From: Thermoplasmata archaeon
GTDB taxonomy: Archaea; Thermoplasmatota; E2; UBA202; JdFR-43
NCBI GenBank assembly: GCA_021162065.1
Contig: JAGGZK010000061.1
Location: 1-37,102 of the forward strand
Direction of reading: 5' to 3'
Length of the DNA: 37,102 bases
Numbering within the stretch: the stretch's first letter is position 1; each line of letters begins with the position of its first letter. The position numbers were made by a program, and so were the translations under genes. Of the stretch, positions 1-37,102 are shown in pieces. Below the pieces are notes generated by a model. That model did not search any database. It saw only the letters and a list, made by a program, of their open reading frames with translations, and was not told the origin of the DNA.

Positions 1-1385
1 TTATTGTTAAGGTTAATCTTTATCCCATAAGATATGTGGCAGGTGATGTTCTTTATGCCGAGAATTTTGATGTTGATGTTGATTATACTCCACCTTCAAA
101 ACCCATGTTCAATGTGGACACCTATGACCTCCTGATTATATGCCCAAGGGCCTGGGAGGATCTGCTGAACACCTTTGCACAGCATAAGGAAGAGCACGGG
201 ATAAAAACAAAGGTTGTGTGTCTGGAATGCATGCTTGGCGGTGAGTATTTCCCTGTGCAGGGAAGGGATGATGCGGAGAAGTTGAAATATTTCATTAAGG
301 ATGCCATAGAGAACTGGGGAGTAAAATATGTTCTTCTTGTTGGTGGGAGAAAGCCCGGCATGAAGGAACAATGGCTCATGCCGGTGAGGTATGTCCATGT
401 GACATGGCCTGAGACAGGTTATGTGGAAAATCGCTACATAAGTGATTTGTATTTTGCCGACATATATGATGCCAATTACTCCTTTTCCTCATGGGACACC
501 GATGGTAATGGTATATTCTCAGAGTGGAGAAAAATGGAGAAGTTGAAGGATGATGTTGATCTCTATCCCGATGTTTATCTCGGAAGATGGGCCTGCAGAA
601 ATGAGTGGGAGGTTAAAACAATGATTGAAAAGACCATCGAATATGAGAACAGTCACACAAATAAAAAAATCGTTCTTGTGGGCGGCGATACCTTTGAACC
701 CGAGGGCATAGAAGGTGAGATAGTATGCGATAAAGCCATGGAGTATCTGCCGGGGTATGAGGCAGCAAAGGTTTACGCCAGCGAGACCAAGGTTAATCCA
801 AAGAATATAAGAAATGCTCTCGGAGATGGCAGCGCCTTCATGCTATTTCATGGGCACGGCGGCCCCATAAGATGGAATACCTGCAAACCAGGCGTATTCG
901 ACAGAAGGGAACGCGGCTTATGGGTTTTTGACATACCCTTTTTCTTTAATCAGGAATATCCCATCACCATATTTGGCGGCTGCCACACCGCCATGTTCAA
1001 CATAAGCATGACGGTATTTTCATGGTCCATTCCCTCACCCGAAGGGCTTAGCTGGTGGTTCGCCCGCAAGTATAATGGAGGAGGAATATCAAGTTTTGGC
1101 TACACTGCCTTTCCTGTTGGAACGCCGGGCGAGGCAGGCGATTTGGATGGAGACGGCATAAATGAGCCGGACTGCGTTGAGTCGGGCTATGGATACATGG
1201 AGCTTGGTTTATTTGAGGGATATGCCAATGGACTGCAATATCTCGGAGAATGCTGGGGTCATGCTGTTTCCCGCTACACAGAACATTTCAAAATTCCATA
1301 TGAGAGATGGCATTTCCACACAATTCAGAGTTTCGTACTCCTTGGCGATCCCTCGCTGAAAATAGGAGGATATGGAGAGCAATAA
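1..1385 (+). CDS. C25 (gingipain-like) cysteine peptidase, 5' end missing
   Basis: The frame is already open at base 3 and reads through position 36 without a break, so the gene begins before the window. About 460 residues remain. The region FHGHGGP followed some 45 residues later by FGGCHTAMFN is the His and Cys dyad arrangement of clan CD peptidase family C25. The protein ends in LLGDPSL, a usual C-terminal block of the C25 catalytic domain. Two Asp/Gly-rich stretches (DTDGNG and DLDGDG) look like calcium-binding loops. Family members are secreted and degrade proteins, but no signal peptide can be seen because the N-terminus is absent. A role in feeding on extracellular peptides is inferred. 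The family call is fairly secure; substrate specificity is not predictable. Confidence 0.85.
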   Translation, partial: IVKVNLYPIRYVAGDVLYAENFDVDVDYTPPSKPMFNVDTYDLLIICPRAWEDLLNTFAQHKEEHGIKTKVVCLECMLGGEYFPVQGRDDAEKLKYFIKDAIENWGVKYVLLVGGRKPGMKEQWLMPVRYVHVTWPETGYVENRYISDLYFADIYDANYSFSSWDTDGNGIFSEWRKMEKLKDDVDLYPDVYLGRWACRNEWEVKTMIEKTIEYENSHTNKKIVLVGGDTFEPEGIEGEIVCDKAMEYLPGYEAAKVYASETKVNPKNIRNALGDGSAFMLFHGHGGPIRWNTCKPGVFDRRERGLWVFDIPFFFNQEYPITIFGGCHTAMFNISMTVFSWSIPSPEGLSWWFARKYNGGGISSFGYTAFPVGTPGEAGDLDGDGINEPDCVESGYGYMELGLFEGYANGLQYLGECWGHAVSRYTEHFKIPYERWHFHTIQSFVLLGDPSLKIGGYGEQ

Positions 1386-1393
1386 ATGCTGGG

Positions 1394-1654
1394 CTATAAA
1401 ATGGGATAATCCCTCTCTATCTCATAGTCCGTCACCAGCGTGTTGCCTATGTCTTCCTCCTTCTTGTAATCCTCCACCTCCTTTTCCTTTAGTGCCACAA
1501 ATCTGGAATAGATGTGTTCCCCCAGTATCTCCCTCGCAAGTTCGCTTTCCTTCATTTTATTGAGAGCAACCTCAAGATTTTCTGGAAGACGGGGAATGTT
1601 TACATCATTTCCTGCTCTGTAAATCAATTTTTCATTTTTGGCATCATAAACAAA
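1394..1654 (-). pseudogene. C-terminal remnant of a second glutamine synthetase
   Basis: The translation carries the typical C-terminal tail of type I glutamine synthetase. LPENLEVAL is followed by LGEHIYSRF, then a Lys/Glu-rich helix ending EDY, then a VTDYEIERD end. The same region of the intact glnA next door reads MPSNLMEAI. No ATG precedes it: the first usable codon is a TTG at 1625-1627, and the open frame reaches only to a stop at 1694-1696. The catalytic N-terminal domains are missing, so it cannot be an active synthetase. It points away from the intact glnA and abuts that gene's upstream repeats. It is most likely the 3' end of a lost paralogue left by an inversion or deletion; expression as a short protein is less likely. 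Confidence 0.7.
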
Positions 1655-1656
1655 TG

Positions 1657-1714
1657 TTTTGACATTCTTGTTTTGATATTCTATTTTGACATTCTAAAAA
1701 AATTTTTATAATCC
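1657..1714 (+). promoter_or_regulatory. glnA promoter with three tandem 12-bp direct repeats
   Basis: Three copies of TTTTGAYATTCT lie at 1657-1668, 1671-1682 and 1684-1695. The outer two are identical and the middle has T for C. They are spaced 14 and 13 bases apart, and the last ends just before an AT-rich TATA-like box (AATTTTTATAAT, 1701-1712). The box centre is about 26 bases before the glnA ATG, which predicts a leaderless transcript. Repeats directly upstream of the TATA box would suit an activator; a repressor is also possible. They do not resemble the GGAA-N6-TTCC operator known for NrpR. Confidence 0.6.
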
Positions 1715-1732
1715 AACCATATCAAAACTCCA

Positions 1733-3031
1733 ATGGAAAAAAGAAAAATTGAAAAGATGATAGAGGAGAATGGTATTAATTGGATTCAGATTCATTTTAC
1801 AGATTTGCTGGGAAAACTGAGGATTTTACATTTTTCATCTGATAAATTTTTGGAAGATGTCATGGAAAATGGTTTCAATTTTGATGGCTCATCCGTGGGA
1901 TTGGCAAGTATTGAAGCATCAGATTTAATCGCAATACCAGATAAAGACACTTTTCTGATTCTCCCTCATGAGGATGATGAGGCACGGATGGTGGCGAATA
2001 TCTACACCCCTTCTTTAAAACCTCTACCAGCAGACCCAAGAAATATTTTGATAAAGGCAATAAGAAAAATAAAGAGGGCGGGGTATAACGAAATAAAAAT
2101 ATCTCCTGAAATGGAGTTTTATGTATTAGATAAATATGGAGAGGAAAATGTGGAGATAGAGGAAAAGGAAGGATATTTTGCACCACCTCCTCTCGACAAT
2201 GCAAAAGATTATAGAAAAGATTTATCCAATGCTCTGATTGAAAGCGGATATTCCATAAAATATCATCATCATGAGACGGGAAAACAACAGCATGAAATAG
2301 AAATTAAAACCTTAGAAGCATTAAGGGCAGCGGATTTCTGTGTTTACTTTAAATATCTTGCAAGAGAGATAGCAACTTTCCATGAATTATTTGTCACATT
2401 TATGCCCAAACCATTTTCAAACGATGCAGGCAATGGAATGCACGCCCATATTGCCCTATATGCCAAGAAAAAAAATGTATTTTATGATAAAGACGATGAG
2501 CATAATCTCAGCCAGATAGCAAGATATTTTATTGGAGGAATAATAGAACATGCAAGGGCAATTGCTGCAATAGCAAACCCCACCATCAATTCATACAAAA
2601 GATTGATACCAAACTTTGAGGCACCGTGCTACATAACATGGGGAAGATTCAACAGAAGTGCTCTCATAAGAGTGCCTGCAAAGAAAGAGCCAGACATAGA
2701 AATAAGAAATGCCGATACTTGCGCAAACCCATACCTTTTATACGCATCCCTCCTATATGCTGGCCTTGATGGAATAAAGAAAAAAATCGAGTATGATCCA
2801 GTTGAGAAAAATCTTTATGCCCTCACCAAAAGGGAAATAAGGGAGTATGGAATAAATAGAATGCCATCCAACCTTATGGAAGCAATTGAAGAACTGGAAA
2901 ATGACGAACTATTAAGAAAATCCATAGGAAAGGAGGCAATAGATATGTATATCGAGATGAAGAAAAAGGAGTGGAGAAGCTATATGACAGAGGTAACAAA
3001 TCTGGACTACAAATTTTACCTAAGTTATTAG
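1733..3031 (+). CDS. glnA: Glutamine synthetase, type I
   Basis: This 432-residue cytoplasmic enzyme makes glutamine from glutamate, ammonia and ATP and is the main ammonia-assimilation step. The family motifs are all visible: FDGSS at residues 50-54, metal-binding EMEFY at 126-130, HHETGKQQHEIE at about 179-190, NGMHAH at 234-239, NPTINSYKRL, and the RVPAKKEPDIEIR block near 330. I see no adenylylation loop of the type I-beta enzymes, and the length suits the alpha type usual in archaea. It starts at the ATG about 26 bases after a TATA-like box. Regulation through the three upstream repeats is inferred. A remnant of a second GS lies head-to-head upstream. Confidence 0.96.
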   Translation: MEKRKIEKMIEENGINWIQIHFTDLLGKLRILHFSSDKFLEDVMENGFNFDGSSVGLASIEASDLIAIPDKDTFLILPHEDDEARMVANIYTPSLKPLPADPRNILIKAIRKIKRAGYNEIKISPEMEFYVLDKYGEENVEIEEKEGYFAPPPLDNAKDYRKDLSNALIESGYSIKYHHHETGKQQHEIEIKTLEALRAADFCVYFKYLAREIATFHELFVTFMPKPFSNDAGNGMHAHIALYAKKKNVFYDKDDEHNLSQIARYFIGGIIEHARAIAAIANPTINSYKRLIPNFEAPCYITWGRFNRSALIRVPAKKEPDIEIRNADTCANPYLLYASLLYAGLDGIKKKIEYDPVEKNLYALTKREIREYGINRMPSNLMEAIEELENDELLRKSIGKEAIDMYIEMKKKEWRSYMTEVTNLDYKFYLSY

Positions 3032-3045
3032 AAAGATGCAGATTT

Positions 3046-3852
3046 TTATGCTTCCTCCTCCATCCTTCTCTTCATCTCCTCCTTAACTGCTTCCCTGTGC
3101 TCCCTGTCGCCGCCCCTGCCCTTTAACCTGCAGGAAAGTTTTCTTATCGCCTCCTCCGGACCATAACATATCAGGCGGTCATCTTTTTTTATCATGGTGT
3201 CGCCGTGGGGTGCCCCTATAAACTCCTCTCTCTCGCCAATTTTTCTGTATATTCCCAGCACTATGATGCCCTCCTCGTCGATTTTCAAATCTCTCAACCT
3301 CTTGTTTTGGAGCCAGCTTTTCTCTCTCACAACAAATTCTCCTATGGTGTACCCCTTGCTCAATCCTAACAGCTGCTCATAGTCATAAATTTTAAGAGAT
3401 GTGAACCTCTCCAGCGCCCTCTTTATCAGCCATCTCATCCCTTTATCAATCATCTTTGAGCGGGCAAAGAGATATAGGATGAAGAGGCCAACAGCAAGCC
3501 ATGCAGCACGGAGAGCAGCTGCTTCCTGCGACTGGTTCATGAAGGTGAGTAGCAAGGTTGCCATGGCGGAGACAATGCCCGCATTTCCTATGAAAATGAG
3601 AAGGCGAATGATTTTTCTTCTTACAGGGTGGGACACGACATGCTCTGATTCCGATGTAGTAAAGCCGGTGCCGGAAAAGGCGGACTGGGCCTGAAAGGAG
3701 GCCATATCTCTCGATAGGCCCGTCATTTCCAGAGCAACGGCTCCAATCCTGACTATCACTATGGAAAAAAGGATTACAAGTAGCAGAGATATGAGGGCTA
3801 TCATCTTAGATAAAAGAGGTTTGCCTAAATATGGGTTTTCATTTTTGGCCAT
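3046..3852 (-). CDS. Membrane protein with C-terminal TrkA_C/RCK_C-like domain
   Basis: The 268-residue protein has about three N-terminal membrane helices (near residues 14-38, 85-105 and 115-130) followed by a soluble region. Residues 165-245 look like a TrkA_C domain, the ligand-binding module that gates many potassium channels and transporters (IGEFVVREKSW, then DDRLICYGP). Between the first two helices is AQSAFSGTGFTTSE, which resembles the pore-loop region of TrkH/KtrB potassium transporters. The tail is highly charged. A role in potassium or other ion homeostasis is inferred; I cannot tell whether it conducts ions itself or only regulates a partner. It converges on glnA with a 14-base gap. 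There is no obvious partner gene nearby. Confidence 0.6.
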   Translation of the reverse strand: MAKNENPYLGKPLLSKMIALISLLLVILFSIVIVRIGAVALEMTGLSRDMASFQAQSAFSGTGFTTSESEHVVSHPVRRKIIRLLIFIGNAGIVSAMATLLLTFMNQSQEAAALRAAWLAVGLFILYLFARSKMIDKGMRWLIKRALERFTSLKIYDYEQLLGLSKGYTIGEFVVREKSWLQNKRLRDLKIDEEGIIVLGIYRKIGEREEFIGAPHGDTMIKKDDRLICYGPEEAIRKLSCRLKGRGGDREHREAVKEEMKRRMEEEA

Positions 3853-3925
3853 ATGACTCCATCAATATCCTATTTTTCAAACAGAATAATGTCCAAGTCT
3901 CTAATTTTTTCTATTTTTATGCTTT

Positions 3926-5083
3926 TTATGCGAGATGCTGAGACCTACATTTCTTCCATTTATTTGCAACAAGAATTGCAATTGGAAGAATTATGAATGC
4001 AACCATATCCCCAGTGTCGCCAGCAAATGCAAGTATGCTGGCAAAATTTTTTATTCCTAAAAGATATATTATTATAGGGGGAACTACCGTTATCAACCAA
4101 GCATATATTTTTTTAATGTTGAAAAAATATTTTGTATTGCTTTGCTGGGCAAGAGCAACTCCAATATAACTTGTTGTTATTGCCACCATAGGAATAATGT
4201 TACCTATTATATTTCCAACTCTTCCATATATGGATTGCAAGGCCTGTGTGGCTATTTGAGGAGTCTCTCTCCCAAATGAAAAAAGGAAAGATGCCATAAA
4301 AACTGCATATATAATAGCAGGAATGATAAAAGATAGAATGACGACTTTCTTTGCCTTATCATAATCTCCAAGTCCATTATATACGTCTGGAATGACAGTA
4401 TGGCACCCTAAAGAAAATATTGCCACCCCCATCATTGAAAGCACTCCACCAAAATTTGTATATAGCCCATTTTCAACCTTTGCAGTTGGCAACAACATGA
4501 ATATTACTGCTGTAAAAAGAAAGAGCATGAAGAAGCTCAATATCAATTCAGTTTTCCCACTTGCCTCTAGCCCAAGATATATTATGGTGGAAGCGAAAAG
4601 CCAGAATAGAAGCGCGGAAGACGTTTCATTCACCCCAAACAAACTTGAAAAAACATTTCCCATCCCAGCAACATAAGCAAGCAAAGCTCCGAAGCTCATA
4701 ATAAAAATACTAACATACATCACCCATCCTCCAAACTTTCCAAAGATTTTTTGTGCAAGATTGCTCATCTGCATTCCACCCATCTCAGCTGAATATTTCA
4801 AAACTATTAGGGCGGTGAATAGCATCAGCAATGTTATCCCAAATAAAATGGTGGCGGCAAGGAAAAAGCCAACACGAGAGGCAGCATAGGGGAGTCCAAG
4901 GACGCCAGCCCCGATTTGAGTGCCAACGAGAATAGCAACACCCTCCATAAATGTAATTTTTGGTTTATAAAGTTTTATTGTGCTTATTCTTATGAAATGT
5001 TTTCTTTGTTCCCTTAAAATATGGATAAGCAACCTTTCTCTTTTGAGACGCTTCCTTCTTAATATTTTTCTTGTATTGTCCAT
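3926..5083 (-). CDS. Amino-acid permease, aromatic amino acid/APC family
   Basis: A 385-residue inner-membrane transporter with about eleven hydrophobic helices. The first helix carries GTQIGAGVLGLPYAAS, the unwound GxxIGAGxLxLP motif of the Trp/Tyr permease branch of the APC superfamily. Transport of an amino acid, probably aromatic or hydrophobic, by ion symport is expected from the family. The N-terminal 40 residues are very basic and precede the first helix. The start is supported by context, because its ATG lies one base after the stop of the upstream RAM-domain gene. The two genes are therefore almost certainly cotranscribed, suggesting that the small sensor protein reports on the transported amino acid. 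Confidence 0.85.
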   Translation of the reverse strand: MDNTRKILRRKRLKRERLLIHILREQRKHFIRISTIKLYKPKITFMEGVAILVGTQIGAGVLGLPYAASRVGFFLAATILFGITLLMLFTALIVLKYSAEMGGMQMSNLAQKIFGKFGGWVMYVSIFIMSFGALLAYVAGMGNVFSSLFGVNETSSALLFWLFASTIIYLGLEASGKTELILSFFMLFLFTAVIFMLLPTAKVENGLYTNFGGVLSMMGVAIFSLGCHTVIPDVYNGLGDYDKAKKVVILSFIIPAIIYAVFMASFLFSFGRETPQIATQALQSIYGRVGNIIGNIIPMVAITTSYIGVALAQQSNTKYFFNIKKIYAWLITVVPPIIIYLLGIKNFASILAFAGDTGDMVAFIILPIAILVANKWKKCRSQHLA

Positions 5084-5084
5084 A

Positions 5085-5318
5085 TTATTCTATAACAATT
5101 GCCGTTGTCGTATCAATAACTCCATCTATTTTATATATAGAAGGAATAATTTCTTTTGCAAGCCTTCTTAAATTATCTGCTTTAACACTTACAATTGCGT
5201 CATATGGACCAGTTACTTCCTCTGCTTCTATAACATTTTTTATCTTTTTCTTTATTTCCTTGATTACCTTTTCTGCCTTATCCACTTCCAAAGTAAGTAA
5301 AACATAGGCTTTTATCAT
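5085..5318 (-). CDS. Stand-alone Lrp/AsnC ligand-binding (RAM) domain protein
   Basis: The 77 residues correspond to the RAM domain of Lrp/AsnC regulators with no DNA-binding helix-turn-helix attached. It begins with the strand AYVLLTLEV, contains VTGPYDAIVSVKAD and ends in a VIDTTTAIVIE strand. RAM domains bind amino acids and assemble into dimers and octamers, so single-domain forms can act as sensors or modulate full-length Lrp proteins. It is the first gene of a two-gene unit with the amino-acid permease, one base apart. A regulatory partner might be the Lrp-family protein at 30.3 kb, but nothing here shows this. Confidence 0.85.
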   Translation of the reverse strand: MIKAYVLLTLEVDKAEKVIKEIKKKIKNVIEAEEVTGPYDAIVSVKADNLRRLAKEIIPSIYKIDGVIDTTTAIVIE

Positions 5319-5531
5319 GAGTTTAAATAAAATGCATCTTTTTAATCTTTATCCTAATTTCTATTTTTGTGTTGAATAATTATTGCAAAAGAATAACAAA
5401 TTATACAAATTTCATTGCTATCCCCAAAACATTCTTCCCCTTGCTTTTATCATTACAGATCTTTATGCCTTGAGAATGGGAGTGAATAAAACCAAAAAAA
5501 GATGACAGCCTTTCCTTCTATTAACCATTTC

Positions 5532-6305
5532 TCAGAATGCCCTTCTTATCTCCACCCTTCTATCGGATAATTTCACCATTTCCGAAAATACTTTTTCCAC
5601 ATACTTCCTATTCAACTCCCCCATAAACCATTCTCTCATTTCTGGAGGAAGAGCATCACGCACTGCATCCATAACCCCCTCCTTTAAATGGAAATTGTCT
5701 AGTATTATCTCTCTTGCCCCGACATCGATAAACGCCTCCAGATACTCCCTTATCTCATATTCTGGGAGGGGAAAGAGAGGACCTGCAAAAACATAGGTGT
5801 AGATTTCCATTTCTGACAGCTGTTTCAAGGCTTTCAATCTCCTTTCTATGGATGGAGCATTTGGTTCCAGATGTTTCCTCATTTCATCATTTAATGTTGG
5901 TATGGTAAAACCCACCTTCACATGGCTCATCTTTGTGAGTATATCCACATCCCTTAAAACCATATCTGATTTCGTTAAAATATCCACTGGCCAATCATAC
6001 TTTGCCAGAAGGAGGAGGCAGTTACGTGTGATTTCATACTTCCTCTCCGCTGGCTGATAGGCATCCGTTGATGTGGATATCCCCACCACTCCTCTTCTCT
6101 TCACCTTTAGTTCCTTTCTCAGAACAGCAGGCATATTAATTTTTGCATATAGGTTGTGTTTCCATTCCTCCCTTTCCATCCGAAGGACATTTGGCACATA
6201 GCAGTAAACGCATCCATGCTGGCACCCAACATAGGGATTGAGGGAGTAATCTATTCCAGGGAGACGGGAGATGGTTAAAGCAGATTTGCACCATTTCTCC
6301 TTCAT
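5532..6305 (-). CDS. Radical SAM protein, SPL/SplB-like family
   Basis: A 257-residue protein with Cys28, Cys32 and Cys35 in the sequence GCQHGCVYCYVPN. This is the CX3CX2C motif that binds the radical-SAM 4Fe-4S cluster. The surrounding NPYVGC start and overall length fit the group related to spore photoproduct lyase (COG1533), whose archaeal members have no proven substrate. Its start overlaps the stop of nreA by four bases, so the two are translationally coupled. Since NreA is a DNA repair factor, a role in repairing or processing damaged DNA or RNA is inferred. It could instead be a nucleic-acid or protein modifying enzyme. Confidence 0.85.
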   Translation of the reverse strand: MKEKWCKSALTISRLPGIDYSLNPYVGCQHGCVYCYVPNVLRMEREEWKHNLYAKINMPAVLRKELKVKRRGVVGISTSTDAYQPAERKYEITRNCLLLLAKYDWPVDILTKSDMVLRDVDILTKMSHVKVGFTIPTLNDEMRKHLEPNAPSIERRLKALKQLSEMEIYTYVFAGPLFPLPEYEIREYLEAFIDVGAREIILDNFHLKEGVMDAVRDALPPEMREWFMGELNRKYVEKVFSEMVKLSDRRVEIRRAF

Positions 6306-7543
6306 TTCGCAAAATCCTCCAGTTTTTTCTGATAAAGATTGTGCTTTAAAAGTTCGCTGCTCTCAATCCATCTTTTAATGGGAATATGGAGGAGAGATGA
6401 AACGAAAAGCATTGCCTCCTTCATGTTTTCAAATTTTCTTGCCTCTCCCCTTAACGCCTTCCTCACATTCTCCCTCACATTCCATACCCCAACGGGCATT
6501 ATGTAGCCGGGGTGTATCTCCCTCAGCACCACCGCCCCTGCCTGCCTTTTCTCCTTTCGCAACTTCTCCGCCACCGCTAAGCGGGCAGCATAGTAGCAGC
6601 CGCCTATGGTCGCATACTCGCTCCTGCCATTGTAGTATTCGTGATCGCCGAAAATCACTATTCTCTTGCCCATTGGATTCCATGTGGTGTTGGGGTACCA
6701 TGCCTCTATGAGTTCATACTGCCACTCACTCGGATACATCAAAACCACCCATAAATTATCCATGCTTTTTGTGTAATATACTCTGTACTCATTGAGCCAG
6801 GGGTGCGCTTTTATTTCCTCCACCATTTTTTTCCCTATGGTGTCATCTACAGCTGTAATACTCCATCTTGTTGGAACCATTTTTTTGTCAATTCCAAGAA
6901 GCCCAGCAGAAAACGCCTTCTGAATGGAGGAAACAAAGGTGCCATTCTCGTATAGCCATAATATTGCCTCCACCGCCTTCATCTCGTCGTAGAACACTTT
7001 TTCTATCTTTGGATGAACCTTCGGATTTTCCATTCTTATTTTCTTTATGGGAGCCGATGGACCATGGGGCTGCACCTCATCGTATAATGCTATGACGCCT
7101 CTCGGCTTCCTCTCAAATTCCACCTCCATTTCCACCGGCTTAAAGGCCATCGCCAGCTCCTGTATATGCTCCACCATCCTTCCCTGCAGATTTCTCACAT
7201 CTACCCGATACTTTCCTCTCACAAGTTTCATTCTGAAATCCACTATGTCGTCTATGCTGCGTCCATGCCATAGTTCGGGGGTGTCCATGAATGAGGTATC
7301 GCCTTCCACAGGAGGGAGCATAGGGCCAGCATACACCTTCGGATATCCCATCCTGCCCACAAAAATTGAGGGAGGTGAGTTTCCATGCAAGACATTTTTC
7401 TCAATGAGCGGCTTTACTTCGAGATTTTTGTGATATTTCACCATTACAGGACAGCGGGGTTTGCCACAGAGCATTTTGGTGCCACGGCATCTTATGCATA
7501 TGCTGTCATCCATGCTGATAAAAGAGCGTGGCCTAGTCTTCAC
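6302..7543 (-). CDS. nreA: DNA repair protein NreA
   Basis: The 413-residue protein has an N-terminal zinc-finger-like cluster (Cys16, Cys19, Cys26, Cys31) and the large conserved Nre body, including KVYAGPMLPPVEGDT, the GPSAPIKK region and the C-terminal GVWNVRENVRKAL. The last residues QKKLEDFAK (405-413) resemble a PCNA-interacting PIP box, QxxLxxF, as known for archaeal Nre proteins. Genetic work in Haloferax links Nre proteins to repair after mitomycin C damage; the chemistry is unknown. The second Met at residue 11 (7511-7513) is an alternative start that keeps the zinc finger. It is first in a two-gene unit with the radical SAM protein. Confidence 0.9.
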   Translation of the reverse strand: MKTRPRSFISMDDSICIRCRGTKMLCGKPRCPVMVKYHKNLEVKPLIEKNVLHGNSPPSIFVGRMGYPKVYAGPMLPPVEGDTSFMDTPELWHGRSIDDIVDFRMKLVRGKYRVDVRNLQGRMVEHIQELAMAFKPVEMEVEFERKPRGVIALYDEVQPHGPSAPIKKIRMENPKVHPKIEKVFYDEMKAVEAILWLYENGTFVSSIQKAFSAGLLGIDKKMVPTRWSITAVDDTIGKKMVEEIKAHPWLNEYRVYYTKSMDNLWVVLMYPSEWQYELIEAWYPNTTWNPMGKRIVIFGDHEYYNGRSEYATIGGCYYAARLAVAEKLRKEKRQAGAVVLREIHPGYIMPVGVWNVRENVRKALRGEARKFENMKEAMLFVSSLLHIPIKRWIESSELLKHNLYQKKLEDFAK

Positions 7544-7663
7544 ATGTTTTAAACATGCATCAATAAAAAAGTTTTGGGGGAGCGGAGGAGGTTAAATAAT
7601 TTTCTCCAAGAATGTTGAAAGGCATTTGTGATAAAATTAATTATGTGCTTCCGCTATTCCATT

Positions 7664-8812
7664 ATGGAGAAACTCACTAGGGATATCTTCCTGCTCGGCA
7701 TAATAAGCTTCTTTGCCGATGCCAGCAGTGAAATGATAATGCCCGTTCTTCCATTCTTTGTAGCTGCCATAGGCGGCGGAGGCATTGCCCTGGGGTTGAT
7801 AGCGGGATTGGGTGATGGGATAGCGAGCATATCAAAAATTTTTTCTGGGGTGATTTCCGATAGAACGGGAAAAAGGAAGGTGTTCATCGCCTCCGGCTAT
7901 GGCATATCTGCCGTTTCCAAATTTTTCTTTCCCCTCTCTTCCCAGTGGTGGCATCTGACCATATTGCGGGGAATAGAGAGAGTTGGAAAGGGGATAAGGG
8001 GCTCTCCAAGAGATGCCCTCATAGGCGACCTTTATAAAGAAAGAAGGGGGGAGGCATACGGTGTGCACAGAGCCTTGGATACAGCGGGGGCAATACTGGG
8101 AAGTTTTCTGGCCTTTCTCTTTTTCTGGCTTTTTAAAATGGATATCAGAGATATAATGCTCATCGCCGCCATCATAGCATTTTTTGCCATCCCTCCCATA
8201 TTTTTTGTTAGGGAGATAAAAACGGTAAGGAAGAGAAGCAAGGGAAAAATTCCCCCGGGACTGAAGAAATTCACACTGGTGGCAACCCTATTCTCCTTAG
8301 GGAATTTCAGCTACATGTTTCTTCTGTGGAGGGCAGGAGGAGAGGAGATGGAGGGCGAGTATGTTGCCTATGCCCTCCTTCTTTACGTATTTTTCAACAT
8401 CATCTATGCATCCCTTTCCCCATATTTTGGAAAGCTCTCCGACAGGATGGACAGGAGGATAGTAATATTCTTTGGATATCTTGTTTTCACCTTCACATGC
8501 TTTGGCTTCATCTTCCTCCCCGTATTTTCATCCATTCCATTCTACGTCCTTGCCCTTCTGCTTTTCTCTTTATACGGAGTATTCAATGCCCTCATAGAGG
8601 GCAACCAGCGCGCCTTCGCCTCCGATTTGAGTGAATACAGGGGAACAGCCCAGGGGTTTTTCCAGGCATCCGTGGGGCTTGCCGCCATACCCGCCAACTT
8701 CATGGCGGGGCTCCTCTGGGAAATCCTTCCCGAGCTTACTTTCATATATGGAGCAATCATCTCCCTCCTTGCCTCCATCCTCCTCATAACCATGGAGATT
8801 GAAAAACATTAA
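7664..8812 (+). CDS. MFS transporter
   Basis: A major facilitator superfamily protein of about 382 residues with roughly twelve membrane helices. The loop between helices 2 and 3 has SDRTGKRKV, the MFS signature. The block RGIERVGKGIRGSPRDALIGD is characteristic of a family of MFS proteins with the RxPRDALI motif, often annotated as drug or metabolite exporters. An N-terminal FADASSEMIMPVLPFF also fits this family. I place the start at the ATG at 7664 (MEKLTRD) because the 12 residues before it are not helix-like; a GTG at 7628 would extend it. The substrate is unknown. Confidence 0.85.
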   Translation: MEKLTRDIFLLGIISFFADASSEMIMPVLPFFVAAIGGGGIALGLIAGLGDGIASISKIFSGVISDRTGKRKVFIASGYGISAVSKFFFPLSSQWWHLTILRGIERVGKGIRGSPRDALIGDLYKERRGEAYGVHRALDTAGAILGSFLAFLFFWLFKMDIRDIMLIAAIIAFFAIPPIFFVREIKTVRKRSKGKIPPGLKKFTLVATLFSLGNFSYMFLLWRAGGEEMEGEYVAYALLLYVFFNIIYASLSPYFGKLSDRMDRRIVIFFGYLVFTFTCFGFIFLPVFSSIPFYVLALLLFSLYGVFNALIEGNQRAFASDLSEYRGTAQGFFQASVGLAAIPANFMAGLLWEILPELTFIYGAIISLLASILLITMEIEKH

Positions 8813-8837
8813 AAAGCAAGCCACCTTTACTCATAAG

Positions 8838-8908
8838 GGGCGGGTCACCTAGAGGCAGGGTGGCGGACTGCAGATCCGCATACGCGGGTTCAAATCCCGC
8901 CCCGCCCT
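8838..8908 (+). tRNA. tRNA-Cys (GCA)
   Basis: The sequence folds as a cloverleaf. The acceptor stem GGGCGGG pairs with CCCGCCC at 8901-8907. The anticodon stem GCGGA/TCCGC encloses loop CTGCAGA with anticodon GCA at 8870-8872. The T-arm is GCGGG TTCAAAT CCCGC. The discriminator base is T (8908), as expected for cysteine. The D-arm is short (ACC/GGT, or CACC/GGTG with base 9 missing). No CCA is encoded and no intron is seen. It converges on the tRNA-Ser gene. Confidence 0.95.
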
Positions 8909-8982
8909 CTTTTGAACCAGCGTTCATTACCAATTTCTACTGCACCTGTCTCAAGAATGTTTATTTTCAAAAAATATTTAGG

Positions 8983-9114
8983 CGCTGAGGGGGGGATTTT
9001 CAGGCAACCTGCCTGGAACGCAATTCCACCAGGCAGGTTACGATTTGAACCCCCGAGGGGCAAAGCCCCACAGGCTCTCCAGGCCTGCGCCGTTCCGGGC
9101 TGGGCTACCTCAGC
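8983..9114 (-). tRNA. tRNA-Ser (GGA) with a T-loop intron
   Basis: On the minus strand, acceptor GCTGAGG (9114-9108) pairs perfectly with CCTCAGC (8990-8984). The D-arm follows, then anticodon stem CAGGC/GCCTG with loop CTGGAGA and anticodon GGA. The long variable arm is GGGGC TTT GCCCC. T-stem GGGGG pairs with CCCCC, and the discriminator is G. The long variable arm, G73 and the GGA anticodon all say serine. The T-loop is interrupted by a 47-nt insertion; removing it restores the standard loop TTCAAAT. The first ten bases overlap the end of cbf5, whose TAG stop supplies tRNA bases 8-10. CC but not CCA follows the discriminator. Confidence 0.93.
8997..9043 (-). other. Archaeal intron in tRNA-Ser T-loop (between positions 59 and 60)
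   Basis: The exon sequence TTCA (9049-9046) can pair with intron TGAA (9002-8999), giving a 4-bp central helix. It is flanked by two 3-nt bulges, both AAT (9045-9043 and 8998-8996), and by T-stem GGGGG/CCCCC. This is the bulge-helix-bulge recognised by archaeal tRNA-splicing endonuclease. Cutting after the second base of each bulge removes 47 nt and leaves a normal 7-base T-loop. The intron body is an 11-bp perfect hairpin (9039-9029 with 9016-9006). One C:C mismatch sits next to the 5' bulge. Splicing is inferred from structure. Confidence 0.85.
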
Positions 9115-10085
9115 ACCTTTTTCCACATGGGAGGATACACGCCACGAGGCATGAGCACACGCTTTATATCTGCCACCACTCCTTTATCCTTTTCCATTAT
9201 TTCCCTTGTAGTCATCACTGCCCTTGCTATGGCAACACCTTCGCCCTTTAAAGTTTTTATGGCTATTGTGCTATCTTTCTTTATGCCAGTCTCCACCTCC
9301 GCCACACCTGGAATGGCGAGATTGGCCCCATGGCATATTGCATCTACGGCTGAATCTTTGATGTAGACGGCAGGAAGGTGTGCCAGCAAATCCTCCATGG
9401 GACGAAGATATTTTTTTATTTCCCTCTCATAACCATCTTCTTTCCAGAAGATATAGGCATCCAGCAAATCCTGCAGGATAATGGCCTCCTCCTCTCTGAA
9501 CAGGCCGCTCTTTGTTCTTCTCAATTCCTCCATATGGCCCCCCACACCCAGTTTTTTACCCATATCTTTGCACAGCACTCTTATGTATGTGCCTCCCTCA
9601 CATCCCACTTTGAACAATACATCTCTCCCATCTATCTCAAGAATATTGAGATAATAGATGGTTCTCTGTCTCCTCACCCTTTTGACAGCCGCCTCCTTTG
9701 GAGGTGTCTGCCATATTTTGCCAACAAAGCTCCTTGCCACCTCCTTTATTTTTTTCTTGCTCACGTCACCATGAAGGCGAAGCACAGCCACATACTCCTT
9801 CCCTATCTCATGCATTAACCCTATTGCCTTTGTTGCATTTTCAAGCGCTACGGGTAACACCCCAGTAACATTGGGATCAAGGGTTCCACCATGCCCCGCC
9901 TTGCCTAAATGAAGGATCTCCTTTACCCATGCCGTCACCTGATGCGATGTTGGGCCAGAGGGCTTGTCCACAATAACGACCCCGTTTTGCAGTAATTCCT
10001 CAACGCTTCTCTCCTGTGGCCTTTTCCCGAAGAATGGGTTTGTTTCCGAGTCTTCCTTCACCAATCTCTTCCTTCTTTCCGCCAT
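9105..10085 (-). CDS. cbf5: Cbf5/TruB-family tRNA and rRNA pseudouridine synthase
   Basis: A 326-residue enzyme that converts uridine to pseudouridine, alone in tRNA position 55 or as the catalytic subunit of H/ACA guide RNPs. The catalytic Asp is residue 70 in GGTLDPNVTG. VIVDKPSGPTSHQV (37-50) is the conserved family start of the domain. Residues from about 240 to 315 form a PUA RNA-binding domain. A TATA-like GATTTATACATC lies about 25 bases before the ATG, indicating a nearly leaderless mRNA. The last codons GTG CTG AGG TAG run into the 5' end of tRNA-Ser, a 10-base overlap. The tRNA must therefore be cut from, or compete with, the cbf5 transcript. Confidence 0.95.
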   Translation of the reverse strand: MAERRKRLVKEDSETNPFFGKRPQERSVEELLQNGVVIVDKPSGPTSHQVTAWVKEILHLGKAGHGGTLDPNVTGVLPVALENATKAIGLMHEIGKEYVAVLRLHGDVSKKKIKEVARSFVGKIWQTPPKEAAVKRVRRQRTIYYLNILEIDGRDVLFKVGCEGGTYIRVLCKDMGKKLGVGGHMEELRRTKSGLFREEEAIILQDLLDAYIFWKEDGYEREIKKYLRPMEDLLAHLPAVYIKDSAVDAICHGANLAIPGVAEVETGIKKDSTIAIKTLKGEGVAIARAVMTTREIMEKDKGVVADIKRVLMPRGVYPPMWKKVLR

Positions 10086-10165
10086 TTCTCAACCTCAAAT
10101 AAAATGGATGTATAAATCCTTTGCATTGTCAAAAATTTTTGGGCGCACATCAAGCATAGAACAAA

Positions 10166-10816
10166 TTATTTGGGATACCACCTGCAGCTCTTCTTATTCA
10201 TGGGGCATACATGCCTTGTTTTGCAGGGCGGCCCGGCCTTCTCAAATATGGTGGGCGCCACCTCCCTCACCAACTTCAGCATCTTCCATGCAAGTTTCCT
10301 TATCTCCCACTGGGCATGCAGGCAGCAGCGGAGTTCAAAAAAGTTCAGCAGGGAACGGGCATTCATCGACACCACTATCCTAGTGGCGGAGGCGTTGGGC
10401 AGAACATATCTCGCATCTTCCACCGGCACCTTTTCCTTCAGCATATCATAGAAATCCCATATCTTTTTCATCATCTCCTCATATTCCTTTCTGAAATTTT
10501 TCTCAATGCTTGGAGGCACTATGTATTCCCTTTCCTGTTCAACATATCTCTGGCTCTGCTGGGAGTAGGAAGCGATGCGATGACGCACCAGCTGATGGGT
10601 AAGGACCCTGGACACTCCAGAAATGGCAAAGGTGAAATAGGCATGCTCAACAACACTTGTATGTCCCATGTCAATCACAGCCCTCAAAACCTTCCTCAAT
10701 TTCTCCGGATCAGCATTTTTCAAATCTCCAAAATCGCTTTTTGAATGGGTGAGCAGTGCTGCGGCGGCGGCGATTATATCCGGTTCGGGCGTATATGCTA
10801 TGAGTTCCACATCCAT
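10166..10816 (-). CDS. thyX: Flavin-dependent thymidylate synthase ThyX
   Basis: The 216-residue protein makes dTMP from dUMP using FAD, NADPH and methylene-tetrahydrofolate or a folate analogue. The ThyX signature RHRX7S is at residues 78-88 (RHRIASYSQQS). FELRCCLHAQWEIR near residue 165 corresponds to the conserved C-terminal substrate-binding block. The tail adds a Cys-rich CKTRHVCPMNKKSC that might bind metal. Its ATG overlaps the stop of the upstream helix-turn-helix gene by one base (TAATG), so the two are coupled. No thyA-type gene is present in the window. Confidence 0.95.
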   Translation of the reverse strand: MDVELIAYTPEPDIIAAAAALLTHSKSDFGDLKNADPEKLRKVLRAVIDMGHTSVVEHAYFTFAISGVSRVLTHQLVRHRIASYSQQSQRYVEQEREYIVPPSIEKNFRKEYEEMMKKIWDFYDMLKEKVPVEDARYVLPNASATRIVVSMNARSLLNFFELRCCLHAQWEIRKLAWKMLKLVREVAPTIFEKAGPPCKTRHVCPMNKKSCRWYPK

Positions 10817-11736
10817 TATTTCCTCTCTAAAATTAACTCGATGAGGGCCTCCATATCCCTTATCCTCCTCAGTTCCTCCTTGTTCACCACCGGCACTCCC
10901 TCAATCTTTTCCTTGCTGAAATGCTCCATGAATATCACTGAGTCGCGTTCTGCAACCTTCGATATGTTGGCTATGAGTCTGGCCTTCTCCTCTATCCTCC
11001 TCTCCTTTATACCCACTATTATCCTCTCGTTAAGCATCTCACTTATGGCATGAAAGGGGCTTCTGTGGGTGGGGAAAATGAATGCGCCCATCTTCTCCAC
11101 TATCCTGAGCATCTCATTGTTTATCTCCCTTCTCAGCTCCACCTCCTCCTTCCACACCTCCTCCCAGAGGTTTATGGGCTTTATGAAATCCGTTCCCATC
11201 AACTCAGCCAAGCGCTCCGCCACCTCTATTGTTGCCCTCTCCCCCTCCTCGTACATCCTGATAGCTCTCCTGGATACGCCTGCAACCCTTGCCAGATGGC
11301 CAACAGAGTAACCCATTTCATTTCTCATGCGATGAAACATCTCACCATCAATATTCACATAAAATCCTCCCGGGGCAGCAGTTATGAGAGGAGGCATTCC
11401 CTGAAGATAATTTTTTAGGGTTTCATAGGTCATTATGGGAACGCCATACCTGAAATATACAACATCATCTTCGAGCAGGGAAGAGCAGCTCCTTCTGCCC
11501 ACCACCACGGGCACCCCATCAAGAAAACGGGAGATGGAGAGCAACTCCTTTGCCACCTCCTCATTTATGGAATCTATATTGTTGAGAACCTTAACAATCA
11601 TGAGCATATTATCCTTTCTTGCCACAAAATCAAAACTGCTTGGCCTTATGCGGCATACCTCACTGCAGTAGAATCCCGCCCTGACCAGCAGATGACGAGT
11701 TGCGTCAAGCAACTCTTCTCTCTTCATCAAACTCAT
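10816..11736 (-). CDS. Archaeal HTH (XRE-type) transcriptional regulator, COG1395-like
   Basis: The 306-residue protein has an N-terminal nuclease-like fold region (FDFVARKDNMLMIVKVLNNID resembles a restriction-endonuclease-like core). A central XRE helix-turn-helix lies at about residues 133-185 (MGYSVGHLARVAGVSRRAIRMYEEGE). A charged C-terminal domain follows. This arrangement is typical of a conserved archaeal family of putative transcription regulators with no known target. It is cotranscribed with thyX and divergent from tiaS across 26 bases. The Met at residue 4 (11725-11727) is an alternative start, about 26 bases from the shared AT-rich box. Control of thyX or tiaS is only a guess. 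Confidence 0.8.
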   Translation of the reverse strand: MSLMKREELLDATRHLLVRAGFYCSEVCRIRPSSFDFVARKDNMLMIVKVLNNIDSINEEVAKELLSISRFLDGVPVVVGRRSCSSLLEDDVVYFRYGVPIMTYETLKNYLQGMPPLITAAPGGFYVNIDGEMFHRMRNEMGYSVGHLARVAGVSRRAIRMYEEGERATIEVAERLAELMGTDFIKPINLWEEVWKEEVELRREINNEMLRIVEKMGAFIFPTHRSPFHAISEMLNERIIVGIKERRIEEKARLIANISKVAERDSVIFMEHFSKEKIEGVPVVNKEELRRIRDMEALIELILERK

Positions 11737-11762
11737 ATACTACTTCCTCATATAAAAATTTA
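11737..11762. promoter_or_regulatory. Very short divergent promoter, HTH regulator/tiaS
   Basis: Only 26 bases separate the two divergent starts. They include CATATAAAAATTTA (11748-11761), TATA-like on both strands. On the minus strand the box is about 26 bases before the second Met of the regulator, suggesting a leaderless start there. For tiaS the box lies too close to the ATG to drive a normal leaderless transcript, so the tiaS promoter may lie inside the regulator gene. Confidence 0.4.
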
Positions 11763-13043
11763 ATGTGGATTGGAACAGATGACACTGACTCGCTGCAAGG
11801 GGGCTGCACCACATACGTGGCAACCGAATTAATTTTAAAATTCATGGAGAATGGCTATGATTTAATAGGGTTTCCACGTCTTGTGAGGTTGAATCCCAAC
11901 ATACCGTGGAAAACCAGGGGAAATGGTGCCATATGTCTGAAAGTTGGAAAGGGAGGAGGGAAAAGGATAAGGATTGGGGAGGCAGAGGGAAATGAGATAG
12001 TTTCATATTCCCGCATGAAAAGTCAAGGAGATATTGATGAAATAGTATCCATGGTGGATGATGTTATATCACAACACATAAGAAAAGATGCCGATGCTGC
12101 CTTTGTGGTGTCCAGTAGGAAATTTCCCTACGCCCTTTACAGGAAGGCGGTAAGGGAAATCGTTGAAATCGAGGAGATAAAAAAATTTCTGGATGAGAAT
12201 GGCATAGCCCACAAATATTACAGGAAGGGAAGGGGGTTAATAGGGGCATCTGCAGCCATTTCCTGGAGGCCAGTGGATAGAACGTATGAACTTATAGCAT
12301 ATGGCTCCAGCAGATGGATTGACAAGGAGAGTGTGATGGAGATGGACAGAAAATGCAGCAGCACCTTCAACAACTACGATTATAGGAATGATTACATTGC
12401 CATCCTTCCAAAGGCAAAATCCCCCGTATTTTACGGTATAAGGGGTGATGATGCGGAGGAATTGGTGAAAGCAAGAGAGATGTTGCGGAAGGCGGAGGAG
12501 GAAAGATGGATTATTTTTGAAACCAATCAGGGAACGGACGAGCACCTTCAGAGAAAAAAGATAGGGGAGATAAAGCCCTACGAGTCTGTGATTGTGAGAG
12601 GAAGGGTAAAAAAAGAGCCCAAGGATATAAAAGGAGGACATGTCATCTTCTCCATATATGATGGGGAAGAGATGGAATGCGCCGCCTATGAGCCCACGAA
12701 GGAGTTTAGAGAGGTGGTGAGGGAATTAAAAGAAGGAGATGAAATAGTTGTCTATGGCGGGGTGAGGGAGAAACCATTCACCATAAACATCGAAAAAATG
12801 GAGGTAAAAAAACTTGCGGATGTGTATGAAAAAATTGCAAATCCTTTGTGCATTAAATGTGGTAAACGTATGAAATCGATGGGCAGGGGCAAAGGTTACA
12901 GATGCCAGAGATGTGGTGCAAGGGCCAATGAAAATGAGGCAGTGTATAAACGGATAAAAAGAAAAATAAAACCAGGTTTCTATGAAGTGCCTGTGATAGC
13001 CAGAAGACATCTCGCAAAACCCCTCAAGAGGATGGCCTCATAA
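11763..13043 (+). CDS. tiaS: tRNA(Ile2) 2-agmatinylcytidine synthetase TiaS
   Basis: TiaS attaches agmatine to C34 of tRNA-Ile(CAU) using ATP, so that the tRNA reads AUA. The start is placed at the ATG giving MWIGTDDTDSLQGG, the conserved N-terminus with the Thr-Asp-Asp-Thr motif of the kinase domain. Further blocks are the ferredoxin-like region (LIGASAAISWRP), an OB-fold RNA-binding domain (about residues 275-360) and a C-terminal zinc ribbon (CIKCGKR then CQRCG). The length of 426 residues is normal. It ends in a six-base convergent overlap with the TIM-barrel gene. Confidence 0.93.
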   Translation: MWIGTDDTDSLQGGCTTYVATELILKFMENGYDLIGFPRLVRLNPNIPWKTRGNGAICLKVGKGGGKRIRIGEAEGNEIVSYSRMKSQGDIDEIVSMVDDVISQHIRKDADAAFVVSSRKFPYALYRKAVREIVEIEEIKKFLDENGIAHKYYRKGRGLIGASAAISWRPVDRTYELIAYGSSRWIDKESVMEMDRKCSSTFNNYDYRNDYIAILPKAKSPVFYGIRGDDAEELVKAREMLRKAEEERWIIFETNQGTDEHLQRKKIGEIKPYESVIVRGRVKKEPKDIKGGHVIFSIYDGEEMECAAYEPTKEFREVVRELKEGDEIVVYGGVREKPFTINIEKMEVKKLADVYEKIANPLCIKCGKRMKSMGRGKGYRCQRCGARANENEAVYKRIKRKIKPGFYEVPVIARRHLAKPLKRMAS

Positions 13044-13841
13044 ATTTTCCCACATCTTCTCAAATTTTTTCTTGGACAGCAGAATATAATCTCTGTCCCC
13101 GAATATTTCTAAGGTTATGGTGCCATCATAGTGCCTTCTCAACTCCTTTACCACCTCATCCCATTTTATCCTCCCGCTTCCGATGGGAATATGCAGATCC
13201 CTCGTCCCAAAATTGTCATGGATGTGAACATGTTTGAGTTTGTTATGCAATTTTCTTATAAATTTGCCCACATCCCTTCCATGAAGAAAGGCATGTCCCA
13301 CGTCCAGATGAAAATAAAGTTTTGGCACCCTCCTCAGAATCTCTGCCGTGTTTCTGTAATTGTCCATCTCCCCCACTCCATTTTCATACATCACCTTTAT
13401 TCCATAATCTCCCGCCCTCTCCACCACCTCCTTCATGCTCTCCACCTGCATCTCAATGCCCTCCTTTATAGTGAAAAGAGAGGGAGGCCAGTTGGCGTGA
13501 ACCGTGACATACTCTGCCCCCAACTCTCCAAATTTTTGGAAGCATTTCTCCGCCTCCATAATGGCCGCCCTGCGGAGAGCTTCTATTGGAGATGCAAAGG
13601 GGAGATAGTAGGGGGTGTGGCCTACAATATCCATGCCATATTCATTCAGAATTCTTCTTATTTTTCTTGTATCAATGGCAGTGTGATATGCCCTGTCCGG
13701 CTCCATGAAAAAGTCGATAAAGTCGAAATGCTCTGCTATCCATTTTATCTCTTCCACCACATCCTTCCTCGGATTATTGGGATAACCGAGTTTCATGCTT
13801 TTAATGATAGCATTCCTTATACTTTTTTCTAAACAAGTCAT
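13038..13841 (-). CDS. Sugar phosphate isomerase/epimerase-like TIM-barrel protein
   Basis: The 267 residues match the xylose-isomerase-like/AP endonuclease 2 TIM-barrel fold. Recognisable parts are EYVTVHANWPP, MYENG (metal-ligand Glu), YFHLDVGHAF (Asp and His ligands), KHVHIHDNFGTRDLHIPIG (His ligands) and the last strand ITLEIFG with Glu. The set of His, Asp and Glu ligands suggests an active metal site. The family includes sugar epimerases, isomerases and endonuclease IV, and the sequence alone does not choose among them. The small membrane-protein gene upstream, 29 bases away, may be in the same unit. Confidence 0.75.
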   Translation of the reverse strand: MTCLEKSIRNAIIKSMKLGYPNNPRKDVVEEIKWIAEHFDFIDFFMEPDRAYHTAIDTRKIRRILNEYGMDIVGHTPYYLPFASPIEALRRAAIMEAEKCFQKFGELGAEYVTVHANWPPSLFTIKEGIEMQVESMKEVVERAGDYGIKVMYENGVGEMDNYRNTAEILRRVPKLYFHLDVGHAFLHGRDVGKFIRKLHNKLKHVHIHDNFGTRDLHIPIGSGRIKWDEVVKELRRHYDGTITLEIFGDRDYILLSKKKFEKMWENL

Positions 13842-13870
13842 GCCTCCTTTTTCATCATAGGATATGGGCC

Positions 13871-14050
13871 TCAGAATATGGATGCACCTGCCACATTTAG
13901 GTTCATGGCGTTTCTATCCCAAATAAAACTTTGTCCTATTCTCATTTTCTGCATTCCAACCATCAAAATTGCAGGAAATGCAAAGCAGGAAAACACAAAA
14001 ATTACAGGCCATTTCCTCTGCTGAGGCATATCAATTTTAATTTTAAACAT
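13871..14050 (-). CDS. Small single-pass membrane protein, 59 residues, unknown
   Basis: No family is recognised. The start MFKIKIDMPQQRKW is basic and is followed by about 20 hydrophobic residues (WPVIFVFSCFAFPAILMVGM), then a polar tail ending in AGASIF. This looks like a real single-pass membrane protein rather than a shadow frame, since nothing codes on the other strand here. Its ATG lies about 30 bases from the TATA-like box at 14080-14090, which also faces the opposite way towards the nurA operon. It precedes the TIM-barrel gene by 29 bases. Function unknown. Confidence 0.45.
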   Translation of the reverse strand: MFKIKIDMPQQRKWPVIFVFSCFAFPAILMVGMQKMRIGQSFIWDRNAMNLNVAGASIF

Positions 14051-14079
14051 CAGCAATTTTGGGCAGTAAAAAAGGAAAA

Positions 14080-14091
14080 TTTTATAAAAAT
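14080..14091. promoter_or_regulatory. Bidirectional TATA-like box before the nurA-herA unit
   Basis: TTTTATAAAAAT is close to symmetrical. On the plus strand its centre is about 26 bases before the ATG at 14111, predicting a leaderless mRNA for the 40-residue gene. On the minus strand it is suitably placed for the 59-residue gene starting at 14050. Confidence 0.5.
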
Positions 14092-14110
14092 GGTTTTGCA
14101 TTAGGAAATT

Positions 14111-14233
14111 ATGAGGGGATGGGTACACATAGACAACTTCGGAGAGAGTTTGAAGATTTATGGAAAGGGAAGAGCCCGCCGCCTGGTGGATAGAAAGGGA
14201 AGAGTGGTGCTTGAATACAGAATGGAGAACTGA
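14111..14233 (+). CDS. Small basic protein, 40 residues, head of nurA-herA operon
   Basis: The reading frame MRGWVHIDNFGESLKIYGKG...EYRMEN has no family I recognise. It is rich in Arg, Lys and Gly with short predicted strands, as in small nucleic-acid-binding proteins. Support for a real gene is its position: the ATG lies where transcription should begin from the TATA-like box at 14080-14091, and nurA follows on the same strand 26 bases after the stop. A link to the NurA/HerA end-resection machinery is inferred from the shared unit only. Confidence 0.55.
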   Translation: MRGWVHIDNFGESLKIYGKGRARRLVDRKGRVVLEYRMEN

Positions 14234-14259
14234 TTTAAGGAAGACAGGGTTACATATCA

Positions 14260-15027
14260 ATGAGAATCGATGAGGTGGTGGAGCATCTCAAGAGCATTGT
14301 GGAGAAGAGTTTTAAATTTGATGATGAAAATTTTATAGAGTTTGAAGCAGGGGGAAATGAGGATGTATATGCCATAGACGGCAGCTCCATAAAACTCTTC
14401 GATGCCTATACCTTTTCCATATATGCAAGAAGGGTTGGATGGGTGAAGGCAAACGAGGATGGGATAATCTCCATGGAAAGAGGAAAAATAAAGATAGATG
14501 TGATTTATGGAGAAAATGCAGATAGCATCAACGATGAGAGGAGGGAAGCAGAAGAAATGGAGGTGGCAAAGTCGCTGAAGGGCAGCATTGTTCTTGTGGA
14601 CGGCTGTCATGTGGAGAATGTGGTGGGAATAAGCAAAAAAAGCGGGATGAAGGCGGAAGGAGTGCCCCTTCTTTTTGCCATAAGAAAATATGGAGATAAA
14701 ATAAAACCGGGAAAGAGATGGTTTTACAGGATTGGAGAGACAACCTATGCAGTAAAATTTCATCCCCGCTCAAGATTTGTCTTCAGGGTAGATTATGGCG
14801 GAGAAGATGTTGGGGAAATGCTCTCAAACGTGGCCAGATACTGCAACGACATCTCCTATCTGGGCTATCCGTATCCCCTGGCGGAGGTACATAAACTGGT
14901 GAAAATAGATAAGGAGGAGGCGGATTATATAAAACAGCACATGATTCACAGGGCCATCAAAAGCGGCATATCCATGGAGGATTTTGAGGAATTGTTTTAT
15001 GACTATCACGAATATATGGAGGGATGA
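14260..15027 (+). CDS. nurA: NurA 5'-3' nuclease
   Basis: NurA is the nuclease partner of the HerA translocase and resects DNA ends for homologous recombination. The catalytic region starts with VYAIDGSS (Asp40 as metal ligand). A second metal-site candidate is Asp114 in VLVDGCHV. The C-terminal GYPYPLAEVHKLVKI is the conserved end block with the active-site His. At 255 residues it is shorter than typical NurA (about 300-340) but keeps these blocks. One base separates its stop from the herA ATG, so they are coupled. Mre11 and Rad50 genes, often adjacent in archaea, are absent from this window. Confidence 0.85.
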   Translation: MRIDEVVEHLKSIVEKSFKFDDENFIEFEAGGNEDVYAIDGSSIKLFDAYTFSIYARRVGWVKANEDGIISMERGKIKIDVIYGENADSINDERREAEEMEVAKSLKGSIVLVDGCHVENVVGISKKSGMKAEGVPLLFAIRKYGDKIKPGKRWFYRIGETTYAVKFHPRSRFVFRVDYGGEDVGEMLSNVARYCNDISYLGYPYPLAEVHKLVKIDKEEADYIKQHMIHRAIKSGISMEDFEELFYDYHEYMEG

Positions 15028-15028
15028 G

Positions 15029-16546
15029 ATGATAGGAAGAGTGGTGGGAAGAAGCATAGGGGAAATAACCTTTCGCCTTTCTTATAGCGAGGATGTGAAA
15101 ATAGGAGAAATACTGGTGGCGGATGATGCGGAAAAGGATGCTCTGTTTTTCCTGAGGGTAGTTGATATCCACTATGGCCAGGAGGGCGCCGAGAAATGGG
15201 GGATAAGGACGGCCGGCGAGATGCTCCTTCTGGATGGAGAGAAGGGCGAATATCGTTTAAGGGAAAAGGAGAGGAGATTGTTCAAGATATGCACATGCAA
15301 ACCACTGGGTTATTTAAAGAACGGGAAATTTCATAAACCCAAGATTCTTCCCTCCCATTTTTGTCCTGTGAGAAAGGCAGAGAGGGAGGACTATGAATTC
15401 CTGCATGAAATGATGGGAGACATAGAAATAGGGAAATTGAGAAGCGGTGGGGAGACCATAGATGTTGCGGTTGGGGTATCTGGTGAGTTGCTTCCCTACC
15501 ATATTGGCGTGTTTGCCACCACAGGCATGGGAAAAAGCAATCTTATGCGTGTTTTTGCCGCCTCTGCCATGAAGACTGGGAAATATGGAATACTCATAAT
15601 AGACCCTCATGGAGAATACTATGAGGGCAGCCAGGGAATGGGGCTCAAGCATCATCCAATGGCCTCCAGTGGTTTAGTGGTCTATTCCCCACAACCCTCT
15701 CCTGGAATGAATATGCTGAAAATCTCTGCTCAAGAAATAGGGGCCGCGGACCTGGAAAACATTTTCTCCTTCAGCGAGGCGCAGAAAGAGGCCATGCATG
15801 CCCTTCAATCCAGATTCGGGAGAGAATGGTTTGTGGAACTTTATGAGAGAGAAGCAGATGAACTGGTTATGGAGTTTGACCGGAGAATTCAGGACATAAC
15901 CTTCAGTGTGCTCAAAAGAAGGGCGGCCCGGATAATGGAATCGGATATAATACATAGAGACGGGAGCGTCACATCCACGGAGCAAATAATAAATGATTTG
16001 CTTTCCGGAAAGGTGGTTCTTATAGAAACTGCAGGCCTTTATGAGTATGAAGAACTTCTTGTAAGCATAGTAATGGCAAGAAAAATACTCAATCATAATA
16101 AAAATCTCTTCAGGAACAAGGAGAATTTCAAGAAAATCCCCCCCACCCTCATAATAATAGAGGAGGCACAGCGGGTTCTCAGGGATGGAATCTTCGCCCA
16201 GATAGCAAGGGAAGGAAGAAAATTCAAGGTGGGGCTGTGCGCCATAACCCAGCAACCAAAGCTTATTAGGGAGGAGCTGCTGAGCCAGTTCAACACCTTC
16301 TTTATTCTTGGACTGGCGGATGAGGGGGATAGAAACATCCTGAAGGCATCTGCCAAACAGGATTTATCCAAACTGGAGAAGGAGATACAGACACTCGAGG
16401 TTGGGGAAGGGCTTATAACATACCCCGGCGCCCCCTTTGCCATTCCGGTGAAAATCCACTGGTACGATGATTACATAAAGGAAATTAATGGAGAGGATGA
16501 CCTCAGAAAAATCATGAATGAAGAAATGGATGATGAGTTTTACTGA
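15029..16546 (+). CDS. herA: HerA bipolar DNA translocase/helicase
   Basis: A 505-residue FtsK/HerA-family ATPase that forms hexamers and drives DNA into NurA. Residues 1-80 form the HAS-barrel domain. The Walker A motif ATTGMGKSN is near residues 163-171, followed by IIDPHGEY. Walker B is LIIIEEAQRVL with catalytic Glu. GLCAITQQPKLI and FNTFFILGLADEGDRN complete the family motifs. I chose the ATG just after the nurA stop over an in-frame ATG inside nurA because MIGRVVG is the usual family start. Confidence 0.93.
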   Translation: MIGRVVGRSIGEITFRLSYSEDVKIGEILVADDAEKDALFFLRVVDIHYGQEGAEKWGIRTAGEMLLLDGEKGEYRLREKERRLFKICTCKPLGYLKNGKFHKPKILPSHFCPVRKAEREDYEFLHEMMGDIEIGKLRSGGETIDVAVGVSGELLPYHIGVFATTGMGKSNLMRVFAASAMKTGKYGILIIDPHGEYYEGSQGMGLKHHPMASSGLVVYSPQPSPGMNMLKISAQEIGAADLENIFSFSEAQKEAMHALQSRFGREWFVELYEREADELVMEFDRRIQDITFSVLKRRAARIMESDIIHRDGSVTSTEQIINDLLSGKVVLIETAGLYEYEELLVSIVMARKILNHNKNLFRNKENFKKIPPTLIIIEEAQRVLRDGIFAQIAREGRKFKVGLCAITQQPKLIREELLSQFNTFFILGLADEGDRNILKASAKQDLSKLEKEIQTLEVGEGLITYPGAPFAIPVKIHWYDDYIKEINGEDDLRKIMNEEMDDEFY

Positions 16547-16602
16547 TAACATATTTTCCAAAATTCTGCATTAAGTTTTAATTTGATGGTTCCTTTAACA
16601 TC

Positions 16603-17778
16603 ATGGGACACGCCACCTATTCCTACTCGGCCATTTCCTCCTATGAAAACTGCCCCCTACAGTTTAAATTTTCCTACATAGACAGGATTCCTCCATTGAG
16701 GAGGAGTGTGGAGGCATTTATGGGCTCCAGAGTTCATGAAGCGCTGGAAAAACTTTACAGGGATAAGCTCTACGAAAAAACAAACTCTCTGGAAGAAATA
16801 CTGGAATTCTACAACGACAGATGGAGAAGAAAGATGGATGAAAGGATATTTGTTGCCAAGGACTATGACATTGAAAACTACAGAAAGATGGGAGAAAGAT
16901 ATCTGACAGATTACTACAATGAATACAAGCCCTTTGATGAGGGGAGAACAATAGCCCTTGAAAAGAACGTGTATTTCCCGCTGAATGAGAAATACTGGAT
17001 AAAGGGAGTGATAGACAGGTTAACGGAAAGGGACGACATCTATGAGGTTCATGATTACAAAACCTCCCTCTATCTTCCCTCAAAGAAAGAGATGGAAGAT
17101 GACTGCCAACTCGCCCTTTATGCCCTCGCCGTCGACCATCTCTATGGCGTGAAAAAAATAGAACTGGTCTGGCATTTTCTGGCATTTAACAAGGAGATAA
17201 GAATAAGGAAGGATGATTACGAGGGCATAAGGGAGGAGGTGATCCGTAGAATAGAGGAAATAGAGGAGGCAAAAAAGAGGAATGATTTTCCTCCAAGAGA
17301 GTCACCCCTCTGCAATTACTGCGGTCATCAACCAATATGCCCTCTATTCAAGCATTCCCATTCTCTGCAGGAGATGGAGCCAGAGGAGATAAAGGAAGAG
17401 GATGGCTTCAAATTAGTGAACAGATACTGGGCGCTCACACAGGAAATTCAAAAACTCGAGGGGGAAAGGGAAATGGTGAAGAAGCAAATTCTTGAGTATG
17501 CAAAAAGAAATGGTGTGCAGTATATCTATGGGAGTGATAAGATAGCGAATGTGAAATTTTACAGAAATGTGAACTTCAGGGAAAAGGAGATGGTGGAAAA
17601 GATAATTCTGCAGGAAGGACTGTTTGAGAAATATTCCCGCCTTGATTTCATAAAGCTCTCCAACGATTTTAAGAACGGCATGCTTCCCGCCGCCGTGGCG
17701 AAAAAATTGAAAGAGGTGGCAGAGGAGGTGGAGGTGGCGAGAATCTATCTAAGAAATGCAAGAAGGGAAGAGGACTAA
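16603..17778 (+). CDS. RecB/Cas4-like PD-(D/E)XK nuclease with Fe-S cluster
   Basis: The 391-residue protein begins YSYSAISSYENCPLQFKF, the conserved start of the RecB-type nuclease family. His45, Asp138 (GVIDR), Asp151 and Lys153 (HDYKTS) and Gln169 (QLALYA) form the PD-(D/E)XK active site. Cys17 with Cys237, Cys240 and Cys246 (CNYCGHQPIC) makes the Fe-S cluster arrangement seen in Cas4 and AddB. The C-terminal third is a charged helical extension absent from short Cas4 proteins. It follows herA by 56 bases and probably acts in DNA end processing. No CRISPR array or cas gene is near, so Cas4 function is unlikely. Confidence 0.85.
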   Translation: MGHATYSYSAISSYENCPLQFKFSYIDRIPPLRRSVEAFMGSRVHEALEKLYRDKLYEKTNSLEEILEFYNDRWRRKMDERIFVAKDYDIENYRKMGERYLTDYYNEYKPFDEGRTIALEKNVYFPLNEKYWIKGVIDRLTERDDIYEVHDYKTSLYLPSKKEMEDDCQLALYALAVDHLYGVKKIELVWHFLAFNKEIRIRKDDYEGIREEVIRRIEEIEEAKKRNDFPPRESPLCNYCGHQPICPLFKHSHSLQEMEPEEIKEEDGFKLVNRYWALTQEIQKLEGEREMVKKQILEYAKRNGVQYIYGSDKIANVKFYRNVNFREKEMVEKIILQEGLFEKYSRLDFIKLSNDFKNGMLPAAVAKKLKEVAEEVEVARIYLRNARREED

Positions 17779-18887
17779 AGGTTTATTATGAGCAGTTCCA
17801 TGGAATCGCTGCCCTCATTTCCCGCCATGTCGGTGGCAACAGTCCTTATCTCATGGTTACCGATGGCAAACTCGTCCCATGTCCACTGGTACGGAGGGGA
17901 AGAAACTACACTCTTTGCCTCTCCGTCCACATAGAATCTCACCTTCGCCACACCGGTGGCATCATCGGTGGCCTGGACTGCGATGTCAATCTTTCCTATT
18001 ACCATGGTTTTACCGATATTCATTATTTCCTTTCTGAAAAGATAGAGATATCCCCCCTTGGGTGCTGTTATTTCAACCTGCGGAGGCGTCTCGTCCATGG
18101 ATGGGACGGAAGCCACAGCGTTATCTACATAATACGCATCAAAGGGAGAGCCATCCGGTGGAACGGCATAACCCTGGTGTTTTTCTCCATTGAATATCAC
18201 AGCCATCACCATTATATTCTCCGGGGAAAGTTCTCCAAATTCCCCTCCATCCCACACCACGGTTTTGTTCCATGTCTGCATTCCCTCTATATGTATTTGC
18301 TCATTTACAGCAAAATCCAGAAAGGCGAAGGTATAGGGCTCACCTCCAGTATCCTTCCATCCGAGGGAGGACACTATCTCCGCCACATACACCCTCACAT
18401 ATCCATCATAGGGTAGCACTTCCCCGCTTTCCACAACGACATCTATTTTTATGCTGGAATTCCCCATCCATGTGGCGGAGATGGAAGGAGTAACACTTGC
18501 CACTCCCCTTGCTCCGCTCTCCTCAATCAGATTTCTGTAAATATCTGCTGTGGATGTGTCGGCACCAACATAAACACTATAACCCCCATCAAAGAAGACG
18601 GTGGGGATATAGTAGATATTGTAGTCATCCACTGCCCTGCTATACGCCCTGCTGTTTTTGTCTATTATGAGAGAAACATAATAGAATGGATACTCCCCGC
18701 CATCATAAACATCCTTAAGGGCAGCATGAGCATACTTGCAGTAGGGGCACCAGGTGGCGGTGGTGTATTCCACAAAAACCGTGTGGGTGAAATCAACATT
18801 GCATGTTTCTTTGTTTTCAACATCCATGGCCATAACAGGATATGCCAGAAATGCAGCGAGAATGCAGCAAAACATCTCTTTTCTCAT
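17775..18887 (-). CDS. Secreted thioredoxin-fold protein with Ig-like C-terminal domain
   Basis: A signal peptide covers about residues 1-20 (FCCILAAFLAYPVMA). Then comes a thioredoxin-like domain with CPYC at residues 47-50 (TTATWCPYCKYA) and a cis-Pro region (IYYIPTVFFDGG), then a beta-rich middle domain. The C-terminal Ig-like module begins near residue 275 (PPQVEITAPKGG) and has a DDATGVAKVRFYVDG core like many cell-surface proteins. It probably acts outside the membrane in disulfide or redox chemistry; the middle domain resembles Omp28-like proteins only in general layout. A TATA-like TTTTAAATTATT at 18922-18911 precedes the start by about 30 bases. It overlaps the nuclease gene end by four bases, convergent. 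Confidence 0.8.
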   Translation of the reverse strand: MRKEMFCCILAAFLAYPVMAMDVENKETCNVDFTHTVFVEYTTATWCPYCKYAHAALKDVYDGGEYPFYYVSLIIDKNSRAYSRAVDDYNIYYIPTVFFDGGYSVYVGADTSTADIYRNLIEESGARGVASVTPSISATWMGNSSIKIDVVVESGEVLPYDGYVRVYVAEIVSSLGWKDTGGEPYTFAFLDFAVNEQIHIEGMQTWNKTVVWDGGEFGELSPENIMVMAVIFNGEKHQGYAVPPDGSPFDAYYVDNAVASVPSMDETPPQVEITAPKGGYLYLFRKEIMNIGKTMVIGKIDIAVQATDDATGVAKVRFYVDGEAKSVVSSPPYQWTWDEFAIGNHEIRTVATDMAGNEGSDSMELLIINL

Positions 18888-19013
18888 TAAATCACCATGT
18901 ATAAACTACAAATAATTTAAAAGTTAAAGGGTTAAAAATTGTAAAAAAAGAGGGGAAGAGGGCTTTAATTTATGGCGTTTTTAACAACGTTAAACATTCC
19001 ATTTATACAAACA

Positions 19014-20699
19014 CTACTTATGCGCCATTATGCCCGTTATTCCGTTTCTCTCTATTCTCACAAATCCGAATCTTTCAAACTGGACTATTTCCCCCTCCTT
19101 TACTTCCCGGATATTTTTCTCTCCATAACCCTCAACAATTTTCAAACTATTTTCGTTGAATTCATCATTTTCATATAGCAAACCCGGAATCATAACCTTT
19201 ACTTCCACATATTCATGGCTTACCCACTGGATTTTCTCAACACCAGGCAGCAGCTCTTTCCCCACAAACTCCCCATGAATTTCGTCGTTTTTGCTTTTCA
19301 CCTTCACATTATATAAATCCTTCAATCTGAATATATCCCCCTGCTTTAGCTTCGATGCATCCTCAGCGGGAATAAAAAAGATGTTTCCCACCTTTATTTT
19401 TCTCACCCCCATATCGATGGAGGGATGATATTTCAGCATCACCTCCATTTCCTCCGCATTCTCCACCACCACCTTTACTGGCTCCGGAACAAAGAAATAT
19501 CGCCTTGCAACACCGTCAAGCATTTTCCTGTTCACCGCCTCCAGATTCTCGAATACCACCACAGATTCTGCCCTTGAGATACCCTGAGACAGCACAAACT
19601 CTTTTATTGCCTCCGGCAGTATCCCCCGCCTTTTCAGCCCTTTCAAAGTTGGAAGGCGTGGATCATCCCAGCCCATAACTTTGCCATTTTCTATAAGTGG
19701 CTTTATCTTCCTTTTTGATACAGGCATACCCTTTATTTCCAGACGTGAAAATTCCATTAGATATGGTTTTCTCAAACCAAGGCAATCCAGCAAATAAAAA
19801 TACACCTCATCTCTCAACTCATACTCCTTGCTCCTGAAGGGATGGGTAACGCCGGATAAAGAGTCCTCAACAGCTCCATAGAAATCGTAGGTGGGCCATA
19901 CACGGAAGCGTTTTCCGTGGATAGGATGAGGATGCTCTATTATGCGGAACAGCACAGGGTCACGCATTGCCGTATTTTTGGATTTCATATCGCCCTTCAA
20001 ACGCATAACCGCTTCGCCTTCCTCCATCTTTGCAAACTCATTCCACGAGATATTTCTCTCATTCCTGCATGCACATTCCTTCATCAACTTCCTGTTCCTG
20101 CTTATTTCCTCCTCGCTGCATGTGCATATGTAGGCGTTGCCCTCCTCCAGAAGCTGGCGGGCAAGTTCATAATGCTTTGGAAGGTTATCGGATGTTCTAT
20201 ACTCCTTATCCCATTCTATACCAAGCCATTTCAAATCTTCCTTCTGCACCTCATAAAACTCCTTTCTCTCATTCACCGGATTCGTATCATCAAAACGTAG
20301 AATAAAGATTCCGTCATACATGCGGGCATACTCATAATCCACAAACGCTGCCTTCGCATGTCCGATATGGAGATAGCCATTGGGTTCAGGGGGAAAGCGT
20401 GTTATAACCTCTCCTTTTTCTGCATGAGGTAAAGGTGGCAGTTTTTTCTTCTCTACCTTCCTCTCCTCCACTTTTATCCCCAATTTTTCCATCGTTTCCT
20501 CCTGCTCTTCCAAGGAAAGTTTGTTGATTTCCTCCACTACTTCTCTAATAACGGGGATTATCTCGGTGGCATTTCCTTTAACTTCACTCATAACTTTACC
20601 TATAACCGCCTTCAGATTTGCCTTTCCCCCATATTTAACTGCATTTAACAAAGCATGTTTTTTTGCTATCCTCTCAATCTCCTCTGCATCCATTGCCAT
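19014..20699 (-). CDS. gltX: Glutamyl-tRNA synthetase (archaeal type)
   Basis: The 561-residue class I synthetase charges tRNA-Glu, and probably tRNA-Gln as the non-discriminating archaeal form. The HIGH motif is at residues 111-114 within PEPNGYLHIGHAKAAF. The KMSKS-like motif is VSKRKIKPL. The C-terminal half is the beta-barrel anticodon-binding domain of the archaeal/eukaryal GluRS-GlnRS type. An N-terminal extension of about 95 residues is normal for this group. GlnRS is unlikely because most archaea lack it, though the sequence motif alone does not exclude it. No neighbour is functionally linked. Confidence 0.93.
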   Translation of the reverse strand: MAMDAEEIERIAKKHALLNAVKYGGKANLKAVIGKVMSEVKGNATEIIPVIREVVEEINKLSLEEQEETMEKLGIKVEERKVEKKKLPPLPHAEKGEVITRFPPEPNGYLHIGHAKAAFVDYEYARMYDGIFILRFDDTNPVNERKEFYEVQKEDLKWLGIEWDKEYRTSDNLPKHYELARQLLEEGNAYICTCSEEEISRNRKLMKECACRNERNISWNEFAKMEEGEAVMRLKGDMKSKNTAMRDPVLFRIIEHPHPIHGKRFRVWPTYDFYGAVEDSLSGVTHPFRSKEYELRDEVYFYLLDCLGLRKPYLMEFSRLEIKGMPVSKRKIKPLIENGKVMGWDDPRLPTLKGLKRRGILPEAIKEFVLSQGISRAESVVVFENLEAVNRKMLDGVARRYFFVPEPVKVVVENAEEMEVMLKYHPSIDMGVRKIKVGNIFFIPAEDASKLKQGDIFRLKDLYNVKVKSKNDEIHGEFVGKELLPGVEKIQWVSHEYVEVKVMIPGLLYENDEFNENSLKIVEGYGEKNIREVKEGEIVQFERFGFVRIERNGITGIMAHK

Positions 20700-20757
20700 C
20701 TTATCGTGAAAGATGTTTTAAAGTTTGTTGGTTGGCTCTTTTATCACACCCAAAATT

Positions 20758-21164
20758 CTAAATAAAAATCCTCAGCAAGAATATATCATCCTCTGCCACA
20801 TACTCTTTGCCTTTATATCCTCTCGCCTTCAGAGCAACAACCCCCTTATCCTTCAATCCAGCAAAGGAGAAATTCCAGTAAAAGGAATAGGGAGATGAGG
20901 TGTCATTGTATATGACCACGGGCCTGCATCCTACCTTTGGGGGGATCATGAATTCCACACCTGTTATATCACCCGAGGCATCTGCCATCACGGTCACACC
21001 ACCTATGACCACCTGCCCCACCATGGGAATTATTCTCCTGTCCATTAGATAGATGCCATTCTTTGGTTTTACTATCTTAATGTATGTTTCATCCAAGAAT
21101 GGGTTTCACCCAGCAATGGAAAAAGAAAGATGAATATGATTAATCCAGCCGCAATTTTCTTCAT
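20758..21164 (-). pseudogene. Secreted Ig-like protein, disrupted by a single-base frameshift
   Basis: The start is the ATG at 21164-21162, which overlaps the stop of the ferredoxin gene in an ATGA. It encodes the signal peptide MKKIAAGLIIFIFLFPLLG. That frame soon leaves the domain that follows. The Ig-like part (DETYIKIVKPKNG onwards, 112 residues to 20758) lies in the frame reached by adding one base near 21110-21115. With one more A in the GAAACCC run the protein would read PLLGENPFLDETY and be intact at about 135 residues. The body resembles the last Ig-like module of the secreted thioredoxin protein at 17.8 kb. Either a recent real mutation or a sequence error explains it. Confidence 0.65.
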
Positions 21165-21637
21165 TTGTTTCCTTTCACCTTTTCCTTATACTCTTCAGGC
21201 GAAAAAAGTATGGCATTCTCGTCAACCATATAGTCATCTCTTTTAACATTGAGCTGTGTAGGCATAAATCTGAATTTCTCCCTATCCACATCTATGAGTT
21301 TAAAATTTGGTGTGAGTTTTAGAGAGCCCGTAGGGCATACTTCCGTGCACAGGCCGCAGTAGCAGCATCTTCCATAATCTATGATCGGCCTTATCTTCTT
21401 TCCCTTCTCCACTTCCAATTCTGGAATTTCTTCATAGGAAATAGCATCATTCATGCATATCATGCCACACATTTTGCAGCCTATGCATTTTTCCAAGTCA
21501 TTGGAATGGAAGCCACGAAGCACTTCCGTTGGCAATCTTTTGCCTTCCATATCAACATGTTCCTGGTAAGGATACCTTATTGTATGTGGCCTCTTCAGCA
21601 GATGCTTCCACGCCTTTAATGGCTTTATCACACTCAT
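21161..21637 (-). CDS. mbsN: Mbs/Mbx complex subunit N, 8Fe ferredoxin (NuoI-like)
   Basis: The 158-residue peripheral subunit passes electrons to the membrane complex. Two 4Fe-4S motifs are present: Cys51, 54, 57 and 61, and Cys91, 94, 97 and 101 followed by Pro. The layout matches NuoI, MbhN and MbxN. It is the last conserved gene of the 13-gene operon, four bases after the large subunit. Its own stop overlaps the start of the disrupted secreted gene. Electrons should come from reduced ferredoxin, as known for Pyrococcus complexes. Confidence 0.9.
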   Translation of the reverse strand: MSVIKPLKAWKHLLKRPHTIRYPYQEHVDMEGKRLPTEVLRGFHSNDLEKCIGCKMCGMICMNDAISYEEIPELEVEKGKKIRPIIDYGRCCYCGLCTEVCPTGSLKLTPNFKLIDVDREKFRFMPTQLNVKRDDYMVDENAILFSPEEYKEKVKGNK

Positions 21638-21641
21638 CTTT

Positions 21642-22775
21642 TCACCTCTCTATATCAGGGGGACATATATCCAGACTGAACAGTATCTGGCTCACATCAG
21701 CAATGTTCGCCCCCTTCAGTATTGTCTCAGCCACATTTATGCCATGAGTATAACTGGGCCCCCTCACATGCACCCTCACCGGCTTTTTACCACCGTCACT
21801 CACCACCATGTAGCCATACTCTCCTTTACTGCTCTCCACCCTCTCATATGCAATGCCAGGCGGCACCTCCCATTTGAACCAGTTGGGATGCTTGAGTAAA
21901 TGCTCGCCACTGGGCATTTTCTTCAGCGCCTGCCTTATGATGGAAATGCTCTGCTCTATCTCCAGCCGCCTCACCAGCATTCTTGTATAGGCATCGCCTC
22001 CGCTGGATAAAACATCAAACTTGCCCAGTTCCGGATAGTGAATTACATCAAAATCTATATTCTCATAAGCGGCATATGGTTCAAGGCGGCGCACATCATA
22101 TTCATGCCCGGAAGCCCTTAGATTTGGCCCCGTAACCCCCCACTCTATCGCCTTTTCCTTTGGTATCACCCCTATATCCACAGCCCTGTCAAAGAAGATG
22201 CGATTTTTGAAGAAAACATCATCATACAACTTCAACCTCTTCTCCAGATATTTCATGGTCTTCTCTATTAATTTTGGCAAATCTGCCGGCATGTCCCATC
22301 TCACGCCTCCCGGCCATATATAGATGTGGTATATCCTTGCCCCCGTCAACTGCTCAAATATATCCATTATGTAATCTCTGTCTCCCAAAGCCCACTGGGG
22401 CAACGTGTATATGCCCAGAGCGCCGGCATAACTTCCTATACCCATGAGATATGCTGCTATTCTGGAAAGTTCAAGGACGACGGTTCTTATGTATCTCGCC
22501 CTCTCTGGCACCTCCTCTCTCCATCCCATTAACCTCTCCACCGCCATGGAATATGCCATCTCATTTACATCGGGATCAGGAACACATATTCTGCACACCA
22601 ACGGAATATTCTGCATCCAGGTACGGGATTCCATTAACTTCTCGAAGCCACGGTGGAGGTAGCCAACGTTGCACTCCGCCTTTACAACAGTATCTCCATC
22701 CACCCACAGATGATACATCATGTTTCCTGTTATACCAGGATGCTGGGGCCCTATGAAAAGTTCATATTCCTTCAT
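21642..22775 (-). CDS. mbsL: Mbs/Mbx complex large subunit L (NuoD-like), NiFe motifs altered to CxxD
   Basis: This subunit matches the family of NuoD and hydrogenase large subunits, with GYLHRGFEKLMESRTWMQNIPL at the N-terminal site. True NiFe hydrogenases have CxxC near both ends. Here they read RICVPD and DICPPD, i.e. CxxD twice (from the start used here, Cys64/Asp67 and Cys371/Asp374), so both second (bridging) cysteines are Asp. Hydrogenase activity is therefore unlikely. As I recall, MbxL/MbsL proteins of Thermococcales also lost the nickel-iron site and act in sulfane sulfur reduction. I use the Met of MKEYELFIGP as start. Longer starts at 22781 or 22811 overlap subunit K more. Confidence 0.88.
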   Translation of the reverse strand: MKEYELFIGPQHPGITGNMMYHLWVDGDTVVKAECNVGYLHRGFEKLMESRTWMQNIPLVCRICVPDPDVNEMAYSMAVERLMGWREEVPERARYIRTVVLELSRIAAYLMGIGSYAGALGIYTLPQWALGDRDYIMDIFEQLTGARIYHIYIWPGGVRWDMPADLPKLIEKTMKYLEKRLKLYDDVFFKNRIFFDRAVDIGVIPKEKAIEWGVTGPNLRASGHEYDVRRLEPYAAYENIDFDVIHYPELGKFDVLSSGGDAYTRMLVRRLEIEQSISIIRQALKKMPSGEHLLKHPNWFKWEVPPGIAYERVESSKGEYGYMVVSDGGKKPVRVHVRGPSYTHGINVAETILKGANIADVSQILFSLDICPPDIER

Positions 22776-23229
22776 CTTCATCCTCCACAGGCGGTATGCT
22801 TTCAAACACATCCTTTATGAATTTCTTTGAATCGAAATCCTTTCTCATGGGGGGCATATGTGGCCACCCTTCCAGGAAGAATGGAGTAAGGCGTTCATTG
22901 CCTATAAAATTCACTCCATACATCTCCTTTATCTCCCTCTCATATGTCTCAATTTGAGGAAATAAATCATGCAGGGATTCCATCTCTTCCCCTTCTCTTT
23001 TTATTCTCGTGGAAATCATCACATGCTCTCTGTATTCGTAACTCCAGAGATGGTATACCAGCTCGAACTCGCCATCATCAATCCAGTCGATGCATGAGAG
23101 CATGACGAAATGCTGGAATTTATTTTCCTTGAGTGTTTTTATTAATTCCCTTACCTCCTGCTTTTCCACCTTCACATACAGCCGTCCATGCACCTCTTCT
23201 CCTCTGCCAATTATCTCCTTCGCCTTCAT
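22762..23229 (-). CDS. mbsK: Mbs/Mbx complex subunit K (NuoC-like)
   Basis: The 155-residue protein matches the 30-kDa subunit family of complex I. FELVYHLWSYEYREHVMIST and the signature EREIKEMYGVNFIGN correspond to the conserved ERExxDxxGxxFxGH block. The terminal HMPPMRKDF fits the family end. It forms the peripheral arm with subunits J, L and N. It overlaps both neighbours, by 14 bases downstream and four bases upstream, as expected within a translationally coupled operon. Confidence 0.88.
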   Translation of the reverse strand: MKAKEIIGRGEEVHGRLYVKVEKQEVRELIKTLKENKFQHFVMLSCIDWIDDGEFELVYHLWSYEYREHVMISTRIKREGEEMESLHDLFPQIETYEREIKEMYGVNFIGNERLTPFFLEGWPHMPPMRKDFDSKKFIKDVFESIPPVEDEDEGI

Positions 23230-23747
23230 TCTTCCACCTTTCCGAATTTGAATGCCATTTCCTGATTCTTCTTGTATTTCTCATAGTTCTTCCTGTATTT
23301 CTCCCATCCTCTCGCCTCCCCCTTCTCAATCATCTCCATGAGTTCCATCATGGCGTTTATGATGCCCTCAGGCCTTGGCATGCACCCTGCAAGGTATAGA
23401 TCTACGGGCAGATATTTATCCAGCTGGTTTATTGTGTTGTAGGAATCCCAGTACATCCCACCATTTATGGGGCAAGAGCCGAAGGCAACCACATATTTTG
23501 GATCCTGCATCTGCTCATACACCTGTATTACCCTCTTCAATGTTTTAACCGTAAGATAGCCGGTTATCAGCAGTACATCCGCCTGGCGGGGTGTTGCCAT
23601 GGGGGCCATGCCAAATCGTTCCATGTCAAAACGGGAAGTCATCACAGGTGGCATCTCTATGGCTCCACATCCCGTGCAGAAGTGAAGTATCCATAACGAT
23701 TTCTTGCTTGCTATTCTTGATATCTTACTCCATTCCTCATACTTCAT
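23226..23747 (-). CDS. mbsJ: Mbs/Mbx complex subunit J (NuoB-like, proximal 4Fe-4S)
   Basis: The 173-residue subunit holds the 4Fe-4S cluster next to the active site. The four ligands are Cys24 and Cys27 (CTGC), Cys92 (GSCPINGG) and Cys122 (GCMPRPE). The spaced CxxC pair, rather than the tandem Cys-Cys of respiratory complex I, groups it with hydrogenase-related and Mbx complexes. In the published MBS model as I recall it, this cluster is the proposed site of sulfane reduction. The C-terminal 40 residues are Lys/Glu-rich. Confidence 0.92.
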   Translation of the reverse strand: MKYEEWSKISRIASKKSLWILHFCTGCGAIEMPPVMTSRFDMERFGMAPMATPRQADVLLITGYLTVKTLKRVIQVYEQMQDPKYVVAFGSCPINGGMYWDSYNTINQLDKYLPVDLYLAGCMPRPEGIINAMMELMEMIEKGEARGWEKYRKNYEKYKKNQEMAFKFGKVEE

Positions 23748-24694
23748 GATATCACCATCCAGTAGACCCAGACAAGGGCAATTATGGCAAGGACCGCCTC
23801 ATATTTCCAGTAGAACTTAAAGGCCTGCTCTATTCTGAATCGCGGGAAGGAAGTGTTGATAAGCAAGGATAGAGTAAAAACAAGGAATATCAGGATGAAC
23901 CATACAATAAAATTCACCACATCCGCCACAATTCCTCCTTTCATAACAACGCCTCCTCCGAGGAATAGGTCAACAAATAGGGTTGTATATGCAACTATGG
24001 TCCCTGCCTTGTAAATCATTAAAGAGCCAAGATGCTTCCCTCCAAACTCCGCCATGGGCCCGCTGGCTATCTCATGGGGTGCTATCGGGATATCGAAAGG
24101 TGCCTCCATGAGCATTCCCTGGAGAGCCATGTCAGCCACGGCAGCAGAAATGGCAAAGGGAGGGATGAGTATAGCCCATTTTCCATACTGGCTTGCCACT
24201 ATCTCCGCTATGGATGTTGTGTCATAGTATATCATCAAAGCAACCATGGAAATAACAAAGGGCAACTCATAGGAAAGCATCATCACCAGTGCCCTCATCA
24301 CACCTATGGCCGAGTTTGGGTTGCCACTCGCTCCAGCCCCTAAAGCAAAGCCCAGGGCGGGAATGGCTAAAAGATAGAGAACAAGAAATGCATCCCCCTC
24401 TGTGCTGAGCAGTTTCACCCCCCCAATGGGAAGGAAGAGGATGGTAAGCACTATGCCCGTGATGGAAAATAGGAGGGCGAGGTCGTAAATCCATCCATGG
24501 GTTATATTGGTTTTCTTCAAAATGAGTTTTGCTATATCAATGAAACCCTGATATATGGGCGGGCCAACCCTGTTGTGAACTCTGGCAACTATTTTCCTCC
24601 CGATACCCATGAAGAGTATGCCAATCATCATGGCAACCGTTGCATATATCGCAATAATCAACACATTAATCAATCCACTCACCACAGTAACCAC
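23744..24694 (-). CDS. mbsM: Mbs/Mbx complex subunit M (NuoH-like)
   Basis: A membrane protein of 316 residues with about eight helices. It contains NRVGPPIYQGFIDIAKLILKK, the conserved NuoH loop, and MEAPFDIPIAPHEIASGP, the second conserved cytoplasmic loop. NuoH proteins connect the redox arm to the ion-pumping arm. It overlaps the start of subunit J by four bases and the end of subunit H' by about 16 bases, so the exact start codon is uncertain (a GTG at the first position is used here). Confidence 0.9.
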   Translation of the reverse strand: MVTVVSGLINVLIIAIYATVAMMIGILFMGIGRKIVARVHNRVGPPIYQGFIDIAKLILKKTNITHGWIYDLALLFSITGIVLTILFLPIGGVKLLSTEGDAFLVLYLLAIPALGFALGAGASGNPNSAIGVMRALVMMLSYELPFVISMVALMIYYDTTSIAEIVASQYGKWAILIPPFAISAAVADMALQGMLMEAPFDIPIAPHEIASGPMAEFGGKHLGSLMIYKAGTIVAYTTLFVDLFLGGGVVMKGGIVADVVNFIVWFILIFLVFTLSLLINTSFPRFRIEQAFKFYWKYEAVLAIIALVWVYWMVIS

Positions 24695-26505
24695 CCCGCT
24701 ATTATGAGGAGGAATAGCATTACATAGATGGCATAATCCTGCACCACCCCATCATATATTTTTCTCGCTCCATCGGCAATTTTCTCCACCACTTTGTACA
24801 GTGAGGAATATATGGAAGTGGCGCCCCCTTCCAGGTATGGCATGACAACGTCCTTCAGTGGCTTGTAGAAGTTATGGGCTGCATGCATTGATATATGTTC
24901 ATATAGTGAAGGTATCTCGCCCCCTATAAAATTGTCCTCGAAGTCCACCAGATGCTGTTTCCTTAACACATATATCAGAAAAGCGGGAATCATGGCGAAC
25001 ATCATGCCAACGATGACGGCTATTGTATTATAGTTGCCCAATGTGGTATGAATCACATACGGGCTGTGGGATATGGTTGCCAGACCAGCGCTGCTTAGGA
25101 AGGAATCCATCATATCCAGCATGTATCCAGGGAAAATAAGGAAAATGATGAGGGGCATCACAAGCAAAAACATTCCCGCCACCATGGGTTTGGGCGCTTC
25201 TTTTATGTCCGGATATCTGTTTTCTCCCAAGAAAACGCCGTAGAGTATTCTGAAGGAGTAAAGGAATGCTCCAACACCTGCAATAAGCATTATGGGGGCT
25301 ATGAAGACATATCTTCTCTCTATCGCCGCCTCGTAAAGCAGCCATTTGGCAGCAAACCCGCTCGTTATCGGAATGGCGGCAAGTGCAAATATGGCAAAAA
25401 GGGCAGCCATGAAGGTGAGGGGCATTTTATAGGCAACTCCTCCCAGTTCGCTTATCTTCCATTTGCCGGTGCGGTATGCAACGCTCCCCGCCGCCAGGAA
25501 GAGAGTGGCTTTAAAGAATGCATGATTGAATGCCTGGAACAATGCACCTGCCATGGCTATGGATGAGCCGGTGCCAATACCCACAGCAATATAACCCAGC
25601 TGGGCTATGGAGGAGTATGCAAGCAATTTCCTCAAATCATCTTCGAATATGGCAAGGAAGGTGGCGAAGAATGCCGTTAAGGAGCCAATGATGGCAAGGA
25701 GATAGGTAGCGATGCTTGAGTTAATATATGCCTCCATCACTCTCGCCCCTGGCATGGCAAAAAGGAGGAGGAGCATTCCGTAATAGCCAATTTTGCTCAA
25801 CCCTCCGGAAAGAAAGGCAACAAAGGGCTCATCTGATGTGGAATATACTGGAGGAACCCAGGTGTGCAATGGCATTAATGCCGCCTTTATGGCAAAGCCG
25901 ATGATGAGCATTGTTATAGCCACCATTGTCTCAAAATCTGCCTTCAGCATTATCTCGGCAAAGAGCAGTGTGCCGTTCATATGGTAAAGAAGTGCTATTC
26001 CCGCAAGTATCAAAACGCCGGATAGAACGGAATAGGAAAGATATCTCACCATCGCCTTTCTGTCTCCATTTCTGCATATCATGATGAATATCCCCAGAGC
26101 CATGAGTTCCCAGAAAAGAAAGAAGGAGAGAAAGTCGGAGGAGAGGAGGATGCCCATTACAGATACCATGAGAAGTATCATGAAGGGATAGAAGCCATCG
26201 TTTTTGCTGAAGAAGGAATAGGAATAAAGCAGAATGGGAGGAATTAATGAAAAGAGCATTATTCCAAAGAACCATGCAAGGGGGGATATTGAAAAATGCA
26301 GGGTTATCCCCGCCATGTTTATATTCATGGTGTTCTCAAACCCTATGGAAATCAAATTTATCCCGAATTCCCTACCCCAGTCGAGAAAGGCAGCCAGCGG
26401 AAATAAAGAGACAACCAATGATATGATAGATGCCACCCTGTTATTTTTAATGAAGAGTGTAAAGATGAATGCAATGATGAGAACAGCAAACACCATTTCA
26501 ACCAT
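24679..26505 (-). CDS. Mbs/Mbx complex subunit H' (NuoL/MrpA-like antiporter subunit)
   Basis: A 608-residue membrane subunit with about 14 helices of the proton-conducting Nuo/Mrp family. ALMPLHTWVPPVYSTSDEP carries the family His/Pro signature. The segment near ITSGFAAKWLLYEAA has the conserved Lys on helix 12. Compared with subunit H it has an added C-terminal region of about 150 residues including a last membrane helix, as in NuoL-like proteins. A second antiporter-like subunit placed between H and the NuoH-like gene is the feature that separates Mbx/Mbs operons from Mbh hydrogenase operons. Ion specificity (H+ or Na+) is not readable. Confidence 0.88.
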   Translation of the reverse strand: MVEMVFAVLIIAFIFTLFIKNNRVASIISLVVSLFPLAAFLDWGREFGINLISIGFENTMNINMAGITLHFSISPLAWFFGIMLFSLIPPILLYSYSFFSKNDGFYPFMILLMVSVMGILLSSDFLSFFLFWELMALGIFIMICRNGDRKAMVRYLSYSVLSGVLILAGIALLYHMNGTLLFAEIMLKADFETMVAITMLIIGFAIKAALMPLHTWVPPVYSTSDEPFVAFLSGGLSKIGYYGMLLLLFAMPGARVMEAYINSSIATYLLAIIGSLTAFFATFLAIFEDDLRKLLAYSSIAQLGYIAVGIGTGSSIAMAGALFQAFNHAFFKATLFLAAGSVAYRTGKWKISELGGVAYKMPLTFMAALFAIFALAAIPITSGFAAKWLLYEAAIERRYVFIAPIMLIAGVGAFLYSFRILYGVFLGENRYPDIKEAPKPMVAGMFLLVMPLIIFLIFPGYMLDMMDSFLSSAGLATISHSPYVIHTTLGNYNTIAVIVGMMFAMIPAFLIYVLRKQHLVDFEDNFIGGEIPSLYEHISMHAAHNFYKPLKDVVMPYLEGGATSIYSSLYKVVEKIADGARKIYDGVVQDYAIYVMLFLLIIAGWLLW

Positions 26506-27829
26506 TTATAACACCTCCTATGGTGGCGATTTTGTAAATAAATGGCAGTATGCCCAGCAGAAGAGTGAGAGTTGCCATTATGGCTGGAGGATAGGCAGCA
26601 ATGATTGAAGCATGCTCTTCCTCCTGCATTGTAGTGCTTAGGTATCTCGCAAAATATGCCGCCTCCACCACCGATGAGAATACTATGGCTGCTATGATCC
26701 ACCATGCCTCCATCTGCATCGCCCCCATTATTATATACCATTTTCCCCAGAAACCCGCCATGGGCGGCATTCCTATTAAACTCATCACAGAAACAATGCC
26801 AGCATATTTTGATGCATTACTTCCAAAACCTTTTCTTTCGGAGAGAAGAAATAACGCTCCCTTAGATGCCGCATGACTCACCAGCAAAAAGAAGAAGGCG
26901 ATTATGGCGTAGTCGGTGGAATCAAGCATGGAAAGGGAAATCAGAATCAGTCCCATCTGGCCTATGGATGAGTAGGCAAGCATTCTTTTCACATTCTCCT
27001 GTCGGAAGGCAGCGAGTTCGCCAATAAGCAACGTCATTATGCCAACAGAGAGGGCAAGGTCATAGGATTGCTGCCACGAGAAAATCATAAGCAATCTTGC
27101 TATGGCGTATATGCCAGCTTTTGAAGGACCGAAGGAGAGTAGGGATGCGATGCTTCCAGCAGCACCCTGATAGGCATCGGGCACCCATCCATTTAATGGA
27201 AATATCTCCGCTTCCACCCCTATGCCCGTTAAAAGAAAAGCGAAGGAAAGCAATATGAGCACGCTGCCCTCATCCATCCTATTCATTATGTCATATATGT
27301 TCAAACTTCTGAACTCGCTGTACAGGAATGCTATGCCCACCAGCATCAGCACGGAAGCGATGGAACCGAGAACCATGTACTTTATCGCCCCTTCCAGCGC
27401 CTCCTTGTCCCTCTTCCATGCCACAAGGGCGTAGGAGGAAACGGCTGCTATTTCAAAGAATACAAACATGTTGAATATATCCCCTGTTATTACTATGCCA
27501 GTAGATGAGGCGACTGCCAGCAGATAGAGCATGGCAAATTTTATCTCCACCTTCTCCACTGAAAGGAAATTTATGAATGCAAGGAGGTTAATCATCACTG
27601 CAAGAAGGGCTGCAATGTTGTCCACATAAAGGTAGATGCCGATGGGAGGAGAGAAGGCAATTATCTCATATAATGGCCCATTGTTGTAAACATTATGAAA
27701 CATCAGAATGGCGAGGAGGGTGTTGAAGAGTAAAATTATTATGGTGACGGCCTTTGCCCTCTTCAGCAGTGGCATGAGGAAGGCGAAGAGCAGAGGAATG
27801 GCTATTAGAAGCACGGGGTGAATCACCAT
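26498..27829 (-). CDS. mbsH: Mbs/Mbx complex subunit H (MrpD/NuoN-like antiporter subunit)
   Basis: A 443-residue membrane protein with about 13-14 helices. EIFPLNGWVPDAYQGAAGS is the family signature; PMAGFWGKWYIIMGA holds the conserved helix-12 Lys. The protein corresponds to MrpD, MnhD, MbhH and MbxH and should form one ion-translocation channel. Overlaps with both flanking genes (about eight bases) support cotranscription. Confidence 0.9.
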   Translation of the reverse strand: MVIHPVLLIAIPLLFAFLMPLLKRAKAVTIIILLFNTLLAILMFHNVYNNGPLYEIIAFSPPIGIYLYVDNIAALLAVMINLLAFINFLSVEKVEIKFAMLYLLAVASSTGIVITGDIFNMFVFFEIAAVSSYALVAWKRDKEALEGAIKYMVLGSIASVLMLVGIAFLYSEFRSLNIYDIMNRMDEGSVLILLSFAFLLTGIGVEAEIFPLNGWVPDAYQGAAGSIASLLSFGPSKAGIYAIARLLMIFSWQQSYDLALSVGIMTLLIGELAAFRQENVKRMLAYSSIGQMGLILISLSMLDSTDYAIIAFFFLLVSHAASKGALFLLSERKGFGSNASKYAGIVSVMSLIGMPPMAGFWGKWYIIMGAMQMEAWWIIAAIVFSSVVEAAYFARYLSTTMQEEEHASIIAAYPPAIMATLTLLLGILPFIYKIATIGGVING

Positions 27830-28155
27830 TTCATCAACCTCCTGTACTCCAGCGTTTTATTCTTTTCATAATAATTTATCACCATGACAAGGGCAAGAGC
27901 CAAAACGGAAACACCTATAACTATGGCAGTCAGCACCAATGCTTGAGGTAATGGATCGACATAGGTGGTGAAATCTCCGTTCTCTATTGGGGCGGTTCCT
28001 CCGGGGATGTAGCCGATGGCTATTAGCATGAGATTAACGCCCGTTTCCATTATGGATATGGATATGAATATCTTCATGAGATTCTTCTTGGTTATTACCC
28101 CATAAATTCCGATGGCAAGGAGAGATGCTATGGCGAAATATATCGCCCATATCAT
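27823..28155 (-). CDS. mbsG: Mbs/Mbx complex subunit G (MrpC/NuoK-like)
   Basis: The 110-residue protein has three membrane helices with the NuoK/MnhC pattern. The second helix includes SISIMETGVNLMLIAIGY, where the Glu is the conserved membrane carboxylate. The third is PLPQALVLTAIVIGVSVLALALV. It forms part of the ion path next to subunit H. It overlaps subunit H by seven bases and the fused E/F gene by four. Confidence 0.9.
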   Translation of the reverse strand: MIWAIYFAIASLLAIGIYGVITKKNLMKIFISISIMETGVNLMLIAIGYIPGGTAPIENGDFTTYVDPLPQALVLTAIVIGVSVLALALVMVINYYEKNKTLEYRRLMKW

Positions 28156-28886
28156 TCCTCCACCCCCTTGAGATTGTTCATTATTCCACTCAGCTCGGCT
28201 CCCACCTTGAAGCCGATGGCTATGTATATTATCGGGATAATGCCTGCGCTGAATAGCCTGCCGACATCGCCCAGCGAGAGAAAATTCTCCAGGAAGTAAG
28301 ATGCAAAGACCAAGCCAAGCATGCCAATAAGAACAAAAATCATGCCGGCAACACTTTCCGTTATGGAAACTCTGCTCTCCTTCAGGAAATATTTTGGGTA
28401 TGCAACCATCATGAGTAGAAAGCCGGAGGCAATGACGGAGCCACCTGGAAAGCCGCCGCCCGGCGTGAGGTGGCCGTGGATGAAGATGTATGCGCCTGTT
28501 AGCAAAATAAAGGGGAGGACAATTTTTGAGCCTTCCTTTAATATCAGATTTGCCTCCCTTCTCTTCCTCCTCTGATGAAGGCTGTAGAGAAGCATTGATA
28601 CCCCTGTGGAGGCGGTGAAAAGCACGGTAACCTCTCCAAGAGTGTCGAAACCGCGGTATTCAACAACGATGGCAGTAACTGCATTTATGGCCCCCGTCTC
28701 ATTCTTTGTGTTTTCAATGTAATGGCCTGTAACCGTTTCATTTACCTTTCCGCCCTCTATGGGATCGGTGTAGTAGTAATCGCTGCTGTTATAATCATAG
28801 GTTTTTACAAAGGTGAAGGCGTACATGATGCATGCGAAGAGCAGTGCTGCCAGAACAATGCCTGCCATTCTTCTCATTTTTCCCAC
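28152..28886 (-). CDS. Fused Mbs/Mbx subunits E and F (MrpA C-end-like plus MnhB)
   Basis: The first 95 residues have one N-terminal helix, a polar segment, and VVEYRGFDTLGEVTVLFTAS, the conserved block of MbhE and of the MrpA C-terminal part. Residues 115-240 are an MnhB/MbhF domain: LTGAYIFIHGHLTPGGGFPGG and later FLSLGDVGRLFSAGIIPIIY. In the Pyrococcus operons as I recall them E and F are separate genes; here one 244-residue frame holds both. No stop or plausible internal start with a ribosome site separates them. Confidence 0.85.
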   Translation of the reverse strand: MGKMRRMAGIVLAALLFACIMYAFTFVKTYDYNSSDYYYTDPIEGGKVNETVTGHYIENTKNETGAINAVTAIVVEYRGFDTLGEVTVLFTASTGVSMLLYSLHQRRKRREANLILKEGSKIVLPFILLTGAYIFIHGHLTPGGGFPGGSVIASGFLLMMVAYPKYFLKESRVSITESVAGMIFVLIGMLGLVFASYFLENFLSLGDVGRLFSAGIIPIIYIAIGFKVGAELSGIMNNLKGVEE

Positions 28887-29119
28887 CTCTCCGTTCTTCC
28901 TATGGAATAGACAAATATTGCCATTGTCAAACCAGCGCCTATGGATGCTTCCGTTATGGCAACATCAGGAGCATGAAGCATGAGGAATAATATGGAAACA
29001 ACAAGGCTTGCTATACCCACTGAGATGGCGGAGGAAAGCAAATCCTTTGCCTCCACGGCATATACGGCGGCAATAAAGGCAAGCAGTGCCATGACCCATG
29101 CAATTATGCTCTCAATCAT
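28874..29119 (-). CDS. mbsD: Mbs/Mbx complex subunit D (DUF4040-like)
   Basis: Eighty-one residues, three hydrophobic helices, and the block LHAPDVAITEASIGAGLTMAIF. This matches MbhD/MbxD and the corresponding part of MrpA, with the conserved Asp and Glu in the membrane. It overlaps subunit C by four bases and the fused E/F gene by 13. Confidence 0.88.
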   Translation of the reverse strand: MIESIIAWVMALLAFIAAVYAVEAKDLLSSAISVGIASLVVSILFLMLHAPDVAITEASIGAGLTMAIFVYSIGRTERWEK

Positions 29120-29451
29120 TTTTCTTCCCTCTCCTTGTATTTATCCACAACACTCTTCTCCCATAGTTTTATGCCCGCATTGTAGGAGGCCCTCGCAAGG
29201 GCACTCGCCCCCACGGGAGCAGTTAACACAACAAAAAGGGCAATTATGAGTAATTTAATCATCCATTGCAGTTCCATTAAACCTACCCCAACGAGGAAGG
29301 AAAGAACTCCGAGCGTTGTTGTTTTGGTGGATGCCTGCATTCTGTTGTACAAATCCGGCATTCTTATTAGCCCTATGGTTCCAAGAAGGAAAAATAGGCT
29401 GCCAACAAAAACAAATGCCATTCCGATGTAGTGTAAGATATCCTCAATCAT
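29116..29451 (-). CDS. mbsC: Mbs/Mbx complex subunit C (MrpG-like)
   Basis: The 111 residues have three helices and match MnhG/MrpG. FVGSLFFLLGTIGLIRMPDLYNRMQASTK is the family signature region (written in part), followed by APVGASALARASY. It is a small structural membrane subunit of the antiporter-like module. Four-base overlaps connect it to B and D. Confidence 0.9.
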   Translation of the reverse strand: MIEDILHYIGMAFVFVGSLFFLLGTIGLIRMPDLYNRMQASTKTTTLGVLSFLVGVGLMELQWMIKLLIIALFVVLTAPVGASALARASYNAGIKLWEKSVVDKYKEREEK

Positions 29452-29702
29452 AGACCTCCCTCCAGATATCTTGCTATGGCGATTACCCCAACAAAGGCGA
29501 GTATGGCATAAACGAGAGCAACATCAAGATATATGAATCTCTCCGACAGATAGGCAATCAAAACAAGGAGGGCCGTGGTGATGTTGGTTAAGGCATCCAA
29601 TGCAACCGCCCTGTCAGAAGCGGATGGCCCTTTAAGCAACCTGTATGCTCCAAGGAAAATGGAGATGGCCAGTATTCCCATTATTATATACATAAATATC
29701 AT
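29448..29702 (-). CDS. mbsB: Mbs/Mbx complex subunit B (MrpF-like)
   Basis: Eighty-four residues with three helices, matching MnhF/MrpF. The conserved loop is RLLKGPSASDRAVALDALTN, and the third helix is VALVYAILAFVGVIAIARYL. It belongs to the ion-translocating module. It overlaps subunits A and C by four bases each. Confidence 0.9.
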   Translation of the reverse strand: MIFMYIIMGILAISIFLGAYRLLKGPSASDRAVALDALTNITTALLVLIAYLSERFIYLDVALVYAILAFVGVIAIARYLEGGL

Positions 29703-30217
29703 GAAAATACCCCCCTGAGCAATCTTTCAAATCTTCCCTTTATGATTTCCCCTGCCCTCCCCATATCCTCATCCTTCACCTCCACCCAGTGGATGTAGGC
29801 GCCGCCATCGTCATAATCTATGGTTAAAGTGCCGGGTGTCAGGGTGATGGCATTTCCGAGGAAAAGTTTCGCGGCTGGCTGCTTAAGGGATGTGCTCACC
29901 TTCACTATCCCTGGCTTTATGGGCAACTCTGGAGAGAGAACTATTCTCGCCATGTTCAGGTTTGCTTTCACCATCTCCCAGAGGAAGACAAAGAAGAAGG
30001 CAATGAAATATGCCACTCTTCTTGGATGAAAATATGCAACGCCCAGGCCCTCAAAATGTCGGTGGGTCAGAATTGTAACCGCCACCGCAACAATAATGCC
30101 CACAAAAAGTTCCTGAATGAAACTCTGCATGGATATGCCTGGCTGATACACAAAGCCGAGCCATATCAGCAGGAGAACCACAGCCAGATATGGAATGGAT
30201 TTAGTTTCCGAACTCAC
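29699..30217 (-). CDS. mbsA: Mbs/Mbx complex subunit A (MrpE-like), first operon gene
   Basis: The 172-residue protein has two or three N-terminal helices and a soluble C-terminal half with ITLTPGTLTIDYDDGGAYIHWVEV, the MnhE/MrpE signature. It opens the 13-gene operon that ends at subunit N. The start shown is a GTG (30217-30215), which lies within the distance expected from an AT-rich CTATTTAACTTT box on the minus strand at about 30240-30230. Sixty-three bases separate it from the divergent Lrp-type regulator. Confidence 0.88.
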   Translation of the reverse strand: MSSETKSIPYLAVVLLLIWLGFVYQPGISMQSFIQELFVGIIVAVAVTILTHRHFEGLGVAYFHPRRVAYFIAFFFVFLWEMVKANLNMARIVLSPELPIKPGIVKVSTSLKQPAAKLFLGNAITLTPGTLTIDYDDGGAYIHWVEVKDEDMGRAGEIIKGRFERLLRGVFS

Positions 30218-30280
30218 TGTATCACAGATAAAGTTAAATAGAACGGATATATAACTATTTTGTTTGGAATCAGAACCAAA
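30218..30280. promoter_or_regulatory. Divergent promoter between the mbs operon and the Lrp-family gene
   Basis: Towards the regulator, GATATATAACTA (30246-30257) is a good TATA-like box about 30 bases before its ATG. Towards the mbs operon, CTATTTAACTTT on the minus strand is a weaker box. Sharing 63 bases makes regulation of the operon by the Lrp protein plausible, but I see no clear palindromic operator. Confidence 0.5.
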
Positions 30281-30706
30281 ATGGATAACAAAGACAAAAT
30301 AATCCTGGAACTGCTTTCAAAGAACGCCCGCCTTCCCTATTCGAAGATAGCCAAAAAACTCGGTATTTCAGAAACAGCGGTAAGAAAAAGGATAAGGAAA
30401 CTGGAGGAAAAGGGGATAATCGAAGGCTACACCCTAAGGATAAACCCCGTAAAAATAGGATACAGGAGTATAGCTCATGTGGGGATAGATACGGATCCAA
30501 ATGCATTTCTCGGTGTGGCATGCAAACTCAAGGATATGGATGCTGTCAAATGTGTTGCCATAACCTCTGGAGGGCATATGATAATGACGGATGTATGGGC
30601 AAGAAACAGCGAGGAACTCAATAAAATACTGGCGGAGATTGAGAAAATCGAGGGAGTTAAAAAGGTAAATCCATCAATCATTCTTGAAATGCTGAAATCA
30701 AAGTGA
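30281..30706 (+). CDS. Lrp/AsnC-family transcriptional regulator
   Basis: The 141-residue protein has an N-terminal winged helix-turn-helix (KIAKKLGISETAVRKRIRKLEEKGII, quoted in part) and a C-terminal RAM domain with VAITSGGHMIMTDV, the ligand-binding core. I start it at MDNKDKIILELL, seven codons after a TTG in the same frame, because this is the usual family start and sits near the predicted transcription start. It is divergent from the mbs operon and is a candidate regulator of it. Its last nine bases overlap the convergent LEA-like gene. Confidence 0.9.
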   Translation: MDNKDKIILELLSKNARLPYSKIAKKLGISETAVRKRIRKLEEKGIIEGYTLRINPVKIGYRSIAHVGIDTDPNAFLGVACKLKDMDAVKCVAITSGGHMIMTDVWARNSEELNKILAEIEKIEGVKKVNPSIILEMLKSK

Positions 30707-31204
30707 AACGGATATTGTATCATGTATGGTATATGGAAGTTTGATATATCTCCATGTAAACAGTCCCAGAAATTTTGCAGGGATTATGACATCACCCTTA
30801 ACGGTCACATCCACCTCTCCCTGTAGGAGAAGATTTTTTGTTGAAGACGTGAGATTAATTGCACTGAATGTGAAGGAAAAGGTGTGGTTGCTCAATCCGG
30901 GAGGTATGAGAAGTCGCGCCTTCTCCCCGCTTCCGACAAATTCGTCCTCCACATATACATCATATTTTATGTAATCCACCTCTATGGATGTGCTCTTGGG
31001 GTTTTTTAAAGTAAGAGAAAATTTGAGTTCATATTCATCAATTTTCTTATATGTGGGGGAAAGACCCACTATCCTCTCATTCTCCATTTCCAGCGACTTT
31101 GCGGCATTGTAAACAAGGACAAGATGAATGATTACTCCTGCCAGTATGACAAGAGAAATTATTAATTTCGCTCTCTTAAGAATCGTTTTCCATTTCTCCT
31201 TCAT
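30698..31204 (-). CDS. Membrane-anchored LEA14/WHy-like protein
   Basis: The 168 residues start with a basic segment and one membrane helix (about 13-33). The rest fits a LEA_2/WHy beta-sandwich: KFSLTLKNPKSTSIEVDYIKYDVYVEDE and LLIPPGLSNHTFSFTFSA (parts). Such proteins occur in many archaea and are linked to desiccation or stress only by homology to plants; their role here is unknown. It is the last gene of a unit with the prenyl synthase, overlapping it by four bases. Confidence 0.75.
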   Translation of the reverse strand: MKEKWKTILKRAKLIISLVILAGVIIHLVLVYNAAKSLEMENERIVGLSPTYKKIDEYELKFSLTLKNPKSTSIEVDYIKYDVYVEDEFVGSGEKARLLIPPGLSNHTFSFTFSAINLTSSTKNLLLQGEVDVTVKGDVIIPAKFLGLFTWRYIKLPYTIHDTISVSL

Positions 31205-32148
31205 TTTTCCCTTTTGACCGCAAATTCCGCCATCTCCACAAGTTTATTCTTTGCCTCACTTTCCTTGAGAATTGCCAGAGAATCAATGGCTTTGCGGGAG
31301 AATTCCATGGCCATATTTTTCGCATAATCTATGGCTCCCGTTTCCTTCAGGATCTCCACTATCTCATTTATTTCATCATCTGTGGCATCCTTTTTCCCGT
31401 AATTGGGGATTTTTCCTCCATATTTTTCCAGGGCATAGAGATATATCAGCGTTTTCTTCCCTTCCCTTATATCGCTTCCCACCGGCTTTCCTATATCCTT
31501 TCCTATAACATCAAGACAGTCATCCCATATCTGAAAGGCCATCCCCAGGTTGAGCCCATATACCTTCATTGCCTCCACTTCTTCCTTACTCCCCCCGCCA
31601 ACCATGGCACCATTCATGGCAGCATGCTCGAACATTCTCGCCGTCTTCTTTTCAATCATCTCCAGAAATTCTTCTTTGCCAACACTCTCCATCTCCTCAA
31701 AGGCCACATCCATCTCCTGCCCCTCGCATATCTCCTTGGCCATTATGGCAAGGTTGCGGGTTAATTTTTTACATATCTCCGCATCCTTTGTATGGGAAAG
31801 AATCTCAAATGCCTTGGCGAAGAGAGCGTCGCCCGCTAAAATGGCTCTGTTATCTCCAAATTTTTTGTGAACGGACGGCATCCCCCTCCTTTCCTCATCC
31901 CTGTCCATTATATCATCGTGTATTAAAGTAAAGGTGTGTATTATCTCCAGAGCAACGGCAAGAGGTATGGCATCCATCATATTTCCGCCAACCGCTTCGC
32001 AGGAGAGGCATGCTATTATGGGCCTTAATCTTTTTCCCCCTGCAGAAGGCAAATACTTCACCGCCTCATATAGTAAACGTGGCTCTTTCTCGTAGAGGTA
32101 ATTTTCAATCGCCTTATCCACCGCCTCCTTTATCTCTACAACGTCCAT
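31201..32148 (-). CDS. Geranylgeranyl/farnesyl diphosphate synthase
   Basis: The 315-residue trans-prenyltransferase builds C15-C20 isoprenoid chains for archaeal ether lipids. The first Asp-rich motif DDIMD is at residues 78-82 (LIHDDIMDRDEERRG) and the second, DDCLD, at 209-213. GGKRLRP at 37-43 binds diphosphate. Phe at the fifth position before the first motif is compatible with C15 to C20 products, so product length is not fixed by sequence. It overlaps the IPP isomerase gene by 13 bases, making a lipid-precursor unit. Confidence 0.93.
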   Translation of the reverse strand: MDVVEIKEAVDKAIENYLYEKEPRLLYEAVKYLPSAGGKRLRPIIACLSCEAVGGNMMDAIPLAVALEIIHTFTLIHDDIMDRDEERRGMPSVHKKFGDNRAILAGDALFAKAFEILSHTKDAEICKKLTRNLAIMAKEICEGQEMDVAFEEMESVGKEEFLEMIEKKTARMFEHAAMNGAMVGGGSKEEVEAMKVYGLNLGMAFQIWDDCLDVIGKDIGKPVGSDIREGKKTLIYLYALEKYGGKIPNYGKKDATDDEINEIVEILKETGAIDYAKNMAMEFSRKAIDSLAILKESEAKNKLVEMAEFAVKREK

Positions 32149-33146
32149 ATCTCCACCTCCCTGAGTTCCTCCGGTTTTTTACACCCGGTGAGAAACATCG
32201 CTGCCCTGAAGGAACGCATGAATACCTCCATCTTCTCCTCTATGGAATCGCAGGTTAAGAACACGGAGGCTGCTCCTGCAGCATCCGCCCCTATAGCAAT
32301 CGCCCTTGCCACATCCAAGCCGTGTCTTATACCTCCTGTGGCTATCACAGCAACGCCTGCATCATGGCACAAATCTGCTATTTCCATAACGGAATAGGGA
32401 GTGGGTATCCCCCAGCCCCAGAATATCTTTCCCATCTCCTCCTGTATGGCATCGCCCCTCATCATGGCTCTGTATGCTTCGACGGCGGAAAAGGATGTAC
32501 CTCCTGCTCCTCCCACATCTATACCCACTATGTCAGTATTGAGAAGACGCGCAGCCACCTCCCTGGATATGCCCGCCCCCGTTTCCTTCACCATCACTGG
32601 TTTTGTCATGCTCCCTGCAACTTCATCTATCTTTCTTAAACATCCCTTTGCATTTCTCTCCCCTTCTGGCTGCACAACCTCCTGGAGATAATTGAGGTGA
32701 ATGGCCAGTATGTCAGCATCTATCATCTCCACTGCCTTGGCTGCCTTTTCCACGGCATCATTCCATTCCAGCAGCTGGGGGGCGCCTATGTTGGCTATCT
32801 TTAAGGGAATATCATATTTTTTAACAACGGCATAGCTCTCCTCCACACTGGCATCCTCTATTCCGGCGCGCTGGGAGCCGATGCCCATCCCCACTCCATA
32901 TTTCTCTGCCGCCTGTGCCAGTTTTTCATTTATTATTCCCGCCTCTTGGAAACCGCCGGTCATTCCAGCAATTATCAAAGGCATGCTTAGCTTCTTTCCA
33001 AATAATTCAACTGAGGTGTCAAGCTCATCCATATCCATCTCCGGGAGAGCATTGTGGAGAAGTGTGAAATCGTCCCAGTAGTTGTAACTGTGGTAAACAT
33101 CCTTGCCAATCACTATTTCCAGATGCTCTTTCTTTCTGTCTTTCAT
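32136..33146 (-). CDS. fni: Isopentenyl-diphosphate delta-isomerase, type 2 (FMN-dependent)
   Basis: This enzyme interconverts IPP and DMAPP and uses FMN and NAD(P)H. Family motifs are RKKEHLEI near the N-terminus, IAGMTGG, GVGMGIGSQRAGIE, HLNYLQEVVQPEGER, VKETGAGIS and IATGGIRHGLDVARAIAIGA (FMN phosphate binding). I start it at the ATG at 33146; a GTG three codons earlier is possible. AATTATAAATGG on the minus strand (33188-33177) is a suitable TATA box. It opens the three-gene lipid unit. Confidence 0.94.
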   Translation of the reverse strand: MKDRKKEHLEIVIGKDVYHSYNYWDDFTLLHNALPEMDMDELDTSVELFGKKLSMPLIIAGMTGGFQEAGIINEKLAQAAEKYGVGMGIGSQRAGIEDASVEESYAVVKKYDIPLKIANIGAPQLLEWNDAVEKAAKAVEMIDADILAIHLNYLQEVVQPEGERNAKGCLRKIDEVAGSMTKPVMVKETGAGISREVAARLLNTDIVGIDVGGAGGTSFSAVEAYRAMMRGDAIQEEMGKIFWGWGIPTPYSVMEIADLCHDAGVAVIATGGIRHGLDVARAIAIGADAAGAASVFLTCDSIEEKMEVFMRSFRAAMFLTGCKKPEELREVEIWTL

Positions 33147-33250
33147 CTCAACCACTTTTCTTTACATTCCCCATCCATTTATAATTATTGTTATTTCCTT
33201 TGCCATAACAAACATTTCGGTTCAATAACAATCTTAGGAAATCAACTTTA

Positions 33251-34267
33251 CTACACAAATTCCTTTATTTCACGGATTATCTCATGTAAAGGAGATGTAT
33301 CAAAGAATTTTATGCCCACCACCTCATTGCACGTCGCCTGATACATCATCGAAATCAGTTCTGCCAATCTTGGTGGCAGAGGGGGAGGCGGAGATACCAT
33401 TTCCTTCCATCTCTCCCTGTTTTTGCTTTTCGCTTCCTTTACCTCCTCATACCATTCTGTTTTTCTGTAAAATATTCTTGCCGCTTCTTTGCTAACAGGA
33501 ATACCATCAAGGGTGAACCTGCACTCGTCAGGGGTGCCAAGAACATCCACCAGCATTATTTGGCGCTCCCCATCAAAACCGTATTCAACCTTGCCATCCT
33601 CATTGACAAGCCCCGCCCTTTTTACCTCCTCCGTTATGAGATTGTCGATAAGGAGGGTGGTATCTTTGATTTCATTCACCTCTTCATCATCCAGTCCAGC
33701 AATATTTTTTGCCTCCTCCCATTTTATGTATCTATCCGTCACCTCAAGTTTGGTGGAAACGTCAAGTATTGGACGGGACAGCTTCTCTCCGGGCTCTGGC
33801 ATCCTTTCCATTCCGAAGTCCTGTGGCGTTATGCTTCCCTCCTTTACTCTTCTGAAAATGCTCGAGCCGGGAGGAAGGGAATTGCGATATATGACTTCGA
33901 GAGGGATGAGGAAATTCGCCCTCTCCTTTTTATATATAGAATAATCATATTTGCCTTCTTTAAATTCGGGTTTAAGAACTCTCAATAGTTTCACCCTCAT
34001 GATGTTGCTCGCTCTCTCCAGCTCATCAATTCTCTTTATTTTGCCATCCTCAACGAGACCCATGTAATGGGTTTTTATCCCCTTTTCCTCCAATCTCTCG
34101 AAAAAGTAGGCACCCATCAGGCACAATGCCTCGCCCTTGTGTTTTATATGGTCCGGCATTTCCCCCCAGTCAAAGACGGAATAACGGTCTGAAAAAATGA
34201 ATTCGCCAATGCCACTTTTATTTCCTTCCGGTTTCTCCAGCACCCTCAAATCCTTAACGCTTCCCAT
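33251..34267 (-). CDS. purC: Phosphoribosylaminoimidazole-succinocarboxamide (SAICAR) synthase
   Basis: PurC joins CAIR and aspartate in purine synthesis. The family start SVKDLRVLEKP is followed by FIFSDRYSVFDWGEMPDHIKHKG and by PLEVIYRNSLPPGSS, which contains the conserved EVIxRN block. The protein is about 338 residues, longer than the roughly 240 of bacterial PurC but normal for archaeal forms of this type. The start is set at MGSVKDL (34267), about 26-30 bases from a TATA-like AATTTAATAAG. An ATG further upstream would add seven residues. It is monocistronic here. Confidence 0.9.
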   Translation of the reverse strand: MGSVKDLRVLEKPEGNKSGIGEFIFSDRYSVFDWGEMPDHIKHKGEALCLMGAYFFERLEEKGIKTHYMGLVEDGKIKRIDELERASNIMRVKLLRVLKPEFKEGKYDYSIYKKERANFLIPLEVIYRNSLPPGSSIFRRVKEGSITPQDFGMERMPEPGEKLSRPILDVSTKLEVTDRYIKWEEAKNIAGLDDEEVNEIKDTTLLIDNLITEEVKRAGLVNEDGKVEYGFDGERQIMLVDVLGTPDECRFTLDGIPVSKEAARIFYRKTEWYEEVKEAKSKNRERWKEMVSPPPPLPPRLAELISMMYQATCNEVVGIKFFDTSPLHEIIREIKEFV

Positions 34268-34351
34268 GTCAATCATCCATAATGTCAAGATTTCTTATTA
34301 AATTTGTGGAGTAAAAAGAGAAGAAAACAAAAAAGTTTGGGGAAGAGGGGC

Positions 34352-34687
34352 TCAGAATCCCTTCTCTGCCATGTCGCCCACTATGGGCAGCTTGAACATT
34401 TCTCCCTGATAGGCCTTTATCATGAGTACTATCCAGAGTATGAACATCAGCACTCCTATAAGCACGCTTATGGCCCATCCTATAAAGGGCATCCACCAGA
34501 GCATCCAACCAAAGAGCCAGTATATCACCGATAACGGCAGAAACGTTAGTATGGATTGCATTGCATGGAAGCGTACAAACTTGTTTTCCTTCTCCAGCAG
34601 ATAGAACACTATGCCCGTCACCCATCCAAGCACGTAACACAATGCCCCCTCAATATTTTCCTCCATTCCAAGAGATGTTTTTTCCAT
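34352..34687 (-). CDS. DUF4870/Tic20-like small membrane protein
   Basis: The 111-residue protein contains GIVFYLLEKENKFVRFHAMQS, the hallmark of the DUF4870/Tic20-like family, and about three or four hydrophobic helices with GWMLWWMPFIGWAISVLIG. These proteins are widespread in archaea and of unknown function. AATATATACC on the minus strand upstream serves as a likely TATA box. It is the last gene that looks chromosomal before the element-like region. Confidence 0.8.
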   Translation of the reverse strand: MEKTSLGMEENIEGALCYVLGWVTGIVFYLLEKENKFVRFHAMQSILTFLPLSVIYWLFGWMLWWMPFIGWAISVLIGVLMFILWIVLMIKAYQGEMFKLPIVGDMAEKGF

Positions 34688-34751
34688 GAAAGGATAGAAT
34701 AGAAGTGGTATATATTTTTTCTTATATTATAGGATGGACCCTCAAGAATTT

Positions 34752-34787
34752 TTTAAATGAAAATGCTCCCGCCGGGATTTCATTAAA
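34752..34787. repeat. Imperfect long hairpin at the element edge
   Basis: TTTAAATGAAA and TTTCATTAAA pair with one bulged base, enclosing an inner TCCC GCC GGGA stem and a small asymmetric loop. It lies in the gap between the DUF4870 gene and the first element gene and could mark a boundary or act as a terminator or operator. Confidence 0.35.
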
Positions 34788-34802
34788 CCAACAGATAAGA
34801 TT

Positions 34803-34839
34803 TTGTCAAGATATGTCGATTTTTGGGGTGTCTTGACAA
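34803..34839. repeat. 9-bp inverted repeat TTGTCAAGA...TCTTGACAA
   Basis: Perfect arms at 34803-34811 and 34831-34839 are separated by 19 bases. They lie just before the GGGGGTGA ribosome site (34847-34854) of the 49-residue gene. The spacing of about 2.7 helical turns between arm centres fits a protein-binding operator or recombinase site. Confidence 0.45.
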
Positions 34840-34860
34840 CAGAGAAGGGGGTGAACGATC

Positions 34861-35010
34861 TTGTGTAATCTAAGTATGGAAATTAAAAGGGAAGCGAAGC
34901 GATTGGGAATTGAGAACCGTTTAGTTGAATTGGATAGGGAATATCATATTTCACGTGGAAAGAGAAAACCGAGGGATTTTGTTGATCTCCTGGAGGGAGC
35001 CGTATGTTGA
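34861..35010 (+). CDS. Small charged protein, 49 residues, unknown
   Basis: A TTG at 34861 lies six bases after a strong ribosome site (GGGGGTGA, 34847-34854), so I prefer it to the in-frame ATG at 34876. The product is Arg/Lys/Glu-rich (IKREAKRLGIENRLVELD, then GKRKPRDFVDLLEG) and mostly helical. No family is recognised. A small DNA-binding or copy-control protein would fit the setting but is not shown. Its 3' end contains the first arm of the interlocking inverted repeats. Confidence 0.45.
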   Translation: MCNLSMEIKREAKRLGIENRLVELDREYHISRGKRKPRDFVDLLEGAVC

Positions 35011-35081
35011 GATTCAAGGATATGGCAGGGGAAGATGTTGCCTCCATGCCTCCTTTTGCCAGGAGATCCTGCCATATCCTT
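34984..35081. repeat. Two interlocking inverted repeats (pseudoknot topology)
   Basis: Arm A GATCTCCTGG (34984-34993) matches A' CCAGGAGATC (35059-35068). Arm B AAGGATATGGCAGG (35016-35029) matches B' at 35068-35081, 14 bp perfect. The order A-B-A'-B' means the two stems interlock as an H-type pseudoknot in RNA, with A' and B' directly adjacent for coaxial stacking. A pyrimidine tract and seven T follow (35082-35100), as at an archaeal terminator. Confidence 0.6.
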
Positions 35082-35099
35082 CCCCTCCCCTCCTTTTTT

Positions 35100-35205
35100 T
35101 GTTTACAAAACGGGGTGATTTGTAAACAAATTGGGGGTGATTTTTGTTTACAAAATTGCCTATTTTGTTTACAAAATTCTGTTTACAGTTGTAAACATGT
35201 AAACA
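35100..35205. repeat. Iteron-like array 1: seven TGTTTACA/TGTAAACA sites
   Basis: TGTTTACA occurs at 35100, 35145, 35166 and 35180, and its complement TGTAAACA at 35121, 35190 and 35198 (first bases). Most are flanked by A/T to give TTTGTTTACAAA. A 30-base block at 35145-35174 recurs at 35379-35408 with one mismatch. GGGGGTGA also recurs here (35133, 35213). An ATG at 35004 could open a 75-codon frame across this array, but its composition follows the repeats and I do not call it a gene. Confidence 0.8.
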
Positions 35206-35250
35206 AAATTGTGGGGGTGATGGCAACGTAATTGCCAATTTGAAAGAAAA

Positions 35251-35259
35251 GTATAAATA
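35251..35259 (+). promoter_or_regulatory. TATA-like box between the two repeat arrays
   Basis: GTATAAATA is preceded by the purine-rich AAAGAAAA, a possible BRE. Transcription should begin near 35281, just before the ATG at 35285. The repeat arrays flank this promoter on both sides. Confidence 0.5.
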
Positions 35260-35284
35260 AGGGTAAAAAAGACAGGTGAGAAGG

Positions 35285-35470
35285 ATGGAATGGGTTAGTG
35301 GAGAATGGATGAATAAAATGCGTGAAAAATGCGTGAAATTTGGGGTTGTAAACATGATTTTCAAAAATTTTGTAAACATGTTTACAAAATCGCCTATTTT
35401 GTTTACAATTTCAAATTTTGTTTACAAAATCGGGCAATTTGTAAACAAAATGGAGGGGGTGAGAGAATAG
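35285..35470 (+). CDS. Possible 61-residue leader protein encoded across the repeat array
   Basis: The ATG lies about 30 bases after a TATA-like box. The first 21 residues (MEWVSGEWMNKMREKCVKFG) look ordinary. The rest is translated from the TGTTTACA-type array and repeats themes such as FVNM, FVNK and ILFT. The stop TAG at 35468-35470 overlaps the first codon proposed for the MazG-like gene. It may be a true small protein, or mainly a leader that couples translation into the next gene. The 16-codon phrase MFTKLPILFT in array 1 mirrors MFTKSPILFT here because of the 30-base duplication. Confidence 0.35.
   Translation: MEWVSGEWMNKMREKCVKFGVVNMIFKNFVNMFTKSPILFTISNFVYKIGQFVNKMEGVRE
35347..35447. 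repeat. Iteron-like array 2: six TGTTTACA/TGTAAACA sites with a 24-bp palindrome
   Basis: Sites start at 35347, 35371, 35379, 35400, 35419 and 35440. The pair at 35371/35379 lies back to back and makes a perfect 24-bp palindrome (35367-35390). Spacings are irregular (8, 19, 21, 21, 24), which excludes a CRISPR array. Location downstream of a promoter and just before the gene chain suits operators of an autoregulator or replication-initiator sites. Confidence 0.8.
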
Positions 35471-35760
35471 AAGAGCATGAAATCTTCAAAAAAGCAATTT
35501 CAAAATGGGGTATAAATGCACAGGTTCATATGGCTATTGAAGAAATGGCTGAATTGATACAAGTATTAATGAAATATCCACGAAAGGAAAATCATTCCAC
35601 ACTAAATGAGGTAATAGAAGAGATAGTAGATGTGGACATAATGTTGGAACAGCTGAAAATGATATTTATAACAGATGCTTATGCTGAGATTCAATATTCG
35701 GAGTTTAGACAATTGAAACTAAAAAGATTGGAGGAGATGTTGAAGGGGGATGAGCCATGA
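35467..35760 (+). CDS. MazG-like nucleotide pyrophosphohydrolase, apparent ATA start
   Basis: The protein (about 97 residues) has NAQVHMAIEEMAELIQVLMKY followed by EEIVDVDIMLEQLK, matching the EExxE and ExxD metal-binding helices of the MazG/all-alpha NTP pyrophosphatase fold. Such enzymes hydrolyse NTPs or dNTPs and occur in many viruses. Homology should begin near IEEHEIFKKAISKWG, but no ATG, GTG or TTG exists there in this frame. An ATA at 35467 lies four bases after the strong site GGAGGGGGTGA and overlaps the preceding stop. The first ATG (35530) would cut off the first helix. Its stop overlaps the next start (ATGA). Confidence 0.7.
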   Translation: MEEHEIFKKAISKWGINAQVHMAIEEMAELIQVLMKYPRKENHSTLNEVIEEIVDVDIMLEQLKMIFITDAYAEIQYSEFRQLKLKRLEEMLKGDEP

Positions 35761-36188
35761 AGCAATATGAATTTCTGAGAGTGGATAAGGAAGCGGGTGA
35801 GAAGATAAAGCACCTGAAAGAGTATCTCCAGAAAACGAAGGGAGGCAAATGGACGACATCCAGGGTGATAAACTATCTGCTGTCCAATAACGGCACATCC
35901 CTGCCGGATAAAGTCATATCGAAGTTCGATGAGTTCAAAGCGGAGATAGAGGTTCTGCTGAAGATCCACCAATTTTCCAGGACACACATAAACTACATTC
36001 TGGAGGAAATAGGCGTATTTGAGGCATTTCTCCTCCAGCAGATAAACGGACGTCTGGATCCACCCTTCGCCAAACACATGCTGGAGAAATTCCCAGCTAT
36101 GGTGAACAGGGAAATGGAGATCCATAAAAACAGGGCAATGAAGAAGGCGAACGAGATTTTTAAAGCCACGCCGGAGGTGCCACCATGA
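35757..36188 (+). CDS. Helical protein with possible ribbon-helix-helix N-terminus, 143 residues
   Basis: No family is recognised with certainty. The first 45 residues (FLRVDKEAGEKIKHLKEYL, then GGKWTTSRVINYLLSNN) have the strand-helix-helix pattern and Thr-Ser-Arg turn of ribbon-helix-helix DNA-binding proteins. The rest is long amphipathic helices that could form a coiled coil or oligomer. It may be a plasmid-type regulator or partition protein. The start is an ATGA overlap with the MazG-like gene, preceded by GGGGGATGA as ribosome site. Confidence 0.6.
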   Translation: MKQYEFLRVDKEAGEKIKHLKEYLQKTKGGKWTTSRVINYLLSNNGTSLPDKVISKFDEFKAEIEVLLKIHQFSRTHINYILEEIGVFEAFLLQQINGRLDPPFAKHMLEKFPAMVNREMEIHKNRAMKKANEIFKATPEVPP

Positions 36189-36283
36189 TAAACCATTTAG
36201 TGGCAATTGCCTATCTCTCAATGGTTTACTGGCTTCCAATCTGGTGGCTTCTTTCTCCGTATCTCCTGGGAGGTGGAAAATGA
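36185..36283 (+). CDS. Micro-membrane protein, 32 residues
   Basis: The gene starts in an ATGA overlap, eight bases after GGAGGTG, and ends in another ATGA overlap. The product is nearly all hydrophobic (LVAIAYLSMVYWLPIWWLL) with a Gly/Lys tail. It is too short for most gene finders. The two ribosome sites and exact overlaps on both sides make it convincing. A function as holin-like or membrane-regulating peptide is a guess. Confidence 0.6.
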   Translation: MINHLVAIAYLSMVYWLPIWWLLSPYLLGGGK

Positions 36284-36435
36284 CGACATTGGATGATTTT
36301 ATGGGAAACAAGATCGATGAAACGCTGTTTTACAGCAATTGGTTTACTGCCTGGTATAACGCATGTTTGAAAGCCGGTTTGGATCCGGAGGAGATTAGTA
36401 AAAAGGAATATTCCAAAAAAAGGAGGAAAAGATGA
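36280..36435 (+). CDS. Small protein, 51 residues, unknown
   Basis: The start at 36280 (MTTLDDFMGNK) has GGGAGGTGG just upstream and overlaps the previous stop in an ATGA. The protein has an aromatic middle (FYSNWFTAWYNACLKAGLD) and a very basic tail (KKEYSKKRRKR), compatible with nucleic-acid binding. No family recognised. Confidence 0.6.
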   Translation: MTTLDDFMGNKIDETLFYSNWFTAWYNACLKAGLDPEEISKKEYSKKRRKR

Positions 36436-36596
36436 GTGAGGAAAAGGAGGAGTTTAGAGTCAGGATCCCTTCTGACATAGCAATAAAGATAAGAATCATG
36501 AAAATTAAGGAAGGATTCACATTTTCATCTATTTTTGAAGAAGCATTAAAGTATTATTTTGAGAAATTACAGGGAAGGGAGAGAGGAAATATATAA
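36432..36596 (+). CDS. Ribbon-helix-helix-like small regulator, 54 residues
   Basis: EEFRVRIPSDIAIKIRIMKI followed by FTFSSIFEEALKYYFEKLQ has the beta-strand, two-helix outline of Arc/CopG-type repressors. These dimers bind short palindromic operators and often control plasmid or virus genes. It starts in an ATGA overlap after AGGAGGAAAAG. It is a reasonable candidate for the protein that binds the TGTTTACA sites or the dyad at 36627-36649. Confidence 0.6.
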   Translation: MSEEKEEFRVRIPSDIAIKIRIMKIKEGFTFSSIFEEALKYYFEKLQGRERGNI

Positions 36597-36626
36597 ACTT
36601 TTCATTTTTCCGTTTTTTAATCCTTT

Positions 36627-36649
36627 ATATTTACTGCCGTAATAAATAT
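36627..36649. promoter_or_regulatory. Dyad overlapping the promoter of the last gene
   Basis: ATATTTA (36627-36633) and TAAATAT (36643-36649) are perfect inverted arms around a 9-base centre. The right arm lies in the AATAAATATT box about 25 bases before the ATG at 36669, so a bound repressor would block TBP. It differs in sequence from the TGTTTACA family. Confidence 0.45.
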
Positions 36650-36668
36650 TTGATGAATCGTAAAAAAA

Positions 36669-37102
36669 ATGTTTACGGTTTTGGTGGCGGTTGGGATAGC
36701 GGGGATGTTAATTGCAATGCCATATGAAAGTAATGCAGTTATTGGGGCTATTGCTTTAGGTGTAATTGCTGGTGCTACGGCTTTCGGTTTAGGCTATTAT
36801 TTGGGATATATTTCACATAAGAGTGATGAAACTAAAACAATATATTACGTGAATGCTACAACATATACAAATCAATGGAAAAATATTTTTGAAACATGGG
36901 ACAACATCATTAATACAACATTGGCAGGTGTAAATAACACAATAGACATGGTTGAATTACAAAATAATTTTTGGGTAAGGGTGGCAGAAAATAATGTTTT
37001 ACAATATTTAAATAAAACAACATGGGATAGTAGTATTGAGGAAAATATAACAAAAGATTTTGATGATTATATGTTTAATCTCACATGGGTAATAATAAAG
37101 AA
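36669..37102 (+). CDS. N-glycosylation-site-rich membrane protein, 3' end missing
   Basis: The frame opens at ATG 36669 and is still open at the window end (about 144 residues). Two hydrophobic segments come first (LVAVGIAGMLIAM and AVIGAIALGVIAGATAFGLG). A polar Asn/Thr-rich part follows with six N-x-T sequons (NAT, NTT, NNT, NKT, NIT, NLT) in some 85 residues. This pattern suits an exposed surface or virion glycoprotein. Codon use is clearly more AT-rich than the chromosomal genes. It starts about 25 bases after an AT-rich box, so unlike the preceding chain it has its own promoter. Confidence 0.6.
   Translation, partial: MFTVLVAVGIAGMLIAMPYESNAVIGAIALGVIAGATAFGLGYYLGYISHKSDETKTIYYVNATTYTNQWKNIFETWDNIINTTLAGVNNTIDMVELQNNFWVRVAENNVLQYLNKTTWDSSIEENITKDFDDYMFNLTWVIIK

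Follow-up and report, generated by a model that had tools for sequence, protein, structure and literature searches.

The window analysed here (37,102 nucleotides of contig JAGGZK010000061.1 of a Thermoplasmata archaeon, assembly GCA_021162065.1) carries, towards its right end, two groups of a short repeated sequence arranged around a possible promoter, and the question raised by this locus is whether such an arrangement serves replication, transcription, or both. An exact recount of the octamer TGTTTACA/TGTAAACA gives 13 copies within 348 bp (35100-35447), seven and six in number and in both orientations, in agreement with an earlier, sequence-only reading of this DNA:

35100-35205, group 1 sites, at 35100 (+), 35121 (-), 35145 (+), 35166 (+), 35180 (+), 35190 (-) and 35198 (-)
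35206-35346, plus strand, gap between the site groups, 141 bp with a TATA-like promoter, 72% purine, GC 0.376
35347-35447, group 2 sites, at 35347 (-), 35371 (-), 35379 (+), 35400 (+), 35419 (+) and 35440 (-), including a 24-bp palindrome

The window contains 17 copies of the octamer in total against an expectation of 0.63 and a maximum of 3 over 100 dinucleotide shuffles, which bears out the claim of a density beyond chance; the remaining four copies are isolated and lie outside the array. Neither the TGTNNACA variant nor a one-mismatch copy of the octamer occurs between 35051 and 35500. The flanks of the 13 sites widen the consensus to a near-palindrome, TTTGTTTACAAA. One pair of sites forms the perfect 24-bp palindrome described earlier, as read directly from the sequence at 35367-35390, and the 30-base block reported as duplicated at a distance of 234 bp was located at 35145-35174 and 35379-35408, with 97% identity. 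Sites are spaced by 8-24 bp within the two groups and are not contiguous, with no significant helical phasing (p ~0.2). Folding of the two groups as single-stranded DNA is strong relative to shuffled sequence (z of -4.5 and -5.4, respectively), as expected from inverted repeats. Elsewhere in the 1.38-Mb genome there is neither a second close pair of octamers nor a second TTTGTTTACAAA, so that the objection foreseen in the sequence-only reading, an octamer equally dense across the genome, does not apply.

The array lies within an integrated element that extends beyond the window. The final 15 bases of the window coincide with the initial 15 bases of another contig from this genome, C37, and this join is sound, since the frame leaving the window from 36669 crosses the overlap into a 629-aa protein that aligns from end to end with one 628-aa protein in another genome (G006, see below). 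In the joined sequence, copies of a 22-bp direct repeat are found 14,537 bp apart, one of them over the 3' end of a tRNA-Glu(CTC) gene (C37 12192-12266). The element encodes a tyrosine recombinase (C37 11241-12242, Phage_integrase, E 6.3e-37). The GC content of the DNA between the repeats is 0.386, compared to 0.444 in the chromosomal part of the window, and its products include several proteins of membrane-bound appearance and a Zot-like P-loop ATPase (PF05707, 22.2 bits, barely above the cut-off). Given direct att repeats at a tRNA gene, a tyrosine recombinase and a related copy in another genome, this is, by its sequence features, a previously undescribed virus-like element, integrated in the genome and about 14.5 kb in size. 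The array begins 320 bp inside its boundary, and the following features surround it:

34759-34780, no strand, attL, 22-bp direct repeat GAAAATGCTCCCGCCGGGATTT
C37 12187-12208, the other att copy, 22-bp direct repeat over the 3' end of tRNA-Glu(CTC)
34876-35007, plus strand, 43-residue gene, MEIKREAKRLGIENRL...LLEGAVC, with a G006 counterpart in the same place (by eye and by DNA alignment)
35016-35081, no strand, inverted repeat (hairpin) with 14-bp arms at 35016-35029 and 35068-35081, followed by a T run
35285-35470, plus strand, 61-aa ORF that spans site group 2 and may have a leaderless start, about 26 bp past the TATA box
35467-35760, plus strand, MazG-like nucleoside triphosphate pyrophosphohydrolase (phrog_2245, E 1.7e-21)
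35757-36188, plus strand, 143-aa orphan protein
36280-36435, plus strand, 51-aa protein, G006 counterpart by eye (MTTLxDFxxxxIDETLFYSNWxTxWYNACL)
36432-36596, plus strand, 54-aa ribbon-helix-helix-like (RHH; Arc/CopG-like) protein, sharing 50% identity with the one encoded in G006
36669-37102, plus strand, 5' part of the gene for the 629-aa protein, hydrophobic ends, continuing in frame into contig C37

Outside the array region, no intergenic stretch of the joined element contains the octamer, and this confinement indicates that it is not a general operator. On sequence statistics, the array is a cis site that is non-random and specific to the element. Pfam and PHROG scans, covering most of the element's proteins, did not reveal any recognisable initiator, nor a helicase, primase or polymerase. 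No VP4-type match in support of pleolipovirus membership was found in the element. Among the distant ATPase matches in other Thermoplasmatota, four of the eight fetched neighbourhoods were inspected by eye and featured neither shared synteny nor TGTTTACA. In the sequence-only reading the array had been ascribed to an undescribed archaeal element, and this part stands on the att repeats, the recombinase and the relative in a second genome; its iteron-type origin and cooperative operator are both candidate roles of the array.

The TATA-like box that had been placed between the two groups is TATAAATA at 35252-35259, preceded by a purine-rich BRE-like stretch. The GC content of the gap is close to that of the element as a whole, such that an AT-rich unwinding region between the groups is not apparent. 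No family match was obtained for the 61-aa ORF. Around the N-terminus expected for the MazG-like frame (window 35450-35479), there is no ATG, GTG or TTG codon; options for its start include ATA at 35467, a G5 run at 35455-35459 that would shift the 61-aa ORF into frame, or an assembly indel. The 143-aa protein has no relatives in viral contigs, in genome contigs or in 58 related genomes, and its single-sequence structure model, of low confidence (pLDDT 55), was set aside as evidence. For the 54-aa protein, the top fold matches are consistently Arc, CopG and other RHH proteins, each with a weak score.

Clues on the nature of the array come from the related element, found in Thermoplasmatales archaeon HyVt-387 (DRIF01000060.1, G006:C60), a member of the same family but of a different genus. 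The two elements share the RHH gene and, in synteny, eight structural genes, with 30-87% identity. At the place of the array, the order in G006 is a counterpart of the 43-residue gene, the hairpin, a differing set of repeats and, directly thereafter, a gene encoding a CcdA/RHH-domain protein (PF07362, 3.1e-6). The repeats, TATGTTA/TAACATA six times in 175 bp, make up a weaker array (p = 0.04, exact 8-mers), and the MazG and 143-aa proteins as well as the TGTTTACA array are missing from the aligned stretch. The hairpin has identical 10-bp inner arms and an identical 60-bp span in the two elements, with a diverged loop, and among 390 genomes of the phylum it is restricted to these two; three matches to it in viral contigs were discarded, as all lay within ordinary coding sequence and had no arrays. 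Retention of the position and the hairpin along with a changed motif would suit a site co-evolving with the protein that binds it.

When the att flanks are joined in silico, the integrase frame passes the core and stops at 34868, 8 bases before the 43-residue gene, so that the excised circle would carry integrase gene, 43-residue gene, hairpin and array in this order. A similar arrangement is known from the archaeal betapleolipovirus SNJ2, in which a replication operon containing the integrase gene is completed only upon excision and circularisation, and has at its end a conserved hairpin origin adjoining a variable palindrome (PMC13107129). The present element resembles SNJ2 as an integrated archaeal virus-like element with a circularisation-completed integrase operon and a conserved hairpin, kept in both genomes at the operon's end, beside a variable recognition sequence, the operon order being deduced from sequence. 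It differs in carrying thirteen repeats where SNJ2 has a single short palindrome, and in its far larger hairpin with a 40-nt loop. Among the element proteins, no match to Rep-Arvir was obtained with the Pfam and PHROG profiles, a set that does not comprise Rep-Arvir's own profile.

Comparable octamer clusters also occur in viral contigs. Same-orientation triplets were rejected as evidence, and their raw counts carry little weight, since a reversed control 8-mer was matched abundantly as well. Mixed-orientation clusters, in contrast, are enriched relative to the control, in 27/120 versus 4/120 loci and with 43 versus 11 matches for the mixed pattern, and represent 18 sequence-independent groups. 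Genes flanking these clusters include eight for SNF2-type and seven for VapE-type helicases, as well as VRR-NUC and terminase genes. In one phage group (L062, L074, L005, L100, L092, L104, L106), the TGTTTACA clusters adjoin a gene resembling that of the terminase small subunit and not vapE.

The association with vapE was followed in a motif-blind manner in 80 VapE loci (L276, L336-L414) chosen by protein, of which the 600 bp downstream of vapE were scanned. In this set, used without de-duplication, an 8-mer is present at least 4 times in 85% of the loci, and in both orientations in 81%, compared to none of 231 control segments (160 inside vapE and 71 located 2.5-3.1 kb downstream). The motif is lineage-specific, and TGTTTACA reaches at least 4 copies in six loci, a share that is biased upward, unlike the presence of arrays as such, because the query alignment drew on loci with TGTTTACA clusters. 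The gaps between groups average 0.10 lower in GC than their context. In Streptococcus phage Sfi21 (NC_000872), nine copies of AGTAAC in mixed orientation surround an AT-rich tract within the annotated origin (34487-34784), and the Rep helicases of SaPI and SCCmec elements bind iterons located downstream of their own genes (PMC7581432). Taken together, the phage arrays are probably origins, and an octamer array following vapE is probably a general origin signature of phages with this type of helicase. Such arrays would provide a simple, testable route to the origins of a large group of phages, pairing each helicase with its recognition sequence.

The archaeal array shares with those of VapE/D5-type phages the short exact repeats in both orientations, the two groups around a gap, the extent of about 300 bp, the noncoding location, the occurrence once per genome and a lineage-specific motif, which is TGTTTACA itself in several phages. 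However, the phages have an upstream helicase-primase gene and a mostly AT-rich gap, whereas the archaeal array has neither and features a TATA promoter in its gap; lacking both the VapE helicase and the AT-rich gap, it is not classed as a member of this type. It has in common with SaPI/SCCmec Rep-type origins the iterated short sites beside the replication module of an integrated element, although the iterons of the latter are bound by a self-loading helicase encoded next to them (PMC7581432), and none is recognised in the archaeal element.

Taken with the sequence comparisons above, the reading that we favour, tentatively and at slightly less than even chances, is that the array is a cis site bound by a DNA-binding protein encoded by the element, and would serve the excised element as replication origin, or at least as a region controlling replication, and its first rightward operon as operator. 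The origin function is preferred because the layout matches that of the phage arrays and of Sfi21, because the hairpin is conserved, and because of the place following the integrase operon in the circle. In the excised, circular form, the integrase operon would continue across the att junction into the 43-residue gene, to end at the hairpin and array. A protein of the element, be it the 54-aa RHH protein, the 143-aa protein or another, would bind the TTTGTTTACAAA sites cooperatively as dimers, and the two protein-bound groups flanking the 141-bp gap might then attract replication factors of the host or make the hairpin accessible to priming or nicking. The same bound protein would mask the TATA box in the gap and thereby repress its own mazG-143aa-RHH operon, a repression that would couple copy control to expression. 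To our knowledge, the replication start of most archaeal viruses is not known. If array and hairpin do represent an origin, the element, compact at 14.5 kb, would be well suited to the identification of a new initiator of archaea, namely the TTTGTTTACAAA-binding protein.

Several observations count against this reading, and against an origin in particular: the lack of a recognisable initiator, the gap that is not AT-rich, and a cumulative GC-skew minimum that falls elsewhere, near C37:9670, away from the array, although skew here tracks gene direction. Even with 2 mismatches allowed, no ORB-like boxes for Orc1/Cdc6 (TCCANTGGAAAC) were detected in the array or its vicinity. The promoter in the gap and the weakness of the G006 array also weigh against an origin that doubles as operator. 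The promoter would suit the main rival, which we regard as possible but somewhat less probable, in which an element-encoded RHH-type repressor on both groups closes the TATA promoter by looping or coating for lysogenic silencing of the rightward operon, with no part in replication. Consistent with this, the gap is not AT-rich, the box is centred between the groups with group 2 over the transcript start, an RHH-like protein is encoded in the operon, the G006 array directly precedes the CcdA/RHH-domain gene, and a TGTAAACA group is located before an HTH gene in a further archaeal genome. There is also a precedent in the RHH protein omega (ParB) of plasmid pSM19035, which binds 7-10 heptads in both orientations, overlapping promoters (PMC9499535); the archaeal locus is similar in its short two-orientation sites over a promoter and in the RHH-like protein encoded nearby, and dissimilar in its spaced sites in two groups and in the absence of a visible ParA. 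Yet thirteen sites are many for a single promoter while the other promoters of the element have none, the adjoining hairpin is conserved whereas the motif is not, and, were silencing its only role, no origin would be visible in the element. We favour an origin combined with an operator over an operator on its own.

Other explanations appear far less probable. An archaeal provirus origin that uses the octamer family of VapE phages, either because an array together with mazG was acquired across domains from such a phage or because its iterons are fired in trans by the initiator of another virus, in a satellite-like manner, is improbable. It would account for the identical octamer in several VapE phages, for the 40% identity between the MazG-like protein and the MazG beside vapE in L098, for the absence of both array and mazG from the G006 relative, and for the lack of a recognisable initiator on the element. 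However, the MazG family is widespread and also represented in the archaeal phage phiH, no VapE above the family cut-off was found in 59 genomes (that of the window and 58 relatives), with a positive control matched in Lactococcus lactis, and the shared octamer may be a coincidence as these arrays use many motifs. A partition site, or centromere, for a ParB-like RHH protein is somewhat less probable still: omega-type parS sites are indeed mixed-orientation arrays of short repeats at promoters (PMC9499535), but the P-loop protein of the element is Zot-like, a ParA-type ATPase was not recognised, and partition matters less to an element that is integrated. Least probable are arm sites for integrase or excisionase in the attachment region. 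The array does lie 320-690 bp from the att core, but no matching sites occur across the joined att site, and this distance is far by lambda standards and counts against arm sites.

The skew minimum coincides with a divergent intergenic region and its flank (C37 ~9560-9740, L266) with windows of 15% GC, which is a candidate for an alternative origin or a promoter region. The small plus-strand genes that follow and lead into the integrase gene (C37 9743-11251, L266) encode a first product that is perhaps RHH-like and two products with CxxC zinc-binding pairs.

Among the 390 genomes of the phylum, three close copies of the octamer are found only in the genome of the window and in two other contigs, G016:C162 and G019:C121. 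The former, a 4.1-kb contig from the same archaeal family, features ten TGTTTACA/TGTAAACA sites at 2080-2519 (L134) together with TGTGAACA-like variants, flanked by divergent genes without family matches, and is perhaps another extrachromosomal element. In the latter, three TGTAAACA sites at 2451-2502 (L135) are located closely upstream of an HTH-nucleotidyltransferase-like gene followed by a HEPN-like gene, and may perhaps form an autoregulatory operator.
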